A DNA stretch of 64,000 nucleotides from Halopiger aswanensis. Its GTDB lineage: Archaea; Halobacteriota; Halobacteria; Halobacteriales; Natrialbaceae. Every line of letters begins with the position of its first letter. The stretch's first letter is position 1. Below, in pieces: positions 1 through 64,000 of this stretch. The notes under the pieces are model-generated. The model ran no database searches. It had not been told where the DNA came from and was given only the letters and a program-made list of their open reading frames with translations. The DNA is taken from assembly GCF_003610195.1 (NCBI RefSeq), contig NZ_RAPO01000003.1, positions 496,001 to 560,000 of the forward strand. Direction: 5' to 3'. Position numbers and translations under genes: made by a program.

Positions 1-231
1 GAGCATCCGTACGGAGGTGCGCTCGCCCATGCTGACGATCTGGGCGCGGTCGGCTTCGTCGGTCTCGAAGGTGATGTCGTCGAGCAGGTCGTCCGTCGTC
101 GATCCCATCGCGCTGGCGACGACGGCGATCTCGTGGCCGTCCTCGACGGCGGCGGCGATCGAGTCCGCGGCGCGGTCGATTCGCTCGCCGCTGCCGAGAC
201 TGGTCCCGCCGAACTTGGCTACGACTCGCAT
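1..231 (-). CDS. Aspartate kinase, N-terminal part (runs off left edge)
   Basis: The reverse strand from an ATG at 231 reads MRVVAKFGGTSLGSGERI and continues open to the window edge. KFGGTS is the ATP/aspartate-binding signature at the start of aspartate kinases. The first 77 residues also contain the amino-acid-kinase stretch VEDGHEIAVVASAMG. Known role of the family: phosphorylation of aspartate, the first step towards lysine, threonine and methionine. Only the N-terminal third is visible, so the regulatory ACT domains cannot be judged. The partner threonine synthase is at 46.6-47.9 kb, unlinked. Confidence 0.9.
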   Translation of the reverse strand, partial: MRVVAKFGGTSLGSGERIDRAADSIAAAVEDGHEIAVVASAMGSTTDDLLDDITFETDEADRAQIVSMGERTSVRML

Positions 232-437
232 ACTGACACCTCGCACTTGTCCTGTGTTCGCATACCGGTGGCGTGGCTCATACACCGTCGTTACCAGACC
301 GAGCAGATAACTGTGTCCCATTGGCCGCATTTTTACCGGCGATGCCCCCGCTCCGGCGGTCTCGACCTGTCGATCGATTCACACTCACCCCCGTCGCGGG
401 CGGGATTTATGGTCGTGCGCATCAATACCACACGCTA

Positions 438-875
438 ATGAACGTACGGGACGCTCTCGAGGCCGACGCCGACGCGCTCGCGTCGATCGCCGACTCGCCG
501 ACCGACGTGATGCGCAACCTCGTCCACGACCGGACGGTCCGCGTCGCGGAGGACGGCACCACCGATCCGAACGCCGACGTCTCGAGTTCCCAATACGACG
601 GCTCGGACCCGGAGGATCTCCTCGGGTTCATCAGCTTCGACGCGCGCGAGGATACCGTCCACGTCACGCAACTCGACGGGACGACCGAGGCCTGCAAGCG
701 ACTCCTGGCCGAACCGGTCCGGTTCGCCGAACGCGAGTCGATGGCCGTCGAGGTGCTCGCGCCGCCGGATACGGACGTGATCGTCGACGCCGCGGAGGAA
801 CTGGGCTTCGAGCGCCGGGGGACCGGCCCGCGGTTCAACGGCTCGCGGACGATCCGGTTTCGACTGGAACCGTAG
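438..875 (+). CDS. GNAT-like N-acetyltransferase family protein
   Basis: Protein of 145 residues from an ATG at 438. It starts MNVRDALEADADALASIAD, the usual beta1-alpha1 opening of GNAT folds, has a central beta strand pair (LLGFISFDAREDTVHVTQLDG), and ends AAEELGFERRGTGPRFNG, like the GF.....G tail of acetyltransferases. The classical R/Q-x-x-G-x-G/A acetyl-CoA loop is not clear, so the fold assignment rests on overall layout and is an inference. An upstream reading frame reaches back to 273, but the ATG at 438 fits the start of the fold. The substrate is unknown. Confidence 0.65.
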   Translation: MNVRDALEADADALASIADSPTDVMRNLVHDRTVRVAEDGTTDPNADVSSSQYDGSDPEDLLGFISFDAREDTVHVTQLDGTTEACKRLLAEPVRFAERESMAVEVLAPPDTDVIVDAAEELGFERRGTGPRFNGSRTIRFRLEP

Positions 876-955
876 CTGTCACAATCGCCGTCGTGTAACC
901 GAAAACCGACCGGCGATGAACAGCTACATACCGTCTGACTGACTATTTATTCATA

Positions 956-1573
956 ATGAGTGACACGGATCTCTTCGCGGCTGCGACCGACGATACGCAC
1001 GCACAGATGATGCAAGCGACCTACGAAGCGCTGCGGAAACACGGCTACTCCGAACTAACGATCCAGCGCATCGGCGACGAGTTTCCCAAGAGCAAGTCGC
1101 TGATCTACCAGCACTACGACAGCAAGGACGAACTGCTCGTCGCCTTCCTCGAGTACCTCCTCGAGCAGTTCGAGGCGGATCTGCCGATCGGCGACGACTT
1201 CGAGAACGCCAAAGAACACCTCGAGATGCTCATCGAGTACGCCCTCCCGAACGAGTTCGGCGACGATCACCTCGATTTCGCGAGGGCCGTCGAAGCGCTG
1301 CGCGGGCAAGCGCCCCACGACGAGGCTTATCAGGAGCAGTTCGCCGCAACCGATGCGTTCTACCGGCGCCTCACCGCCGACGTCATTCGGGTCGGGATCG
1401 AGCAGGGTGTCTTCCGCGACGTCGATCCCGAGCAGACGGCTGCGTTTATCGTCGCAAGCGTCCACGGCGCACGAAATCAGCGCGTGACCGCCGACACGGC
1501 GGCTCCGGTCCGCGCCGCGCGCCGGGAACTCGAGCAGTACATTCGGACGCGACTGGTCGCCGACGACCAGTGA
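956..1573 (+). CDS. TetR/AcrR family transcriptional regulator
   Basis: Protein of 205 residues. The N-terminal DNA-binding domain (about residues 15-60) shows the TetR helix-turn-helix pattern: ATYEALRKHGYSELTIQRIGDEF, then KSKSLIYQHYDSKDELL. The C-terminal helical domain (65-200) would bind a ligand and dimerise. TetR proteins usually repress an adjacent gene or themselves; no efflux pump adjoins here, so the target is unknown. A TACATA element about 28 bases upstream of the ATG fits a leaderless transcript. It converges on the next gene, which ends 22 bases away on the other strand. Confidence 0.9.
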   Translation: MSDTDLFAAATDDTHAQMMQATYEALRKHGYSELTIQRIGDEFPKSKSLIYQHYDSKDELLVAFLEYLLEQFEADLPIGDDFENAKEHLEMLIEYALPNEFGDDHLDFARAVEALRGQAPHDEAYQEQFAATDAFYRRLTADVIRVGIEQGVFRDVDPEQTAAFIVASVHGARNQRVTADTAAPVRAARRELEQYIRTRLVADDQ

Positions 1574-1594
1574 CCCGGACAGGAGGCGGGTAAC

Positions 1595-2347
1595 TCAGAG
1601 CTTGTGCCGAAACGCCCGCAACGCGTTCTCTCCCGTCTCCGTCAGCGAGACCTGCTTCGTGCGGCCGACGGACTCGACCTCGATGTAACCGACCTCGAGC
1701 AGCGGCTCGACGATCCGGTTGTTCAGCAGGGCGAACTTCGCCTTCTCGTTTGCGGGATCGGACTTAGTCATGAACTCGAGGGACTCCTCCTCCGCGAAGT
1801 CGATAAGGTCGCTCTTTTTCGGCGTGTAGACCGCGGTATCGGCGCCGTCGATGTAGTTCAGGATTCGGACCTGATCCGTCGACGGCGTCTCGAGCGGGTA
1901 GGAGGGAAGCTGTTCGGCCATCGCCATCCCCTCGGTGCGGGGCCGCTCGTCGACCGGATGGGCGCGGGATTTCGGGTGGACGTAGTAGCCGCTCGCATCG
2001 GTCGCCATACACGCCAGTGCAGCACCGATGTCCGCCAATTTCGGACCGCTCGAGACGTTGACGCGGACGATATCGTCCTCGTAGTCGGCGGCGATCGTCG
2101 TGATCTCCCCGAGGACGTCGTACATGTCGCCGAAATCGGTGTCGCGGACGTGGACGGTGACGCCGTGGCTGGAGAGGTCCTCGACGAGCGACTCGTGATA
2201 GGACGCCTCGGCCGCGTCGTCGTCGGCGAGCAGGTAGAGGATATCGGCGCCGTACTCGAGAACGGGGGCTTTGATCCGATCGAACTCGAATCCCAGCGGC
2301 GCGATGTGGACTTCGACGATCGATCGGAGTTCCGTCTCTCCTGTCAT
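1595..2347 (-). CDS. HFX_2341/DUF6293-type regulator with CARF-like N-terminal domain
   Basis: Protein of 250 residues. Residues 1-150 form a Rossmann-like alpha/beta domain with an early HIAPLGFEFDRI segment, a central DADDAAEAS region and VRVNVSSGPKLADIGAALA, which resembles the nucleotide-binding loops of CARF/Csa3-type sensor domains. Residues 165-250 look like a winged helix (VRILNYIDG..., then KFALLNNRIVEPLLEVGYIE and VSLTETGENALRAF). I recall this as the haloarchaeal DUF6293 (HFX_2341) family; the ligand is unknown. No CRISPR genes are near. It is divergent from the HTH gene at 2444, across an A+T-rich 96-base promoter region that contains a perfect palindrome. Confidence 0.75.
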   Translation of the reverse strand: MTGETELRSIVEVHIAPLGFEFDRIKAPVLEYGADILYLLADDDAAEASYHESLVEDLSSHGVTVHVRDTDFGDMYDVLGEITTIAADYEDDIVRVNVSSGPKLADIGAALACMATDASGYYVHPKSRAHPVDERPRTEGMAMAEQLPSYPLETPSTDQVRILNYIDGADTAVYTPKKSDLIDFAEEESLEFMTKSDPANEKAKFALLNNRIVEPLLEVGYIEVESVGRTKQVSLTETGENALRAFRHKL

Positions 2348-2369
2348 TGTAGATAGTATTAGTAGTAAG

Positions 2370-2386
2370 GATACTATAGTAGTATC
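2370..2386. promoter_or_regulatory. Perfect palindrome in divergent promoter region (candidate operator)
   Basis: GATACTA-TAG-TAGTATC is a 7-base perfect inverted repeat around three bases. It lies between two divergently transcribed regulator genes (starts at 2347 minus and 2444 plus), in a stretch unusually rich in TAGTA for this G+C-rich DNA. An A/T element GAATATATC at 2416-2424 is about 24 bases from the ATG at 2444 and could be its TATA box. Operator function is inferred from symmetry and position only. Confidence 0.5.
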
Positions 2387-2443
2387 GGTTGTATGTATAG
2401 TAACAGGATAGACCTGAATATATCCCGCCGTATAGACGTAGAT

Positions 2444-2785
2444 ATGTCACAGCGACAACAGCGCCGACGGGAGAGCGAGCACGGACTCGAAATCGACGCG
2501 GCGCTCGCGCTGCTGGGGGACGACTACGCCCAGGAGATCCTCGCGGTCCTCATCGAGGACCCCGCGACGGCCAAGGAGCTCACGGAGCGGTGTCCCGGCT
2601 CGCGCGTGACGATCTATCGGCGGCTGAACCGCCTCGAGGAGGCGGGGCTCGTCGAGACCGAGATCCGGATCCGCAGCGACGGAAACCACTGCGAGCGGTA
2701 TCGGCTCGCGGTCGACGAGATCACCGTCTCGATCACCGAAGAGGGGTTCGAGGCCGAACTGCGGCCGTCGTCGGACGGGGAATAA
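2444..2785 (+). CDS. Winged helix-turn-helix (ArsR-like) transcriptional regulator
   Basis: Protein of 113 residues from the ATG at 2444 (MSQRQQRRRES). Residues 15-90 are a typical wHTH: ALALLGDDYAQEILAVLIED, then ATAKELTERC, the recognition helix SRVTIYRRLNRLEEAGLV, and a wing with NHCERYRLAV. The frame stays open upstream to 2393, but that stretch is A+T-rich promoter sequence, and a TATA-like element sits about 24 bases before the chosen ATG. No sensor domain is visible. It is divergent from the DUF6293-type regulator and its 3' end faces the DP1 gene. Confidence 0.85.
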   Translation: MSQRQQRRRESEHGLEIDAALALLGDDYAQEILAVLIEDPATAKELTERCPGSRVTIYRRLNRLEEAGLVETEIRIRSDGNHCERYRLAVDEITVSITEEGFEAELRPSSDGE

Positions 2786-2800
2786 GAGAAAGCGGAGGAG

Positions 2801-4363
2801 TCAACTGAACTTCTGGACCGTGACGTCGAGCGTGTCGAGGTCGACGATCGGCGCGTACCCCGCGTCGGGGTCGATGTTGACGCTCTTCTGGAAGTCAGTC
2901 TGGGCCTGCCAGCAGCCGGAGTTGATCGCGAGCACGTTGTGGTACTTGCCGAACCCGAGTTTGTGGACGTGGCCGGTGTGGAAGATGTCGGGCACCTCGT
3001 CGATGACCAGGTAATCCTTCTCTTCGGGTGCAAGTCGGGTGTGGCCCCCGAACTGCGGGGCGACGTGGCGCTTCTTTAAGAGCTGGTACATCGCCTTGTG
3101 GGGATCGTCGTAGCTGGCCTTCTCCTCGGGGAGTTCCGCGATCACCTCGTCCAGCGAGACGCCGTGGTACATCAGCACGGAGACGCCCTCGACGGTCACC
3201 GTCGACGGGTTGCTCACGATCTCCGGATCGTGGGCCGACATGATCTCCCGGAGTTCCTCGTCGAAGCCGGGTTGGGGTTCCGCGAGGCGAACCGCGTCGT
3301 GGTTCCCCGGAATCATGACGATCTCGAGATCGCCGGGTACCTTCTTCAGGTGTTCGCTGAAGGCCTCGTACTGCTCGTAGATGTCGATGATGTCGAGTTC
3401 CTCGTCCTGGTCGGGGTAGACGCCGACGCCCTCGACCATGTCGCCGCCGATCAGGAGGTACTCGACGTGCTGGGCCTGTTCCGTGTGGAGCCAGTCGGCG
3501 AAGCGGTCCCAGGCGTCTGCCATGAACTCCTCGCTGCCGACGTGGACGTCGCTGATCAGCGCCGCCTGGACGTGGCGGTCTGCCGTCGACGGCTCGTAGG
3601 TCCGGGGGACGTCGGGGAAGTACATCGAGTCGACGAAGGCGATCCCCGAATCGTCCGCGAGGGTACCCTCCATCGCCAGCGCCTCGTCGCAGAGCAGTTC
3701 GTCGACCAGATCGACGTAGTCGCGATCCTTCATCACCAGCCACGGGAAGGTCCCCGTGGCGTCCTCGAGTTCGATCAGCCAGTGGCCGCTGGCGGTCGAC
3801 CGGATGTCGTTGACCAGCCCGACCATCGCGACCTCGCTGCCGCCGGGCATGTCCTGGATGGCCGTGGCCGGCCGGTGGTTGACGCGCCCGCGGAGCTTCG
3901 ATCCGAGGCGCTCGAGCCGGTCACGGAACACGGAGACGAAGTCCTCGTACTCACCCGTTCCGGTACTCTGGCCGGTCATATCGCCCTCGATCTCGAGCGA
4001 ACGGAGGTCGGGATCGACGGTCCGCTCGATTGGTTCCGACCCCTCCGTTTCAACTGGAGAGTGGGTTGCCGAATCGCCCGACACGGGTGCGTCGGTTCCA
4101 GTTGAAACGGAGGGGGTAGGCTCCCCGCGAGCGTCGATCGATTCGGTCGTCGGAGACGGCGTCGAACTCGAGACCGCGTTTACCGCCGCCTCGACGTGCT
4201 CGCTGCGAACGACCAGGGCGTCGTCGGGAATCTCGTCGAGAAGGTGCTCGAGCACCGCGTCGGGATCGTCCGCGGCCGCGAGTTGCGTGACCGCCTCGCG
4301 TTCGGCGTTGTAGCCGCGACTGGTGAGTTCGCTGACGATCCGGGCGTGGCCCTCGAGCGGCAC
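2801..4363 (-). CDS. polB: DNA polymerase D small subunit (DP1), proofreading exonuclease
   Basis: Protein of 520 residues. PolD DP1 carries the Mre11-like 3'-5' exonuclease of the euryarchaeal replicative polymerase and pairs with DP2. The motifs are in order: SDVHVGSEEF (residues 271-280), GGDMVEG, IPGNHDAV, HTGHVHK near the C-terminus, with an OB-like domain before them (about 175-250). Residues 65-125 are a low-complexity linker in which two copies of an ORB-like DNA element encode SPVETEG (102-108) and SVSTGT (85-90). No intein is present. The start is GTG at 4363, with TTTTTAT about 26 bases upstream (4386-4392). DP2 is not in the window. Confidence 0.96.
   Translation of the reverse strand: MPLEGHARIVSELTSRGYNAEREAVTQLAAADDPDAVLEHLLDEIPDDALVVRSEHVEAAVNAVSSSTPSPTTESIDARGEPTPSVSTGTDAPVSGDSATHSPVETEGSEPIERTVDPDLRSLEIEGDMTGQSTGTGEYEDFVSVFRDRLERLGSKLRGRVNHRPATAIQDMPGGSEVAMVGLVNDIRSTASGHWLIELEDATGTFPWLVMKDRDYVDLVDELLCDEALAMEGTLADDSGIAFVDSMYFPDVPRTYEPSTADRHVQAALISDVHVGSEEFMADAWDRFADWLHTEQAQHVEYLLIGGDMVEGVGVYPDQDEELDIIDIYEQYEAFSEHLKKVPGDLEIVMIPGNHDAVRLAEPQPGFDEELREIMSAHDPEIVSNPSTVTVEGVSVLMYHGVSLDEVIAELPEEKASYDDPHKAMYQLLKKRHVAPQFGGHTRLAPEEKDYLVIDEVPDIFHTGHVHKLGFGKYHNVLAINSGCWQAQTDFQKSVNIDPDAGYAPIVDLDTLDVTVQKFS
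4039..4060 (-). repeat. ORB-like element inside DP1 gene (left arm)
   Basis: The sequence contains CCCCTCCGTTTCAACTGGA (4040-4058). Its complement TCCAGTTGAAACGGAGGGG matches the archaeal origin-recognition-box core (TCCA..TGAAAC followed by a G run). It forms a 19-base perfect inverted repeat with 4097-4115, across 38 bases. It lies in the coding sequence of the DP1 linker (residues about 102-109). Confidence 0.75.
4094..4118 (+). repeat. ORB-like element inside DP1 gene (right arm)
   Basis: TTCCAGTTGAAACGGAGGGG with an extra G and T reads on the plus strand. It is the inverted partner of the element at 4039-4060 and matches the ORB core of the elements in the origin region 4 kb away. Its G run points away from its partner, as in the outward-facing pair at the origin. 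It encodes TPSVSTGT of DP1 on the reverse strand. Confidence 0.75.
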
Positions 4364-4385
4364 ACGACTCGCATTCGCGACGGGG

Positions 4386-4392
4386 ATAAAAA
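4386..4392 (-). promoter_or_regulatory. TATA box of the DP1 gene
   Basis: Read on the minus strand this is TTTTTAT, centred about 26 bases upstream of the GTG at 4363. That spacing fits an archaeal TATA element driving a leaderless mRNA and supports the GTG as the true start. Confidence 0.6.
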
Positions 4393-4539
4393 GGATAGCG
4401 GAACGCCCGGAGTGGCCGAGTCACTCACAGTCACGGACGCTGGCGATCGATCCGTCGCGATCGCGAGCCGCGACGGTCGATCCGCAACGAGCCGACTCGA
4501 GCAGAAGGTTGATTTCCGATCCCAGCAAAACCCCGACCA

Positions 4540-5493
4540 ATGAGCGGTCCCGACCCGGGTAGTTCCGACGACGAGCGAACCGACGGCGGTAGCGGTCCTC
4601 GCCGCGGCTCGAGCGACCAGAACGGTCGGTCGCCCGACGCACCGGCCGCAGGCGGGGACGAGTCCGGCGCCGACGTCACCATCGAGGACGACGGCATCGT
4701 CCGCTGGTTTCTGCGCACCGACGAGGAAACGATCGTGCTCGCGCGAGACGTCGTGAGCAGCGTCGCCATCGTCGCCGTCATCGGACTCCTGCTGTTCGCG
4801 GTCAGCGGCATCTGGCCGCCGCTGGTCGCCGTCGAGAGCGAGAGCATGGTCCCGAATATGCAGAAGGGTGATCTGATCTTCATCACCGATTCCGATCGGT
4901 TCGTCGGCGACAACCCGGTCGAGGGAACCGGCGTCGTCACGCTCGAGCGGGCCCAGGAAACCGGCTACGAGAAGTTCAACCGACCCGGTGATGTCATCAT
5001 CTTCAAACCAGACGGCAGCGAGTACGAGACGCCGGTGATACACCGCGCGCACTTCTGGGTCGAGGAGGGCGAGAACTGGGTCGACACCAAGGCCGACGAA
5101 GAGATCACCGGCGGGGTAACCTGCGAGCAGGTGCGGACCTGCCCCGCGCCCCACGACGGCTTCGTCACGAAGGGCGACAACAACGACGGCTACGACCAGT
5201 TCGGCAATAGCGTCAGTACCGTCGTCAAGCCCGAGTGGGTCACCGGGAAGGCGACGTTCCGGGTCCCGTGGCTCGGCCACATCCGGCTGGCGTTCGATAA
5301 GCTGTTCAGCGGGACAATCGCGCCGTCGCCGACGGTCTGGGACGCGGGACTGGACCCCGCCTCGCCGCAGCTCACCAGTGGACCGAACGGACCGACTGCC
5401 GTCGACGGAGTCAGCGCCGGCGCTGGCGTCGGCGCGGGAACCGGAATCGCAGCCGGGACCGCCGCGGCCGCGATCGGTCGCTCTCGTCGGTAA
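4540..5493 (+). CDS. sec11: Type I signal peptidase, archaeal Sec11-like (S26B)
   Basis: Protein of 317 residues that cleaves Sec signal peptides at the outer face of the membrane. After an acidic cytoplasmic N-terminus (1-70) come one membrane helix (about residues 72-98), the catalytic serine motif SESMVPNMQKGDLIF, the GDVIIFKP...TPVIHRAHF motif in which histidine replaces the bacterial lysine, and the aspartate motif TKGDNNDGYDQ. The C-terminus has a glycine/alanine-rich hydrophobic segment (VSAGAGVGAGTGIAAGTAAA) ending GRSRR, a possible second membrane anchor. It is divergent from DP1, with 176 bases between starts. Confidence 0.93.
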   Translation: MSGPDPGSSDDERTDGGSGPRRGSSDQNGRSPDAPAAGGDESGADVTIEDDGIVRWFLRTDEETIVLARDVVSSVAIVAVIGLLLFAVSGIWPPLVAVESESMVPNMQKGDLIFITDSDRFVGDNPVEGTGVVTLERAQETGYEKFNRPGDVIIFKPDGSEYETPVIHRAHFWVEEGENWVDTKADEEITGGVTCEQVRTCPAPHDGFVTKGDNNDGYDQFGNSVSTVVKPEWVTGKATFRVPWLGHIRLAFDKLFSGTIAPSPTVWDAGLDPASPQLTSGPNGPTAVDGVSAGAGVGAGTGIAAGTAAAAIGRSRR

Positions 5494-5634
5494 CAGTCCG
5501 TCGAGTCTCGTTCGCCCTGCGTTGCCCACTCCTTCTACTCGAACGGATCCGAACGGATCGCGAGAGAACTCGATACTCGAGCGGCAAACGAATTCCTCGA
5601 GAGGCAACAGATACGTCGAGAGAGACGGCTCCGA

Positions 5635-6102
5635 TCAGTCGTCACTCGAGCCGTCCGTCGTCACCTCGAGCCGCAGCGAGTCGCCGTCGTGGAGTTCGGT
5701 CTCGGTCGGGTCGACGTCCTCCCCGTTGACGGCGAACGCGATGTCGGTCCCGTCGTCGCGTCCGTCGTAGACCGTCCCGTCGACGGTGACGACGTGGTTT
5801 CCGTCCGCTCGTTCGTAGGCGAAGTGGGGGAGGAGATCGATCCCTTCCGCGAACGTCACCCGGTCCCCCTCCATGTACCAGTGTTCGTGGCCCTCGTGGA
5901 GGTGAAAATCCATGGACGAGTTGTCGGCGTTCTCGGCCTGAAACCGGGGCGCCTCGAGATCGATCGGCTCGCCGTCAACGGTGACTTCGATGGTGCCGCG
6001 CTCGTAGTCGTGCTCCTGAGAGCCGATCACGTCGGAGAGACAGCCGGCAAGCGAGCCGAGGCCGACCGCCCCGGTCGCGGCGAGGACCGCTCGTCGGTTC
6101 AT
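5635..6102 (-). CDS. Tat-exported lipoprotein of unknown function
   Basis: Protein of 155 residues. The N-terminus MNRRAVLAATGAVGLGSLAGC has twin arginines, a hydrophobic core and the lipobox LAGC, so it should be exported by Tat and lipid-anchored at Cys21. The mature part is acidic. It has a histidine-rich stretch (DFHLHEGHEHWYMEG) and a repeated VTVDGxxxD pattern (EVTVDGEPID, VTVDGTVYD), suggesting a small beta-sandwich that might bind metal. The metal idea is inference; I do not recognise the family further. Confidence 0.75.
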   Translation of the reverse strand: MNRRAVLAATGAVGLGSLAGCLSDVIGSQEHDYERGTIEVTVDGEPIDLEAPRFQAENADNSSMDFHLHEGHEHWYMEGDRVTFAEGIDLLPHFAYERADGNHVVTVDGTVYDGRDDGTDIAFAVNGEDVDPTETELHDGDSLRLEVTTDGSSDD

Positions 6103-6252
6103 GTCCGAGCGAAGACAGGCCTCGTATATCCGTCCTTCGTTGGTTCCGAGCGGCTCGCAACGATCACACGCCGGACAAGGAAAACGAAAACGAGCACGAC
6201 TCGATCCGGCGCCGATCCGAGCGTGACTCTCGAGGCGGTGGGGAGCAAGCAG

Positions 6253-7944
6253 TCAGTTCTCGAACCGCGCCTGGACGAACGGCTGGATGTCGTCGATATC
6301 GGAGAGGCGAGAGTCCGAAAGCAGGACGGCTTCGGTCTCCTCGAGCGGCACCGAGAGGCTGATCTCCTTCGTGCGGCCGTAGCGGCCCTTCGAGACGACG
6401 ACGGCGTTGACGATCCCGAGCATGTCGAGTTCGCTGATGAGGTCCGTCACCCGGCGCTGGGTGAGCACGTCGGCGTCGATCTCCTCGCAGAGGCGCTTGT
6501 AGATGTTGAACACCTCGCCGGTGTTGATGCTGTGGACGCCGTTTTTCTCGAGCAGGATGATCGCGAAGAGGACGAGTTTCGACTGCGTGGGGAGCGTGCG
6601 GACGACCTCGACGACCCGATCGAGTTCGATCTTGTCCTGAGCCTGCCGGACGTGCTCCTCGACGATCGTCTCGGCCTGGGAGCGCTCGGCGAGTTCGCCC
6701 GCGGTCCGCAGGAGATCGAGCGCGCGGCGCGCGTCGCCGTGTTCCTGGGCCGCGAACGCGGCACAGAGGGGGATCACGTCCTCGGAGAGTGCGCCGTCCT
6801 TGAACGCGACGTCCGAGCGGTGCTCCAAGATGTCCCGCAACTGGTTCGCGTCGTAGGGTGGAAAGACGATCTCCTCCTCACCCAGCGAGGACTTGACCCG
6901 GGGATCGAGGAAGTCGGTGAACTTCAGGTCGTTCGAGATGCCGATGATCGAGACCCGGGAGTTCTCGAGTTCGGAGTTCATCCGCGAGAGGTTATAGAGG
7001 GTGTCGTCGCCGCTTTTCTCGACGAGTTTGTCGATCTCGTCTAACATGATGACGACCACCCGCTCGTCGTAATCGACGGCGTCGAAGAAGACGTTGTAGA
7101 CGCGGTCGGTCGGCCAGCCGGTCATCGGGACGTCCTCGAACGAGTCCTTGTCCTCCTCGAGCGAGTCGATTCGGTCCTCGATCTCGGTTACGGAGTCGAA
7201 CGGAGTCGATGCGAGGGGGTGAGACGGTTCGGCGTCGCCATCGGCCGTGGCACCGGACTCTCCCGCGGTGTCGCCATCCGAATACCCCTCCGTTTCAACT
7301 GGAAATTCGCTTGACGTGTCACGATTATCGTCTCCAGTCGAAACGTCGGATTCAGATGCGTCGGCGAATTCGTCCGGATAGTCGAAATGCTCCGACCCAT
7401 CGGCGGACGGGGCCGCTCCGTCCTCGTACTCCTCGACGGCCTCGAGCAGGTCCTCGAGCGAGTCGATTCGTTCGTCGATCCGCTCTTTGTTCTTCTCGAT
7501 GAATTTGTTCGCGAGTTGCGCGAGCACGCGATACTGCGTGTCCGTTACCTCGCAGTTGATGTACTCGACGTCGCAGGGGACGCTGTACTTCTGGGAGGTG
7601 CTCTCGAGTTCCTTGCTGACGAACTTCGCGCTGGCGGTCTTGCCGGTTCCCGTTTTGCCGTAGATGAGGATGTTAGACGGCGTCTCGCCACGAAGTGCGG
7701 CGACCAGGATCGTCGCCATCTTGTTGATCTGGTCGCTCCGGTGGGGGAGTTCGTGGGGCGTGTAGGACGGTCGAAGGACCTCCTTGTTCTCGAAGATCGG
7801 TTCGCCGCTCAGCAGGTCGTCGAACAGCCCCTGTTTGGGTTCGTCGTCGCCGAGCTCGGTATCGCCGAAGTCCGTCGAAAACCCGTGCGTATCGTCGCCC
7901 TCGACGTCGTTCGAGCCCGTGAATTCAGTATCGTCATCTGACAT
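6253..7944 (-). CDS. orc1: Orc1/Cdc6 replication initiator
   Basis: Protein of 563 residues that binds ORB elements and loads MCM at the origin. The AAA+ domain shows Walker A GKTGTGKTAS, Walker B VVIMLDEIDKL, sensor 1 IIGISNDLKF and sensor 2 HGDARRALDLLRTAGELAE; the C-terminal winged helix follows (LVLFAIILLEKNG...). An acidic insertion of about 80 residues (170-250, with FPVETEGY at 214-221) is longer than in most Orc1 proteins and carries an ORB-like DNA element. The ATG at 7944 is preferred over the GTG at 7959, which overlaps an ORB. It sits beside the origin and is divergent from oapA, as at known haloarchaeal oriC1 loci. Confidence 0.96.
   Translation of the reverse strand: MSDDDTEFTGSNDVEGDDTHGFSTDFGDTELGDDEPKQGLFDDLLSGEPIFENKEVLRPSYTPHELPHRSDQINKMATILVAALRGETPSNILIYGKTGTGKTASAKFVSKELESTSQKYSVPCDVEYINCEVTDTQYRVLAQLANKFIEKNKERIDERIDSLEDLLEAVEEYEDGAAPSADGSEHFDYPDEFADASESDVSTGDDNRDTSSEFPVETEGYSDGDTAGESGATADGDAEPSHPLASTPFDSVTEIEDRIDSLEEDKDSFEDVPMTGWPTDRVYNVFFDAVDYDERVVVIMLDEIDKLVEKSGDDTLYNLSRMNSELENSRVSIIGISNDLKFTDFLDPRVKSSLGEEEIVFPPYDANQLRDILEHRSDVAFKDGALSEDVIPLCAAFAAQEHGDARRALDLLRTAGELAERSQAETIVEEHVRQAQDKIELDRVVEVVRTLPTQSKLVLFAIILLEKNGVHSINTGEVFNIYKRLCEEIDADVLTQRRVTDLISELDMLGIVNAVVVSKGRYGRTKEISLSVPLEETEAVLLSDSRLSDIDDIQPFVQARFEN
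7284..7305 (-). repeat. ORB-like element inside orc1 coding sequence
   Basis: ACCCCTCCGTTTCAACTGGA at 7284-7303 is the same sequence as the left arm in DP1. It encodes FPVETEG in the acidic insertion of Orc1. A weaker relative, CTCCAGTCGAAACG at 7332-7345, lies 26 bases to the right in opposite orientation but lacks the G run. Confidence 0.7.
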
Positions 7945-7957
7945 CCGTCGTACAGTC

Positions 7958-7980
7958 ACCCCCTTGTTTCAGGTGGAAAT
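7958..7980 (-). repeat. Origin recognition box A (overlaps orc1 promoter region)
   Basis: Read on the minus strand it is TTTCCACCTGAAACAAGGGG plus one more G, close to the Sulfolobus/haloarchaeal ORB pattern TTCCA..TGAAACGAAGGGG. It ends 14 bases upstream of the orc1 ATG, so bound Orc1 would cover its own core promoter or leader; autoregulation is a reasonable inference. Confidence 0.8.
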
Positions 7981-8378
7981 CCGAACCCGAGATCAGGAAT
8001 TTAGTGAGGTAGACGGGCCGTAGGTAGCCATCTACTATTCCAGCAACCCGGTCCGGGTCCAGTTGATGCAAACGAAACAGAGGAAGACCGTTGTATTAAA
8101 TTCTTCCCTTCGATTCACGGCGGTAATCGAGACTGGACTCGCTTCCGGTGTCATAGTCCGGGATTAGGATGTCCCGCTGCTGTGCCTGCGTGGCTAATAG
8201 TAGATTATTGATTAGGTGGGCGGTGAATGTTCCAGCACATCGTTCTGGAAGCCGAGGGACTGGACGATATGCTATCGTCGAACAGTGTCCGGAAAGAGAG
8301 GACAGGTTTCTGATAGATACTGCGGCGTGATATCGTGGACCGTGATCAACTCGAGAGATCGGTGGCGATCGCCGGAAG

Positions 8379-8406
8379 CCCCCCACCCCTTCGTTTCGGG
8401 TGGAAC
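8379..8406 (-). repeat. Origin recognition box B
   Basis: Minus-strand reading GTTCCACCCGAAACGAAGGG followed by GTGGGGGG. This is a near-consensus ORB with an extended G string. Its C-rich plus strand could pair imperfectly with the G-rich run at 8412-8436, so a hairpin or cruciform is possible beside the unwinding region. Confidence 0.85.
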
Positions 8407-8416
8407 TGTCTGAAGA

Positions 8417-8436
8417 GGGGGTGGGAGGGGAGCGGG
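8417..8436 (+). other. G-quadruplex motif in the origin
   Basis: GGGGGTGGGAGGGGAGCGGG contains four G runs of 5, 3, 4 and 3 with loops of 1, 1 and 3 bases, a canonical intramolecular quadruplex pattern. It lies between ORB B and the A+T-rich core. Confidence 0.6.
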
Positions 8437-8454
8437 TGCCTCTAGAAGGGGAAG

Positions 8455-8580
8455 CTTTAGGTCGGTGGCTGGAAAACAATATCCGAACGACTAGCAAATA
8501 TAGAGTTTTACTAGGGATGTTGTAGTCTGTTACTAGTTACAACTAGATTCTCTGTCTAGAGCGCCTCGAGTTACTAGAAC
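8455..8580. other. A+T-rich core, probable duplex unwinding element
   Basis: Locally A+T-rich DNA (for example GGAAAACAATAT, GCAAATATAGAGTTTTAC) in an otherwise G+C-rich genome, placed between outward-facing ORBs B and C. TTACTAG recurs at 8508, 8530 and 8571, and CTAG, normally rare in haloarchaeal genomes, occurs six times here plus once at 8442. Confidence 0.65.
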
Positions 8581-8623
8581 CGCCGATTCCATCCGATTCC
8601 GTCCGGAGACGTCCTCTCTTTTC

Positions 8624-8646
8624 GGTTCGCCTCGAAAGAAAGGGGT
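8624..8646 (+). repeat. Degenerate origin recognition box
   Basis: GGTTCGCCTCGAAAGAAAGG followed by GGT keeps the GGTTC, CTCGAAA and AAGGGG blocks of an ORB but differs at the core (TTCGC for TTCCA, AAAGA for AAACG). Same orientation as ORB C, about 45 bases before it. Confidence 0.4.
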
Positions 8647-8691
8647 TCGTTCGACCGGTCGAGCTGTTCCAGACCACCACTCCTTCGACAC

Positions 8692-8719
8692 TCTCCAGTT
8701 GAAACGAAGGGGTGGGGGA
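8692..8719 (+). repeat. Origin recognition box C
   Basis: CTCCAGTTGAAACGAAGGGG followed by TGGGGG. It is opposite in orientation to ORB B, with its G string pointing towards oapA, and closely related to the elements in DP1 and orc1 (TCCAGTTGAAACG shared exactly). Confidence 0.85.
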
Positions 8720-8904
8720 GCACGGCCGAATCGGGTTAACACTTCCCGTGAGACTTCATACCTATCTGGATATTGGGAGACATACTTTCACATCCTTCCT
8801 GATAACTCACTATTGTTGGTTTATGGATATGTCTGACATAAGCTTAAGTGAATTCAGTCAGTAGTACGCTCAGATGCACCCCGCGGTGCTGGAGGGCCCT
8901 ACAG

Positions 8905-9543
8905 ATGGGACTGTTCACAGAACTCAAAGATAGTATCTCTCGGGTTACGGACCGCCTGTTCTCAGAACAGGAACCCAAACGTATCGGTATCTACGGTCCG
9001 CCGAACGCCGGCAAGACGACGCTCGCAAACCGAATCGCACGGGACTGGACCGGTGACGCCGTCGGTACGGAAAGTCACGTTCCACACGAAACGCGACGCG
9101 CACGCAGGAAAGAAAACGTCGAGATCGAGCGCGACGGGAAGAAGGTGACCATCGACATCGTCGACACGCCCGGCGTGACGACGAAGGTCGACTACGAGGA
9201 GTTCACCGACGAGATGGACGAAGACGACGCGATCCGTCGCTCCCGCGAGGCCACGGAGGGCGTCGCCGAAGCCATGCACTGGCTTCGCGAGGACGTCGAC
9301 GGCGTCATCTACGTCTTGGATAGCGCCGAGGATCCGATCACGCAGGTCAACACGATGTTGATCGGCATTATCGAATCCCGCGATCTCCCCGTTCTTATCT
9401 TCGCCAACAAGATCGACCTCGACGAGTCGAGCGTCAAGCGTATCGAGGACGCCTTCCCGCAGCACAAGACGATCCCGCTGTCGGCGAAGGAAGGCGACAA
9501 CATGGACGAAGTCTACGACAATATCGCGGAGTACTTCGGGTGA
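8905..9543 (+). CDS. oapA: Era-like GTPase, origin-associated protein OapA
   Basis: Protein of 212 residues starting MGLFTELKDSISRVTDRLF. GTPase motifs are complete: G1 GPPNAGKTT, G3 DTPG, G4 NKIDLDES, G5 SAKEGDN. In haloarchaea this GTPase is the first gene beside oriC1 (origin-associated protein A); its role at the origin is poorly defined. The frame is open to 8848, but GGAGGG at 8891-8896, eight bases before the ATG at 8905, is a good ribosome binding site, and family members begin at MGLF. It is followed by oapB after six bases and oapC, an evident operon. Confidence 0.92.
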   Translation: MGLFTELKDSISRVTDRLFSEQEPKRIGIYGPPNAGKTTLANRIARDWTGDAVGTESHVPHETRRARRKENVEIERDGKKVTIDIVDTPGVTTKVDYEEFTDEMDEDDAIRRSREATEGVAEAMHWLREDVDGVIYVLDSAEDPITQVNTMLIGIIESRDLPVLIFANKIDLDESSVKRIEDAFPQHKTIPLSAKEGDNMDEVYDNIAEYFG

Positions 9544-9549
9544 GTTGCC

Positions 9550-9954
9550 ATGCCTAAAGCAACCAACACCGACGACGCTGACGGTCCCGACGACGGCGTC
9601 CAGATCGACCTGATCAGCGGCGAGCGCATGCAGGATATGGCGACGATGGAGAAGATCCGGATGATCTTGGACGGCGTTCACGACGGGAACATCGTCATCC
9701 TCGAGGAGGGACTGACCCCCGACGAGGAGAGTCGGCTCATCGAGGTCACGATGTCCGAGATCAGTCCGGACGAGTTCAACGGGATCGAGATCGAAACGTA
9801 TCCGAAGTCGGGGACGCGCGACTCCTCGCTGCTCGGCCGGATCATGGGCGGCGACGAGCCGGACGCGAAGCTGACGGTGATCGGACCGGCCAACCAGATC
9901 GAAACGCTGCACAAGGACGAAACGCTGATCAGCGCGCTCGTGTCTCGAAACTAA
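9550..9954 (+). CDS. oapB: DUF2073 protein, origin-associated protein OapB
   Basis: Protein of 134 residues starting MPKATNTDDADGPDDGVQID. The body (20-134) matches what I know of the archaeal DUF2073 family: VQIDLISGERM, KIRMILDGVHDGNIVILEEGL, then EIETYPKSG and LTVIGPANQIETLHKDE. Small alpha/beta protein without catalytic motifs. In archaea it is regularly coupled to the Era-like GTPase upstream; here six bases separate them and oapC begins two bases after its stop. The function is unknown, with a role around the origin assumed from gene order. Confidence 0.9.
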   Translation: MPKATNTDDADGPDDGVQIDLISGERMQDMATMEKIRMILDGVHDGNIVILEEGLTPDEESRLIEVTMSEISPDEFNGIEIETYPKSGTRDSSLLGRIMGGDEPDAKLTVIGPANQIETLHKDETLISALVSRN

Positions 9955-9955
9955 A

Positions 9956-11119
9956 ATGCCACACCAATGTACGAACTGCGGCCGCACGTTCCCCGACGGC
10001 TCCAAGGAGATGCTGTCGGGGTGTCCCGACTGCGGCGGGAACAAGTTCCAGTTTACGCCGTCGGGATCCGGGTCGGGAACGGGATCGGGATCCAGCGGCG
10101 GATCGGCCGCAGCCGGGTCGTCCGACGCGGCCGCCGGTTCCGCGTCCGCCTCGAGCGCCGCGGACGGTCCTGATGCCGGCTCCGGTCACGACGCCGCGCC
10201 GGAGACCGACGACGAGAGCGTCGCCTCGCGAGCCGCAGACACAGTACGAGACCTGATGTCGCCGGATTCGGCGTCTGCAGCCGACTCGCGTTCGACCCCT
10301 AACACGGGCGCCGAGACGGGGTCGGGGACGGAGGCGGAACCGGACGAGATGGCCTCCGAACGATCGTGGCCGAAAACAGCAACCGAAGACGCACGCGGCG
10401 GCGCCGATGACGCATCGGACGAACCGGAGGGGTTCACGGAGTGGCCCGAGACGGCGCGCCGACCCGAAGACCGGGACGGCAACGCGGGGACCGCCCCCGC
10501 GGACACCGAGTCCGAGGACTCGAGCGTCGACCGGCGAAAGCCGACCGCGACGCTCGCCGACAGCGAGAACACCGCCCAGGCCGACGCGCGAAGCGACGTC
10601 GTCTCCTCGACGGAACTCCCCTCGCACACCGACCGTGACGATCTTCGCAACCGGACCGCGTCCCAGTCCGTCGACTCGAGCGCGACCGACCGCAATTCCG
10701 ACGCCGATTCCGGCACCGCGGACACCAGCGAGTCCGGCGCGTCCGTCGATGCAAGCGCGTCCACTGATTCGACGGCCGTTCCTGACTCCAACACGGACTC
10801 GGCGGTCGAACCCGCCGTCGACGAACCGACTGCCGGCGATACGGTCGCGGAGGCTGGCTCCGGTTCTGATTCCAGCGGCGACGACCAGCCGCCGTCTCAC
10901 GGCCGGGTCGTCAGCGAACCCTCCGGCGACGAACCGTCGATGGAGGAGCTTCGCGAGGAGCTGAACAAGCAGTTCGAGAGCATCAAGATCGTCAGCCCCG
11001 GACAGTACGAACTCAACCTGATGGAGCTGTACAACCGCGAGGAGTACATCATCTCCCTGCAGGAGGACGGTCGATACGTGATCGACGTCCCCGATTCGTG
11101 GCGCGAGGCCGACGAGTAA
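9956..11119 (+). CDS. oapC: Zinc-ribbon protein OapC with long disordered linker
   Basis: Protein of 387 residues. The N-terminus holds a zinc ribbon, CTNCGRTFPDG...GCPDCGGNKF (four cysteines, residues 5-28). The C-terminus (about 325-387) is a folded domain: EELREELNKQFESIKIVSPG, ELNLMELYNREEYI, YVIDVPDSW. Between them about 290 residues are serine-, aspartate- and glycine-rich and of low complexity, much longer than either folded part. It is third gene of the oapABC operon beside the origin. Nucleic-acid binding by the ribbon is an inference; the linker length probably varies between species. Confidence 0.88.
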   Translation: MPHQCTNCGRTFPDGSKEMLSGCPDCGGNKFQFTPSGSGSGTGSGSSGGSAAAGSSDAAAGSASASSAADGPDAGSGHDAAPETDDESVASRAADTVRDLMSPDSASAADSRSTPNTGAETGSGTEAEPDEMASERSWPKTATEDARGGADDASDEPEGFTEWPETARRPEDRDGNAGTAPADTESEDSSVDRRKPTATLADSENTAQADARSDVVSSTELPSHTDRDDLRNRTASQSVDSSATDRNSDADSGTADTSESGASVDASASTDSTAVPDSNTDSAVEPAVDEPTAGDTVAEAGSGSDSSGDDQPPSHGRVVSEPSGDEPSMEELREELNKQFESIKIVSPGQYELNLMELYNREEYIISLQEDGRYVIDVPDSWREADE

Positions 11120-11203
11120 CGGTTCTCTCGATCGATTCTACCGCCGACCGGTACCGACGCCGAGACAGATGGATTTAAGCGACGGGCGTGATAGCTCTCG
11201 ACT

Positions 11204-11293
11204 ATGAGCACCGCAACCAAGGTCGTCCTCACTACGGTCGGTATCTCGGCACTGCTTGCAATCCTGCTGGTCTTCCAGACCGTCCTCGCCTGA
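11204..11293 (+). CDS. Small single-pass membrane peptide (29 aa)
   Basis: An ATG at 11204 opens a 29-residue frame: MSTATKVVLTTVG, then a hydrophobic helix ISALLAILLVFQTVLA, stop at 11293. GGATTTAAGC at 11170-11179 supplies a TATA-like element about 28 bases upstream, as expected for a leaderless haloarchaeal mRNA. It precedes the next gene by 11 bases, so they are probably cotranscribed. The function is unknown. Small size leaves some doubt, but promoter, start and membrane helix agree. Confidence 0.6.
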   Translation: MSTATKVVLTTVGISALLAILLVFQTVLA

Positions 11294-11304
11294 GCCGAGC
11301 CCCG

Positions 11305-12087
11305 ATGTTCGAGGCTCGCGAACTCTCGCCGCCGGTCGAGGCCGTTCGAGAGTCCCAGGCACCCGAAACGAAGGTCTTCGACTGCGAGCGCGATTTCGAG
11401 ACGCTCCCGCCGGCGCTGGCCGAGGATCTGGGCCTCGTCGTCGACGCGCTCGAGCCGGCGACGTATCCCGCGTCGTGGCTCCCCGACGACGCACCGACGC
11501 TGCTGGCCCGGTACGCGAGCTCGGATCTGACCATCGGCATGCCGGGCGACGGAAGCATCGTCTGGACGCGCCAGACCGAGCCGCCGGTCGTGCTGGTCAA
11601 GCCGCGCGTCGAGGGGACGCCCGAGCCGTTCCTGAACTTCCTGCTCGCGGAGGCGTTCGTCGAACTGGGACTCGGGGTGCCCGAACACTTCATCGGCTTC
11701 TTCGAGGACACCTACTCGGATCTCGATCGGGCGGTCGACCTCGACCCGAACGGGACCTACCAGGTCGCCGCGGCGCTGTTCGACGGCTGGGTCGGACTCC
11801 AGACCCGCGAGGTCTTCGCGGACTGGCACGCGGAGAACCCCGACCTCGCCGACGCGTGGCAGGACGCGGGCACGCGCCTCGAGGATCGGGTCTCGGAACT
11901 GCCGCGTGCGGTCGCCCGCGGCGAGACGGACTTCGCGGACGCGACGGAACTGGCGTGTGCGGCGATCAAACACGCGATCGAACTGCCGGCGCCGTTCGCC
12001 GCGCTCGATACGGACGCCTACCGCGACCACGGTCCCGAGTACGCGGTTCGGTGGGCCGAGAAGACGTTCGACTCGCTCGCGGAGTAG
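11305..12087 (+). CDS. Conserved haloarchaeal protein of unknown function
   Basis: Protein of 260 residues from the ATG at 11305 (MFEARELSPPVEAVRESQAP). It is acidic, soluble and mixed alpha/beta, with features such as LLARYASSDLTIGMPGDGSIVW, VVLVKPRVEGTPEPFLNFLLAEAFVELG and a helical C-terminal half. No catalytic or metal-binding signature is recognisable. Upstream open sequence to 11188 overlaps the small membrane peptide gene and is not used. Being close behind oapABC may simply reflect conserved order. Confidence 0.75.
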   Translation: MFEARELSPPVEAVRESQAPETKVFDCERDFETLPPALAEDLGLVVDALEPATYPASWLPDDAPTLLARYASSDLTIGMPGDGSIVWTRQTEPPVVLVKPRVEGTPEPFLNFLLAEAFVELGLGVPEHFIGFFEDTYSDLDRAVDLDPNGTYQVAAALFDGWVGLQTREVFADWHAENPDLADAWQDAGTRLEDRVSELPRAVARGETDFADATELACAAIKHAIELPAPFAALDTDAYRDHGPEYAVRWAEKTFDSLAE

Positions 12088-12163
12088 GCCTCGAGCCTCG
12101 AGTCTCGAGGGTCGTCGGCCGACCGTGAACAACGTTTACTACCCCCGCCACGTAGCCCCGGCT

Positions 12164-12667
12164 ATGCGGGGGAGAGATACGGTACCACGGCGCACGGTTG
12201 TCGGCCTGGTGGGGTCCACGGCGGCGGCCGCTGCGGGCTGTCTCGGCCAGCGGGACGAGTCGGTCGACGACGCCGGCGAGGCTGAACTCGCCTCCGACGA
12301 GGATGCGGGCGCGAACGAAACCCCATCGACCGACTGGGAATCGATCGACGAAATACGCCTCGAGACCGACATCACGGTCTGGACGGGCGCCGAGCCGGCG
12401 GGAATTGCGGGCGAGTCGAATCCGACGCTCGTGCTCGTCGCCGGTCGGGAGTACGCGATCACGTGGGAGAATACGGACGGGTTCCGGCACAACCTCGAAC
12501 TCCGGGACGGGGACGATGCGGTCGTGGACGGCTACGCGACCGAGTCGGCGGCGACCGAGGGAGCGACCCGGACCCTCACGTTCGAGGCGACGCCGGCGAT
12601 GGCGGCGTACGTCTGCGAACCGCACGAACCGACGATGCGCGGCGACCTCGAGATTCGCGAGGCGTAA
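12164..12667 (+). CDS. Cupredoxin-domain Tat lipoprotein (halocyanin-like)
   Basis: Protein of 167 residues from the ATG at 12164. The signal MRGRDTVPRRTVVGLVGSTAAAAAGC is twin-arginine with a lipobox-like AAGC. An acidic linker (30-60) precedes a blue-copper domain: NTDGFRHNLEL provides the first His, and YVCEPHEPTMRG gives Cys, His and Met in the correct spacing. It probably carries electrons at the outer face of the membrane. A longer upstream frame exists but has no signal peptide logic. The candidate promoter region 12120-12163 has only a weak A/T box. Confidence 0.88.
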   Translation: MRGRDTVPRRTVVGLVGSTAAAAAGCLGQRDESVDDAGEAELASDEDAGANETPSTDWESIDEIRLETDITVWTGAEPAGIAGESNPTLVLVAGREYAITWENTDGFRHNLELRDGDDAVVDGYATESAATEGATRTLTFEATPAMAAYVCEPHEPTMRGDLEIREA

Positions 12668-12759
12668 CAGTTGCCGGCGGATTGTTTTTCGAGTGGGTAT
12701 CGTTGCTCTGTGGGCTGCCGAGAACTGAGAACGGAACCGAGAGACGCGAGACCGCGGAC

Positions 12760-13338
12760 CTAGAAGTCGGCGTCGATGCTGCCGTCCTCGTCCAGATCGA
12801 TCACGCCCTCGAACAGCGAGCGGAACTGATCGACGATTTCGGGATCGTGGGGTTCCTCGGAGACGTGGAAGAGACCGACTGCGTCGTACTCCTCGAGCAG
12901 ATCGAGGATCCGTTCGACCGCCTCGATCGCCGCCTCGTCGCCGGCGTAGTAGGCGAGTTCGGTGACGGAGTCGAAACTGAGGCGGAGTTTGCCGTCGTTG
13001 TCGGCGAGGAAGCTCTCGATCTGGTTGACGATACCGTCGATATCGTCGGGCGCGGCGACGTAGTGGACGGCGTCGCTCTTGCGACGGGAGTAGCCGCGTT
13101 CGATAGAGAGCGTGTCGAGGATCTCGGCGCACTCCTCGTCGACGTCGTAGTACTCGAGTTTCTGTCTGACTTCGCGGGCCGTCGTTCGCGTGGAGATGAC
13201 GAGGAAGTGGTCCGTGTCGGTTTTGAGAAAGTCGGTGTCGATGCGGTCCGTCTCGCCGGTGCTCGGGTGGAGTAAGAGAATTCCCGTCCCACCCGTAATC
13301 GTCTCCGGCGTCCCGTCGATCTCGAGCGTGTACTCCAT
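12760..13338 (-). CDS. RecA/KaiC-like domain protein without a P-loop
   Basis: Protein of 192 residues. The opening GGTGILLLHPSTGETDRIDTDFLKTDTDHFLVIST resembles the beta1/P-loop/beta2 region of KaiC/RecA-like proteins, but the GxxGxGKT lysine is absent. Later segments (IERGYSRRKSDAVHYVAAPDDIDGIVNQIESFLADN, LRLSFDSVTELAYY, VGLFHVSEEPHDPEI) follow the order of strands seen in haloarchaeal RecA-superfamily regulators. It probably cannot hydrolyse ATP and may be a signalling or scaffold relative. Assignment to the fold is an inference. Confidence 0.6.
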   Translation of the reverse strand: MEYTLEIDGTPETITGGTGILLLHPSTGETDRIDTDFLKTDTDHFLVISTRTTAREVRQKLEYYDVDEECAEILDTLSIERGYSRRKSDAVHYVAAPDDIDGIVNQIESFLADNDGKLRLSFDSVTELAYYAGDEAAIEAVERILDLLEEYDAVGLFHVSEEPHDPEIVDQFRSLFEGVIDLDEDGSIDADF

Positions 13339-13758
13339 TCTGGCGTCAACAACTTTCGGGACCGACTTAATAGTGCGGATGTGTCGGCCGCGCCGGTGCT
13401 TGGTGGTTCGCTAGCGGTCGAGACGCGACGCGCGATCACCGTACTCTCGACTCGAGGAGCCGGTCTCCGAAGCAAGGGGACGAGAGGTCGAGGCAGCGAG
13501 TGCTGTCCGTTCGACCGAGAGCCGATGCCCACGGTGTGTCGGTCGACCGCAACCTCTCCACCCATCTATTTTTAGGCCACCCTAAAGAAGCTGTCGGTCG
13601 GTCCGCCAGTACAGTCCAGTCCGGTCGGCGCAGTGTGGACGTGACGCTGCGTTCATGCTCCGAACCGTCCCGTGGGGATCAAGCCCACCGTTTCGACTCG
13701 AGTCGCTCCCAGCGTCGAAAGCCGAACGGGTTTTGGCCGCGGAGACGGACTATCGCGT
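13339..13758. other. 420-base intergenic region with iron-regulator-like palindrome
   Basis: No convincing gene was seen here. A 35-codon frame (13655-13762) overlaps the start of the next gene by ATGA but lacks recognisable content. The notable item is TTTAGG-CCAC-CCTAAA at 13571-13586, directly after a T-rich CTATTTTTA stretch. Confidence 0.6.
13571..13586. promoter_or_regulatory. DtxR/IdeR-type palindrome (candidate metal-responsive operator)
   Basis: TTTAGGCCACCCTAAA is a perfect 6+6 inverted repeat with a four-base centre and fits the half-site TTAGG...CCTAA bound by DtxR-family iron regulators. An overlapping TATTTTTA could be a TATA box. The next start downstream is 173 bases away, so the regulated transcript is unclear. 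Confidence 0.4.
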
Positions 13759-14439
13759 ATGAGCGTACGCGAGGAGTTCGACGCGTGGGCAACGAGCGGC
13801 CGCGACCGCGGCATGGAGGAGCGCCACTGGCACACCGCCAAGCACGCGCTCGCGCGGATGCCGGTCGAACCCGGCGACACCGTGCTCGATCTCGGCTGCG
13901 GCAGCGGGTACGCCGGCCGCGCCCTGCGGGACAACAAGGACGCGGGCCGGGTCTACGGCCTCGACGGCTCGCCGGAGATGGCGCGCAACGCCGCCAGCTA
14001 TACCGACGACCCCGAGGTCGGGTACCTCGTCGGCGACTTCGACTCGCTTCCCTTCGCGGACGACTCGATCGACCACATTTGGAGCATGGAGGCCTTCTAC
14101 TACGCCGCCGATCCGCACAACACGCTCCGGGAGGTCGCCCGGATTCTCCGCCCCGGCGGCACCTTCTACTGCGCCGTCAACTACTACGAGGAAAACGTCC
14201 ACTCCCACGAGTGGCAGGAGAACATCTCCGTCGAGATGACCCGCTGGGACCGCGGGCAGTACCGCGAAGCCTTCCGCGAGGCCGGCCTCCACGTCGCCGA
14301 GCAGGACAACATTCCCGACCGCGAAATCACGATCCCCAGCGAGGCCGAGTTCCCGACCGAAGACTGGAACACCCGCGACGACATGGTCGAGCGCTACCGC
14401 GAGTACGGGACGCTGCTGACCGTCGGCGTCGCGCCCTAA
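13759..14439 (+). CDS. Class I SAM-dependent methyltransferase
   Basis: Protein of 226 residues from the ATG at 13759 (MSVREEFDAWATSGRDRGME). Motif I is VLDLGCGSGYAGRAL, followed by GLDGSPEMARNA (motif II acidic residue), GDFDSLPFADDSIDHIWSMEAFYY (motif post-II/III) and LRPGGTFYCAVNYYEENV. This is the ubiE/generic Methyltransf_11 fold. The substrate is not predictable. The frame is open to 13672 but the ATG chosen fits the family start. The gene stands alone, 201 bases before the convergent DUF1684 gene. Confidence 0.9.
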   Translation: MSVREEFDAWATSGRDRGMEERHWHTAKHALARMPVEPGDTVLDLGCGSGYAGRALRDNKDAGRVYGLDGSPEMARNAASYTDDPEVGYLVGDFDSLPFADDSIDHIWSMEAFYYAADPHNTLREVARILRPGGTFYCAVNYYEENVHSHEWQENISVEMTRWDRGQYREAFREAGLHVAEQDNIPDREITIPSEAEFPTEDWNTRDDMVERYREYGTLLTVGVAP

Positions 14440-14640
14440 TCTCGTCGCGACACGCGCTTCCTTCTCCTCTCGAGTTCGGTTTCGCGTCGCCCCTCGAGTT
14501 CGACTCGAGTACGGACGGTTCCAGCGCTAACCCCTTGGCTTCGACTCGAATCGCCGCGTTACCGGTCTGTGACCCGGCTTTCCCGCCCGTTGTTCGACCC
14601 GAAACGCTCCGATGGTACTCTGAACTCCGGCTGTAACTGA

Positions 14641-15222
14641 CTATTCGAACCGTTCGCCCGCCGCGATCGCCACCTCGAGCCAGTTCTCTTCGGGCGGCAG
14701 CGGGCAGTCGAAGGTCTCGCTGTAGGCGCAGAAGGGGGTGTACGCGAGGTTGAAATCGAGGACGATCTCGTCGCCCGTCTCGAGGTCCCGATCCGGCGCC
14801 AGTTCCATGTACCGACCGCCCTCGTAGCTCTGCTGGCCGGTCGTCTTGTCCCGGAACGGGATGAACAACTGCTCCTCGTTCGGGTTCTCGAGTCGGTAGG
14901 CCGCCAGCTCGTAGGTGCCGTCGGCGAGGTCCTCGTCGTCGCGCGCTAAGTCGAACTCGAGGGTCGCCACGCGGAGGTAGCGCATCTCGCGGCCCGCGGT
15001 GGTGTCCATGCGGACGACCTCGGGGTCGTCGTGGACCGTCGCGGTCGCGGTGACGCGGTAGTCCGGATCCGGCTCGAAGTAGTCGAGCCCGTCGAAGTCG
15101 TCGCGTTCGTCCGGCGGAATCGGCGACTGCGGGTGCTCGGCGAAGAACTCGTCCTTCTCGGCGCGTTTCGACTCGAGTTCGTCGCGCCACTGGTCGACGT
15201 CGACGTCGAACGAATCGCTCAT
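14641..15222 (-). CDS. DUF1684 family protein
   Basis: Protein of 193 residues with all hallmarks of DUF1684: the N-terminal WRDELESKRAEKDEFFAEHPQSP, GLDYFEPDPDYRV, then REMRYLRVATLEFDL, QLFIPFRDKTTGQQSYEGGRY and the cysteine-containing NLAYTPFCAYSETFDCPLPP near the C-terminus. The family is widespread in bacteria and haloarchaea; its biochemical role is not known. The family's usual length is matched and no signal peptide is present, so it is probably cytoplasmic. It is monocistronic here. Confidence 0.92.
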   Translation of the reverse strand: MSDSFDVDVDQWRDELESKRAEKDEFFAEHPQSPIPPDERDDFDGLDYFEPDPDYRVTATATVHDDPEVVRMDTTAGREMRYLRVATLEFDLARDDEDLADGTYELAAYRLENPNEEQLFIPFRDKTTGQQSYEGGRYMELAPDRDLETGDEIVLDFNLAYTPFCAYSETFDCPLPPEENWLEVAIAAGERFE

Positions 15223-15345
15223 ACTCCCCGTAGCCGCCCGGAACGGGAATGGGTTGCGTTTCGATCGACGCGCTGTCGCAAACTGCAGGGTAAAAACGAG
15301 GGTCGTCGAGATCGGAAGCGCGAGCGGGAGTGAGAGTGAGAGTGG

Positions 15346-15585
15346 TTACTCCGTGATCGTCAGGACGCCATTTTTTGCGGAGACGTCGCTCGCTTCCGGC
15401 GGAAGTTCGAACTCGAACTGCTCGCCGTCTGTCACGATGAGTGCAGTGTCACCGACGATGTCGATCGACACGTCGCCGGCGTCGCTTCCGAAATCCACCG
15501 CGATGACGCTCGTGTCGTCGTACTCGACGGTACGGACGATCGCACCGTGGCGGTCGGCGTTTCGGAGTGATTCGGGAACGTTCAC
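15346..15585 (-). CDS. Small Hsp20/GvpH-like beta-sandwich protein
   Basis: Protein of 79 residues from a GTG start. The sequence from IVRTVEYDDTSVIAVDFGSD through DTALIVTDGEQFEFELPPEASDVSAKNGVLTITE follows the last strands of alpha-crystallin domains, where ELPPEAS...KNGVLTI is typical of Hsp20. It is shorter than a full Hsp20 (about 140 residues), so it may be a minimal relative. Similar short proteins occur across haloarchaea. A role in protein stability is a guess from the fold. No operon partner. Confidence 0.75.
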   Translation of the reverse strand: MNVPESLRNADRHGAIVRTVEYDDTSVIAVDFGSDAGDVSIDIVGDTALIVTDGEQFEFELPPEASDVSAKNGVLTITE

Positions 15586-15800
15586 ACTCTTTCTTGGGGC
15601 CTTGGACTTATAAGGGACGCGCCGGCAGTGGCTACCCGATTCGGTGCGTCAGTCCTCTCGAGCGTCCGCTTCTGGCCTCTTCGAGCCGACGCCGTGGTGT
15701 CACCTCGAGCGACGTCGTTCCGTCAACTCGAGTCGGCGGTGTTCGGTCGCTCTCGTCGCCCCAGTATTGATGTCGTATCGACACGTCATCAGGAGTACGA

Positions 15801-16766
15801 ATGCCCTTCGGAGCGATCGATCGTCGGCCACTCGTCGTCTACCTCGTCGCGCTCGCGGCGCTCGCGAGCGGGTTCGTGCTCGTCTCGCGGCTCGCCGGCG
15901 TGAGCATGATCCTCCTCGCGCCGGCCTACATGTTCACGCCGCTGCTGGCCGGCATCGTGACCTGTGTTTCCGGCGCGCTGTCGTTCGAGCGCGCGGGGCT
16001 GCGACTGCCGCGCGGACGATTCCGCTGGCTCGCGGTCGCCGCGGTCGTCCCGCTCGCGTTCATACTGGTCGGCACCGCCCTCGCCTTGGCCCTGCCAGGG
16101 ACCGAGTTCGTCCCCGACGCGAATCCGACCACCGGCGCGGGGACGTCGTTCGAACAGCCCGAAACGACGGAAGCCGGCCCGTCGCTTCCCGGGTGGCCGG
16201 TGAACCTCCTCATCATGCTCGTCGTCGCGGTCGTCGCCGGCGCGACGATCAACGCCGTCTTCGCGTTCGGCGAGGAGTTCGGCTGGCGCGGCGTCCTCCA
16301 GACCGCGCTCGCGCCGCTCGGCTTCTGGCGGGCCTCGGCCGTCGTCGGCTTCCTCTGGGGTGTGTGGCACGCGCCGATCGTCATCGAGGGGTACAACTTC
16401 CCGAACAATCCGGTCGTCGGCGTCGGCGTGATGACCGTCGCCTGCGTCGCGATGGCGCCGGTTTACACCTACATCACGCTGGCCGCCCGGTCGGTCCTGG
16501 CGCCGGCGATCTTCCACGGCACGTTCAACGCCTTCGCCGCGACGATGCTCGTGTTCCCGCAGGGCGGCTCCGAACTGGTCGTCAACCCCGTCGGCGGGCT
16601 CGGCATCCTCGTGTTCGGACTCGCCGCGGTCGCGATCGCCGTCGTCGGAACGCCGCCCCTCGAGCCCGACTGGGCGCTTCCGGCCGACGCTGGGGCGACC
16701 GGAGCGTCGTCGGCTCGGGACGCCGAGTCCCCGGCTTCCGACATCACCGGCGGGGACGAGAGGTAG
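15801..16766 (+). CDS. CPBP family intramembrane metalloprotease (Abi/CAAX-type)
   Basis: Protein of 321 residues with about eight hydrophobic segments. The family's motifs are present: motif 1 EEFGWRGVLQTAL (the catalytic EE with the arginine), motif 2 VVGFLWGVWHAP (histidine) and a third histidine in AIFHGTFNAFAATML. An extracellular acidic loop of about 40 residues follows the fourth helix (EFVPDANPTTGAGTS...). CPBP proteins cleave prenylated or other membrane substrates; the substrate here is unknown. The tail (295-321) is soluble and low in complexity. Confidence 0.92.
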   Translation: MPFGAIDRRPLVVYLVALAALASGFVLVSRLAGVSMILLAPAYMFTPLLAGIVTCVSGALSFERAGLRLPRGRFRWLAVAAVVPLAFILVGTALALALPGTEFVPDANPTTGAGTSFEQPETTEAGPSLPGWPVNLLIMLVVAVVAGATINAVFAFGEEFGWRGVLQTALAPLGFWRASAVVGFLWGVWHAPIVIEGYNFPNNPVVGVGVMTVACVAMAPVYTYITLAARSVLAPAIFHGTFNAFAATMLVFPQGGSELVVNPVGGLGILVFGLAAVAIAVVGTPPLEPDWALPADAGATGASSARDAESPASDITGGDER

Positions 16767-16886
16767 CGCGCTGTTCTCACCGATCATCCGTCCGCCGAGC
16801 GCGCCCGTCCCTTTATCACTGAAGGCGCGACGAATGCGGTCCGTCAACCCTATGGCCGACCGCTCCCGAGTAGGCGAAGACACAGC

Positions 16887-19274
16887 ATGACGGACTGGCG
16901 CTCGATCTTCGGTCACACCGAGCCCTACGAGCCGCAGGTCGACGGCATCGAGACCGCGATCGAGGCCGCTCGAGACGGCGGCTACACGGTCATCGAAGGG
17001 GCCTGCGGCACCGGGAAGACGATGATCGCGCTCACGGCGGGGATCGACCTCGTGCGCGACCCCGATACCGACTACGAGCGCGTCTTCGTGCTCACGAGCG
17101 TCAAGCAACAACTGCGCCAGTTCGAGGAAGATCTCGAGACGATCAACGAAAATCTCCCCGACGACTGGCGACCGGTCTCCGGACTCACCCTCGTCGGGAA
17201 GGCCGACGTCTGTCCCTACAACCGCGAGAAGACGGCGGGGTTCGACGACGGCACCGTCTACGACCGCTGCGAGACGCTGCGGGACCGCACCCGCGACCTG
17301 GTCGGCGAAGGCGGCGACACGACCGCCCAGAACCTCGCGGCGCGGGCCCGCAGCCAGCAGATCGGGCTGGCCGACAGCGGCAGTCGGGGCGGGACCGCGA
17401 ACTACCTCGAGACCGCCGGCGAGCCGACCCCTTATCCGCCGGACCTCCCCGAGTACGGCGAGGGCGGCCCCGTCGGCGCCGAAACCGAGTACTGCCCGTT
17501 CTACGCCCAGTATCTCGAGGATCTGCCCGAAGAAGATAGCGAGGGCGACGCCGCCGAAGCGGTCCCCTACGACTTCACGACGGCGGGGATGATCACCCCC
17601 GAGGACCTCGTCGCGCGCTCCGTCACGCACGGCACCTGCCCGCACTCGGTGATGGGCGCTGCACTGGGCCACGTCGAGGTCGTCATCGGCAACTACTACC
17701 ACGCGTTCGATCCGACGACGACCGGCTCATTCACCGGCGCTCTGCTGGACGACTCGACGTTCGTCGTCTGCGACGAAGCGCACATGCTCGAGCCGCGCGT
17801 GCGCGATCTGGTCAGCGACGGGGTAGCCGACGCCACCTTGCGGGACGCCGAAACCGAACTCTCGCGGGTCATCCAGCCGATCAAATTCGAGCGCGAGGGC
17901 CGCACCGCCGAGGGCGGCTCGAAGACCGCCGACGCCGACCTCGTCCGGAGCGAACTCAACGACAGCGACGTCACCTACGACGAACTGAACCGGACCCTCG
18001 AGTTCATCCGCGACTTGCGCGGCGAACTCGACCGTCGCGTCACGGCGCATCTCGACCGGAAACACAGGGGGTGGCAGTCGAACCTCACCGACCTCGAGGA
18101 CGCCGAGATCCCACTGCGCGATCCGGGCGAACCCGCGGAGGACGAACTCTCCGCGTGGGCGCGCGAGGCCGGGTACAGCGACGCCGACTGGGTCCGCGCC
18201 GAGGCCGTCGGCGCCGTCGTCGCGCGCATCTTGAACGAAGCCGAGGACGAGGATCGGACCCGCGCCGCCCCCGCCGTCGGCCGCGTCCTCGGCGAGTGGT
18301 ACCGCCGCGACCACACCGACTACTTCCGCGAGATCGAACTCGAGCGCACCTGGAACGAGACCGAACCCGCCGACTCGTGGCGCCGGGCCTACACTGCTCG
18401 GATCGCCCTGCACAACTGCGTCCCCAGCGACGCCATCGGCGACCGCCTCGCGAAGTTCGGCGGGGGCATCCTCATGAGCGCGACCCTCGAGCCGATGGAC
18501 GCCTTCACCGAGGTCACGGGCCTGCAGTACGTAGAGCGCGAGGAAGAGCGACCGGTCGTCGAACGCCGCTACGGGCTGCACTTCCCCGCGGAGAACCGCG
18601 AGAGCTTCGCGGTCGCCGCGCCGAAGTTCACCTACGACAACCGGGGCCATCCCGGTGAAGAGAACCCGACGCGCCGGCAGTACGCTAACGCAATCGCGAA
18701 GATCGCCCGCGTCTCGGGTAACGTCCTCGTCGGGATGCCCAGCTACGCCGAAGCGGAGTGGGCCGCCGGCGTGCTCGAGGACCGCGTTTCCAAACCGATC
18801 CTGCTCGACGCCTCGACCGACGACGAGGCGACCGAATCGCTCAAAAGCGAGTTCTTCGCCGGCGACGGGAAGGTGCTCGTGACCAGCCTCCGCGGGACGC
18901 TGACCGAGGGCGTCGACTACAGCGGCGACCGCCTCGCCGCCGCCGTGGTCTGTGGCGTTCCGATCGTCAACACCTCGAGTCCCCGTACCGAGGCCGTCCG
19001 TCGCGCCTACGACGACGCGTTCGGCGACGGCTTCACCTACGCGCTCACCATTCCCGCCGTGCGGAAGGCCCGGCAGGCGATCGGGCGCGTGATCCGCTCG
19101 CCGGAGGACGTCGGCGTGCGCGTCCTGCTGGACGAGCGCTACGCCCGCGATAGCTGGGATTCGGTGCGGGAGTTTCTCCCGGAGGACAGCGAATTCCAGC
19201 CCGTCAGCCCCGACATGCTCGATGTCGGCCTCGAGCGGTTCCGGTCGCGTCTCGAGTCGGATTCATCGCCGTAG
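16887..19274 (+). CDS. XPD/DinG-like superfamily 2 helicase with Fe-S cluster
   Basis: Protein of 795 residues. Walker A is EGACGTGKTMIAL (about residue 40) and the DEAH box VVCDEAHML (about 295). Four cysteines of the Fe-S insertion lie between them: ADVCPYN, YDRCETL, EYCPFYAQ and HGTCPHSV. Helicase domain 2 contains GGGILMSATLEPMD, VLVGMPSYAEAEW, VLVTSLRGTLTEGVDYSGD and the motif VI arginines KARQAIGRVIRSPEDVG. The family unwinds 5'-3' in repair. The length suits haloarchaeal Rad3-related proteins (about 720-800). It is a single-gene transcript. Confidence 0.94.
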   Translation: MTDWRSIFGHTEPYEPQVDGIETAIEAARDGGYTVIEGACGTGKTMIALTAGIDLVRDPDTDYERVFVLTSVKQQLRQFEEDLETINENLPDDWRPVSGLTLVGKADVCPYNREKTAGFDDGTVYDRCETLRDRTRDLVGEGGDTTAQNLAARARSQQIGLADSGSRGGTANYLETAGEPTPYPPDLPEYGEGGPVGAETEYCPFYAQYLEDLPEEDSEGDAAEAVPYDFTTAGMITPEDLVARSVTHGTCPHSVMGAALGHVEVVIGNYYHAFDPTTTGSFTGALLDDSTFVVCDEAHMLEPRVRDLVSDGVADATLRDAETELSRVIQPIKFEREGRTAEGGSKTADADLVRSELNDSDVTYDELNRTLEFIRDLRGELDRRVTAHLDRKHRGWQSNLTDLEDAEIPLRDPGEPAEDELSAWAREAGYSDADWVRAEAVGAVVARILNEAEDEDRTRAAPAVGRVLGEWYRRDHTDYFREIELERTWNETEPADSWRRAYTARIALHNCVPSDAIGDRLAKFGGGILMSATLEPMDAFTEVTGLQYVEREEERPVVERRYGLHFPAENRESFAVAAPKFTYDNRGHPGEENPTRRQYANAIAKIARVSGNVLVGMPSYAEAEWAAGVLEDRVSKPILLDASTDDEATESLKSEFFAGDGKVLVTSLRGTLTEGVDYSGDRLAAAVVCGVPIVNTSSPRTEAVRRAYDDAFGDGFTYALTIPAVRKARQAIGRVIRSPEDVGVRVLLDERYARDSWDSVREFLPEDSEFQPVSPDMLDVGLERFRSRLESDSSP

Positions 19275-19312
19275 CGCCGCGATTTCGTCCGTCCCCCGCG
19301 TCGTGCGACGAT

Positions 19313-19900
19313 TCAGTTCCGTTCGGGCGTTCGGGTCCGCTCCCGGTCGCCGGTGCTCGTTCCGGCTCTTCTGGCCCCTGTCGACCCCTCGACGTCGGTC
19401 GCCAGTCGTTCCTCGAGGCGCCGCTCGAACTCGTCCTCGGTGAGTTCGCCGCTCTCGTACTTCGCTTTCAGGTCGCCGAACGGATCTATGTCGTCGGGAT
19501 CGGTCGGTGAACGGGTTGACCCGCGATCGATATCGGTTTCAGCGCCGGCGGTGATCGATTCCGTCGCCTGTGCGCCGGTCCCGCTGCCGACCGGGTACTC
19601 GGCCGTCGAATCGAGGTTCCCGATGAGCGAGAGGTAGATCGGCCAGAGGGTGAGAAGCGAGAGGAGCACCATCGGTAGCCCGAACGCGAGCAACACGGGC
19701 GTCCAGAACAGCGCGGCGAGTGACAGTCCCCAGCGCGGAATCTCGAACAGTACCAGCGCCAGCAGCCAGAGCCCGAACGTTCCTGAGGGCGCGCCGAGAA
19801 GGAATCGGCCCAGCGCGCCGTCGGGCGTGTAGCGTTCGACGAGCGCGTGCACCCGGCGCCCCAGCGAGGCTGACCCGGGCAGTGAGCGACGACTGTCCAT
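19313..19900 (-). CDS. Membrane protein with C-terminal SHOCT domain
   Basis: Protein of 195 residues from the ATG at 19900 (MDSRRSLPG). Two membrane segments, FGLWLLALVLFEIP and a longer LAALFWTPVLLAFGLPMVLLSLLTLWPIYLSLIG, precede a hydrophilic stretch and a SHOCT motif: DPFGDLKAKYESGELTEDEFERRLEERL (split here: DPFGDLKAKYESGELTEDE, FERRLEERL). SHOCT segments mediate oligomerisation or regulation in many haloarchaeal membrane proteins. The function is unknown. The following ribL gene lies on the same strand but its end is 59 bases upstream, so they may be independent. Confidence 0.8.
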   Translation of the reverse strand: MDSRRSLPGSASLGRRVHALVERYTPDGALGRFLLGAPSGTFGLWLLALVLFEIPRWGLSLAALFWTPVLLAFGLPMVLLSLLTLWPIYLSLIGNLDSTAEYPVGSGTGAQATESITAGAETDIDRGSTRSPTDPDDIDPFGDLKAKYESGELTEDEFERRLEERLATDVEGSTGARRAGTSTGDRERTRTPERN

Positions 19901-19958
19901 AGTGTTGGTTCGAATACACGACACATAACTGTAGCGCTACTGAACGGTCGGTCCCCGA

Positions 19959-20465
19959 TCAGGAGAGTTCGACCGCGCGGCGCTCGAGAACGCGCTCTCT
20001 GATACCGCTGCTCGAGAGGATCTCGTCGTCGGACTCGAGCGGACTCGCCCGCTCGACGCGGCAGTCGATGCCCCACTCGGCGAGCATGGCTGCAACGTCG
20101 TCCTCGTCGTGGTGCTGGTCGTAGCCCAGCACGAGCACGTCGGGATCGATCGCCGAGATCGGCACCGAGAAATCCTCGGGGTGGCCGAGCCGGGCGTGAT
20201 CGACGGCCTCGAGCGCGGCGACGGTGTCCCGGCGCTGCGCGTCCGGCAGGACGGGGTCGGGTTTGTGCGCGATGTTCTCCGCGCGGGCGACGATGACGTG
20301 GAGTTCGTCGCCCGCCGCGGCCGCTTCCTCGAGGTAGTGGACGTGGCCGGGGTGGAGAAGGTCGAAGGTGCCCTGGGCGACGACGCGCGTGGGCTCGTCG
20401 CCGCTCTCGTCGGCGGCTGCTGACTCCGCCGCCCGGTCGCGGTCGTCGTCGGTCACTCGGACCAC
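19959..20465 (-). CDS. ribL: FAD synthase, archaeal RibL type
   Basis: Protein of 168 residues. After an acidic N-terminal extension (1-25) comes the nucleotidyltransferase core: [22 protein letters not shown] with the HxGH motif, [28 protein letters not shown] and the late ISSTxxR-like segment [15 protein letters not shown]. RibL makes FAD from FMN and CTP/ATP in archaea. The start is a GTG at 20465, which overlaps the end of the membrane protein gene upstream by 13 bases, so the two are likely cotranscribed. Confidence 0.9.
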
Positions 20466-20761
20466 CCCACGGTGATGGTCGTCGTCGTGTTCGTCTCCGT
20501 GTACAGTGAGTACAGCAGGACGGCGAAGCCGCCGGCCGTGAACGAACTCTGGATCGCGACGCCGAGCGCGACGCTGCGCAGCAGGTGCGCGACGCCGCCG
20601 AGGACGGAGCCCGCTACGATGATCGCGAAGCCGGCGGCGACGGCCCGCAGCGCCGGCGACCCGGTGCGGCGGAACGCCCGGTAGGCGAGCATCGCGACGG
20701 CGCCGCCGGTCACGAGCGTCGCCGCGTTACTCGCCGCGATGAAGAGCGCGTAGTCGGTCAT
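20453..20761 (-). CDS. Small three-helix membrane protein
   Basis: Protein of 102 residues ([20 protein letters not shown]). Three hydrophobic helices are evident: residues 5-27, 38-60 and 64-88, with a charged loop [14 protein letters not shown] between the first two. This length and layout recur in haloarchaeal membrane proteins often found beside regulators. The real start is the ATG at 20761; the longer frame upstream is low-quality. It ends inside the first codons of ribL (13-base overlap). The function is unknown. Confidence 0.75.
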
Positions 20762-20963
20762 GGGTTTCCGTAACGACGGCTCGTGCGGGGGCCGTCCATC
20801 CGAATCGGTCGATCGTCGGCACGTCCGAGCACTGGATGCATCCTGCGTCCCATCGGCCGTAGTCGTTTCTATCCGAGCGTGCGCGATGGACCGCCTTGAG
20901 TCCCGCCGGTGTTCCCACGCGGGTGGAATACGGTGAATATGTTCGGCTCCGTTAGAAGCAGTC

Positions 20964-21416
20964 TCAGTCGTCGGCCACGACCACGCCCTGATGGCGCTGG
21001 CCGTCGATCGGTTCGATCGAAAACCCGAGCCGCTCGTAGAACGGCCGGACACCTTCGTCGAACCGCGCCGTCAGCCGCCCCTCGCGCTCGAGGCCGCGCT
21101 CGACCAGCGCACTCCCGAGCCCGCGACCCCGGTGGCGCCGGCGAACGCCGATCGCCGCGATGTGCGCACCGCGCTCCCGGTCGAGCGGCTCGAGGACGAG
21201 CGTGCCGAGGATGCGGTCGGTCGCCGACTCGTCGCCGCGGCCCCGGCGGTCGCCCGCCACGAACACGTCGCCGGCGTCGATCCGCGCCTCGACGTCGCCG
21301 GGCTCGAGCATGGCGGCGTCGAGGATGCGCCGGACCTCGAGGGCGTCGTCGGCGGTTGCGGGGCGGACGAAGGCGGCGTCGGAACTGCCGTCGGAACCGG
21401 GGCCGGAGCCGGACAT
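20964..21416 (-). CDS. GNAT family N-acetyltransferase
   Basis: Protein of 150 residues from the ATG at 21416. It shows AFVRPATADDALEVRRILDAAML, then a beta strand pair, HIAAIGVRRRHRGRGLGSALVERGL (the acetyl-CoA binding V-R-x-x-x-R-G-x-G motif with the A motif IGV) and FYERLGFSIEPIDGQRHQGVV at the end. This is a clear GNAT protein; the substrate is unknown. It lies 11 bases after the stop of the thioredoxin-fold gene on the same strand, so the two form an operon. Confidence 0.9.
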   Translation of the reverse strand: MSGSGPGSDGSSDAAFVRPATADDALEVRRILDAAMLEPGDVEARIDAGDVFVAGDRRGRGDESATDRILGTLVLEPLDRERGAHIAAIGVRRRHRGRGLGSALVERGLEREGRLTARFDEGVRPFYERLGFSIEPIDGQRHQGVVVADD

Positions 21417-21427
21417 CGTCTCTCGTG

Positions 21428-21967
21428 TCACGTTTCTCGGTCGATCGTCGCCAACAACTCGTCGATTCCCGGCCGGTCCATGTTCGTGTGGCCGCGGTGG
21501 CTGGCGGCGACGGTGATTTCGTCGCCGTCGTTCCGGACGTCGAGGACGATCGCGGCGGGCATGCGGCCGACGAGGTCGACGTGCCGGCCGAGCGCCCCGA
21601 GTCGGACGGGCTGCTCGAACGCCTCTCCGACGGTCGCGTCCGGGTCCGCACAGAGCGGATAGGGCAGCTCGTACTGGTCCTGCCACTCGCGGACGCGCTC
21701 TCGAGGTTCGGGGACCACGGAGACGACCTGACAGCCCCGCTCTCGAAACTCCCCGTAGCGGTCCGCGACGGCCCGGACCTGCCGGCGACACTGGCCAGCG
21801 TGGTGGTCGCGGTGGAGCAACAGGAGGACGGTCTCGTAGGCGGGATCGGCTCCGTCGGTCGTCGTCGGATCCGGCGGCGCGACCGGTGTGGCGAGGTCAG
21901 CGATCGCGAGTTGGTCGGGGCCCGGGCCGACGTTGGGTAGCGGAACCTCGACGGCGGCATCGATCAT
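21428..21967 (-). CDS. Peroxiredoxin-like (AhpC/TSA, thioredoxin-fold) protein
   Basis: Protein of 179 residues. It contains a strand-turn-helix YETVLLLLHRDHHAGQCRRQVRAVAD in which the single cysteine sits where the peroxidatic cysteine of a peroxiredoxin-like fold would, then EFRERGCQVVSVVPEPRERVREW, LPYPLCADPDATVGEAFEQP and a final beta segment. The usual PxxxTxxC motif is altered to HHAGQC, so peroxidase activity is not certain; a redoxin role is likely. It is first gene of a two-gene operon with the GNAT protein. Confidence 0.75.
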   Translation of the reverse strand: MIDAAVEVPLPNVGPGPDQLAIADLATPVAPPDPTTTDGADPAYETVLLLLHRDHHAGQCRRQVRAVADRYGEFRERGCQVVSVVPEPRERVREWQDQYELPYPLCADPDATVGEAFEQPVRLGALGRHVDLVGRMPAAIVLDVRNDGDEITVAASHRGHTNMDRPGIDELLATIDRET

Positions 21968-22202
21968 AGCCGCAGTACCGTGCCGGCCCCGAAAACGACT
22001 CGGCTTTCAACGGTCCGGTCTCCCCCTCCGCCGCCCGGCCGACCCCCCCATACGAGGGAATGATTAAGTGCCGATGTGTGGTACGTAGTGGCAAGACAAT
22101 GTCAAACACGGCCGCATCGTCAGTAGAAAAACAGAAATTCCGACGACCGGTGTATAGACGTCGAACGGAACGACTCCCGACCGAACGAGGGTGGCAGAAG
22201 CC

Positions 22203-22847
22203 GTGAGCCTGATCGCAATACTCGACGTCGCGCACCCGGATCTCGCGTTGACGCCGACGATCCGGGATTGTCCGGAGGCGTCCATCGAAGTCGTCTCCCA
22301 CTCGACCACGGACCCGGAGACCGGCCTGTTCTTCTTCCTCGTTCGAAACGCGGACGAGACGTTCGAACAGGTGCTCGAGGCGGATCACACCGTTGCCGAC
22401 TGGTTGCTGATCGACGATCTCGGCTCGACGCGTCTCTACCGCCTCGAGCACACCGAGGGAACGAAACTCATCTCGCCGATGGCCACGGAACTCGGCGGGC
22501 TCCTGTTGCGGGCCGAGAGCAACGACCGCGGGTGGACCGTCCGCCTACACCTTCCCGACCGAGAGGCGCTCGCCGCGCTCTGGGACCGGTGCAAGGACTG
22601 CGACATCTCGTTCGAACTGCACCGCATGTTCCGGCGGGACGAGTGGACCGACGGAGTGGCGCCGGAAGTGACCGACGAGCAACGCGCCGCGCTGGTCACG
22701 GCCTACGAGGAAGGCTACTTCGAGGAACCCCGGGAGACGTCGCTGGAGGAACTCGCCGACTCGCTCGACATCTCGCCGACCGCGGTCGGCGGCCGTATCC
22801 GGCGCGGGACCGGCACGCTCGTGGAGACGACGCTGCTCGAGGAGTGA
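22203..22847 (+). CDS. Bat-type HTH (HTH_10) transcriptional regulator
   Basis: Protein of 214 residues from a GTG at 22203 (MSLIAILDVAHPDL). The N-terminal 150 residues are the sensor-like region of bacterioopsin-activator relatives, with TWVRLHLPDREALAALWDRC-like elements. The C-terminus has the HTH_10 signature: VTDEQRAALVTAYEEGYFEEPRE, SLEELADSLDISPTAVGGRI, RRGTGTLVETTLL. It converges on the Rieske operon and could regulate the betaine genes; that is only a positional guess. A second GTG at 22191 is possible. A 35-codon frame (22099-22206) overlaps this start. Confidence 0.88.
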   Translation: MSLIAILDVAHPDLALTPTIRDCPEASIEVVSHSTTDPETGLFFFLVRNADETFEQVLEADHTVADWLLIDDLGSTRLYRLEHTEGTKLISPMATELGGLLLRAESNDRGWTVRLHLPDREALAALWDRCKDCDISFELHRMFRRDEWTDGVAPEVTDEQRAALVTAYEEGYFEEPRETSLEELADSLDISPTAVGGRIRRGTGTLVETTLLEE

Positions 22848-22876
22848 GGCGGTCGCGAACCGTCGCTGGCGCTCGC

Positions 22877-23245
22877 TCAGACGACGGCGACGTGATCGTC
22901 GCGCGGTTCGTAGAGCGCACCGGTCAACCGCACGTCGTGTAGTTCCTCGAGGGTCTCTCCGACGGGGACCCCCTGCTCGCTCGTTGCCGCGACGACCGCG
23001 CCGAGCGGGACGCCGTTTTCGTAGTGGGCCTCGAGTTCGGCGACGACGGTCTCGACGTCGGTCGCCGTCGGCAGGTCGAACGCGAAGTCGGTCCGCGTGA
23101 CGACGACGTCGTGGTCGGTCTGTCGGCTGTGGCGACGGTAGAACGCGACGAGTTCGTTCGCAGAATCGACGCCCTGTTCGACCTCGCACTCTCGGCACGC
23201 GGCCGCGAACGGGGCCTGCCGTTGTCGTGAATCGCTCGCGGTCAT
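22877..23245 (-). CDS. Small protein cotranscribed with the Rieske oxygenase, function unknown
   Basis: Protein of 122 residues. It has two nearby cysteines (AACRECEVEQ) near the N-terminus, a helical middle (ANELVAFYRRHSRQTDHDVV), and a C-terminal part EQGVPVGETLEELHDVRLTGALYEPR that looks like a small winged helix with a last strand DHVAVV. No Fe-S reductase or ferredoxin pattern is present, so it is not the missing electron donor in any obvious form. Twelve bases separate it from the Rieske gene upstream. It might be an accessory or regulator, but I do not recognise the family. Confidence 0.7.
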   Translation of the reverse strand: MTASDSRQRQAPFAAACRECEVEQGVDSANELVAFYRRHSRQTDHDVVVTRTDFAFDLPTATDVETVVAELEAHYENGVPLGAVVAATSEQGVPVGETLEELHDVRLTGALYEPRDDHVAVV

Positions 23246-23256
23246 GGTCCGACGAG

Positions 23257-24396
23257 CTACGCCTCGTAGGCCTCCTGTGCGAGGCGGTGCAGTTTGTGCA
23301 CGGTGTGTTCGTTCGGGCCGAGCTGGGCCTGGGCGATCGCCCCCGACTCGAGGCCGCGCTGCTGGCGTTCGACCAGTTCGAAGTCCTCCTCCTGGAGCTG
23401 GCGGCTCGTCCGGACGAACTCCGCTTCCTCGTCGGACAGGTCGGGGTCCTTGAAGTAGTAATCCGCGACGAGCTGGAACCGCCCCTCATCGATCGGATCG
23501 ATGATGTAGGTGCCGTAGCCGTCGGCGGTCCCGTACATGTTGACCGTGAAGTTCGGCCAGAAGTAGTAGAACTTCGCCTCGTGCTCTTCGTGGATGCGCA
23601 TCTCGTCGTCGACGTCCTCCTTGTGCTGGTAGTGGAGGATCCAGTGGTAGTCGTTGACTTCGAGTTCGGACTCGAGGAGTTCGAGGTCCCGCACCCAGTC
23701 CTGGTGGTTGGCCTGGCAGTGGTCGCACTCGGAGTAGTTGCCGCCGAAGACCTTCCAGTTGCACTCGACCTCGGAGACGATGCGCCTGGCGAGGTGGTAC
23801 TCCTCTAACGGGAGGGACTCGAGTTCGGTCTTCATCGAACCGGCCTGCTCCGCGAGGGGCATCGGATCGTCGTCGAAGTTGACGAAGACGAACGGGCCGA
23901 TGCGGTCGGTGTGGACCGACATGAGGGCGTTCTCCTCGGCGTCCGGTTCGGAGACGTCCTCGTCCTCGAGATCGGGGTTCAGTCGCGCGTCCTCGAAGCT
24001 CTTGGGCGTGCTCGCGAGCGACCCGTCGAGGTCGTACGTCCAGAGGTGGTACGGACACTTGATCCGGCCCGCGTTGCCGGGGTCGGTCATCGGCGTCTCC
24101 TCGACCATCGCGGACCCGCGGTGGGCGCAGACGTTGTAGAACGCCTCGACGTCGCCGTCGTGGGTCCGAACGACGATGATCTCCCGATCGCCGATGTTGC
24201 GCGTGAAGTAGTCTCCCGCGTCGGGGATGCAGTTCGCGTGGCCCGCGTACACCCAGTACCGGCCGAAGACCGTCTCCTTCTCCATCTCGTGGACCGCCGG
24301 ATCGGTGAAGTACCGCGCCGGCAGGGCGTTGGTCTCCTCGGTGATGTCGGGGCTGACCGGTTCGACTTCGTCTCGACCGTTGTTCCACCGGGTCAT
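23257..24396 (-). CDS. Rieske non-heme iron oxygenase, likely glycine betaine monooxygenase alpha subunit
   Basis: Protein of 379 residues. The Rieske cluster ligands are CAHRG...IKCPYHLW with 21 residues between, a few more than usual. The mononuclear iron site shows NWKVFGGNYSECDHCQANHQDW (two His) and later acidic residues. Such enzymes demethylate quaternary amines. The link to betaine comes from the neighbours: sarcosine and dimethylglycine oxidising flavoproteins, a BCCT carrier and serine-cycle enzymes. The ATG at 24396 is used over one at 24408; a TTATTG element lies about 30 bases upstream. No reductase subunit (GbcB) is in the window. Stachydrine or carnitine are alternative substrates. 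Confidence 0.85.
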   Translation of the reverse strand: MTRWNNGRDEVEPVSPDITEETNALPARYFTDPAVHEMEKETVFGRYWVYAGHANCIPDAGDYFTRNIGDREIIVVRTHDGDVEAFYNVCAHRGSAMVEETPMTDPGNAGRIKCPYHLWTYDLDGSLASTPKSFEDARLNPDLEDEDVSEPDAEENALMSVHTDRIGPFVFVNFDDDPMPLAEQAGSMKTELESLPLEEYHLARRIVSEVECNWKVFGGNYSECDHCQANHQDWVRDLELLESELEVNDYHWILHYQHKEDVDDEMRIHEEHEAKFYYFWPNFTVNMYGTADGYGTYIIDPIDEGRFQLVADYYFKDPDLSDEEAEFVRTSRQLQEEDFELVERQQRGLESGAIAQAQLGPNEHTVHKLHRLAQEAYEA

Positions 24397-24433
24397 ACTG
24401 TGTGGCATGCCATGCCGTATCGCTCAATAAGGG

Positions 24434-24445
24434 TTGATCGCAGGT
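24434..24445 (-). promoter_or_regulatory. Shared upstream motif ACCTGCGATCAA before the Rieske gene
   Basis: Twelve bases, ACCTGCGATCAA in gene direction, 38-49 bases before the ATG and directly upstream of the TATA-like CTTATTGAG. The same 12-mer occurs once more, before glyA at 33747-33758, in the same orientation and at nearly the same distance. A common activator or repressor site is inferred. Confidence 0.5.
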
Positions 24446-24678
24446 AGTTCGTACCTATAAGTGCCGGCGACGGCCGGGGCGGATCTGCGCCTGGTCGACG
24501 CCGTCGAACGCCGACCCCCGCGCCCTCGAGAACGGGTTCGCGCGCCACCCGCTCGAGACCCCGGGATGCGAGCGCGGTCGAACCCGATCGAGCCGTCGGG
24601 ACGGAACGAGCCCGTCAAAAAGGTACGATGTGAGACGGATTAACAGTCAAGGGGGTCGTCGCCGAATCGGTCGCCAGC

Positions 24679-25827
24679 ATGAACGCGACAGCGGACCGGT
24701 ACGACGTCGTCGTGATCGGCGTCGGCGGCATGGGCAGCGCGACGACCTACCACCTCGCCGAGCGCGGCCTCGACGTGGTGGGACTCGAGCGGTACGATAT
24801 TCCCCACACGATGGGGTCGTCCCACGGCATCACGCGGATCATCCGTCGGGCCTACTACGAGCACCCCGACTACATCCCGCTCATCGAGCGGGCCTACGAC
24901 CTCTGGGACGACCTGGCGGAGGAGACCGGCCGCGACGTGATCCACCGGACGGGATCGATCGACGCCGGTCCCGAGGGGAACGTCGTCTTCGAGGGGTCGT
25001 TGCGCTCCTGCGAGGAACACGACATTCCCCACGAAGTCCTGACGAGCGCCGAGGTTGCCGAGCGGTTCCCCGGCTACGACCTCCCGGAGGGGCACAAGGC
25101 GCTGTACCAGCCCGACGGCGGCTTCGTCGTCCCCGAGCAGGCGATCGTCGGCCACGCGGAGGCAGCCCAGGCCGCGGGCGCCGAGGTGCGCGCCCGCGAG
25201 CGCGTCCTCGACTGGGAACCCACGCCGGACGAGGGCGTCCGCGTCGAGACCGACCGCGACACCTACGAGGCCGACGCCATGGTGCTGGCCGCCGGCGCCT
25301 GGAACTACAAGTTTACCGACGCGCTCGAGGGGCTCGCGGTACCCGAGCGACAGGTGCTGGGCTGGTTCCAACCCGAGCGGCCGGCGACGTTCGAACCCGA
25401 CAACTTCCCGGTCTGGAACCTGAAGGTCCCCGAGGGGCGGTTCTACGGGCTGCCGATCTACGACGTGCCCGGGATGAAACTCGGCAAGTACCACCACTTC
25501 GACGAGGACGTCGACCCGGACGAGTACGACCGGGAGCCGAACCGCGAGGACGAGCGACTCCTCCGCGAAGTCGTCGAGAACTACTTCCCCGGGGCGGCGG
25601 GGCCGACGATGCGGCTCGCGACCTGCATGTTCACCAACTCCCCGGACGAGCACTTCATCTTAGACACCCTGCCCGACCACCCGCAGGTGGCCGTCGGCGC
25701 GGGCTTTTCGGGCCACGGCTTCAAGTTCGCCAGCGTCATCGGCGAGATCCTCGCCGACCTCGCGGCCGACGGGGAGACCGACCATCCGATCGAGATGTTC
25801 GGCCTCGATCGGTTCGACGACGCGTAG
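24679..25827 (+). CDS. Sarcosine oxidase-like (MSOX/N-methyl amino acid oxidase) flavoprotein
   Basis: Protein of 382 residues. The Rossmann FAD motif is VVVIGVGGMGSATTYHLAERG near the N-terminus, followed by GLERYDIPHTMGSSHGITRIIRRAYYEHPDYI. The C-terminal block has Cys316 in RLATCMFTNSPDEHFILDT and GAGFSGHGFKFASVIGEILADLA; the equivalent cysteine (315) binds FAD covalently in monomeric sarcosine oxidase. The reaction would be oxidative demethylation of sarcosine (or N-methyl amino acids) to glycine, formaldehyde and peroxide. It is divergent from the Rieske gene across 282 bases. Confidence 0.88.
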   Translation: MNATADRYDVVVIGVGGMGSATTYHLAERGLDVVGLERYDIPHTMGSSHGITRIIRRAYYEHPDYIPLIERAYDLWDDLAEETGRDVIHRTGSIDAGPEGNVVFEGSLRSCEEHDIPHEVLTSAEVAERFPGYDLPEGHKALYQPDGGFVVPEQAIVGHAEAAQAAGAEVRARERVLDWEPTPDEGVRVETDRDTYEADAMVLAAGAWNYKFTDALEGLAVPERQVLGWFQPERPATFEPDNFPVWNLKVPEGRFYGLPIYDVPGMKLGKYHHFDEDVDPDEYDREPNREDERLLREVVENYFPGAAGPTMRLATCMFTNSPDEHFILDTLPDHPQVAVGAGFSGHGFKFASVIGEILADLAADGETDHPIEMFGLDRFDDA

Positions 25828-25980
25828 CGGTCGATAACGGGGCGATCGGTCGGAATGGCGTTTCTCGAGTCGGTTGCACGTTCGGCGACGTAGCGCGCTC
25901 GACGCTCGAACGGCCGCCATTTAAGCGTCGCAGGTAATGAAGGGGGAGGCGTTTTCCGGTGGCGATAGAGCCTTCCACTG

Positions 25981-26406
25981 ATGGGGCTCCCCGAGATAGA
26001 TTCGGCCGTGTTCTTCGGGTCGATTACGATGGTAACGTGGGGAATCTGGGTCGTCTTGGGCAACGCTGCGTCGGAGTCGATCGACCCGAGGACGGCCGCC
26101 GCGATCTCCTACCTCGTCGCGGGACCTCTCGCGCTCGGGTTCATCATCGTGTCGGACGCGTCGCTCGCCATCACCGCGAGAGGCGGCCTGCTCGCCGGGA
26201 CGGCGGGGTTGTTTACCGGAATCGGCCTGATTTCGATGTACGTCGGCCTCTCCGGCGGGTCGACGACGATCGTCTCTACGCTCGGTGCGATGTACTTCGT
26301 CGTCGCGGCCCTCATCGGGATGGTCGTCCTCGGCGACGACGTGACGGTAACGAGACTCGTCGGGATCGCCTTCGCAGTTCTCGGGGTCGTCCTGGTTACC
26401 CGATAG
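25981..26406 (+). CDS. EamA/DMT-type membrane protein, single-domain
   Basis: Protein of 141 residues with about five transmembrane helices: AVFFGSITMVTWGIWVVLGN, AAAISYLVAGPLALGFIIVS, GGLLAGTAGLFTGIGLISMYV, STLGAMYFVVAALIGMVVLG and LVGIAFAVLGVVLVTR. The last helix and the ALIGMVVLGDDVT...R..GIAFAVLGV segment are typical EamA. Full DMT exporters have two EamA halves, so this is a half-size carrier that would need to dimerise, like SMR proteins. The substrate is unknown; position inside the betaine gene block suggests small amines or amino acids, which is only inference. Confidence 0.85.
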   Translation: MGLPEIDSAVFFGSITMVTWGIWVVLGNAASESIDPRTAAAISYLVAGPLALGFIIVSDASLAITARGGLLAGTAGLFTGIGLISMYVGLSGGSTTIVSTLGAMYFVVAALIGMVVLGDDVTVTRLVGIAFAVLGVVLVTR

Positions 26407-26467
26407 ATCCGCCCGCCGTAATCGCTGGGTTCGGAACAGTCTCACCGAAAAGAGGACGACAGCTCCA

Positions 26468-26486
26468 CCCCACCCCATCCCACCCC
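26468..26486 (-). other. G-quadruplex motif upstream of the dimethylglycine dehydrogenase gene
   Basis: The minus strand reads GGGGTGGGATGGGGTGGGG: four G runs of 4, 3, 4, 4 with loops of one or two bases. It lies in the 220-base gap between the EamA gene and the DMGDH gene, 140 bases before the latter's ATG. No other element in this gap is clear apart from an A/T box ATAGCTAT at 26590-26597. Confidence 0.55.
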
Positions 26487-26626
26487 ATTCCTCTCCCTTC
26501 TCGAGCCGGCCGATCCGGTCGTACCGAACCGCAGCCCGGCACGTGGTCTCGGTCCCGCGACTGTTATACGCCACAGGTTATCCACCCGGATAGCTATGCT
26601 CGGTCTCGTGGCACTACCTGTGACAT

Positions 26627-29143
26627 ATGAGTACAGGGAACACGCTCCCCGACAGCGCGGGTACCGTCGTCGTCGGCGCCGGCTGTGTCGGCTGTAGCGC
26701 CGCCTACCACCTCACGCGGCTGGGACGCGAGGACGTCGTCGTCGTGGATCAGGGACCGTTGTTCGAGACCGGCGGCTCCACTTCGCACGCGCCGGGGCTG
26801 GTCTTCCAGACGGGCGGGAACAAGCTGATGACCCGGATGGCGTCGTACACGCGCCGGCTCTACGAGGACCTGGACGGCTTCCGGACCTGCGGCGGGATCG
26901 AGGTGGCGTACACCGAGGACCGGTGGGACTTCCTCAAGCGAAAGCGCGAGCGAGGGCAGTCCTACGGGATCGAGGGCGGCGAACTGCTCTCGCCCGACGC
27001 GGTCGCCGACCGCGTCCCGCAGATCGACCCCGAGGCCATCCGTGGCGGCTACTACGTCCCGACGGACGGCAAGGCCCACGCCGTCGACGCCTCCGCGGCG
27101 ATGGCCGAGCGGGCTCGAGCGGCCGGCGCCGAGTTCTACGGCGAGACGACCGTGACGGACCTCGAGGTCGAGGACGGCGAGATCCGGACGGTCGTCACCG
27201 ACCGCGGGACCGTCGCGGCCGACGAGGTGCTGGTCGCGACGAACATCTGGGGGCCGCTGTTCGGCGACATGGTCGGCGTCGACATCCCCTTGGTCCCCTG
27301 CGCCCACCAGTACCTGGTCTCGGACGAACTCCCGGAACTGGCCGGCGCGGACCGCGAGATCGAGCAGCCCCTGCTGCGCCACCAGGACCGGTCGCTGTAC
27401 TTCCGCCAGCACGGCGAGCGCTACGGCATCGGCTCGTACAACCACGAGTCGCTGCTGGTCGATCCCGAAGACATCTACGGCCCCGAGAAGCTCGAGGACT
27501 TGGGCCTGGAGTACCCCTCGCTGCGGGAGTTCACGTCCGAACACTTCTACGAGAACACCCACCCCGATCACGAGCAGGCGGCCTACGACGCGGCCTGCGA
27601 ACTCGTCCCCTCCCTGCGGGACGCCGAGTTCGAGTCCGCGATCAACGGGATGTTCTGTTTCACCCCCGACGGGATGCCGATCCTCGGCCCGACCGAGGGG
27701 ATCGACGGGCTCTGGTGGGCGCTCGCGATCTGGGTCACCCAGTCGGGCGGCGCCGGGAACATCGTCGCCCATTGGATGGAAGACGGCGTCCCCCGCCTCG
27801 AGGGCGAGCGCGTCGACGTCACGGGGGCACACGTCTCGCGGTTCCAGCCCCACGCGGGCTCGCGGGAGTACACGCGGGGCCGGGGCGCACAGCAGTATCA
27901 GGAAGTCTACCAGCTGATCCATCCGCGCGAGCAGCCCGAGGGACAGCGCGGCCTCCGCCGGAGTCCGTTCTACCGCCGCCAGGAGGAACTCGGCGCGGAA
28001 TTCTACGATTCCGGCGGCTGGGAGACCCCGCAGTGGTACGAGACCAACGAGGCCCTGCTCGAGGAGTACGACGTGCCGGACCGGCCCGATTGGCTCGAGC
28101 GCGGCTGGTCGAAGGCCCAGGGCGTCGAGCACCAGGCGGTCCGCGACCGCGTCGCGATGGTCGACATGACCACCTACACCGGCATCGAGGTGACCGGCGA
28201 CGGCGCGACGGAATTCCTCCAGCGGCTCCTGACGAACGACGTCGACGTCTCGCCGGGCCGAATCCGCTACGCGGCGATGTGCAACGAGGACGGCGGCATC
28301 CTCGCGGACGTGACGGTCGCGCGGCTCGCCGAGGACCGGTACACGGTGTTTACCGGCGGCGGCAACTCCGCGACGCTGCACTCGCGGTGGCTCCGCGAGC
28401 ACGCGCCCGACGACGGCTCGGTGTCGGTGCGGACCCGCGATTCGGACATGTGCGGGGTCGGCGTTTTCGGCCCCGACTCCCGCGCGGTCCTCTCGTCGCT
28501 CGTGGAGACCGACCTCTCGAACGACGCGTTCCCGTTCTACACCGCCCAAGAGACCTACCTCGAGAGCGTTCCGGTCACGATGCTCCGGCTCTCCTACGCC
28601 GGGGAACTCGGCTGGGAGCTGTACGCGCCGATGGAGTACGGCGCGCGGCTCTGGGAGCTGATCGAGGACGCCGGCGACGAGTACGGCATCGTTCCGATGG
28701 GCTGGGCGGCGCTGGACTCGACGAGCATGGAGAAGGGGTTCCGGCTGTGGGGGACCGACGTCACGCCCGAGTACGACCCCTACGAGGCCGGGATCGGCTT
28801 CGCGGTCGACCTCGAGACGGATTTCATCGGGAAGGAAGCTCTCGTAGAGGCCCGCGACGCGGGCGTCGACCGGAAGCTCGTCCCGATCACGCTCGACGAG
28901 CCGGGCGCGGTCGTCGACGCCGGTCACCCGGTGCTCGAGCTGGGCGGTGACGAAGTACTCGGCTACGTCACCCGGGCGGACTACGGCTACTCGATCGACG
29001 CCGGAATCGCGTACGCCTACTTGCCGGCGGACGACGCCGAGGCGGGCCGGAACGTCGAGATCAGCTACGAGAACGACCGGTACGCCGGGACGGTTCGGGA
29101 CGAACCGCTGTTCGATCCCGACCGCGAGAAGATGCTTCGGTGA
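26627..29143 (+). CDS. Dimethylglycine/sarcosine dehydrogenase-type FAD-GcvT fusion
   Basis: Protein of 838 residues. The FAD/DAO domain (1-390) starts VVVGAGCVGCSAAYHLTRLG and has GGSTSHAPGL, where His54 aligns with the covalent-FAD histidine of rat dimethylglycine dehydrogenase. The C-terminal half is an aminomethyltransferase (GcvT) fold: VRDRVAMVDMTTYTGIEVTG, LTNDVDVSPGRIRYAAMCNEDGG, LSYAGELGWELY, then ETDFIGKEAL and a GcvT-C barrel. This architecture transfers the methyl carbon to tetrahydrofolate as methylene-THF instead of releasing formaldehyde. The dehydratase begins six bases after its stop. Sarcosine is an alternative substrate. Confidence 0.9.
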   Translation: MSTGNTLPDSAGTVVVGAGCVGCSAAYHLTRLGREDVVVVDQGPLFETGGSTSHAPGLVFQTGGNKLMTRMASYTRRLYEDLDGFRTCGGIEVAYTEDRWDFLKRKRERGQSYGIEGGELLSPDAVADRVPQIDPEAIRGGYYVPTDGKAHAVDASAAMAERARAAGAEFYGETTVTDLEVEDGEIRTVVTDRGTVAADEVLVATNIWGPLFGDMVGVDIPLVPCAHQYLVSDELPELAGADREIEQPLLRHQDRSLYFRQHGERYGIGSYNHESLLVDPEDIYGPEKLEDLGLEYPSLREFTSEHFYENTHPDHEQAAYDAACELVPSLRDAEFESAINGMFCFTPDGMPILGPTEGIDGLWWALAIWVTQSGGAGNIVAHWMEDGVPRLEGERVDVTGAHVSRFQPHAGSREYTRGRGAQQYQEVYQLIHPREQPEGQRGLRRSPFYRRQEELGAEFYDSGGWETPQWYETNEALLEEYDVPDRPDWLERGWSKAQGVEHQAVRDRVAMVDMTTYTGIEVTGDGATEFLQRLLTNDVDVSPGRIRYAAMCNEDGGILADVTVARLAEDRYTVFTGGGNSATLHSRWLREHAPDDGSVSVRTRDSDMCGVGVFGPDSRAVLSSLVETDLSNDAFPFYTAQETYLESVPVTMLRLSYAGELGWELYAPMEYGARLWELIEDAGDEYGIVPMGWAALDSTSMEKGFRLWGTDVTPEYDPYEAGIGFAVDLETDFIGKEALVEARDAGVDRKLVPITLDEPGAVVDAGHPVLELGGDEVLGYVTRADYGYSIDAGIAYAYLPADDAEAGRNVEISYENDRYAGTVRDEPLFDPDREKMLR

Positions 29144-29148
29144 GGCCC

Positions 29149-30384
29149 ATGAACGGAGCGTACGAGACCGTCGAGATCGCCGACGTCGAGGCGGCCCGGG
29201 ACCGGATCGACGACGAGTCGGTCGTCAAGCACACGCCCGTCGAACGGAGCACGTCCCTCGACGAGCTGACCGGGGCCGAGGTCCACCTCAAGATGGAACA
29301 CCTCCAGTGGACGGGCTCGTTCAAGACCCGCGGCGCGTACAACAAGATCGCCCAGTGCGTCGCCGACGGCGGGACGGAGCGCGTCGTCGCGGCCAGCGCC
29401 GGCAACCACGCGCAAGGCGTCGCGCTCGCGGCGACGAAACTCGGCGTCGATTCGACGATCGTCATGCCCCGCGGCGCGCCCCAGGCGAAGGTCGACGCCA
29501 CGCGGAGCTACGGCGCCGACGTCGAACTCGTCGGCAGCGACTTCCAGGAGGCGATGACGTACGCGAAGGGGCTGGTCGACGACGACGCGACGGCGTTCGT
29601 CCACGCCTACGACGACCCCGCGATCGTCGCCGGCCAGGGGACCCTCGGCCTCGAGATGTACGACGACCGCCCCGACGTCGACACCGTCGTCGTCCCGATC
29701 GGCGGGGGCGGGTTGATCTCGGGGATCGCGACGGCATTCGCGGATCGGTCGCCGGAGACGCGCATCGTCGGCGTGCAGGCGGCCGGCGCGTCGACCGTCT
29801 CCGAGAGCCTCCGGAAGGGAGCCGCGGTCTCGCTCGACTCGGTGGACACGATCGCCGACGGCATCGCGACCGGCGGCATTTCGGAGCTAACGCTCTCGTC
29901 GATCGAGTCCCACGTCGACGAGGTGGTCACCGTCACCGACGGCGAGATCGCCCGCGCGGTGCTCCTCCTGCTCGAGCGGGCCAAGCAGGTGGTCGAGGGG
30001 GCCGGCGCGGCGTCGGTCGCCGCGATCGTCAGCGACGAACTCGACGTGCGCGGCGAGACGGTGATGCCGCTGTTGAGCGGCGGGAACCTCGATATGACGA
30101 TGTTACAGACGGTGCTCGTCCACGCGCTGACCGACCGCGAGCAACTGCTCAAGTTGCGCGTCCGGATCGACGACCGGCCCGGGAAGATGGAGGACGTCTC
30201 GGGGCTCATCGCCGACCACGGCGCCAACATCCGGACCGTCCGCCACGACCGCTCGGCGCCCGAACTGGACGTCGGCGAGGCCCACCTCGTCTTCCAGGTC
30301 GAAACGAGCGGCGCGGGCCAGTCGCGAGCGATCGTCCGTTCGATCCGCGATCACGGGTACGAGGTCAGGCGGGTCAACGCGTGA
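29149..30384 (+). CDS. Threonine/serine ammonia-lyase (PLP, IlvA/TdcB-like) with ACT domain
   Basis: Protein of 411 residues. PLP lysine is in WTGSFKTRGAYNKIAQC; the glycine-rich loop is VVPIGGGGLISGIATAF, and VVAASAGNHAQGVALAATKLG is the asparagine loop. An ACT regulatory domain is at about 325-405 (LLKLRVRIDDRPGKMEDVSGL). The enzyme makes an enamine intermediate that becomes 2-oxobutyrate (from threonine) or pyruvate (from serine). Being second gene after the DMGDH gene suggests it uses serine derived from glycine. Start at ATG 29149; a GTG at 29140 overlaps the upstream stop. Confidence 0.9.
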   Translation: MNGAYETVEIADVEAARDRIDDESVVKHTPVERSTSLDELTGAEVHLKMEHLQWTGSFKTRGAYNKIAQCVADGGTERVVAASAGNHAQGVALAATKLGVDSTIVMPRGAPQAKVDATRSYGADVELVGSDFQEAMTYAKGLVDDDATAFVHAYDDPAIVAGQGTLGLEMYDDRPDVDTVVVPIGGGGLISGIATAFADRSPETRIVGVQAAGASTVSESLRKGAAVSLDSVDTIADGIATGGISELTLSSIESHVDEVVTVTDGEIARAVLLLLERAKQVVEGAGAASVAAIVSDELDVRGETVMPLLSGGNLDMTMLQTVLVHALTDREQLLKLRVRIDDRPGKMEDVSGLIADHGANIRTVRHDRSAPELDVGEAHLVFQVETSGAGQSRAIVRSIRDHGYEVRRVNA

Positions 30385-30502
30385 CCTCTCTTTCGTCAAC
30401 GCGATACGAGTATCAACCCCGAATCGCGCCTCGAGGGTGACGTGTTCGGGCGGGGTACAAAAACGGCTCCGGTTATGAAGATGAACCTTGATTTGAAGGG
30501 TT

Positions 30503-30530
30503 GGTATCAATACGCACGGTGTATGATACC
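30503..30530. promoter_or_regulatory. Imperfect palindrome before the BCCT gene
   Basis: GGTATCA-ATAC ... GTA-TGATACC, ten-base arms with one extra A, spaced by seven bases. It sits between the dehydratase stop (30384) and the BCCT start (30659), 129 bases before the latter. It could be an operator or an RNA hairpin ending the upstream transcript; no T run follows. Confidence 0.4.
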
Positions 30531-30658
30531 ATGGAGGGACAGGGCACCGATCGCGTGCCGCTTCGAATCGGCAGTACGGGTGCCGGTTCGCTCGAGACCG
30601 TGTGCGAATCGAACGACCGCTTGAGGGACTGCTCGGCGCCGTTGGGGGGTGAGCCGCG

Positions 30659-32293
30659 ATGAGTACCGCCGATCGCGACGGGGCGGACGACGACGGGCCG
30701 CTGGAAACGTTCGTCGCCGAACTCGATCCCGTCGTCTTCGGCGTCGGATTCGTCGTCGCCGCGTCGATCGTCGTCGCGTTTCTCCTCCGGGAGGAACGGA
30801 CGCTCGGGCTCATGGAGGGGACCAACGAGTTCCTGTGGACGAGTTTCGGCTGGGCGTACCTCGTTTCGATGTTCGCCCTCGTGGCCTTCGTCCTGTTTCT
30901 CATCTTCGGGCCGTGGGGGAACATCAAACTGGGCGACCCCGACGAGGAGCCCGAGTTCAGCTTTCTGTCGTACTTCGCCATGCTGTACTCCGCGGGGATC
31001 GCCGCCGGGATCGTGTTCTGGGGGCCGGCGGAAGCGATCTTCCACTACTCGACGCCGTCGCCGTTCTCGGGGGTGGAAGCGGAAACGACGGGCGCCGCCG
31101 TCAGCGCCCTCCAGTACACGTTCTTCCACTGGGGGCTCTCGGCCTGGTCGGCGTACGTGATCGTCGGCATTCCGATCGCGTACTTCGCCTACCGACGGGG
31201 CGCGCCGATGCGTATCTCGACGATCATCGGGCCGATCGTCGGCTTCGACAACCTCGACAGTCCCTGGGCGAAGCTCGTCGATATCCTCGCCGTCTTCGCG
31301 ACTATCGGCGGCATCGCGACGACGCTCGGGCTGGTCGGCAACCAGTTCCTCGTCGGCCTCGAGTACGCCGGCGGCGTCTCGTTCGGCGACGCGGGGACCG
31401 TGCTCGTGATCACGGGGCTGACCGTCGCCTTCACCGTCTCGGTCGCGCTCGGCGTCGAGAAGGGGATCCGGCGAGTCTCGTACTTCAACATGGCGCTGTT
31501 CGTTCTCCTGACGGTCGTGGCGTTCGTGCTCGGCCCGTCGGTGTACATCATGACCGTCGGGACCCAGGCGCTCGGCGCGTACATCAACGAGTTCGTGTCG
31601 ATGAGCCTCTTCATGGGCGCGTCCGAAACCGGCGGCCAGGGGGCTGACGCCGGCTTCGTCGGCGCCTGGACGGTCTTCTACTGGGCCTGGTGGTTCTCGT
31701 GGGCGCCGTTCGTCGGCCTCTTCATCGCCCGGATCTCGCGGGGCCGAACGGTTCGACAGGTCGCCGCGACCGGCGTCGTCGCCTCGACGGCCGTCACCAT
31801 CCCCTGGTTCGCGACGATGGGCGGGACGTCCATCTTCCTCGAGTCCAGCGGGCAGGCGGCGATCCTCGGCACGCTCGAGGCCTGGGGCTACCAGGAGGCC
31901 GTCGCCGGCTACCCGCTGTTCGAGGCGCTGCCGGCCGGCGAGGTGCTCACCGTCCTCTTCCTGGTGCTGGTGACGACGTTCTTCGTGACGTCGGCTGACT
32001 CCTCGACGCTGGCACTGGGGATGCTCACCACCGGCGGGAAGCGCAAGCCCTCGACGATCAACCGCGTCATCTGGGGCGCGCTCATGGGTGCGCTGGCCTC
32101 GCTGCTGATGGTGGCCGGCGGCACCTCGGCGCTCCAGCAGGCGGCGATCATCGCCGGCGGTCCCTTCGCGATCATCACGCTGCTCGCGGTCGGCGTCATG
32201 GTCTGGGTCTTCGGCAGCCGTCGGGCGGTCTTCCTCCACGAGGAGGACCGATCTTCGTCCCCGACCGGGCAGGCGACGCCCGAAGACGACTAA
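30659..32293 (+). CDS. BCCT family betaine/choline/carnitine transporter
   Basis: Protein of 544 residues with about 12 transmembrane helices and acidic termini. The BCCT signature is VFYWAWWFSWAPFVGLFIAR, followed by ISRGRTVRQVAATGVV. Other family segments are YSAGIAAGIVFWGPAEAIFHYSTPSP-like (the trimerisation/substrate helix), LQYTFFHWGLSAWSAYVIVG and FFVTSADSSTLALGML. These carriers use sodium or protons to import glycine betaine. The preceding enzymes fit catabolic uptake as well as osmoprotection. Long cytoplasmic regulatory tails of osmosensing BetP are absent. Glycine betaine is the likely, not proven, substrate. Confidence 0.93.
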   Translation: MSTADRDGADDDGPLETFVAELDPVVFGVGFVVAASIVVAFLLREERTLGLMEGTNEFLWTSFGWAYLVSMFALVAFVLFLIFGPWGNIKLGDPDEEPEFSFLSYFAMLYSAGIAAGIVFWGPAEAIFHYSTPSPFSGVEAETTGAAVSALQYTFFHWGLSAWSAYVIVGIPIAYFAYRRGAPMRISTIIGPIVGFDNLDSPWAKLVDILAVFATIGGIATTLGLVGNQFLVGLEYAGGVSFGDAGTVLVITGLTVAFTVSVALGVEKGIRRVSYFNMALFVLLTVVAFVLGPSVYIMTVGTQALGAYINEFVSMSLFMGASETGGQGADAGFVGAWTVFYWAWWFSWAPFVGLFIARISRGRTVRQVAATGVVASTAVTIPWFATMGGTSIFLESSGQAAILGTLEAWGYQEAVAGYPLFEALPAGEVLTVLFLVLVTTFFVTSADSSTLALGMLTTGGKRKPSTINRVIWGALMGALASLLMVAGGTSALQQAAIIAGGPFAIITLLAVGVMVWVFGSRRAVFLHEEDRSSSPTGQATPEDD

Positions 32294-32469
32294 CCCCGAC
32301 CCGCTCGTTTTCGGTCTCAGTTTCGCTCTCGTCGTCGCCTCGAGCCGCGATGAGAGTCGACACTCCGTGAACGTCGTCCCGTTCTCTCATCGTCTCGAGT
32401 CCGACTGAAAATCAGGAAAATCGGCGATCCGACACCGACACCGAGAATCGCTGCAACCGCTCGCCGCGA

Positions 32470-33714
32470 CTACTCGTACACGGGGAACCGGTCGCAGAGG
32501 TCGTCGACCGTCTCAGAAACGCGCTCGAGGGTCGCGTCGTCGTCGGGCGCGTCGATCACGTCGGCGATGCAGTGGCCGACCCGTTCGATCTCCTCGGGAC
32601 CGAATCCGCGAGTCGTCAGCGCGGGCGTGCCGATGCGGACGCCGCTGGTGACGAACGGGGATCTGGTTTCCCCGGGGACGGTGTTCTTGTTGACGACGAC
32701 GCCGACCTCGGCGAGCGCTTCCTCGACGTCTTTCCCGGTGAGGTCGGGGTGCGAGTCCCGCAGGTCGACGAGCACGAGGTGTTTGTCGGTGCCGCCCGAA
32801 ACCAGCGACAGGCCCCGGTCCCGGAGGACGTTCGCGAGCGCGCTCGCGTTCTCGACGGTTCGCTCGGCGTACGCCTCGAACGCCGGCGTCAACGCCTCGC
32901 CGAAGCCGACGGCCTTGCCCGCGACGTTGTGCATGAGCGGCCCGCCCTGACTGCCCGGGAAGACCGCGCTGTCGACGTCGTCGGCGTACGCCTCGTCGCA
33001 CATGATGATCCCGCCGCGGCCGGCCCGGATCGTCTTGTGTGTGCTGCCGGTGACGAAGTCGGCGTGCTCGATCGGACTCGAGTGGACGTCCGCCGCCACG
33101 AGGCCCGTGATGTGGGCGATGTCGGCGAGGTGGTACGCGTCGACCGATTCGGCGATCTCGCCGACCCGCTCCCAGTCGAACTCGCGGGGGTAGGCCGAGG
33201 AGCCGCTGACGATCATCGAGGGGTCGACCTCGCGGGCCTGTTCGGCCAGTTCGTCGTAGTCGATGTAGCCCGTCTCGGGGTCGACCTCGTATTGGTCGAC
33301 CGCGTAGAGTTGGCCCGAGAAGTTGACGTGGTGGCCGTGGCTGAGGTGGCCGCCGTGGGTGAGATCCAGCGAGAGGATCGTCTCGCCGGGCTCTAAGGCG
33401 GCGAAGTAGACGCCCATATTCGCCTGCGTGCCCGAGTGGGGCTGGACGTTGACGTGATCGGCGCCCCACAGCTCTTTCGCCCGCTCGATCGCGAGGCGTT
33501 CGACCTCGTCGACGTGCTCGCAGCCGCCGTAGTAGCGCGCGCCGGGGTACCCCTCCGCGTACTTGTTGGTCAGCGCCGTTCCCTGCGCGGCCAGGACGGC
33601 TTCCGAGGCGTGGTTCTCCGAGGCGATCATGCCGAGCGTCGACTCCTGGCGCTCGCGCTCGCCGGCGACGGCGTCCGCGACCGCCGGATCGATGTCTTTG
33701 AGATGATCCGACAT
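32470..33714 (-). CDS. glyA: Serine hydroxymethyltransferase
   Basis: Protein of 414 residues from the ATG at 33714 (MSDHLKDIDPAVADAV). It has NKYAEGYPGARYYGGCEHVDEVE, LSLDLTHGGHLSHGHHVNFSG, the PLP lysine block FVTGSTHKTIRAGRGGIIMC and GSQGGPLMHNVAGKAV. It interconverts glycine and serine with methylene-THF, so glycine plus the methylene-THF from DMGDH would give serine for the dehydratase. A further reading frame to 33741 is less likely, because a TATA-like GATACTT lies there. The 12-base motif before the Rieske gene is repeated 33-44 bases upstream of this start. It is divergent from ridA. Confidence 0.96.
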   Translation of the reverse strand: MSDHLKDIDPAVADAVAGERERQESTLGMIASENHASEAVLAAQGTALTNKYAEGYPGARYYGGCEHVDEVERLAIERAKELWGADHVNVQPHSGTQANMGVYFAALEPGETILSLDLTHGGHLSHGHHVNFSGQLYAVDQYEVDPETGYIDYDELAEQAREVDPSMIVSGSSAYPREFDWERVGEIAESVDAYHLADIAHITGLVAADVHSSPIEHADFVTGSTHKTIRAGRGGIIMCDEAYADDVDSAVFPGSQGGPLMHNVAGKAVGFGEALTPAFEAYAERTVENASALANVLRDRGLSLVSGGTDKHLVLVDLRDSHPDLTGKDVEEALAEVGVVVNKNTVPGETRSPFVTSGVRIGTPALTTRGFGPEEIERVGHCIADVIDAPDDDATLERVSETVDDLCDRFPVYE

Positions 33715-33746
33715 ACCACGGACATCCAGAACGGTCGCCAAGTATC

Positions 33747-33758
33747 TTGATCGCAGGT
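33747..33758 (-). promoter_or_regulatory. Shared upstream motif ACCTGCGATCAA before glyA
   Basis: Same 12 bases and same orientation as at 24434-24445 (Rieske gene). It abuts a TATA-like GATACTT (33741-33747) in gene direction. Flanking bases differ, so only the 12-mer is conserved. Confidence 0.5.
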
Positions 33759-33896
33759 GATCGACCCGTTCAAGAGCCCGCTCTCGCTCGTTTCGATCCC
33801 GGTCCCGACTCCGCCGCGAACCGCGATTTCCGCCGACTTAAGCGTCCGAATTATCGGCGATCGAACGTTACGGCGGTCCGCCTCGAGGACGGTCCC

Positions 33897-34277
33897 ATGC
33901 CACGCGTTATCAGCACCGACGACGCGCCCGCGGCCGTCGGCGCGTACAGTCAGGCGACCGTCGCCGGCGACCTCCTGTTCACCGCCGGCCAGCTCCCGCT
34001 GACTCCGGACGGCGAACTACTCGATGACGAACCGGTCGCCGAGCAGACCCGGCAGTGTCTCGAGAACGTCGACGCGATCCTCGCGGCGGCGGACGCGACG
34101 GTCGCGGACGTCTGTAAAGTCACCATCTTCCTCGAGGACATCGACGATTTCGACGCGATGAACGAGGCCTACGCGGCGTACTTCGACGACGCGCCGCCGG
34201 CCAGAAGCGCGGTCGAGGTCGCCAGCGTGCCGAAGGGCGCCGCCGTCGAGATCGAAGCCGTCGCGTCGCTGGCGTGA
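33897..34277 (+). CDS. ridA: RidA family enamine/imine deaminase
   Basis: Protein of 126 residues. Family signatures are AVGAYSQATVAGDLLFTAGQLPLTPDGELL at the start, VADVCKVTIFLEDIDDF in the middle, and ARSAVEVASVPKGAAVEIEAVA at the C-terminus with the arginine that holds the substrate carboxylate (PPARSAVEV). RidA hydrolyses the reactive 2-aminoacrylate or 2-aminocrotonate released by serine/threonine dehydratases. Such a dehydratase is encoded 4-5 kb upstream. Divergent from glyA with 182 bases between starts; the first A/T box (TTAAG) is about 55 bases upstream. Confidence 0.95.
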   Translation: MPRVISTDDAPAAVGAYSQATVAGDLLFTAGQLPLTPDGELLDDEPVAEQTRQCLENVDAILAAADATVADVCKVTIFLEDIDDFDAMNEAYAAYFDDAPPARSAVEVASVPKGAAVEIEAVASLA

Positions 34278-34299
34278 TCGGCCGGCGGCCGGCCGCTCC

Positions 34300-34533
34300 T
34301 CACCCGCCCTTGATCAGCCGCAACACCGTCACGTGGTCGCTCTCGACCGGCTGGTCCTCGGGCACCGGCCGTCCGTCGACGAGGACGCTCACCTCGTGGG
34401 GGCTCAGGTCGACTTCCCGGAGCAGATCGGCGTACGTCGGGCCGCTGCCCCCGTCCGACTCTTCGGCGGCCGCGAGCGCCTCGAGGTCGAATTCGTGGGT
34501 GCCCTCGCCCTTGACGTCGACGGTGACGTGCAT
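34300..34533 (-). CDS. samp2: Ubiquitin-like small archaeal modifier protein SAMP2
   Basis: Protein of 77 residues with a beta-grasp fold and the C-terminal di-glycine VTVLRLIKGG required for conjugation. The segment YADLLREVDLSPHEVSVLVD plus GRPVPEDQPVE is very close to what I recall of Haloferax SAMP2. SAMP2 is activated by the E1-like UbaA, attaches to lysines and provides sulfur for tRNA thiolation. Here a short acidic insertion (ALAAAEESDGGSG) extends the loop before YADLL. It is convergent with ridA, 22 bases from its stop. Confidence 0.93.
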   Translation of the reverse strand: MHVTVDVKGEGTHEFDLEALAAAEESDGGSGPTYADLLREVDLSPHEVSVLVDGRPVPEDQPVESDHVTVLRLIKGG

Positions 34534-34683
34534 ACTCGGGCTTACGAGCCGTCGGCCTTGAGCGCGTCGTTCGGCGGCTCCCGCCGACGATGTGGATCGG
34601 ATCACTCGAGACGGCTCGGGAGAGGCCTCGAACTCGAGGCGGCGTGATCCGTCGTGACTACCAGGGCTCGATTCTCGAGCGGC

Positions 34684-35793
34684 TCAGTCAGCCGCCGGCC
34701 CCTCCGGCACCCCGGGCTGGGGTTCCTGGCGGCCGCCGCCGACCGCCTTTCGGTGGCTGTACAGTCCGTAGGCGAACGCGCCCAGCCCGAGCAGGAAGAC
34801 GAGTAGGCTGACCAGCCCGCCGACGTAGGGAATCTGGGAAATGAGCGTGCCGGCGAGCAGGCCGACGACGAGCGCGAGCCATCGGTTCTCGACGTCGGCC
34901 GCCGAGAGGGCCTGCGCGGCGACGGCGAACCAGCCGTAGACGACGCCGATCCAGAGGACGAAGGCGAACGCGAACGCGCCGACGATCGACAGCGGGATGC
35001 CGACGATCGTGATCGCGAGCGCGATCAGGAGGACCGGGATACCGATCAGGACGCCGAGACCGACCAGTCCCGAGCGGAGCGGCGTCCGTCCGACCCGATC
35101 CGCGACGCCGTCGGAGAACCGCGGGAACAGCCCGAGCAACACGGCGCCGAGCACGAGATGGAGGGCGAACGTGTAGCCCGCGACGAGCCACGAGCCGAAG
35201 GGGATCGAGGGCGCGAAATCGCCGCCCGTGCCCAGCGACGAGTCCTGCTGGATCTCGCCCGCGACCGCGTCGGTGTTGCCCTCGAGATCGCCGCCGTACC
35301 GCAGATCACCGGCGATCGCGGCGTTCTCGCCGAGCCGGATCGTGTCGGCCCCGATCGTGGCGTCGCCCTCGAGCGTCCCGTCGATCGCGACGCTGCCGGC
35401 GCCGCCCGAGAGGTCGCCGCCGATCGTCGCGCTCTCGGCGATCTCGAGGCTCCCGGTCGCCGCCTCGACGTTTCCGTCGATATTCCCCGCGATCGTGACG
35501 CTGCCGCCGGTCGCCTCGACGTTCCCGCCGACGTCGCCGTTGATGCGGATGCTGCCCGCGACGGCTTCGACGTCCCCCGTCACGGTACCGTCGACGACGA
35601 CGGTCCCCGCGAACGCCTCGAGGTTCTCGACCGTTTCGCCCTCCTCGACGACGACCGTGCCGCCGGTTTGGGCGTCCTGTACCTGTGCCTGTGCAGTGAC
35701 TGCCCCCGGCACCAGTCCGACGCACACCACGAGGGCGATCAGCACGGTGACCAGGCTCGTTCGCAGCCTCGTTCGTGTCATTCCACGCACCAT
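34684..35793 (-). CDS. Bactofilin-like exported membrane protein
   Basis: Protein of 369 residues. The N-terminus has a Sec-type signal (RLRTSLVTVLIALVVCVGLVPGAVTAQAQ). The region 40-200 is a right-handed beta-helix built of repeats such as GTVVVDGTVTGDVEAVAGSI, RINGDVGGNVEATGGS, VTIAGNIDGNVEAATGS: the bactofilin (polymer-forming) pattern, here outside the cell. Four or more membrane helices follow (FALHLVLGAVLLGLFPRF, then VLIGIPVLLIALAITIVGIPL and others). It may anchor an extracellular scaffold. Alternative start: ATG at 35781. The function is inferred from fold only. Confidence 0.82.
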   Translation of the reverse strand: MVRGMTRTRLRTSLVTVLIALVVCVGLVPGAVTAQAQVQDAQTGGTVVVEEGETVENLEAFAGTVVVDGTVTGDVEAVAGSIRINGDVGGNVEATGGSVTIAGNIDGNVEAATGSLEIAESATIGGDLSGGAGSVAIDGTLEGDATIGADTIRLGENAAIAGDLRYGGDLEGNTDAVAGEIQQDSSLGTGGDFAPSIPFGSWLVAGYTFALHLVLGAVLLGLFPRFSDGVADRVGRTPLRSGLVGLGVLIGIPVLLIALAITIVGIPLSIVGAFAFAFVLWIGVVYGWFAVAAQALSAADVENRWLALVVGLLAGTLISQIPYVGGLVSLLVFLLGLGAFAYGLYSHRKAVGGGRQEPQPGVPEGPAAD

Positions 35794-35955
35794 ACGACAG
35801 CGTTCGTCGACCAGTGACAAAAAGACGACACCCTGTTCCCGAGCGTGAAACGACTCGAAACGGGTGGTTCCGGATCGAACGGACGAGGGGGGGACGGCGA
35901 CGTCCTCGACGAGCCCCTTCGGTCGATTTATTTCCGGTGGCCCCCTTGGGCCGGT

Positions 35956-36966
35956 ATGAGCGAGGCCGAGGCCGACGCCGACCCCGACGCCGAGGCGGCG
36001 GAGCCAACACCCGGTCGGACCGAAGTCTGGATCGAGAAGTACCGCCCTGAGCGACTCGACGAGATCAAGGGCCACGAGAACATCGTGCCGCGTCTCAAAA
36101 ACTACGTCGAGAAGGACGACCTGCCCCACCTCATGTTCGCTGGGCCGGCTGGGACCGGGAAAACTACCGCAGCACAGGCTATCGCCCGTGAAGTCTACGG
36201 CGACGACTGGCGGGAGAATTTCCTCGAACTCAACGCCTCCGACCAGCGCGGGATCGACGTCGTCCGCGACCGGATCAAGGACTTCGCGCGCTCCTCCTTC
36301 GGCGGCTACGACCACCGGATCATCTTCTTAGACGAGGCCGACGCGCTGACCTCGGACGCCCAGTCGGCCCTGCGCCGGACGATGGAGCAGTTCTCCAACA
36401 ACACCCGCTTCATCCTCTCGTGTAACTACTCGAGCCAGATCATCGATCCGATCCAGTCCCGCTGTGCGGTCTTCCGGTTTACCGAACTGACGGACGACGC
36501 AATCGAGGCGCAGGTCCGCGAGATCGCCGCCGATCAGGACATCGAGGTCACCGACGACGGCGTCGACGCCTTAGTCTACGCGGCGGACGGCGACATGCGC
36601 AAGGCGATCAACGCCCTGCAGGCCGCGGCCGTGATGGGCGAGACCGTCGACGAGGAGACCGTCTTCGCGATCACCGCCACGGCCCGCCCGGAGGAGGTCG
36701 AGGAGATGGTCGATCACGCCATCGAGGGCGACTTCACCGCCGCCCGCGCGGCCTTGGAGGACCTGCTGACCGACCGCGGCCTCGCAGGCGGCGACGTCAT
36801 CGACCAACTCCACCGCTCGGCCTGGGAGTTCGACATCCCCGAGCAGGCGACGGTCCGACTGCTCGAGCGACTCGGCGAAGTGGACTATCGCATCACGGAG
36901 GGCGCGAACGAACGCCTGCAACTCGAGGCGATGCTGGCGTCGCTGGCGCTCGAGGAGCAGGAATAG
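35956..36966 (+). CDS. rfcS: Replication factor C small subunit
   Basis: Protein of 336 residues; clamp loader subunit that places PCNA on DNA. N-terminal [20 protein letters not shown], Walker [15 protein letters not shown], Walker [12 protein letters not shown], the SRC motif [13 protein letters not shown] and sensor 2 [15 protein letters not shown] are all present. It lacks an intein, though this gene is a common intein site in archaea. An acidic N-terminal extension (1-18) is haloarchaeal. Start ATG at 35956; the frame is open to 35845. Divergent from the bactofilin-like gene. The large subunit is not in the window. Confidence 0.96.
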
Positions 36967-37001
36967 AACGACCGTTCCCTTTTGTCGGAGAACTGCAATC
37001 T

Positions 37002-37184
37002 ATGACCGATCGGAACGATGATGAGGCCGTCGAGGAAGCCCGCCAGGTTGGCGACGCCATCGACGATATCGGCGTCGAACGGCTGTCGGAACGTATCGTC
37101 GAAGTGTATCGGGAATCGCTGGACTCCCTCGAGAACAATTCGGCCGATGGGCCTGTGGCCGGCGACTCCGACTGCGACGACTAG
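37002..37184 (+). CDS. Small acidic protein, function unknown
   Basis: Protein of 60 residues beginning MTDRNDDEAVEEARQVGDAI. It is strongly acidic with one long amphipathic helix (VGDAIDDIGVERLSERIVEV, continuing YRESLDSLENN) and a disordered tail. It starts 36 bases after rfcS on the same strand, so it may be cotranscribed. No motif is recognised; composition fits a real haloarchaeal protein and not a shadow frame. Binding to a partner is a guess. Confidence 0.6.
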   Translation: MTDRNDDEAVEEARQVGDAIDDIGVERLSERIVEVYRESLDSLENNSADGPVAGDSDCDD

Positions 37185-37205
37185 CTAACGCTTCGCTTCC
37201 GGTTC

Positions 37206-39716
37206 TCAGACCCGATCCCGGTTCACGCTGATCGCGTCGACGCCGCGGAACGCGAAGGCCGTCCCGTCCTCGTCCTCGGCGACGCCGACGTCCCAGCCGT
37301 GCTCCTCGGCCACCTGCTCGACTACCTCGAGTTGCAGTCCGGCGCCGTCCGAGGCGGTCAGCCGACCGGGTGTCGGCGCCTCCTGTCGGCCGTCGTCGGT
37401 CCCGCTGGCCGCCGGCCTATCGCCGGCGACGTAGAACCCGTCGTCGGTCGCGCCGACGGTGACGGTCACGGGCGCGGCGGCGTCGTCGCCGTCAGAATCG
37501 ATCTCGAGCGCCGACCGGACCACGAACTCGAACAGTTCGTGCAGGCGGTCCCGGTTCGCCTCGAGGATGAGGTCGTCCTCGGTTACCAGCCGCGCCTCAC
37601 CGGTCTCGATGCCGGTCCAAGCGTGCCTGGCGACGTCGTGGAGGGCGACGGGCTCGGTGTCGGCGGCGTCGTCCCACGCGGCGACGTCCTCGATGGCCGC
37701 GATGCGGTCGTCGAGTTGCTCGTGGGCGTCCGCGATCACGTCGAAGTGCTCGTTCTTCCCGCTCTTGGCGGCGAGTTCGAGGTAGCTGTGCGCGACCTGC
37801 AGCGGCTTCTCGACGTCCTCGTCGATCAGGTCCGCGACGCGCTCGAGGCGCTCCGTGGCGGCCGCGAGTTCGAGTTCGCGGCGCTTGTCCTCGGTGATGT
37901 CCTCGTAGACGAGCAGTCCCGCGTGATCCGCCCCGTCGGCGGCGGCCGCCCGCTCGAGGGGGACGACGGTCAGCATGAAATCCCGCACGCCGTCGACGGT
38001 CTCGCGGCGATCCAGCAGTTGGCGCTGCTCGTCCGCCTGCAGCGCCTCGGTGAGCGTCGCCGCCCGCTCCTCGAGTCCCTGCGGGACGACGTACTCGTCG
38101 ACGGGCGTCCCGTCGAGCGCTGCCGGATCGTCGCCGAAGACGTTCTCGACGGCGGCGTTGACGTCCCGGATGACCGGTTCGTCGTCGACGATCTCGTAGC
38201 GCAGCGTCGGCTTGTTGACGTCTTCGACGAGCGCGAGGAGCTGGTCTCGTTCGGCCGCGAGCCGATCGCGTTCGTTCGCCAGCCGCTCCGTAGCGGCGGC
38301 GTACTGCTCGCGTTCGCGTTCGAGACGGTCGACTTCGCGCTCCAGTCGATTGCGCTCGTTGACGACGCCCATCTCGTGCCAGTTGCGCTCGAGGACCGCC
38401 GCGGCGGTCCGGCAGAGTCGCTCGAGGAGGGTGACGTCCGTCTCGTCGAACGCGTTCGCCTCGGCGGCGGCCACGCGGAGCACCCCGAAGTCGCTGACTG
38501 GGACGCTACACAGCGAACGCACGCCCGGGAACGGCGGCACGATCTCCTCGCGGCCGGCGAGGTCGTCGATCCGCGTCGACGCGCCCGTTCGGAACGCCTC
38601 GCCGAGCGGCCCCTCGACCGACGTCGACTCGAGGCGGTTGGCGGGTACCGACGGAGCGAGAGCGCGCGGCACGAGTTCGCCGAAGTGAACCGTCGAGAGC
38701 CAGCAGTACTCGTACCCGAGGATCTCGACGGCGCCGTCGACGAGCCGTTCGAACAGCCGTTCCCGATCGTGACAGGTGACGAGGGTGGCGGCCGTCTCGA
38801 GGATCGCGGTTGCCGTTTCCGTCGTGCCGTCCGCTGTCTGATCCGATCGCGAATCCGTCTTCGATTCCGTCACCGGCCTCGAGTTCGAGTTCGCCTTCGT
38901 CTGTGGCTTCGACTCGGAATCCGAATCTGGATCCGTCTCAGCATCCGGATTCGAGTCCGGTTCGCCGTCCGTTTCTATCTCCGTCTCGGAGTCCGCCTCT
39001 CGGTCCGCTTCCGCCGCCTGCTCGGCGGATTCGCCGTCCTCGAGCCCGTCTGGTTCGGAGTCCCGTTTCCGATCCGAATCCGCCGCCGCAGCTGCGGGCT
39101 CGCCGGACTCGTCGCTGCTTCCGGTTTCGATTTCGGTTTCGTCGGTCGCGGTTCGCTCCCCGTCGACCTCCTCGAGGACGTCGCGGTTCCGTCCGTGCTC
39201 CTCGAGTAATTCCTGGACCGCGTCGTAGCTGTCGGCCGATGGCTCGTCCTCGTCCTCGTCTTCGTCGTCCGCTTCGGATTCGGGCTCGTCGTCGACCGCC
39301 TCGCTGTGACAGACCCTGTCGATCTCGTCCGCGAGGTGGACGACGGCGTCCTCGGTGTCCTGACGGACGTAGCCGTCGATACCCTCGGCCGAACGCGTGA
39401 CCGCTGAAGCGTACGACGCGTCGGTAAACAGTACCAGCGGCGTCGCGCCGCAGGCCGAGGCGATCTCCAGCAGGCTCTGGCTCAACCGTGGCTCCGTCCG
39501 GGTCGCGTCGCGCTCGCAGACGACGACGCAGTCGGCCTCGGGGGCCAGTTCCCGGAGCCGATCGATCGACTCGAGCGGATGGACCGTCGGCTCGCGATCG
39601 GGATCCGCTGCCGTTGCGGCGCGCTCGAGCGCCGCGGCTCCCTCGCGGGCCGCGTCCTCGCTCGGGGCCGCATAGAGGATCGTTCGCGATCGGTGACGGG
39701 GTGACGGGTGTGCCAT
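37206..39716 (-). CDS. Sensor protein with GAF-PAS and degenerate histidine-kinase core
   Basis: Protein of 836 residues. Order of parts: receiver-like domain (10-135), acidic low-complexity region (140-300), GAF (305-445), coiled coil (448-498), PAS (500-615), HisKA-like helices (619-680) and an ATPase-like domain (690-830). The phosphoacceptor region LIDEDVEKPLQVAHSYLELA has Glu633 where kinases carry His (S-H-D-L-R-N-P-L). The N box LHELFEFVVRSALE has lost its asparagines, and the D-x-G-x-G loop is replaced by FYVAGDRPA. It is therefore probably an inactive pseudo-kinase that signals by contact. No response regulator gene is nearby. Confidence 0.85.
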   Translation of the reverse strand: MAHPSPRHRSRTILYAAPSEDAAREGAAALERAATAADPDREPTVHPLESIDRLRELAPEADCVVVCERDATRTEPRLSQSLLEIASACGATPLVLFTDASYASAVTRSAEGIDGYVRQDTEDAVVHLADEIDRVCHSEAVDDEPESEADDEDEDEDEPSADSYDAVQELLEEHGRNRDVLEEVDGERTATDETEIETGSSDESGEPAAAAADSDRKRDSEPDGLEDGESAEQAAEADREADSETEIETDGEPDSNPDAETDPDSDSESKPQTKANSNSRPVTESKTDSRSDQTADGTTETATAILETAATLVTCHDRERLFERLVDGAVEILGYEYCWLSTVHFGELVPRALAPSVPANRLESTSVEGPLGEAFRTGASTRIDDLAGREEIVPPFPGVRSLCSVPVSDFGVLRVAAAEANAFDETDVTLLERLCRTAAAVLERNWHEMGVVNERNRLEREVDRLEREREQYAAATERLANERDRLAAERDQLLALVEDVNKPTLRYEIVDDEPVIRDVNAAVENVFGDDPAALDGTPVDEYVVPQGLEERAATLTEALQADEQRQLLDRRETVDGVRDFMLTVVPLERAAAADGADHAGLLVYEDITEDKRRELELAAATERLERVADLIDEDVEKPLQVAHSYLELAAKSGKNEHFDVIADAHEQLDDRIAAIEDVAAWDDAADTEPVALHDVARHAWTGIETGEARLVTEDDLILEANRDRLHELFEFVVRSALEIDSDGDDAAAPVTVTVGATDDGFYVAGDRPAASGTDDGRQEAPTPGRLTASDGAGLQLEVVEQVAEEHGWDVGVAEDEDGTAFAFRGVDAISVNRDRV

Positions 39717-39976
39717 CGTGTATCGTACCGACGAACCGAATCGGTCGTCTATACATACAGTCCAGAAGACCTAGTTAAAGATTCTGCTGGCCGAATCGAA
39801 CGGTGAGTCGTGTCCCGGCGACCGATTCCTGTGCCGTGAGAAGATAGTAAACTGTCAGTGAGCGGCGCCGGCATCCCTGAACTGGCCCGTAGCGATCGGA
39901 GACTCGTGGATCTGCCGTTCTCTCGCCGTGAACGTTGCGGAACTGTTTTAGGCGCTGGCTGGCCAACAGAGGTATA

Positions 39977-42754
39977 ATGAGCGAACTGGCGGACGAGTAC
40001 CGCCTCGAGTACTTCGAGGAGGAAGGTTTCGTGCGAAAGGAGTGTCCCGAGTGCGGGTCGCACTTCTGGACGCGCGACGAGAGCCGGGAGACCTGCGGGG
40101 AGCCGCCCTGTGCCGACTACGAGTTTATCGGTTCGCCCGGCTTCGACGAGGAATTCACCCTCGAGGAGATGCGCGAGGCCTTCCTTTCGTACTTCGAGGA
40201 CCACGGCCACGAACGAATCGATCCCTACCCCGTCGCGGCCAACCGCTGGCGCGACGACGTCCTGCTGACGCAGGCGTCGATCTACGACTTCCAGCCGCTT
40301 GTCACGTCGGGCGAGACGCCCCCGCCGGCCAACCCGCTGACGGTGTCCCAGCCCTGCATCCGGATGCAGGACATCGACAACGTCGGCAAGACCGGCCGCC
40401 ACACGATGGCCTTCGAAATGATGGCCCACCACGCGTTCAACAGCCGCGAGGACGCCGAGGCCGACTACGCCTACGAGGGCGAGGTCTACTGGAAGGACCG
40501 CACCGTCGAACTCTGTGACGGCCTGCTCGAGGAACTCGGGGCGGACATCACCGACGTCACCTACATCGAGGACCCGTGGGTCGGCGGCGGCAACGCCGGA
40601 CCCGCCATCGAGGTCATCTACCGCGGCCTCGAGGTCGCCACGCTGGTCTTCATGTGTATGGAACAGGACCCCGACGGCGAGTACGAACTCAAGGACGGGA
40701 ACACCTACTCGTTCATGGACACGTACATCGTCGACACGGGCTACGGCCTCGAGCGCTGGACCTGGATGAGCCAGGGCACCCCGACGGTCTACGAGGCGAT
40801 CTACCCCGAGATGATCGACTTCCTCAAGGACAACGCCGGGCTCTCCTACACCGACGAGGAAAGCGAGATCGTCTCCCGCGCGGCCCGCCTCTCCGGCCAA
40901 CTGGACATCGACGACGTCGACGACGTCGAGGCCGCCCGCGGCGACATCGCGGCCGAAATCGGCGTCTCGGTCGAGGAGCTCCGAGAGCTGGTCGAACCGC
41001 TCGAGGACATCTACGCCATCGCCGACCACTGTCGCACCCTCGCGTACATGCTCGGGGACGGCATCGTCCCCTCGAACGTCGGCACGGGTTACCTCGCGCG
41101 GATGGTCCTGCGGCGCACCAAACGGCTCTGCGATAACGCCGGTGTCGACGCGCCGCTGGACGAACTCGTCGACATGCAGGCCGAGCGACTGGACTACGAG
41201 AACCGCGACACGATCCGCGACATCGTCCGCACGGAGGTCGAGAAGTACCGCGAGACGCTCGAGCGCGGCGGTCGCCGGGTCGAGACGCTCGCCGAGGAGT
41301 ACGCCAAGAAGGGCGAGCCGATCCCCACCGAGGAGCTGATCGAACTCTACGACTCCCACGGGATTCAGCCCGATATGGTCGTCGAGATCGCCGAGGAGAC
41401 TGGCGCCGACGTCGACGTCCCCGACGACTTCTACAGCCTCGTCGCGCAGCGCCACGACACCCCCGAGGGCGTCGAGACGGCCGCGGAGGGCGAGTCCGAC
41501 GAGCGCTTCGCGGACCTCCCCGAGACGGAGAAACTCTACTACGACGACCAGCAGCGCACGCAGTTCGAAGCCGTCGTGCTCGACGTCTTCGAGCGCGAGG
41601 AGGGCTACGACGTCGTGCTCGACCAGACGATGTTCTACCCCGAGGGCGGCGGCCAGCCCGCCGACACCGGGACGCTCTCGACGGACGATACGACCGTCGA
41701 AGTCGAGGACGTCCAGATCGAAGACGGCGTCATCCTCCACCGGACCGACGCGAACCCCGGCAAGGGCGAGTTCGTCAACGGCCAGGTCGACGGCGGCCGC
41801 CGGCGACAGCTGATGCGCCACCACACGGCGACCCACATCGTCATCCACTCCGCCCGCAAAGTGCTCGGCGAGCACATCCGTCAGGCCGGCGCCCAGAAGG
41901 GCGTCGACTCCTCGCGCATCGACCTGCGCCACTACGACCGCATCTCCCGCGAGGACGTCAAGGAGATCGAGCGCGTCGCCAACGAGATCGTGATGGACAA
42001 CACGCAGGTCTCCCAGGAGTGGCCCGACCGCCACGACGCGGAGGCCGAACACGGCTTCGACCTCTACCAGGGCGGTATCCCGCCGGGCGAGCAGATCCGG
42101 CTGATCCACGTCGACGAGGACGTGCAAGCGTGTGGGGGAACCCACGTCTCCCGCACCGGCGACATCGGCTCCATCAAGATTCTCAACACCGAGCGCGTCC
42201 AGGACGGCGTCGAGCGCATCACCTTCGCCGCCGGCGACGCGGCCCTCGAGGCGACCCAGCGGAAGGAGGACGCCCTCTACGCGGCCGCAGACGTCCTCGA
42301 CGTCTCGCCCGAGGAGGTCCCCGAGACTGCCGAGCGGTTCTTCGAGGAGTGGAAGGACCGGGGCAAGCAGATCGAGGACCTCAAAGAACAGCTCGCCGCG
42401 GCCCGCGCCGGTGGCGGTGGCGACGCCGAGGAGGTCGACGTCGGCGAGGCGACGGCCGTGATCGACCGGCTCGACGCCGACATGGACGAACTCCGCGCGA
42501 CTGCCAACGCCATCAGCGAGGAGGGTAAGATCGCCGTGCTGGGCAGCGGCGCCAGCGGCGCCCAGTTCGTCGTCGCCGTGCCCGACGGCGTCGGCGTCAA
42601 CGCCGGCGAAGTCGTCGGCGAACTCGCCTCGAAGGTCGGCGGCGGCGGGGGCGGTCCGGCCGACTTCGCGCAGGGCGGCGGCCCCAACGTCGACGATCTC
42701 GACGCGGCGCTCGAGGACGCGCCGGACGTGTTGCGGCAAGTGCTGGACGCCTAA
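39977..42754 (+). CDS. alaS: Alanyl-tRNA synthetase, archaeal type
   Basis: Protein of 925 residues. The archaeal N-terminus [24 protein letters not shown] contains a cysteine cluster, followed by the class II catalytic core ([43 protein letters not shown]). The editing domain has [20 protein letters not shown] (HxxxH) and the zinc ligands [14 protein letters not shown]; a C-Ala DHHA-type domain closes the protein ([20 protein letters not shown]). ATG at 39977; the frame is open to 39935 without start logic. It is not in an operon with neighbours. The 260 bases upstream hold only an A/T-rich stretch and no visible gene. Confidence 0.97.
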
Positions 42755-42827
42755 CCGGCTCGTCGCTCTCCGTTCTTTTCCGCCGTTCGCTCGAGATTCC
42801 GGTTCTTCCGATCGACTGCTAGAGTAG

Positions 42828-42843
42828 ACACGCACACACACAC
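42828..42843. repeat. Short (AC)n microsatellite
   Basis: ACACGCACACACACAC, imperfect dinucleotide repeat in the alaS/hydrolase gap. Unusual for this genome but short; possible slippage site. Confidence 0.6.
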
Positions 42844-42885
42844 GGAACCGAAACCGTCGCCTTCCTCGGCCCGCTTTGCTCGAGT

Positions 42886-43671
42886 ATGCCCACCGCTACG
42901 AACGGGTCCGTCTCGCTGTACTACGACCGCGAGGGCGACGGTCCGACCGTCGTCTTCGTCCCCGACGCCGGCCTCGGCGGCTGGTCCTGGGGCTGGCAAC
43001 ACGCCGCCGTCGCCGGCCCCTACGAGGCCGTCGTCTGGGACCTCCGGGGGACCGGCCGCTCCGACGCGCCGCCGGGTCCTTACGACCTCGAGACGCTCGC
43101 TGGCGATCTCGAGGCCGTTCTCTCCGAGTGCGAGATTCGGAACGCGCACCTCGTCGGCTGTGGTCTCGGCGGTGCCATCGCCCTCGCCGCGGCCCGGACC
43201 TCGAGTCGCGTCGCAACGCTCTCGCTGATCGGGACTGCGGCCGAAGAGTCCGAATACGACCTCGAGCCGCTGTTCGCGCCGCCGAACGACCGCAACGCAC
43301 TGCGGGAGTCGCTCAGGGCGGGCCTCTCCGACGAGTTCCTCGCCGAACAGCCAGACGTTGTCGACGGCATCGTCGACTGGCGGGCTGACGGCGACGCCGA
43401 CCGCGCGGGGTGGGAAGCACAGACGGCTGCGTTCGAGGGGTTCGACGCGACCGACTGGCTGGTCGAGGTGACCCAGCCGACGCGGGTCTTCCACGGGACT
43501 GTGGATGAACTCGTGTCCGTCGACGCCGGCCAGGACCTCGCCCGCGGGCTTCCGCGCGGCGAGTTCGTCGACCTCGAGGGCGCGGGTCACCTCGCGATGA
43601 TCGAACAGTCGCGGACGATAAACGACGGATTGCTTGGCTTTCTCGAGGCCCAGACCGACGACGAACGCTGA
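42886..43671 (+). CDS. Alpha/beta hydrolase
   Basis: Protein of 261 residues. The fold shows VVFVPDAGLGGWSWGWQHAAVAG (oxyanion region, HG replaced by PD), YEAVVWDLRGTGRSDAPPGPYDL, the nucleophile-elbow region AHLVGCGLGGAIALAAA in which the usual Ser of G-x-S-x-G is Cys (GCGLGG), then TQPTRVFHGTVDELVSVDAG with the acid and GAGHLAMIEQ with the histidine. A Cys nucleophile would be like dienelactone hydrolases. The substrate is unknown. The gene is followed by the AMP-ligase gene after 61 bases and may be coupled to it. Confidence 0.88.
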   Translation: MPTATNGSVSLYYDREGDGPTVVFVPDAGLGGWSWGWQHAAVAGPYEAVVWDLRGTGRSDAPPGPYDLETLAGDLEAVLSECEIRNAHLVGCGLGGAIALAAARTSSRVATLSLIGTAAEESEYDLEPLFAPPNDRNALRESLRAGLSDEFLAEQPDVVDGIVDWRADGDADRAGWEAQTAAFEGFDATDWLVEVTQPTRVFHGTVDELVSVDAGQDLARGLPRGEFVDLEGAGHLAMIEQSRTINDGLLGFLEAQTDDER

Positions 43672-43732
43672 CACGCACTCGAACGGCCTCGAGGGCGACT
43701 TCCGCTAGCGTGTTCTCGAGTCGAGTGGGTCG

Positions 43733-45133
43733 GTGCTTGCCAATGTGTCCCACCGTATTACGGACTCGAGCGTGGTAGCCGCGGGCGTGACTCTCTCGCT
43801 GGCGCGGCGCGCGGATCGGTTCCCCGATCGGACGGCGGTCGTCGACATCTCCGAGGAGCGACTCTACGCCCCCGCGGAGACGATCCACGAGCGCCGCGTT
43901 TCCTACGCCGGACTTTCGGAACTGGCCGACGCGACGGCCAAGCGGCTCGCCGAACTGGGGATCGACGCCGGCGATACCGTCTGTCTCGTCACCCGCAACC
44001 GGGTGGCCTCGCTCGCGCTGCTGTTCGCCTGCCGCCGGCTCGGCGCGACGTTCGCCCCCATCTCGCATCGCTTGACGCCCGTGACGGTCGAGCGGCCGTT
44101 CGAAGTGCTCGAGCCGACGCTCGTCGTCGCGGAGGCGGCCCAGCGGGACCTCGTGCGTTCGATGCCGTTCGATCGGACGGTGACGCTGTCGGAACTGGCG
44201 GACGTCGATGTTAGCGAAGGCGGTGACGCTGACGACGGCCTCACTACCGACGAAACAACCGATCCCCGCATCGGCGACGATCAGTCCGCCACTGACGACC
44301 CGCTCCTGTTGCTCCACGGCGACGGCGGCCGCCCGATAGCCGAGTACTCCGCGCGGAGCCTCGAGTGGAACTGCATCGCGACGCTGGTGACGTGGGGCCT
44401 CTCCCCGCGCGATACCGTCCCGCTGGTCTCGCCGCTGTCGGCCCACGACGGACTGGTTCGCGTCGCGCTCCCGACGCTGTACGCCGGCGGCCGCCTGCTG
44501 CTCGACCGGGCGTTCGACCCCGGCGATACGCTGACCGCGATCCAGAGCGAGGACGCAACCCTGTTCGCGGGCCGAACGGCCGCGTTTCGGGACCTCGCGG
44601 CCGAGTCTGGCTTCCCCGAGGCCGTCGACTCGCTCGAGCGGGCGTTCCCCGACGGATCCGTTCCCGAGGACGTCCTCGAGCCCTACCGCGAGCACGGAAT
44701 TGCGGTCGCGCGGACGTACGGGCGCCTCGAGTGTCCGATCGCCCTGAGTCAGTCCGATACGGCGGCAGCGTCTGCCGATACTGACGCCGACGGTCTCGGC
44801 AAACCGGTCCCCGACTGTCGCGTCCGGTTGGTCGCCGACGGGAGCGACGAGACCGACGGCGAGCCGCTCGAGGACGCAGGGACTGGCCAACTCGCTCTTT
44901 CAGGACCGGTAGTTGCGGACGGCTACGTCGGGGACTCCGCCACCGATGACGACGGCGACGGCGAAACGGCCGTCGACGCCGGCTTCGGAACCGGCGATCG
45001 AACGAACGAGAAATCCGACGATACCGCGGACCGCGGTCGATTCGCCGACGGCTGGTTCTCCACAGGCGAGTCGTTCCGACGCGACGAAACCGGCCGCTAC
45101 TACCGCGTTGACAATATCGATAATGAACACTAG
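43733..45133 (+). CDS. AMP-binding acyl-CoA synthetase-like protein, C-terminal domain missing
   Basis: Protein of 466 residues from a GTG (no ATG fits). It has the ANL-family N-terminal domain: RVSYAGLSELADATAKRLAE, GDTVCLVTRNRVASLALLFACRRLGATFAPI, VRVALPTLYAGGRLLLD and the late ADGWFSTGESFRRDETGRYY. The P-loop YTSGTTGxPKG is replaced by LLLHGDGGRPIAEYSA, and the protein stops at VDNIDNEH just where the hinge and C-terminal domain with the catalytic lysine would begin. It is probably not a normal ligase; a relic or a regulatory relative. An acidic insertion lies at about 165-185. Confidence 0.8.
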   Translation: MLANVSHRITDSSVVAAGVTLSLARRADRFPDRTAVVDISEERLYAPAETIHERRVSYAGLSELADATAKRLAELGIDAGDTVCLVTRNRVASLALLFACRRLGATFAPISHRLTPVTVERPFEVLEPTLVVAEAAQRDLVRSMPFDRTVTLSELADVDVSEGGDADDGLTTDETTDPRIGDDQSATDDPLLLLHGDGGRPIAEYSARSLEWNCIATLVTWGLSPRDTVPLVSPLSAHDGLVRVALPTLYAGGRLLLDRAFDPGDTLTAIQSEDATLFAGRTAAFRDLAAESGFPEAVDSLERAFPDGSVPEDVLEPYREHGIAVARTYGRLECPIALSQSDTAAASADTDADGLGKPVPDCRVRLVADGSDETDGEPLEDAGTGQLALSGPVVADGYVGDSATDDDGDGETAVDAGFGTGDRTNEKSDDTADRGRFADGWFSTGESFRRDETGRYYRVDNIDNEH

Positions 45134-45194
45134 TAGCAAACGAATGCGCGGTCTCGACCGCAATCGCGGCAACGACGGCGACGTGCAGAAGGCC

Positions 45195-45204
45195 TTTCTT
45201 TATC
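45195..45204 (+). promoter_or_regulatory. TATA box of the amidotransferase gene
   Basis: TTTCTTTATC, centred about 24 bases before the ATG at 45224, fits a leaderless archaeal promoter. Confidence 0.55.
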
Positions 45205-45223
45205 GAGTCGCCAATGGAGGACG

Positions 45224-45994
45224 ATGAAACAACTTCGAATCGCCGTCCTGAACGCGGCTCATCGGGACGAGAACACGACGCGGAACTTCCGACGCGAACT
45301 CGATGCGTCGCTGTCGGAGTTCGACGTGACCGCGGGCGAGGTCCCCGAAACCTTCGACTACGACGGTGCCGTCGTCACCGGGTCGCGGTCGTCGGTCTAC
45401 TGGGACGAGGAGTGGATCGAGACGACCGAGGAGTGGGTCAGCGAGGCGATCGATCGCGACATTCCCTTCCTCGGCGTCTGTTGGGGTCACCAACTGCTCG
45501 CGCACGTCCTCGGCGGCACGGTCGAGGACATGGGCGCCTACGAGGTCGGCTACAGCGAGATCGAGCAACTCGGCGACTCGCGACTCTTCGAGGGCATCTC
45601 GGAGGAGTTTACCGCCTTCACCAGCCACTCCGACGAGGTGTCGGAACTGCCGCCGGGCGCCGAACCGCTGGCCGAAAACGAGTACTCGAACCACGGCTTC
45701 CGCACGGACCGGGTCTTCGGCGTGCAGTTCCACCCCGAGTACGATACCAAAACCGCGCGCGAACTCGTCCACCGCAAGGAACTCTCCGACGAACGTCTCG
45801 AGTCGATCCTCGACGAAATTACCGCGGAGAACTACCGGAAGGCCTGTCCGGCGAAGCTCGTCTTCGACAACTTCCTCGCGTTCGTCGAGGAGGTGCGCGC
45901 CGAGGCGGCTGCGGCCGCGAGCGCCGATGCCGATCTCGAGACCGCTGCCGATGCGAAGGCGGACGCGACGGCCGAAGTCGGCAGTTTAGACTAA
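45224..45994 (+). CDS. Type 1 glutamine amidotransferase
   Basis: Protein of 256 residues, a stand-alone class I glutaminase like GMP synthase amidotransferase relatives. The nucleophile elbow is FLGVCWGHQLLAHVLGG (Cys in GVCWGHQ) and the catalytic dyad VFGVQFHPEYD. A first segment VVTGSRSSVYWDEEWI is the oxyanion region. Such proteins supply ammonia or hydrolyse gamma-glutamyl compounds; the acceptor is unknown. The tail (225-256) is alanine- and aspartate-rich and likely disordered. Its 5' TATA element supports the start. Single-gene transcript. Confidence 0.92.
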   Translation: MKQLRIAVLNAAHRDENTTRNFRRELDASLSEFDVTAGEVPETFDYDGAVVTGSRSSVYWDEEWIETTEEWVSEAIDRDIPFLGVCWGHQLLAHVLGGTVEDMGAYEVGYSEIEQLGDSRLFEGISEEFTAFTSHSDEVSELPPGAEPLAENEYSNHGFRTDRVFGVQFHPEYDTKTARELVHRKELSDERLESILDEITAENYRKACPAKLVFDNFLAFVEEVRAEAAAAASADADLETAADAKADATAEVGSLD

Positions 45995-46101
45995 TTCTGT
46001 GTCTCGGTTTTCGTCGCCTTCGGGTCCGCAGTAGTCGTCGCTCGTCGCTCGTCATCCTCGACCGGGTTGAAAACGGTGTGCGTCAGGGGGACCGAAAATC
46101 G

Positions 46102-46512
46102 CTACCGCCAGCGCTCGAGCAGTCGTTTCAGGAGGCCGTTGTCCTCAGTGGCTGCGTCCGTGCTCGAGTCGTCCCGGGTCGTCTCGTCCGTCCGCTCCGC
46201 GAGCAACCGTTCGTACTGCGTGACGATCTCCTGCTGTCGGTACTCGCTCGTCTCGAGCGCGCGTTCCAGGGCCGTCACCCGTGCTTCGAGCTTCGTTTGC
46301 TCGATGCGGTGGCTGAGCGGCGGCTCCGGCGCGGCGGTCGTCGATCCAGTCGACGCGGATGCGGACGCGGCTGCGGTGCTCGAGTGCGCTTCCGTCGACG
46401 CGGCGGACGAACGGTACGCGAGTTCGACGTCGGTCGCCGCGGGACCGGGCTGATCGTAGTCGGATTGGGCCTCGGGGGACTGGGCCTGAGAGGGGTGTCG
46501 GTCGGCGGACAT
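46102..46512 (-). CDS. Predicted coiled-coil protein, haloarchaeal
   Basis: Protein of 136 residues from the ATG at 46512. The N-terminal 65 residues are rich in serine, alanine and threonine (low complexity). Residues 66-115 form one long coiled coil: LSHRIEQTKLEARVTALERALE, then TSEYRQQEIVTQYERLLAERTD. A basic end GLLKRLLERWR follows. No known function. Coiled coils of this type are found as small haloarchaeal proteins that may associate with membranes or polymers. An upstream GTG (46521) is possible. Confidence 0.7.
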   Translation of the reverse strand: MSADRHPSQAQSPEAQSDYDQPGPAATDVELAYRSSAASTEAHSSTAAASASASTGSTTAAPEPPLSHRIEQTKLEARVTALERALETSEYRQQEIVTQYERLLAERTDETTRDDSSTDAATEDNGLLKRLLERWR

Positions 46513-46619
46513 GGACAGCACAGGGTATGCGATCGGTACCCAAAAGAGTCAGTCAGTCGGGCGTCAGACGCGTCCGACGCGGGGATGACGCGCGTCGGTC
46601 GTCGCTGCGTCGGTCGTCG

Positions 46620-47882
46620 TTACTCGTTCTGCAGGTGCTCGAGCACGCCCTCCGTATCGGCGGGCACGGGCTCGGGATCGTTGCCCGCGGCCGCGGCCGC
46701 GTCGGGGTCCTTGAGCAGGTGACCGGTCGTCAAGCAGGCGACGCGCTCGTCGTCGTCGACGATGCCCTCGGCGCGCAGCTTGCGGAGACCGGCGACGGAG
46801 GCCGCGGAGGCCGGCTCGACGCCGATCCCCTCGCGGGCGAGGTCGCGCTGGGCCTCGGTGATCTCCTCGTCGCTCACCGAGATCGCGGTGCCGCCGGTCT
46901 CGCGGATGCCGGGCAGCGCCTTCGGCGCGTTGACGGGGTTACCGATCCGGATCGCCGTCGCCCGGGTTTCCACGTCGTCCCAGCGCCGGACCTCGTCGGC
47001 GCCGTTCTCGATCGCCTCGACCATCGGCGCCGCGCCCTCGGCCTGGACGCCGACGAGTTTCGGCACCTCGTCCTCGGAGAGCGCGCCGGCCTGGACGAGT
47101 TCGCGGAAGGCCTTGTACAGCGCCGAGGTGTTGCCCGCGTTCCCGACGGGGAGGACGATCCGATCGGGGAATTCGCCGTAGTCGTCGCGGAACCCTTCGA
47201 GGATCTCGAGACCGATCGTCTTCTGGCCCTCGAGGCGGAAGGGGTTCAGCGAGTTCAGCAGGTAGGCCTCGCCGGCCTCCGCGAGTTCCTGCACGATGTC
47301 GAGGCAGGCGTCGAAGTTGCCGTCGACCTCCAGAATTCGGGCGCCGTGGAGGCTCGCCTGGGCGATCTTGCCGGCGGCGACCTTCCCAGCCGGCAGGAGC
47401 ACGAGCGTCTCCATCCCGCCGCGGGAGCCGTACGCCGCGAGGGCGGCGCTGGTGTTCCCGGTGGACGCGCAGGCCAGGCGGCCGACGCCCAGTTCCCGCG
47501 CGACGGCGACGCCGACGGTCATCCCGCGGTCCTTGAACGAGCCGGTGGGGTTCATCCCCTCGTGCTTGATTCGCAGCGCCTCGACCCCAACCGAGTCCTC
47601 GAGCCGGGGCACCTCGTACAGCGGCGTCGCGCCCTCCTGGGTCGTCACGCCCTCCTCGAGGGGCAGCGCATCGGCGTAGCGCCAGACGCCTTCGCCCTCG
47701 AAATCGTCGAACGTCGGGAGGTCGGCGTAGCGAACCTCCAAGAGGCCGTCGCACTCGTCGCAGGTGTAGCGGACATCCTCGAAGGGGGCGAACGTTTCGC
47801 CGCACTCGATGCACTCGAGCCAGACGCCGTCGTCGGCGGCGTCGGGCGTTGCCGGCTGCTCGGCCGAGAGACTGAGACTCAT
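46620..47882 (-). CDS. thrC: Threonine synthase
   Basis: Protein of 420 residues from the ATG at 47882. It starts with a zinc-ribbon-like block CIECGETFAPFEDVRYTCDECDG typical of archaeal ThrC, followed by the PLP lysine NPTGSFKDRGMTVGVA, CASTGNTSAALAAYGSRGG and IVLPVGNAGNTSALYKAFRE. It converts O-phosphohomoserine to threonine. It lies alone, with the predicted regulator at 47962 on the same strand 80 bases upstream. A longer start at 47903 is available but lacks family logic. Confidence 0.94.
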   Translation of the reverse strand: MSLSLSAEQPATPDAADDGVWLECIECGETFAPFEDVRYTCDECDGLLEVRYADLPTFDDFEGEGVWRYADALPLEEGVTTQEGATPLYEVPRLEDSVGVEALRIKHEGMNPTGSFKDRGMTVGVAVARELGVGRLACASTGNTSAALAAYGSRGGMETLVLLPAGKVAAGKIAQASLHGARILEVDGNFDACLDIVQELAEAGEAYLLNSLNPFRLEGQKTIGLEILEGFRDDYGEFPDRIVLPVGNAGNTSALYKAFRELVQAGALSEDEVPKLVGVQAEGAAPMVEAIENGADEVRRWDDVETRATAIRIGNPVNAPKALPGIRETGGTAISVSDEEITEAQRDLAREGIGVEPASAASVAGLRKLRAEGIVDDDERVACLTTGHLLKDPDAAAAAGNDPEPVPADTEGVLEHLQNE

Positions 47883-47961
47883 TGTCAGTCGAGAAGGAGG
47901 CAAAGGGGAAAAAGTGAGTGGATTTGCCAGCCGGATTCCGCTCGCGATCGCGTCGCCGATC

Positions 47962-48381
47962 CTACGTTCGCCCGTGTTTCTCCGTTGGCGGCCCCGTCCG
48001 CGCTCGCTCGCCGTCGAACTCGTCGATCACGTCGTGGACCGTCGCGGTCCACGCCTCCAGCGCCTCGTGGAGCAACGCCTTCGCCTCCGGGAGCGCGACC
48101 GCGGTGTACTGGTAGACGTAGCCGCCGCCGTCCAGGAGCCGCCGCTCGCGCCGCGCGAGCCCCCGCTCGTGCAGCGTCGCCACCGATCGGTTGACCGTGC
48201 TCCGGTCGCGCTCGAGGGCCGCCGCGAGCTCGTCGACCGTGCTCCCCGGCCGATCGCAGAGCGCGAGGTAGGTCCGCGTTTCGTGGTCTTGGATCCCGAA
48301 GACGCAGCTCATTACCTTTTCGAACGGGGGGCTCGAGTCCTCCAGTAGCTCTCCGAGTCGGTGCTCGGTATCAACGCTCAT
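47962..48381 (-). CDS. HTH transcriptional regulator (MarR/TrmB-like)
   Basis: Protein of 139 residues from the ATG at 48381. A winged helix occupies residues 25-105: VFGIQDHETRTYLALCDRPGSTVDELAAALE is split as VFGIQDHETRTYLALCDRPG and STVDELAAALERDRSTVNRS, then VATLHERGLARRERRLLDGG and YQYTAVALPEAKALLHEAL. The pattern resembles TrmB/MarR regulators of haloarchaea. It is upstream of thrC and could control it; that is inferred from position only. The start chosen avoids a weak 48405 alternative. Confidence 0.85.
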   Translation of the reverse strand: MSVDTEHRLGELLEDSSPPFEKVMSCVFGIQDHETRTYLALCDRPGSTVDELAAALERDRSTVNRSVATLHERGLARRERRLLDGGGYVYQYTAVALPEAKALLHEALEAWTATVHDVIDEFDGERARTGPPTEKHGRT

Positions 48382-48411
48382 AGGTGAGCCGTCGACCCGC
48401 GGCACAAAGAG

Positions 48412-48720
48412 CTATTGGTCCATCGGGTCCGAGTCGGTCGTCGACTCGGCGTCGGCCGCCGAGCCCGTCGCCGTATCCGCATCCGCGTCCGCCCCGTAGC
48501 CCATCCGTCGAATACACGTTCGCATCTCGCCCTCGCTCTCGTGGCGGTGCAGCCGCGTCGGAGTGTCACAGTAGTACACCGATCCGTCGTACCGCAGCAC
48601 GATTTCGTGGGTCTCGCCGGCGACCGTCGTCGCGACGACGACGCGAGCTCCGGCCTCGATCGCGGCGATAATCTCGTCGGCCGGCAGGTCACCCTCGGAA
48701 ATCCGGATCGTCTCCCCCAT
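48412..48720 (-). CDS. Small haloarchaeal protein, function unknown
   Basis: Protein of 102 residues from the ATG at 48720 (MGETIRISEGDLPADEII). The N-terminal 55 residues form an alpha/beta unit (AAIEAGARVVVATTVAGETHEIVLRYD), followed by GSVYYCDTPTRLHRHESEGEMRTCIRRMG with two cysteines and two histidines that could bind a metal. The tail (75-102) is disordered and acidic. No known family is recognised. It sits upstream of the HTH regulator on the same strand, 31 bases from its start, so they may share a transcript. Confidence 0.7.
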   Translation of the reverse strand: MGETIRISEGDLPADEIIAAIEAGARVVVATTVAGETHEIVLRYDGSVYYCDTPTRLHRHESEGEMRTCIRRMGYGADADADTATGSAADAESTTDSDPMDQ

Positions 48721-48853
48721 TGGCTCCGATTGGGACCGCCGGTGCAAAGAACGTTCGCGTCGGTCGGCACGGCGTCGGACGATTCTCCGCGGTTGTGCAC
48801 GGGCGGTTCCAGACCGAGGTACCGCTACTACTCACCGGGTGCTAGTATTACAC

Positions 48854-49327
48854 ATGGCACAAGAAACCGAACGCAGAACCGTCGACCGCACCGCAACCGC
48901 ACTCGAGCCCTGGCAGTCCGGCGCCGTCGGCGGCATCGTCGGCGCGATCGTCTTCGGCGCGCTGATGGCCGCCCAGACGCCCGGCGTCCTCGAGATGGCG
49001 ATCCCCTCGATGTACGGTCTCGAGGGCGGCCTCGCGGGAATGATCATCCACGTCTCCCACGGCGCCGTCCTCGGCGTCGTCTTCGCGGCGCTGCTCGTCG
49101 CGGCGGGTCGTCCGAGCCTCGGCGCCGGCGCGGCTAGCGCTGCCGGACTCGTCTACGGACTCGCCGTCTGGGCGCTCCTGGCGGTCGTCGTGATGCCGAT
49201 CTGGCTCTCCGCCGTCGGCTTCCCGATGGCGCCGTCCGTGCCGAACGTCGCCGTGGAGAGTCTCGTCGGTCACGCCGCGTACGGGCTCGTCTTGGGCGTG
49301 ACGTACGCGGCACTCACCCGACGGTAG
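48854..49327 (+). CDS. Four-helix membrane protein, function unknown
   Basis: Protein of 157 residues from the ATG at 48854. Four hydrophobic helices are predicted: AVGGIVGAIVFGALMAAQTPG, IIHVSHGAVLGVVFAALLVAAG, AGLVYGLAVWALLAVVVMPIWL and GHAAYGLVLGVTYAALTR. Glycine-rich packing motifs (GGIVGAIVFG) and a His in helix 2 are notable. The family is widespread in haloarchaea and may belong to DUF6789; I am not sure. No partner genes. TAGTATTA at 48843 could be a TATA box only if a short leader is used. Confidence 0.75.
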   Translation: MAQETERRTVDRTATALEPWQSGAVGGIVGAIVFGALMAAQTPGVLEMAIPSMYGLEGGLAGMIIHVSHGAVLGVVFAALLVAAGRPSLGAGAASAAGLVYGLAVWALLAVVVMPIWLSAVGFPMAPSVPNVAVESLVGHAAYGLVLGVTYAALTRR

Positions 49328-49415
49328 ATCGCGATAATCGACGCGTCTCGCGGCGACGATTCGCGACTCTCGAGATTCTCGAGCCGGCGAGGACACCACC
49401 GTCGGCTGCGCTCGC

Positions 49416-49493
49416 TCACAGCACGTAGAGCCCGACCAGCGCGGCTGGCCCCAGCAGCATGATGAAGACTGCGAGTAGCACCCTGAATGACAT
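49416..49493 (-). CDS. Tiny single-span membrane peptide (25 aa)
   Basis: A 25-codon frame from the ATG at 49493 begins MSFRVLLAVFIMLLGPAALV and ends GLYVL: nearly all hydrophobic, one membrane helix. GACATATAATAG at 49513-49524, read on the opposite strand as CTATTATATG, supplies a TATA element 24-28 bases upstream. Peptides of this type are often overlooked. Promoter position supports it, but coding is unproven. Confidence 0.45.
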   Translation of the reverse strand: MSFRVLLAVFIMLLGPAALVGLYVL

Positions 49494-49725
49494 ACCCGTA
49501 GTTGTCTCCGAGTGACATATAATAGCTCGAGATCGTTTACGGATTTGATCACCGAATCCGGGAGTCAACGACCGGTTGACGGCCGGATTTCGGAGAACTA
49601 TCCGTTCGAACCGCTCGAGCGACACGGGAATCACTCGCGGGACTGAATTACGTTCTCGAGAACGCCGTTCCGCGAGAGACGACCAGAGAATACCGATCGC
49701 TCCACCGCTCGCGATCGGTGCTAGT

Positions 49726-50643
49726 CTACTCTAAGAGCCAACTCAACAGCGCCTTCTGTGCGTGCAGCCTGTTTTCGGCCTGATCGAAGACGACCGAGCG
49801 GTCGCTCTCGATGACGTCGTCGGTGATCTCCTCGCCGCGGTGGGCGGGCAGACAGTGCATCACCGACGCGTCGGGCGCCTGCTCGAGTAGCTCGGCACAG
49901 ACCTGAAAGCCCTCGAAGGCCTGCATGCGGACGTCGCGCTCGTCCTCCTGGCCCATGCTGATCCAGACGTCGGTGTAGATGACGTCGGCGCCGGCGGCGG
50001 CCTCGTCGGGGTCGTGCGTGATCGTCGGATCGCCGCCCAGTTCGCGGGCGCGTTCGATGACGTCGTCGTCGATGCCGTACCCCTCTGGGGTCGCGACGGT
50101 GAGGTCGATGTCGGTCAGCGCACAGCCCAGCACGAACGACTGAGCGACGTTGTTGCCGTCGCCGATCCAGGCCGCGGAGACGTCCTCGAAGCCGCCCTCC
50201 TGCTCGCGGATCGTCAGCAGGTCCGCCAGCGTCTGGCAGGGGTGGGCGTCGTCGGTGAGGCCGTTGACGACCGGGACGTCCGCGTACTCCGCGAAGACCT
50301 CGATGTTCTCGTGTTTGAAGACGCGGGCCATCACCGCGTCGACGTACCGCGAGAGGGTTCGGGAGGTGTCCTTCAGCGGCTCTCCGCGGCCCAGCTGGAT
50401 GTCGTCCTCGCCGAGGAAGACGGCGTGGCCGCCCAGCTGGGTCATCCCCGTCTCGAAGGAGACGCGGGTGCGGGTGCTGGGCTTCTGGAAGATCATGCCC
50501 AGCGTCTGCCCGTCGAGATCCTCGTGCTCTTCGCCCTCGTGTTGGGCGCGCTTGTACTCCTCTGCGCGCTCGAGGATCGCCAGCAGTTCGTCCTCGGAGA
50601 CGTCGTCGATTTCGAGGAAGTGACGCGGGTCGCCGCCCGTCAT
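49726..50643 (-). CDS. argF: Ornithine carbamoyltransferase
   Basis: Protein of 305 residues. Carbamoyl phosphate site FQKPSTRTRVSFETGMTQLGG, ornithine site region HPCQTLADLLTI and the cysteine motif VMHCLPAHRGEEI are complete. It makes citrulline from ornithine in arginine synthesis. Last gene of the operon: its ATG overlaps the argE stop as ATGA at 50640-50643. Downstream 232 bases hold no gene except the 25-residue peptide's promoter. A typical length for the family. Confidence 0.96.
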   Translation of the reverse strand: MTGGDPRHFLEIDDVSEDELLAILERAEEYKRAQHEGEEHEDLDGQTLGMIFQKPSTRTRVSFETGMTQLGGHAVFLGEDDIQLGRGEPLKDTSRTLSRYVDAVMARVFKHENIEVFAEYADVPVVNGLTDDAHPCQTLADLLTIREQEGGFEDVSAAWIGDGNNVAQSFVLGCALTDIDLTVATPEGYGIDDDVIERARELGGDPTITHDPDEAAAGADVIYTDVWISMGQEDERDVRMQAFEGFQVCAELLEQAPDASVMHCLPAHRGEEITDDVIESDRSVVFDQAENRLHAQKALLSWLLE

Positions 50644-51758
50644 TCGTCGTCACCTCCAGACAGCGTCGCGGCGACGCGCTCGAGTACGTCGACCGACTCG
50701 TCGAACTCCGCGAGCGAGAGCCGCTCGTCGGGCGCGTGGTCCAGATCGGAGTTGCCGGGGCCGTAGGTGGCCATCGGGCAGTCCCACGCGCCGGCGTAGA
50801 GGTTCATGTCGCTGGTGCCGGTCTTGCGAACTAGCCGCGGCTCGCCACAGACCTCCCGGATCGCCACGCGGAACGCGCGGGCGACCTCGGTCCGGGGGCT
50901 CTCCATCACCGGCGGGATCGGCTCGTCCCAGGAGACGGTGCCGATCTCGAGTTCGGCTTCCGCCGTTTCGCGGACCGATTCGGCGTCCAGCGACGGGGGA
51001 ATCCGTAGCTGGACGTCCAGCGTCGCCTCGACCGAGAGGCCGTCGTCGCTGATCCCGCCGTCGATGTCGACGGGCTTGGTCGTCACGCGTTCGAAGACGG
51101 GGTGGTACTCGTCGTTCTCGAAGGCCGCCTCGACGTTCGTCCACCACTCCGTCGCGTGCTGGATCGCGTTGGGTTCGGGACGCGAGGTGTGGCCGGATTC
51201 GCTCGTGGCGACGTAGGTGCCCGCGAGGAAGCCGCGGTAGCCGAGCGTGATACCCGTCGTCCCGCTGGGTTCGCCGTTGATGACGGCGTCGGGTTCCTCG
51301 CGCTCGGCGACGAGGTGGCGCGCGCCCCTCGAGTTCGTCTCCTCGCCGACGACGCCGACGAAGGAGACCCCGGTGCGAACGGCCGCGGCGGCCATCGCGG
51401 CCAGCGGGCCGGTCGCGTCGACGCTGCCGCGTCCCCGGAGGATCTCCTCGCCGGTTTCCTCGGCGACGTCGGCCGCGACGTCGTCCTCGTCGGCCGACTG
51501 CACTTCGACCGGAATCTCGCCGGGGACGGTGTCGACGTGCGAGGTGAGCAGGACCGAATCGTCCGCGGGTGCACGGACGTTGCCGACCTCGTCGATCCAG
51601 GCGTCGCGGCCGTGGGTCTCGAAGAACGCGACGAGTCGCTCGGCGGCGTCGCGCTCCTCGCCCGTCGGCGACGGGATCGAAACGAGATCGATCAACAGCT
51701 GTCGTGCGACCTCGTGCGAAACGTCGGCCGCGTCCTGATCCCGTGTGGCTGCGCTCAT
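50640..51758 (-). CDS. argE: [LysW]-ornithine/lysine hydrolase (ArgE/LysK family)
   Basis: Protein of 372 residues of the M20 peptidase fold. Metal ligands appear in LTSHVDTVPGEIPVEV, GRGSVDATGPLAAMAA and FVGVVGEETNSRGA (Glu base and ligand). It releases ornithine from the LysW carrier protein in the LysW-dependent pathway. Belongs to the operon lysW-argX-argC-argB-argD-argE-argF. Begins two bases after the argD stop (in gene direction) and overlaps argF by ATGA. LysK-type enzymes can also serve lysine synthesis; no lysine-specific genes are in the window. Confidence 0.93.
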   Translation of the reverse strand: MSAATRDQDAADVSHEVARQLLIDLVSIPSPTGEERDAAERLVAFFETHGRDAWIDEVGNVRAPADDSVLLTSHVDTVPGEIPVEVQSADEDDVAADVAEETGEEILRGRGSVDATGPLAAMAAAAVRTGVSFVGVVGEETNSRGARHLVAEREEPDAVINGEPSGTTGITLGYRGFLAGTYVATSESGHTSRPEPNAIQHATEWWTNVEAAFENDEYHPVFERVTTKPVDIDGGISDDGLSVEATLDVQLRIPPSLDAESVRETAEAELEIGTVSWDEPIPPVMESPRTEVARAFRVAIREVCGEPRLVRKTGTSDMNLYAGAWDCPMATYGPGNSDLDHAPDERLSLAEFDESVDVLERVAATLSGGDDE

Positions 51759-51760
51759 GG

Positions 51761-52912
51761 TTAGTTCCCCTCCGACTCGGAGCCGATAACTGCCGTCAGG
51801 GCGTCCACGAGCTGGTCCGCTTCCTCCCGGCCGATCACGAGCGGCGGAAGCAGGCGCAGCACGGTCCGGCCCGCGGGCAGCGCCAGAATCTGGTGGTTCA
51901 TCGCCAGATCGCGGGCGGCGCGGTTCGCCCCTCGTTTCAACTCGAGGCCGACGAGCAGGCCCTGGCCGCGGACCTCGCGGACGTCGTCGCCCAGCGCCGC
52001 CTCGAGTTCGGTGACGAGGTAGTCGCCGATCTCGGCCGCGTGGGCGGGGTACTCCTCCTCGACGATCGTGGAGACGGTGGCGTGGACCGCGGCGCCGACG
52101 ACGGGGCCGCCGCTGAACGTGGCATTGTGGGAAGCCGCGCCGTCGGCGATCCAGTCCTGGACTGCGACCGCGCCGACGGGGAGGCCGTTGCCTAGCCCCT
52201 TCGCCGTCGTGAGCACGTCAGGCGTGACGCCCGCGTTCTGGCAGGCCCACATCTGGCCGGTGCGGCCCATTCCGGTCTGGACCTCGTCTAAGACGAGCGC
52301 CGCGCCAGCCTCGTCGGTGAGTTCGCGGGCGGTCTCGAGGTAGCCCGCCGGCGGGACGTTGATCCCGCCCTCGCCCTGGATCGGCTCGAGGATGACCGCC
52401 GCCGTCTCGTCGTCGACGGCCTCGGCGAGTTCCTCGCCGTCGCCGTAGGGGACGAACTCCACGTCGCCGGCCAGCGGCTCGTAGGGCTTCTTGTACTTGT
52501 CCTTCCAGGTGGCCGCGAGCGAGCCCATCGTCCGCCCGTGGAACGAGCGGGTCGCGGCGACGATCTTCGACTCGCCGGTCGCCGAGCGGGCGAACTTCAG
52601 GGCGGCCTCGTTGGCCTCGGTCCCGGAGTTGCAGAACCAGGCCGACTCGAGGCCGTCGGGCGCGGCCGCGACGAGCGACGCGTAGGCGTTCTCGCGGGCC
52701 TCGACGGGGTAGGAGGAGTCGACGAACGTCAGTCGGCCGACCTGCTCCTGGACCGCGTCGACGACCGCGGGGTGGCAGTGCCCCAGCGGCGTGCAGGCGT
52801 AGCTCGCGCCCGCGTCGAGGAACTCCGTGCCGTCGGCGGTGTAGAGGTACGGTCCCTCGCCGCGCTCGAGGCCGATCGGCTTGCTACCGGAGACGAAATC
52901 GAGGTCGCTCAT
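51761..52912 (-). CDS. argD: [LysW]-aminoadipate/glutamate semialdehyde aminotransferase (ArgD/LysJ)
   Basis: Protein of 383 residues, class III PLP aminotransferase. Key parts: FCNSGTEANEAALKFARSATG, PIQGEGGINVPPAGYL, LVLDEVQTGMGRTGQMWACQ and the PLP lysine in TAKGLGNGLPVGAVAV. It aminates the LysW-linked semialdehyde. Start ATG at 52912 overlaps the argB stop by ATGA. An incidental CCCCTCGTTTCAACTCGAG at 51928-51946 resembles an ORB but follows from the conserved LELKRGANR of the protein. Confidence 0.94.
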   Translation of the reverse strand: MSDLDFVSGSKPIGLERGEGPYLYTADGTEFLDAGASYACTPLGHCHPAVVDAVQEQVGRLTFVDSSYPVEARENAYASLVAAAPDGLESAWFCNSGTEANEAALKFARSATGESKIVAATRSFHGRTMGSLAATWKDKYKKPYEPLAGDVEFVPYGDGEELAEAVDDETAAVILEPIQGEGGINVPPAGYLETARELTDEAGAALVLDEVQTGMGRTGQMWACQNAGVTPDVLTTAKGLGNGLPVGAVAVQDWIADGAASHNATFSGGPVVGAAVHATVSTIVEEEYPAHAAEIGDYLVTELEAALGDDVREVRGQGLLVGLELKRGANRAARDLAMNHQILALPAGRTVLRLLPPLVIGREEADQLVDALTAVIGSESEGN

Positions 52913-53784
52913 TGGGCCACCTCCTCGCCGTCGTCCGCTTCGTCGGCTTCGTCAGCGAGCACGCCGGGCTCGAGCGTCGTGCCTTCGCCCTCGAGCGCGC
53001 TCGTGATCGGTGCGTCGGCGTTGGCCGTCGCGACGGTAACGGACGCGGCGCCGCCCTCGAGCGCTTCCTCGGCGGCCATGACCTTCTTCGTCATGAAGCC
53101 TTCAGCGGCCGCTTTAACGGCCTCGAACTCCTCCGGCGTCGCGGCCGATTCGATCTTGGTCGACTCGTCGTCGGGGTCCTCGTAGATCCCCGAGACGTCC
53201 GTGAGGACGACGAGGTCGGCCTCGAGCGCGCCCGCGATCGCCGCGGCCGCGCGGTCGGCGTCGGCGTTGACCGCCGTGTACCCGCCCGACTTCTCCTTGC
53301 CCAGCATGGGAACGGAGACGACGGGCGTGTAGCCGCCTTCGAGGGTCGTCTCGAGCAGGTCCGCGTTGACGGACTCGATCTTGCCCGAGTGATCGCCGCG
53401 CTTGATCTTCTTCTTGCCGTCCTCTTTGACGCGGACGGCGGACTTGCGCTTACCCTCGAGCAGCTTGCCGTCCGTGCCCGAGAGGCCGACGGCGTCGACG
53501 CCCTCGTTGTGCAGGCTCTCCACGAGATCCGTGTTGAGCTTGCCCGGCATGACCATCTTGAAGACGTCCATCGTCTCCTCGTCGGTAAAGCGGCCGACGA
53601 CGCCGCCGGGGGTCTCGACGTAGGTGGGTTCCTTCCCGAGGTCCTCGAGCGTCTCGTCGACGGCGGTCGAACCGCCGTGCGTGAGGACGACGTCCTCGCC
53701 GTCTGCGACGAGCGAGGCGACGTCGGCGAGCGCGCCTTCGGGATCGACGGCGCGAGCGCCGCCGATCTTGACGACGACAGTCAC
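52909..53784 (-). CDS. argB: [LysW]-glutamate kinase (ArgB/LysZ)
   Basis: Protein of 291 residues of the amino-acid-kinase fold: MTVVVKIGGARAVDPEGALA at the start, LTHGGSTAVDETLE, then VNADADRAAAAIAGALEADLVVLTD and TKIESAATPEEFEAVKAA. Phosphorylates the LysW-bound glutamate. I prefer the GTG at 53784, which gives the usual MTVVVKIGG start, over a GTG at 53793. Separated from argC by 84 bases without a gene. The stop overlaps the argD start. Confidence 0.94.
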   Translation of the reverse strand: MTVVVKIGGARAVDPEGALADVASLVADGEDVVLTHGGSTAVDETLEDLGKEPTYVETPGGVVGRFTDEETMDVFKMVMPGKLNTDLVESLHNEGVDAVGLSGTDGKLLEGKRKSAVRVKEDGKKKIKRGDHSGKIESVNADLLETTLEGGYTPVVSVPMLGKEKSGGYTAVNADADRAAAAIAGALEADLVVLTDVSGIYEDPDDESTKIESAATPEEFEAVKAAAEGFMTKKVMAAEEALEGGAASVTVATANADAPITSALEGEGTTLEPGVLADEADEADDGEEVAQ

Positions 53785-53868
53785 GCGAGCCACCCCCGGT
53801 GGCGAGTGTGACTAGACAAGTCGCAGCCCGCCCAGCCACGCGAGCAGGAACGTCTTGGCGTAGTCATC

Positions 53869-54945
53869 TTAAGGCGCCCCCACGGGGTGCAGCCCCGTAA
53901 ACTCGAGTCCGGCGGTTTCCTCTAAGCCGAGCGCGACGTTGGCGGCGTGGACCGCCTGCCCGGCCGACCCCTTCATCATGTTGTCGATCGCCGAGAAGAC
54001 GACGACGCGCTTGTTCGAGGGGTCGAGTTCGAAGCCGACCTCCGCGAGGTTCGTCCCCGCGACGGCCTTCGGTTCGGGGTAGCGGTAGACGCCGGAACCG
54101 CCGGCGGCCATCCGGACGAACGGCTCGTCCTCGTAGCAGCCCCGATACGCTTGCCAGAGGTCGCCCTTCGAGACCGGACTCGAGGGGAAGACGTGGCTCG
54201 TCGCGCTGGCGCCGCGGATCATGTCCACGGCGTGGCACGTGAAGGCGACCGAGGTGCCGAGGAACTGCTCGATCTCGGCCTCGTGGCGGTGGCCCGTCGG
54301 CGCGTAGGGGCGGACGACGCCCGAGCGCTCGGGGTGGCTCGAGGCCTCGCCGCCGCCGGCGCCGCCCTCCGACGATCCCACTTTCACGTCGACGACCACC
54401 TGTTCGCCGCCCTCGAGGATGTCGTGCTCGAACAGCGGGTACAGGCCCAGAATGGTCGCGGTGGCGTTACAGCCGCCGCCCGCGATGAGTTCGGCGCCTG
54501 CGAGGTTCTCGCGGTTGATCTCGGGGAGCGCGTACTCGGCCTTCTCTAAGTACTCGGGGGCCTCGTGGCCGTCGTACCACTCGTCGTACTGCTCTTCGCT
54601 GTTCAGGCGGAAGTCAGCCGAGAGGTCGACGACCGTATCGGCGTGGTCGAAGAACTCGTCGATCTGGCCCATCGAGACGCCGTGGGGCGTCGCCGCGAAC
54701 AGCACGTCGACGCTCTCGAGATCGTCGGGTTCCGTAAATCGGAGGTCCGACCCGCGAAGCGGCGGGTGGACGGAGCCGACGCTCTTGCCGGCCTTCGACC
54801 GACTCGTTACCTCGGTGATCTCGAAGTTCGGGTGGCCGGCGAGCAGGCGAAGCAGTTCGCCGCCTGTGAAGCCGGAGCCGCCGACGACGCTCGCGGTGAT
54901 CGTCTCCGCGTTCTCGTCGGCGCCGGTCTCGGTGCCGACCGCCAT
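53869..54945 (-). CDS. argC: [LysW]-glutamyl phosphate reductase (ArgC/LysY)
   Basis: Protein of 358 residues. NADP-binding start ASVVGGSGFTGGELLRLLAGH, the active-site cysteine in LIAGGGCNATATILGLYPL and a late histidine in AVDMIRGASATSHVFPSS. Reduces the phosphorylated LysW-bound intermediate to the semialdehyde. Start ATG at 54945 overlaps the argX stop (ATGA). An N-terminal extension (1-14) is acidic. A haloarchaeal insertion EGGAGGGEASSHPERSG lies at about 195-212. Confidence 0.95.
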   Translation of the reverse strand: MAVGTETGADENAETITASVVGGSGFTGGELLRLLAGHPNFEITEVTSRSKAGKSVGSVHPPLRGSDLRFTEPDDLESVDVLFAATPHGVSMGQIDEFFDHADTVVDLSADFRLNSEEQYDEWYDGHEAPEYLEKAEYALPEINRENLAGAELIAGGGCNATATILGLYPLFEHDILEGGEQVVVDVKVGSSEGGAGGGEASSHPERSGVVRPYAPTGHRHEAEIEQFLGTSVAFTCHAVDMIRGASATSHVFPSSPVSKGDLWQAYRGCYEDEPFVRMAAGGSGVYRYPEPKAVAGTNLAEVGFELDPSNKRVVVFSAIDNMMKGSAGQAVHAANVALGLEETAGLEFTGLHPVGAP

Positions 54946-55826
54946 CAGACGGTCACCTCGAGTTCCTCGTCAGCCGCCTGGGCCTTCTGCTCGAGCCAGT
55001 CGACGACGGTGCCGGCGATGTCGGTCTCGACGGCGCCGTCTAAGGCCTTGAACTCGACGGTGTGGTTGACCTCGTGGACGGTGTAGCCGTCTTCGGTCTC
55101 CATGAGGTCGACGCCCAGCAGCCCGCCGCCGACGGCGTCGCTGGCCTTCCGGACGAGTTCCTCGGCTTCGTCGTCGAGTTCGAAGACGTCGGTTTCGGCG
55201 CCCTTCGCGGCGTTGGTGATCCAGTGGTCCGAGGAGCGAACCATCGCGGCGATGGGTTCGCCGTCGGTCGCCAGCACGCGGATGTCGCGGCCGGGTTTCT
55301 CGACGAACTCCTGGACGTAGAACACCTTGTGCTCGTAGTGGCCCAGCGTCGCCTTGTGCTCCAAGATGGCCTCGGCGGCGTCGGGTGAGTCGATCTTGGC
55401 CATCAGGCGTCCCCACGAGCCGACGACGGGTTTGAGGACGCAGGGGTAACCGAACTCCTCGATGGCCTCCATCGCGGTCTCCTTGGTGAAGGCGACCTTC
55501 GTCGCGGGCGTGGGCACGCCCGCCTGCTCGAGCGCGAGACTGTTCTTGACTTTGTCCGCGCAGATGTCCGCGGTCTCGTGGCTGTTGATTACGGGGATAC
55601 CGTACGCCTCGAAGAACTGCGTGGCGTACAGGCTCCGGCTCGTGGCGAGACAGCGGTCGACGACGATGTCGAGGTCCGCGAATTCCTCGGGGACCTCGCC
55701 GATGTCGAACTGCTGTTTGCGGACGTCGATCTTTTCGATCTCGTGGTCGCGCTCGCGTAGCTCGTTCAACAGCAGCTTCTCGTCCTTGCGGATCCGGGAG
55801 TAGAGTATTCCTACTTGCAAGGTCAC
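54945..55826 (-). CDS. argX: Glutamate-LysW ligase (ArgX/LysX family, ATP-grasp)
   Basis: Protein of 293 residues. ATP-grasp parts: SLALEQAGVPTPATKVAFTK, YPCVLKPVVGSWGRLMAKID, VFYVQEFVEKPGRDIRVLAT and GVDLMETEDGYTVHEVNHTVEFK (magnesium-binding N and E). It joins glutamate to the C-terminal glutamate of LysW. The active-site tail lacks the LysX lysine-type signature I can check, so specificity for glutamate is by genomic context. The GTG at 55826 overlaps the lysW stop by GTGA, so the two are tightly coupled. Confidence 0.94.
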   Translation of the reverse strand: MTLQVGILYSRIRKDEKLLLNELRERDHEIEKIDVRKQQFDIGEVPEEFADLDIVVDRCLATSRSLYATQFFEAYGIPVINSHETADICADKVKNSLALEQAGVPTPATKVAFTKETAMEAIEEFGYPCVLKPVVGSWGRLMAKIDSPDAAEAILEHKATLGHYEHKVFYVQEFVEKPGRDIRVLATDGEPIAAMVRSSDHWITNAAKGAETDVFELDDEAEELVRKASDAVGGGLLGVDLMETEDGYTVHEVNHTVEFKALDGAVETDIAGTVVDWLEQKAQAADEELEVTV

Positions 55827-55987
55827 TCACCCCAGTCCTCTTCGAGCTCCGGGGCTCGCTCGAGGACTGGTGGCTCGGTGTCGACGACTTCCAGCTCGGC
55901 GCCGCAGGTCGTACAGTCAACGATCTCTCCAACTTCCAGATCGTCGTGCAGGGACACTTCAGCCCCACACTCGACGCATTCGGTCAT
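55823..55987 (-). CDS. lysW: Amino-group carrier protein LysW
   Basis: Protein of 54 residues: MTECVECGAEVSLHDDLEVG is the first half, with the paired cysteines of a zinc ribbon (CVEC...CTTC), and the acidic C-terminus ends EEDWGE, the conserved motif whose last glutamate carries the substrate. It is the scaffold on which arginine intermediates are bound. First gene of the arginine operon; a TATA element TTTAAGGGAT lies about 25-33 bases upstream of the ATG. Overlaps argX by GTGA. Confidence 0.95.
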   Translation of the reverse strand: MTECVECGAEVSLHDDLEVGEIVDCTTCGAELEVVDTEPPVLERAPELEEDWGE

Positions 55988-56010
55988 TGTACCTGCAACT
56001 GGGAGCCGAT

Positions 56011-56020
56011 ATCCCTTAAA
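56011..56020 (-). promoter_or_regulatory. TATA box of the lysW-arg operon
   Basis: Minus-strand TTTAAGGGAT, 24-33 bases before the lysW ATG. The spacing fits a leaderless transcript. The operon thus has its own promoter separate from argG-argH. Confidence 0.65.
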
Positions 56021-56126
56021 GCCTTCGAACTTATCAGAACAAAAACATGAAGCTCACTACCGGCTAACGGAGGGAAAAGGCGGCCACGCGACGGATTCAG
56101 TCTGACATATCATGTGGTAGGTAGTA

Positions 56127-56203
56127 CGTCCCCTCGCGGGGACGGCGGCGGCGAGATCGGAGATCTCGGCCGTCCGTCGGTGAGGGGCGAGCCTACGGAC
56201 GGC
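56127..56203. other. Tandem hairpins between argH and the lysW promoter
   Basis: Three inverted repeats lie in a row: CGTCCCC-TCGC-GGGGACG (56127-56144, seven-base stem), CGAGATC-GGA-GATCTCG (about 56152-56168) and GCCGTCCGT ... ACGGACGGC (56169-56203, nine-base stem). Directly downstream of argH in its direction of transcription, they could act as a terminator or protect the mRNA end. No long T run follows. Confidence 0.45.
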
Positions 56204-56230
56204 GGAACTGGGACCGGCGTCAGTGCGACG

Positions 56231-57721
56231 TCACACATACTCGTTCACCTCCGAACGGAGCGTTTCGTGTGCGTCCTCGAGCGCCTCGGTACGCTCCTCG
56301 AGCATCGCCTCGTCGTCCGCGACGGCGCTCCGTGCGCCCTCGAGTTGGTCGGCCACCGCGCCGGGTGCGGGGCCGCCCTGTGAGTCGCGGCTCGCGACGC
56401 TTTCGGCGGGATCGAGCGCGTTCCGGACGTCCTCGGGGTCGACCAGCGACTCGAGGGGTTCGCCGAGTACGTCTTCGGCGGCGGCCTCGAGCGCGTCGTA
56501 GTCACCCCCGTTTTCGGCGGCGACGGCCACCATTTCGTGTGCAGTGCGGAAGGGCAGGCCGTTGGCCGCGAGCAGGTCCGCGACGCCGGTCGCCGTCGAG
56601 AAGCCCTCGCCGGCTTCCGCGGCCAGGGTCTCCGCGTTCCAGTCGGCGGTGGCGACCGCCCCGGCGGCGACCTCGCTGGCCTCCGTCACGGCGTCGACGG
56701 TCTCCCAGGCGTGGGTCGTCGCCCGCTGGAGGTCGCGGTTGTAGGCGCGGGGGAGTCCCTTCAGGGTCGTCGTCAGGCCCTGCGCGCTGCCGGCGGCGTC
56801 GCCCGCGACCGCGCGGACGAGCTCGAGCGTGTCGGGATTCTTCTTCTGGGGCATGATCGACGACGTCGACGAGTAGTCGTCCGAGAGGTCGACGAAGCCA
56901 CGGTTCGCGAAGATGACGACGTCCTCCGCGAGCCCCGACAGCGTCGTCGCGTGGGTCGACAGCGCCTGCACCGTCTCGAGCAGGAAGTCCCGGCTCGAGG
57001 AGGCGTCCATCGAGTTCTCGACGACGCCCTCGAAACCAAGCAGTTCGGCGGTGCGCTCGCGGTCGATATCGAAAGTCGTGCCCGCGAAGGCTGCGCCGCC
57101 CAGCGGCGACTCGTTGATGCGGTCGTAGGCCTCGAGCAGGCGCGCCGTATCGCGGCGGACCGCGGCCTCGTAGGAGAGCGCCCAGTGGGCGACGGTGATC
57201 GGCTGGGCGGGCTGGAGGTGGGTGTAGCCGGGCATGATCGTCTCTTGGTGGTCGGCTGCAACCTCAACGAGCGACTCGCGCAGCGCGAGGGTGGTCTCGA
57301 TCGCCTCGAGGACGTCCTCGCGCAAGCGATATCGGATGCAGGCCGCGACCTCGTCGTTGCGCGAGCGCGCGGTGTGCATCTTCCCGCCCTCCTCGCCGAT
57401 GCGCTCGATGACGGCCGTCTCGATGGCCTCGTGGACGTCCTCGCCTTCGGGGAGGCCGGCGTGGCCCTCGACTTCGATCGCGTCGAGGGCCGTCAGCACG
57501 CTCCCCGCAACCGCGTCTTCGACGATCCCCTGCTCGGCGAGCATCACGACGTGGGCGCGGTCGACCTCGAGGTCGGCCTCGAAGATCCGCCGATCGGCCT
57601 CGAGCGAGGAGAGGAAGCTCCGGGCGGGGCCGCCGCTGAACCGGTCCCGCCGGACGACGCCTTCGTCGCCCTCGTCGGTCGCGAACTCGCCACCGCCGCC
57701 GTGAGCGCTCTCCTCGGTCAT
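56231..57721 (-). CDS. argH: Argininosuccinate lyase
   Basis: Protein of 496 residues. The signature SSIMPQKKNPDTLELVRAVAG of the fumarase superfamily is present, with EDVHEAIETAVIERIGEEGG, HTARSRNDEVAACIRYRLRE and GYTHLQPAQPITVAHW. Splits argininosuccinate into arginine and fumarate. Starts three bases from the argG stop and is cotranscribed with it. A slightly longer than typical N-terminus (1-30) is acidic. Confidence 0.96.
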   Translation of the reverse strand: MTEESAHGGGGEFATDEGDEGVVRRDRFSGGPARSFLSSLEADRRIFEADLEVDRAHVVMLAEQGIVEDAVAGSVLTALDAIEVEGHAGLPEGEDVHEAIETAVIERIGEEGGKMHTARSRNDEVAACIRYRLREDVLEAIETTLALRESLVEVAADHQETIMPGYTHLQPAQPITVAHWALSYEAAVRRDTARLLEAYDRINESPLGGAAFAGTTFDIDRERTAELLGFEGVVENSMDASSSRDFLLETVQALSTHATTLSGLAEDVVIFANRGFVDLSDDYSSTSSIMPQKKNPDTLELVRAVAGDAAGSAQGLTTTLKGLPRAYNRDLQRATTHAWETVDAVTEASEVAAGAVATADWNAETLAAEAGEGFSTATGVADLLAANGLPFRTAHEMVAVAAENGGDYDALEAAAEDVLGEPLESLVDPEDVRNALDPAESVASRDSQGGPAPGAVADQLEGARSAVADDEAMLEERTEALEDAHETLRSEVNEYV

Positions 57722-57723
57722 CG

Positions 57724-58965
57724 TTACTCGTCCTCGTTCTCGCCGCTACCGTCGGTCGCGAGTTCGACTTCCTCGCCGTCCTCGGCGTTGGCCGCGATGG
57801 CCTCGTTCGCGAGGCGGCGCTGGAAGCCGTGGTACTTCGCGACGCCGGTGGCGTCCTCCTGCTTGATCTTGCCGACCGTCTCCGTGTCGAAGGAGGCGTG
57901 CTCGGCGGAGTAGGCCGCGAATTTGCTGTCGCGGGCGACCGCGCGGGCCTGACCGCCTTCGAAGCGGATCGTAACGGTGCCGGTGACGCGCTTTTGCGTC
58001 TCGGCGATGAAGCCCTCGAGCGCGCTCACGAGCGGCGCGTCGACGAGGCCCTCGTAGCCCTTCTTCGCCCAGCGCTGGTCGATCAGCTGCTTGAATTCGC
58101 GTTCCTCCTGGGTCAGCACGAGGCCCTCGAGGGCTTCGTGGGCGTTCAGCAGCGTCGTCGCGGCCGGGTGCTCGTAGTTCTCGCGAACCTTCAGGCCGAG
58201 CATGCGGTCTTCCATCGAGTCCGTGCGACCGACGCCGTACGGACCGGCGACCTCGTTCAAGTGCTGGATGAGTTCGACGGGCTCGTACTCGACGCCGTCG
58301 ACGGCGACGGGGTAGCCATCCTCGAACTCGATCTCGATCTCCTGGCTGTCGCCGGTGGGCGACTGGGTCCAGGCGTAGATGTCTTCCGGCGGGACGTAGC
58401 TCGGATCCTCGAGCTCGTCGCCCTCGACGGAGCGGCTCCAGAGGTTGGTGTCGATCGACCAGTCGCCGCCGCTGCCGCCCTCGACGGGCAGGTCGCGCTC
58501 GTCGGCGTACTCCTGCTCCCACTCGCGGGTCAGGCCGAGTTCGCGCACGGGCGCGATGACTTCCAGATCCGAGTCGCGCCAGACGGCCTCGAACCGGAGC
58601 TGGTCGTTGCCCTTACCCGTACAGCCGTGGGCGATGCCGTCGCAGTCCTGCTCTTCGGCGACCTCGAGGATCGCCTTCGCGATGACGGGTCGCGCGAGCG
58701 CCGTCCCCAGCGGGTACCCCTGGTAGGTCGCGTTCGCGCGAACGCTCTCGAGACAGAGGTCCGCAAATTCATCCTTCGCGTCGACGACGTAGTGGTCGAG
58801 ATCGAGGGCTTCGGCGGTTTCCTCGGCTTCCTCGAACTCTTCGGCCGGCTGGCCGACGTCCACCGTGACGCCGATTACTTCGTCGTATCCGTACTCCTCC
58901 TCGAGCAGCGGGACACAGACTGTCGTGTCAAGGCCGCCCGAGAACGCAAGTGCCACGCGGGTCAT
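57724..58965 (-). CDS. argG: Argininosuccinate synthase
   Basis: Protein of 413 residues. The PP-loop motif ALAFSGGLDTTVCVPLLEEEYG, then IAHGCTGKGNDQLRFE and DRMLGLKVRENYEHPAATTLL are present. Joins citrulline and aspartate with ATP. First gene of the argG-argH unit, with TTTAAG about 30 bases upstream of the ATG. A C-terminal acidic tail (EDGEEVELATDGSGENEDE) is haloarchaeal. Confidence 0.97.
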   Translation of the reverse strand: MTRVALAFSGGLDTTVCVPLLEEEYGYDEVIGVTVDVGQPAEEFEEAEETAEALDLDHYVVDAKDEFADLCLESVRANATYQGYPLGTALARPVIAKAILEVAEEQDCDGIAHGCTGKGNDQLRFEAVWRDSDLEVIAPVRELGLTREWEQEYADERDLPVEGGSGGDWSIDTNLWSRSVEGDELEDPSYVPPEDIYAWTQSPTGDSQEIEIEFEDGYPVAVDGVEYEPVELIQHLNEVAGPYGVGRTDSMEDRMLGLKVRENYEHPAATTLLNAHEALEGLVLTQEEREFKQLIDQRWAKKGYEGLVDAPLVSALEGFIAETQKRVTGTVTIRFEGGQARAVARDSKFAAYSAEHASFDTETVGKIKQEDATGVAKYHGFQRRLANEAIAANAEDGEEVELATDGSGENEDE

Positions 58966-58994
58966 GTCGTACTCGAGTGAAACGGAAGGACGGA

Positions 58995-59000
58995 CTTAAA
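58995..59000 (-). promoter_or_regulatory. TATA box of argG-argH
   Basis: TTTAAG on the minus strand, about 30 bases from the ATG at 58965. A second TTTAAA at 59010-59015 is too far for a leaderless start and may be an upstream element. Confidence 0.55.
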
Positions 59001-59121
59001 TTCATTGGTTTAAATCGAGAAAATTAAGGGTAGAGCGGCTGCTAACCGGAAAATCGGGAGTTTCTGCAACGAGTGAAACGTTGGAACGAACCGGGACGTG
59101 GGGTAGTAGTATAGTACGGGC

Positions 59122-59214
59122 TCAAAGGCCCGGTCGCGGCCGTCGCGGTCGCCGCGCCAGAACGGTCCCGTCGGTACCGAGAACGGCGAGCGTGGTGCCG
59201 ACGGACTGACTCAT
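59122..59214 (-). CDS. Possible 30-aa leaderless peptide within a structured region
   Basis: A frame from the ATG at 59214 reads MSQSVGTTLAVLGTDGTVLA and ends with ten arginine/proline-rich residues, stop at 59122. TTTAATA (59239-59245, minus strand) is centred 28 bases upstream, the right position for a leaderless mRNA. The DNA also has strong inverted repeats (59168-59178 with 59194-59204; 59105-59114 with 59223-59232; CGGGC-TCAAAG-GCCCG over the stop), so the product could be a small RNA instead. The 334-base gap between argG and the next gene holds nothing else. Confidence 0.35.
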   Translation of the reverse strand: MSQSVGTTLAVLGTDGTVLARRPRRPRPGL

Positions 59215-59238
59215 TGGTGGCTCTATACTACTTCGTGG

Positions 59239-59245
59239 TATTAAA
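59239..59245 (-). promoter_or_regulatory. TATA-like box in the argG/59300 gap
   Basis: Minus-strand TTTAATA, 28 bases (centre) before the ATG at 59214. It is the clearest promoter element of this gap and fits transcription leftwards into 59214-59105. Confidence 0.45.
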
Positions 59246-59299
59246 GCTTGCCCGCTTGGCAAGTGTTACACGGGTTCTGCGGGCCGAACCGCGATTTCG

Positions 59300-60580
59300 T
59301 CACTCGTTACCGACGCCGGTCTCCGGGTCGGACGCCGAGCCGCTTTCCGATCCTGATCCTGATCCTGATCCCGATCCCGGTCCCGGTCCCGGCGACACGC
59401 TGTGACCGCCCTGCTCGCCCTCGTCGGGCAACGACAGCACGTTCTCGCGGCCGATTCGGAACACCTCGATCTCGCCGTCCTCGCGGAGACCGCTGACGAC
59501 CTGGCTCGTCTTGGCCTCGGTCCAGTCCAGTTCCGAGACGACCTCCTGCTGTTTGATTCGGCCGCCGCGTTGCTCGAGCAAGCGGAGGACGCGCTCCTCG
59601 TTGCTCAGCAGTTCCGGCGGCGGGCCGTTCGACTTCGCCTCGCCGCCGTTTGCCGCGCTCTCGGCCGGCGGCGATCCACCGGAGTCGGGGGCCGGCCCCG
59701 GGCCGAGAATCTCCCGATCGCGGATCCACCACCCAGCAGCGCCGACGGCCGCCAGCAGCGCGAGTGCGCCTGCGACGATGAACCACCGCATCGCCGGCCC
59801 CTGCCCTTGTCCTTGCTCGCCGCCTGCGCCCGAGTCCGACGTCGCGTTCGCCGACTCGTTGGCCGCGTCGCCGTTTTCGATCATCACGACCGTCGGCGGA
59901 TCGGCGGTGAAGTCGGTGCTGTCGCCCTGCCAGAACACCGAGTCCTCGTTGGACTCCGTCGAGGATTCGTCCTCGCTGATGACGTATCCCTCCGGCGGGT
60001 ACACCTCCATCGTGGTGTCTTGCGAGAGGACGATGCCGGTCAGGACGTCGCCGACTTCGATCCGATTGAGCTGGACGTAGGCGAAGTTGACCCACTCGAA
60101 GGACACCTGCACGTGCCCGAGATTCCGCGGCTGCGAACTCGTGTCGGTCGCGATCGCGCCGTTCTCGAGGTGCATCTCGCGGTCCGTCGCGTTCTCGCTG
60201 TCCTCGAGGGTTTGGTTCCAGGCGTCCATCTCGTCGGCCACGTAGCCGTCGGCGTTGGTCTCGATGTCCTCGCGGAGCGCCTCCCAGTCGCCCGAGGAGT
60301 CGTTCTCGAACCGGTAGTCGACGACGACCCTCGCCGAGCCGTTCTCGCGGACGAAGACGTCGATGTGTATCTCGTCCGCGTTGTCGAGCTGGCCGCTCCC
60401 GTTTCCTTGCAGCCGTTGCGTTTGTATCTGCGACTGCCCTTCGTCCTGCTGTGCCAGCGCGTTCGGGCCACCGTTCCCGGCGTCCGCGGCCGCCACGGGT
60501 GCGGCGATCGGCGCGGACGCGAACAGGCACCCGACTACTACGAGCACGCAAAGCAGGGCTCGCAGCCCCTTCCCGTCCAT
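59300..60580 (-). CDS. Membrane-anchored winged-helix regulator with extracellular domain
   Basis: Protein of 426 residues from the ATG at 60580. The order is: signal peptide (GLRALLCVLVVVGCLFASAP...), an extracellular domain (60-240) with IHIDVFVRENGSARVVVDYRF and VQVSFEWVNFAYVQ, one transmembrane helix (MRWFIVAGALALLAAVGAAG), then a cytoplasmic MarR-like winged helix (NEERVLRLLEQRGGRIKQQEV, VSELDWTEAKTSQVVSGLRE, EVFRIGRENVLSLP) and a GPGPGSGSGSG tail. Haloarchaea use such proteins as one-component membrane sensors. The signal it detects is unknown. CCTATTTAG 27 bases upstream is its TATA box. Confidence 0.85.
   Translation of the reverse strand: MDGKGLRALLCVLVVVGCLFASAPIAAPVAAADAGNGGPNALAQQDEGQSQIQTQRLQGNGSGQLDNADEIHIDVFVRENGSARVVVDYRFENDSSGDWEALREDIETNADGYVADEMDAWNQTLEDSENATDREMHLENGAIATDTSSQPRNLGHVQVSFEWVNFAYVQLNRIEVGDVLTGIVLSQDTTMEVYPPEGYVISEDESSTESNEDSVFWQGDSTDFTADPPTVVMIENGDAANESANATSDSGAGGEQGQGQGPAMRWFIVAGALALLAAVGAAGWWIRDREILGPGPAPDSGGSPPAESAANGGEAKSNGPPPELLSNEERVLRLLEQRGGRIKQQEVVSELDWTEAKTSQVVSGLREDGEIEVFRIGRENVLSLPDEGEQGGHSVSPGPGPGSGSGSGSGSESGSASDPETGVGNE
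59346..59394. repeat. Imperfect hexanucleotide repeat in the C-terminal tail
   Basis: About eight units of GATCCT/GATCCC/GGTCCC encode alternating Gly-Ser and Gly-Pro at the end of the regulator at 59300-60580. Length variation by slippage is likely. Confidence 0.6.
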
Positions 60581-60663
60581 TACCTGCACATGTCATAGCC
60601 GGCTAAATAGGTCTTTCCGACTGTAGCAGTGTATTTTTCAAACCAGTCTCCGTACGTGACTGT

Positions 60664-60858
60664 ATGCTCGATCGACGCGGTTCCCTCGACGTCGAAGCCC
60701 TCCTGAAAATCGTGCTCGGACTGATCGCCGTCCTGCTGGTGATCGAAATCATCGAGACGCTGCTGTCCGGGCTCGCGTGGCTGCTCGGCCCGTTCGTGCT
60801 GCTCGTCCAGCTGGCGATCGCCGTCCTGATCGTCCTCTGGTTGCTCGATCGGCTCTGA
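60664..60858 (+). CDS. Small two-helix membrane protein
   Basis: Protein of 64 residues: MLDRRGSLDVEALLKIVLGL opens it, and two hydrophobic stretches follow (IAVLLVIEIIETLLSGLAWLL and FVLLVQLAIAVLIVLWLL). A T-rich TGTATTTTT at 60628-60636 is about 30 bases before the ATG. It is divergent from the membrane-anchored regulator across 83 bases, so the two might be related functionally. Small haloarchaeal proteins of this type are common; the function is unknown. Confidence 0.7.
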   Translation: MLDRRGSLDVEALLKIVLGLIAVLLVIEIIETLLSGLAWLLGPFVLLVQLAIAVLIVLWLLDRL

Positions 60859-60956
60859 AACGCCCACCCGTCCCTGCTCAGCCCAATCTCGAGGGCACGA
60901 GTGCACGGACACCAGACTGATAATCGCGCCGCCCCTACTCCATCCAGAGCACCACC

Positions 60957-61457
60957 GTGTACAGCGTCAACGTCCCCGTCCCCGGCCGCGTCCGCCAACT
61001 CGCGGACGAACTCTACCCCGACTTGATCGGCTTCGACACGATTCGGGACACCCACTCCTGTCTCCTCAAGCGCCTCGGCGACGCCGATCACGTCTCTCAG
61101 TTGCAACACCGCGTCCACCGCGCCCTCGAGAGCGCCCCCGCCGTCGAAGCCCGGATTACCGGGATCGACTACTTCGAGGACCCGCCGCTGGGCTCCGCCC
61201 CGGTCGTCTACCTCGCGGTCGAGAGTCCCGGCCTCGAGGCGCTCCACGCGGACCTCGCGGAGACCTTCGAGGCCGTCGACGGCCTCGAGGGAGCCGATTA
61301 CGTCCCGCACGTGACCCTGGCCCGCGGCGGCGACGCCGAAACCGCGCGGCGGGTGGCCGACCGCGAGATCGAGCCGGTGACCTGGACGGTCAGCGAACTC
61401 GAGTTCTGGGACGGTACCTACAAGCTCCCGGTAAGCCGCGTATCGTTGCCGGCCTGA
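60957..61457 (+). CDS. 2'-5' RNA ligase (LigT/2H phosphoesterase)-like protein
   Basis: Protein of 166 residues from a GTG at 60957. Two H-containing motifs mark the 2H superfamily: THSCLLKRLGDADH (first, HSC for the usual HxT/S) and YVPHVTLARGGD (second). An additional GIDYFEDPP...APVVYLAVESPGLEALHADL fits the usual fold. It may hydrolyse cyclic phosphates or join tRNA halves; the changed first motif makes activity uncertain. No ATG is available upstream. Single gene. Confidence 0.85.
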   Translation: MYSVNVPVPGRVRQLADELYPDLIGFDTIRDTHSCLLKRLGDADHVSQLQHRVHRALESAPAVEARITGIDYFEDPPLGSAPVVYLAVESPGLEALHADLAETFEAVDGLEGADYVPHVTLARGGDAETARRVADREIEPVTWTVSELEFWDGTYKLPVSRVSLPA

Positions 61458-61670
61458 CGAAGAGACAGTTCGGACCGCCGTCAACCGACCGTTCGTGACG
61501 GCGTCTCGTATCCGAGTCATTCCCATTCGGGAGCTGCAAATACCGCTGGTACCTACGCCGCCGACCGAGGCGGCTTTGTCCGCACATCGCCCGCGAGACC
61601 CATCGTATGCACCTACTTCTTGAATACGGCGCCGTCTCGAGCCGTGGCCAAAGCGGCCGACTGACTGCGG

Positions 61671-61677
61671 GTTAAGT
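61671..61677 (+). promoter_or_regulatory. TATA box of the sulfur gene cluster
   Basis: GTTAAGT, centred 26 bases before the GTG at 61700, the usual distance for a leaderless start. Confidence 0.5.
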
Positions 61678-61699
61678 CGGTCGAGTTCCTGGTAACGGT

Positions 61700-62872
61700 G
61701 TGGTTTCGACGCTACTCGTCGCAGCGGTCGTCGGGATCGCCCTCGGGGCCTTCCTCCAGAAGGGGCGGTTCTGCTTCGTGAACGCTTTCCGGGATTTCTT
61801 CGCCTACAAGGACTCCCGGGTCACGAAGGGCGTTCTCGCGGCGACGCTGCTCACGATGGTTTTCTGGGGCATCGCCTATCAATTCGGCTACTACCAGGGA
61901 TTCTGGACGCCGCGGTGGGGCCTGACCGGCCTCGTCGGCGGCTTCATCTTCGGCGTGGGGATGACCTACGCCGGCGGCTGCGCCAGCGGCACGCTCTACC
62001 GGGCCGGCGAGGGCTACCTGCAGTTCTGGCTCACCCTGCTGTTCATGGGCGTCGGCTACGCCGGCTTCACCGTCGCCTTCCCGACGCTCGAGAGCACGTA
62101 CTTCGACGCGCTCACGTTCGGTGAGGGCGTGAGCCTGTTCGCGTACTCCTCGCTGCCGGCCGGCCTGCTCGCGCTGCTGGTCTCGGGCGCCGCGTTGCTC
62201 GTCTACGCGACGCTCACCGGCCGCTCGTCGGTCGGCGCCGCGCTCGGCGAGCGCGCCGACGCGGCCGAGTTCCGACCGGCGGCGCTGGCCGCGCCCGCCG
62301 TGGGCCTCCGGCAGTTCGCCGACGGGACTCGCGCGTACTTCGCCGGGCTGGCCCGCGCCTGGCGGAACCCGATCGAATCGAGCAAGCAGCCGTGGGACCC
62401 CCGCACCGCGGCGCTTGGAATCACCGCCGCCGCGGTGCTGTGGTTCACGCAGGTCTCGATCGTCGGCGTGACCGGCCCCGAGGCTCGCTGGACGGGCTAC
62501 CTGCTCTCGCAGGTCGGCGTCGACGCGGGGTCGTTCGAGTACTGGGGCTCGGTGCTGTTCCAGGGCCAGGGCGTCGGCGTCACGGTCGACATGGTGATGA
62601 TCGCGTTCGTCATCGTCGGCGCGTTCCTAGCCGCCCTCTGGAGCGGCGACTTCTCGGTGCGCGTCCCGAAGCGCCGCCGGCTTCCCAACGCCGTCTTCGG
62701 CGGCCTCGCGATGGGCGCCGGCTCGCGGCTCGCGCCGGGCTGTAACATCGGGAACATCTACTCCGGCATCGCGGAACTGTCGGTCCACTCCTTCATCGCC
62801 GCCGTCGGCATCGTCGCCGGCGTCTACGTGATGACCCACTGGATCTACCGCGAAGTCGGCTGTGCGATCTAA
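61700..62872 (+). CDS. YeeE/YedE family sulfur (thiosulfate) transporter
   Basis: Protein of 390 residues with about nine membrane helices from a GTG. Conserved cysteine motifs of TsuA/YeeE are present: AGGCASGTLYRAGEG in the first half and GSRLAPGCNIGNIYSG in the second; QKGRFCFVNAFRDFF is the family's first cysteine segment. Family members import thiosulfate. It is followed by TusA and rhodanese genes on the same strand (64 and 3 bases), a sulfur-relay module. Confidence 0.92.
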   Translation: MVSTLLVAAVVGIALGAFLQKGRFCFVNAFRDFFAYKDSRVTKGVLAATLLTMVFWGIAYQFGYYQGFWTPRWGLTGLVGGFIFGVGMTYAGGCASGTLYRAGEGYLQFWLTLLFMGVGYAGFTVAFPTLESTYFDALTFGEGVSLFAYSSLPAGLLALLVSGAALLVYATLTGRSSVGAALGERADAAEFRPAALAAPAVGLRQFADGTRAYFAGLARAWRNPIESSKQPWDPRTAALGITAAAVLWFTQVSIVGVTGPEARWTGYLLSQVGVDAGSFEYWGSVLFQGQGVGVTVDMVMIAFVIVGAFLAALWSGDFSVRVPKRRRLPNAVFGGLAMGAGSRLAPGCNIGNIYSGIAELSVHSFIAAVGIVAGVYVMTHWIYREVGCAI

Positions 62873-62936
62873 GCGACTCGAGCGGTATCGTTCGCCAACC
62901 ATACCACGCAGCGACAACTGACACACGCACACCACA

Positions 62937-63230
62937 ATGCCATCCATCGACGACGTCACCGACGCACCGGACGAACTGAGCGACGACCGAGCCGACGAAC
63001 TGCTCGAGGAGGCCGACCTCGTCCAGGACATGATGGGCGAGGTCTGCCCGTATCCGCAGGTCGAGGCTAAGAAGGGGCTCCAGCAACTCGAGTCGGGCGA
63101 CCTCCTCGTGCAGGAGACCGACCACGTCCCCTGTACCGAGAACGTGCCCAAGGCCGTCGGCGACGACGCCGAGGCGAAGGTCTGGCGCAGCGGGGACGCG
63201 ACCTACCGCATCTACCTCCGCAAGCAGTAG
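62937..63230 (+). CDS. TusA family sulfur carrier protein
   Basis: Protein of 97 residues. The TusA fold contains the catalytic cysteine in GEVCPYPQVEAKKGLQQLES (CPxP motif), then GDLLVQETDHVPCTENVPK with a second cysteine and KVWRSGDATYRIYLRK. It carries persulfide sulfur. An acidic N-terminal extension (1-33) is larger than in bacterial TusA (about 80 residues). Coupled to the transporter upstream and the rhodanese three bases downstream. Confidence 0.93.
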   Translation: MPSIDDVTDAPDELSDDRADELLEEADLVQDMMGEVCPYPQVEAKKGLQQLESGDLLVQETDHVPCTENVPKAVGDDAEAKVWRSGDATYRIYLRKQ

Positions 63231-63233
63231 AGC

Positions 63234-63557
63234 ATGGTCGAGGAACTCACCCCCGAGACGGTCCGCGAACGCATCGAGCAGGACGACGCCGACGAGTTCG
63301 ACCTGATCGACGTCCGCGACGCCGACGCCTACGACGACGGCCACCTCCCCGGCGCCGAGCACGTCACCATCGGGGAACTCGAGGACACCGTCCTCGACCG
63401 CGACTGGGCCGACGACGTGGTCGTCTACTGCTACGTCGGCAAGACGTCCGTTCAGGCCGCCAGACTCATCGAGGAGTACGGCGACGCCGAGTCCGTCGCG
63501 AGCATGGCCGGCGGCTACGACGCCTGGGAGCCGCTCGAAGCGGAAGCCGCGGACTGA
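63234..63557 (+). CDS. Rhodanese domain sulfurtransferase
   Basis: Protein of 107 residues, a single rhodanese domain: DEFDLIDVRDADAYDDGHLP, GAEHVTIGELEDTVL, then the active-site cysteine in VVVYCYVGKTSVQAARLIEE and SMAGGYDAWE. Moves sulfane sulfur. Begins three bases after TusA, so together with the transporter it forms an operon for thiosulfate use. The active-site loop YVGKTS differs from the classical CR[R/K]G pattern. Confidence 0.94.
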   Translation: MVEELTPETVRERIEQDDADEFDLIDVRDADAYDDGHLPGAEHVTIGELEDTVLDRDWADDVVVYCYVGKTSVQAARLIEEYGDAESVASMAGGYDAWEPLEAEAAD

Positions 63558-63686
63558 CTCGAGGCGTCGGCTCGAGGAGAGCCGCCCGAACGCTGCGACG
63601 GCGTCGACCCCGAAGTCGAGTCACCGCCTGTTTTCGCCGCCGTGATCGGCCAGTAGCTATATTTTCGCGTACTGATATCTCATCCC

Positions 63687-64000
63687 ATGCGCCGACGCAC
63701 GTTCGTCTCGCTCGCGGCGGTCGTCCCGCTGGCCGGCTGTAGCGGCTTGCTGCCCGGGGGCGGCGTAGACACGACGCTCGAAGAGGGCGATCGGGCGGAG
63801 TTCAGCGCCGACGAAGGGGCGGAACTGACGGTGACGGTCGAGGTTCAGGAGGTATTCCAGATCGAGGACATGGACATCGAACGGGAGGGCGTGAGCCTCC
63901 GCATCGACCACGCCGACGCTGGGCTCGTTGAGACTCGGACCATCGCGGAGACGACTACGTTCGATCTGACGATCGCCAACGGCGGGACACACACCGTGGC
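63687..64000 (+). CDS. Lipoprotein of unknown function (runs off right edge)
   Basis: An ATG at 63687 begins MRRRTFVSLAAVVPLAGCSG: twin-arginine-like start, hydrophobic core and lipobox LAGC, so a lipid-anchored exported protein. The visible 104 residues include FSADEGAELTVTVEVQEVFQ and TTTFDLTIANGGTHTV, a beta-rich pattern. It runs past the window end. The function is unknown. Confidence 0.75.
   Translation, partial: MRRRTFVSLAAVVPLAGCSGLLPGGGVDTTLEEGDRAEFSADEGAELTVTVEVQEVFQIEDMDIEREGVSLRIDHADAGLVETRTIAETTTFDLTIANGGTHTV

Follow-up and report, generated by a model that had tools for sequence, protein, structure and literature searches.

The locus examined here raises the question of why a tetramer that haloarchaea avoid should occur seven times within 136 bp beside an initiator gene, and whether these CTAG sites could act as a methylation-dependent control signal in the manner of GATC in bacterial origins, as was suggested when the sequence was first read.

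Results

Seven CTAG sites lie in the core of a predicted oriC1

All seven CTAG sites named in the original prediction start exactly where it had put them (Table 1), and the general avoidance of this tetramer that it assumed was borne out. The window, by which we mean the whole 64-kb stretch of DNA that was analysed, contains 21 CTAG compared with 93.6 expected from dinucleotide shuffles (sd 9.2), and seven of these fall in 0.2% of its length. Across 464 kb of the H. aswanensis genome there are 149 CTAG (O/E 0.31, approximately one per 3.1 kb), far from a random frequency, and the densest other 136-bp stretch in these 464 kb holds three sites. In 321 AT-matched windows the mean was 0.15 CTAG per 136 bp. 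Shuffles restricted to the 136-bp core produced seven or more sites in only 0.04% of cases; this test is conservative because the core's own CT, TA and AG content is retained. The longer motif TTACTAG occurs three times in the window, each time inside the array. The cluster is not an artefact.

The cluster was also correctly assigned to an origin core: it lies in an AT-rich segment, flanked by inverted origin recognition boxes (ORBs) and adjoining orc1/cdc6, which on these sequence features is predicted to be oriC1. A similar ORB pair was found in nearly all of the fetched origins and in most named origins. The GTPase gene on the right is of an oapA-like type found in 292/292 Halobacteria genomes. 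This order of orc1, inverted ORBs and GTPase gene matches the standard haloarchaeal oriC1 layout (PMC3936714).

Table 1. Features of the predicted oriC1 region (window coordinates).
Feature	Coordinates	Strand	Evidence or remarks
orc1/cdc6 initiator gene, 563 aa, flanks origin	6253..7944	-	NCBIfam NF001625 ORC1-type DNA replication protein, 654 bits vs cut-off 501; Pfam Cdc6_C, Cdc6_lid
Left ORB	8380..8404	-	Inverted-repeat arm, 88% complementary to 8694-8718
Inter-ORB AT-rich segment, probable unwinding element, contains array	8405..8693	.	GC down to 0.32 at 8490-8549
G-rich element just inside left ORB	8415..8430	+	Sequence; resembles H. hispanica oriC1 G-rich enhancer repeat (PMC3936714)
CTAG site 1, 58 bp inside left ORB core	8442..8445	.	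CTAG in 17/29 Natrialbaceae
CTAG site 2, opens phased array	8491..8494	.	22/29 Natrialbaceae
CTAG site 3 as TTACTAG (CTAG 8511)	8508..8514	+	23/29 exact, 27/29 within 6 columns
CTAG site 4 as TTACTAG (CTAG 8533)	8530..8536	+	27/29 Natrialbaceae
CTAG site 5 (ACTAGA)	8543..8546	.	28/29 Natrialbaceae
CTAG site 6, lineage-specific	8556..8559	.	4/29 Natrialbaceae
CTAG site 7 as TTACTAGA (CTAG 8574)	8571..8578	+	28/29 Natrialbaceae
Right ORB	8694..8718	+	Inverted-repeat arm
GTPase gene, origin-associated (oapA-like) type, bounds origin on right	8905..9543	+	small_GTP domain

Three further features of the region were noted. An additional ORB-like repeat (7957-7978), 86% identical to the left ORB, immediately precedes the start codon of orc1; most Natrialbaceae origins have it at an equal offset, an arrangement that would suit control of orc1 by its own product. 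Between CTAG sites 1 and 2, at 8451-8495, a conserved GGGAAG-TTTAT is followed some 25-30 bp on by a conserved TATCCG, and Halorubrum-like origins have AACAGTACCCTCGACAAT at the matching place; this element, within the origin, resembles a BRE/TATA promoter. Orc1 itself carries a long, acidic, low-complexity insertion in its AAA+ domain (residues ~165-265), at which matches to relatives often break; open frames range from ~500 to 850 residues.

Distribution of CTAG among related origins

The comparison covered 120 origin loci from whole genomes and 80 named loci; orc1 and the ORB pair were located where possible and CTAG was counted between the ORBs. Families carry the labels of the genome set: by shared contigs, f1 includes Natrinema, Halopiger and Natronococcus (Natrialbaceae) and f4, here called Haloferacaceae, includes Halobellus and Halonotius; its genus g27 is taken to be Halorubrum. 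Against dinucleotide shuffles of the inter-ORB segments, observed and expected counts were 175 and 55.4 in f1 (29 origins), 39 and 10.6 in f3 (7 origins), 9 and 1.9 in f7 (2 origins) and 13 and 5.1 in f2 (5 origins). For f4 they were 16 and 9.7 with the methyltransferase considered below (15 origins), and 8 and 11.5 without it (22 origins). The named genera agree with these family-level counts, with 5-8 sites per segment in Haloarcula, 6-7 in Halosimplex, 6-11 in Natrinema, 7 in Haloterrigena and 6-9 in Natrialba; and low numbers in Haloferax (1-2), Halorussus (1) and Halobellus (0). Outside the Haloferacaceae, 55/67 origins have at least three inter-ORB sites.

When 136 tetramers were ranked by enrichment over flanking DNA, CTAG came first in f1 (15-fold), f3 (34-fold) and f2/f7/f8 (19-fold), compared with 4- to 9-fold for AT-rich tetramers; in f4 it was enriched approximately 6-fold, level with other AT-rich tetramers. 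AT-richness alone can be ruled out as the cause by this ranking, by the AT-matched windows and by the inter-ORB segments of Haloferacaceae, which are at least as AT-rich and yet have few or no CTAG sites. The original prediction would have been undermined by a near-random genomic frequency or by homologous origins lacking the cluster: neither applies in Natrialbaceae or Haloarculaceae, where clustering recurs, whereas the homologous origins of Haloferacaceae do lack it.

Replacement of CTAG by GATC or CATTC was considered and rejected, as GATC is not enriched in methyltransferase-less Haloferacaceae origins (O/E 1.01, with g27 cores at 4.8 per kb) and CATTC shows no enrichment in Natrialbaceae origins. 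At two loci of Natrialbaceae genus g6 (L075 and L076), from genomes that carry the methyltransferase, orc1 is separated from the GTPase gene, and neither an ORB pair nor a CTAG cluster was found upstream of orc1; the origin of these genomes may have moved.

The arrangement of sites is fixed in Natrialbaceae

Alignment of the 29 f1 origins showed that sites 2, 3, 4, 5 and 7 keep their order and spacing (20, 22, 10 and 31 bp). A TTACTAGA-type context is retained at these five sites while the sequence between them has diverged; 93-97% of f1 origins share sites 4, 5 and 7 unchanged, whereas the median aligned tetramer is conserved in 10%. The five sites also show helical phasing (R=0.97 at 10.4 bp), to a degree matched by 0.14% of random arrays. 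In f3 origins only the first sites are fixed and the others retain CTAG without the context or the phase. Helical phasing as a general rule was therefore discarded, being true of Natrialbaceae and failing in Haloarculaceae.

CTAG clusters recur at other orc genes of the genome

A pattern search of the whole genome for CTAG triplets (gaps of at most 30 bp) returned only seven places in 4.87 Mb, four of which are upstream of orc/cdc6 genes: the oriC1 under study, C1:34399, C1:731190 and C12:14535. The three further orc loci, two on C1 and one on C12, are not homologous to oriC1 and have 4-6 CTAG within 150 bp; a TACTAG-like core recurs in other orc-linked clusters, and at L006 and L014 differing inverted repeats, read by eye in the sequence, flank the cluster. 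A folP-linked orc paralogue (L007) was present in 45/61 family genomes searched. In the four relatives checked (G242, G077, G151 and G181), compared at this second locus by pattern positions only, a CTAG cluster lies ~650-750 bp upstream of the paralogue in differing arrangements. That CTAG density persists in Haloarculaceae and at the second orc locus while the arrangement varies indicates that CTAG itself is the point. At oriC1, the sites are shown to form a CTAG array under selection within the unwinding segment.

Twelve or more orc/cdc6 paralogues are encoded on the chromosome and plasmid-sized contigs of this genome. One further CTAG triplet (L169; G000:C2:51771-51789) is upstream of a gene judged by eye to be cdc48-like, and the second genome of this genus has the identical sequence (G242:C3:377036-377054).

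A candidate CTAG methyltransferase and its relation to the cluster

H. aswanensis encodes a PF01555 methyltransferase (G000:C2:17749-18810) which, judging by its family and distribution, is probably a CTAG-specific enzyme of the Zim/HG1 type. The family was found in 253/292 Halobacteria genomes; it is lacking in 39/104 Haloferacaceae (19 of these 39 assigned by elimination) versus 0/188 genomes elsewhere. The gene is missing from most g27 genomes, the same gap as that reported for the CTAG enzyme in Halorubrum (PMC6471742, PMC10609329). In a phylogeny of 119 origins, the methyltransferase state changes at least eight times, always within f4, which accounts for 26% of the tree length. A search for the gene in phages returned distant relatives only.

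Clusters of at least three sites occur in 0/24 origins from genomes without the methyltransferase. However, 25/28 f4 origins with the gene are also without a cluster, and few-site lineages outside f4 (f6, f10 and parts of f2 and f9) retain the enzyme. A simple link in which methyltransferase presence predicts CTAG number was not supported by phylogenetic independent contrasts, which gave a negative slope (-0.72, SE 0.20) that we think is driven by recent changes within g27. A plain rank test of Haloferacaceae outside g27, uncorrected for descent, gave 1.68 sites with the gene versus 0.30 without it (p=0.0002). Taken together, the absence of clusters where the gene is absent, the frequency of genes without clusters and the negative contrasts indicate that enzyme loss is confined to a cluster-poor family, rather than a tight correlation between the two.

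Discussion

The explanation that we consider best, at a probability of about one half, is that the CTAG array in the oriC1 unwinding segment is methylated and limits or times initiation. The array sites would carry m4C added by the Zim-type orphan methyltransferase, would become hemimethylated on passage of the fork, and their methylation state may then alter the ease with which the origin is melted or re-bound, either through changed duplex stability or by recruitment or exclusion of a putative protein. Initiation would thereby be limited or timed, as by GATC at bacterial oriC although with no shared parts.

Modification of this motif is documented in relatives: m4C at CTAG has been measured in Haloarcula marismortui (PMC6606915) and in Natrinema pallidum (PMC12160562), a species with nine CTAG sites in its inter-ORB segment (L224). 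That the enzyme has been lost solely in the cluster-poor clade also counts in favour of the methylation explanation. Against it are the methyltransferase-positive lineages with few sites (Haloferax with 1-2, Halorussus with 1 and genus g6 with none by orc1), as well as the observations that low-GC regions can remain unmethylated in a Haloferax (PMC11001535) and that H. volcanii deleted for the CTAG enzyme shows unimpaired growth (PMC5867850). Ouellette et al. (2018) found CTAG enrichment at only one H. volcanii origin, the cluster being reported as lacking at two of three, which fits the sparse CTAG of Haloferacaceae.

The proposal of a methylation-dependent control signal like GATC thus stands in part. 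The position in the oriC1 core, the avoidance of CTAG elsewhere, the presence of a CTAG-family methyltransferase and the recurrence of the cluster at homologous and non-homologous origins make such a signal at the array plausible; the simple GATC analogy is weakened by the lineages that have the methyltransferase and no cluster, by the negative contrasts and by the H. volcanii deletion that left growth unimpaired. CTAG as the archaeal counterpart of origin GATC, an idea already put forward in PMC4752239 and again in PMC10609329, is our best working model, not a proven one. A more elaborate form, which we put forward tentatively, is a methylation clock operating in most oriC1 outside the Haloferacaceae: a hemimethylated array, with m4C on one strand, would need full re-methylation before refiring, and the methyltransferase would for this reason never have been lost there but repeatedly lost in Haloferacaceae after decay of the array.

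The main rival to the methylation model is a protein-binding array, in which (T)TACTAGA, as duplex or single strand, is recognised by a replication protein (an initiator, a helicase-loading factor or an architectural one) and CTAG is simply the core of its site, methylation being incidental. We regard this as rather doubtful. The single orientation of the extended TTACTAGA motif in Natrialbaceae, the spacings that set five sites on one helix face and the TACTAG-like core at other orc-linked clusters all fit such an array, and the context and phasing could mark it equally well, to the detriment of the methylation explanation; but Haloarculaceae show neither the phasing nor the longer motif, spacing at the second orc locus varies freely with CTAG still dense, and protein binding alone leaves the absence of the cluster in methyltransferase-less origins unexplained.

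A purely physical role, in which the array tunes melting, appears unlikely. CTAG is rich in TA steps and would open easily, and m4C destabilises DNA duplexes, so that a methylated origin would be easier to open and a newly replicated one harder to re-open. The array does coincide with the locally AT-rich part of the inter-ORB segment, but other AT-rich or TA-containing tetramers are far less enriched and the segments of Haloferacaceae, no less AT-rich, do without CTAG. Finally, that the sites have no function and reflect relaxed avoidance in AT-rich noncoding DNA, which is all that the f4 enrichment would require, is highly improbable and already contradicted by the AT-matched windows (0.15 versus 7), by the excess of CTAG over shuffles of the same segments and by site positions that are conserved across genera where neighbouring sequence is not.

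If the methylation reading holds, DNA methylation may help to time chromosome copying in salt-loving archaea. We know of no demonstration of epigenetic control of replication in Archaea, and the literature has yet to assign a function to CTAG methylation in haloarchaea. Here a broad signal of motif density has been resolved into five conserved, phased sites within the segment that has to melt at the origin, and the contrast of Haloarculaceae and Natrialbaceae with Haloferacaceae suggests a reason why little was learned from the H. volcanii knockout and indicates suitable test species.

Among known systems, the Haloarcula hispanica oriC1 has the same inverted ORBs with G-strings, AT-rich core and adjoining cdc6, and its minimal functional origin corresponds to this segment; in the experiments covered by the relevant sections of PMC3936714, mutations hit the G-rich repeats and ORBs, not the CTAG sites. 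Dam/SeqA at Escherichia coli oriC likewise combines a palindromic tetramer, an orphan methyltransferase, clustering at the origin and hemimethylation expected after replication, but it differs in using m6A, a GATC that is not rare genome-wide and DnaA, where haloarchaea have m4C, a rare CTAG and Orc1/Cdc6 with ORBs.

The closest parallel is provided by the origins of Blow et al. (2016; PMC4752239, Fig. 6D), who described CTAG clusters upstream of haloarchaeal orc1/cdc6 genes and proposed a role in replication, a proposal repeated in a 2023 survey (PMC10609329, HG1). In the parts of these papers and of PMC6471742 (cHG U) that deal with such clusters, the motif, its place upstream of orc1/cdc6, the several orc genes per genome, the methyltransferase and the proposed replication role are all shared with the present locus. 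In H. aswanensis the cluster is likewise upstream of orc1/cdc6 beyond chance, recurs at orthologous origins and is accompanied by a candidate Zim/HG1-type gene in the same genome. Those sections treat motif density only; the base-level architecture, with five phased sites in TTACTAGA context between ORBs, and the confinement of methyltransferase loss to a cluster-poor family were worked out here and do not appear in them. As the clusters and their proposed replication role were published in 2016 and again in 2023, the H. aswanensis array is best described as a well-supported case of something already reported, to which base-level and evolutionary detail has now been added.
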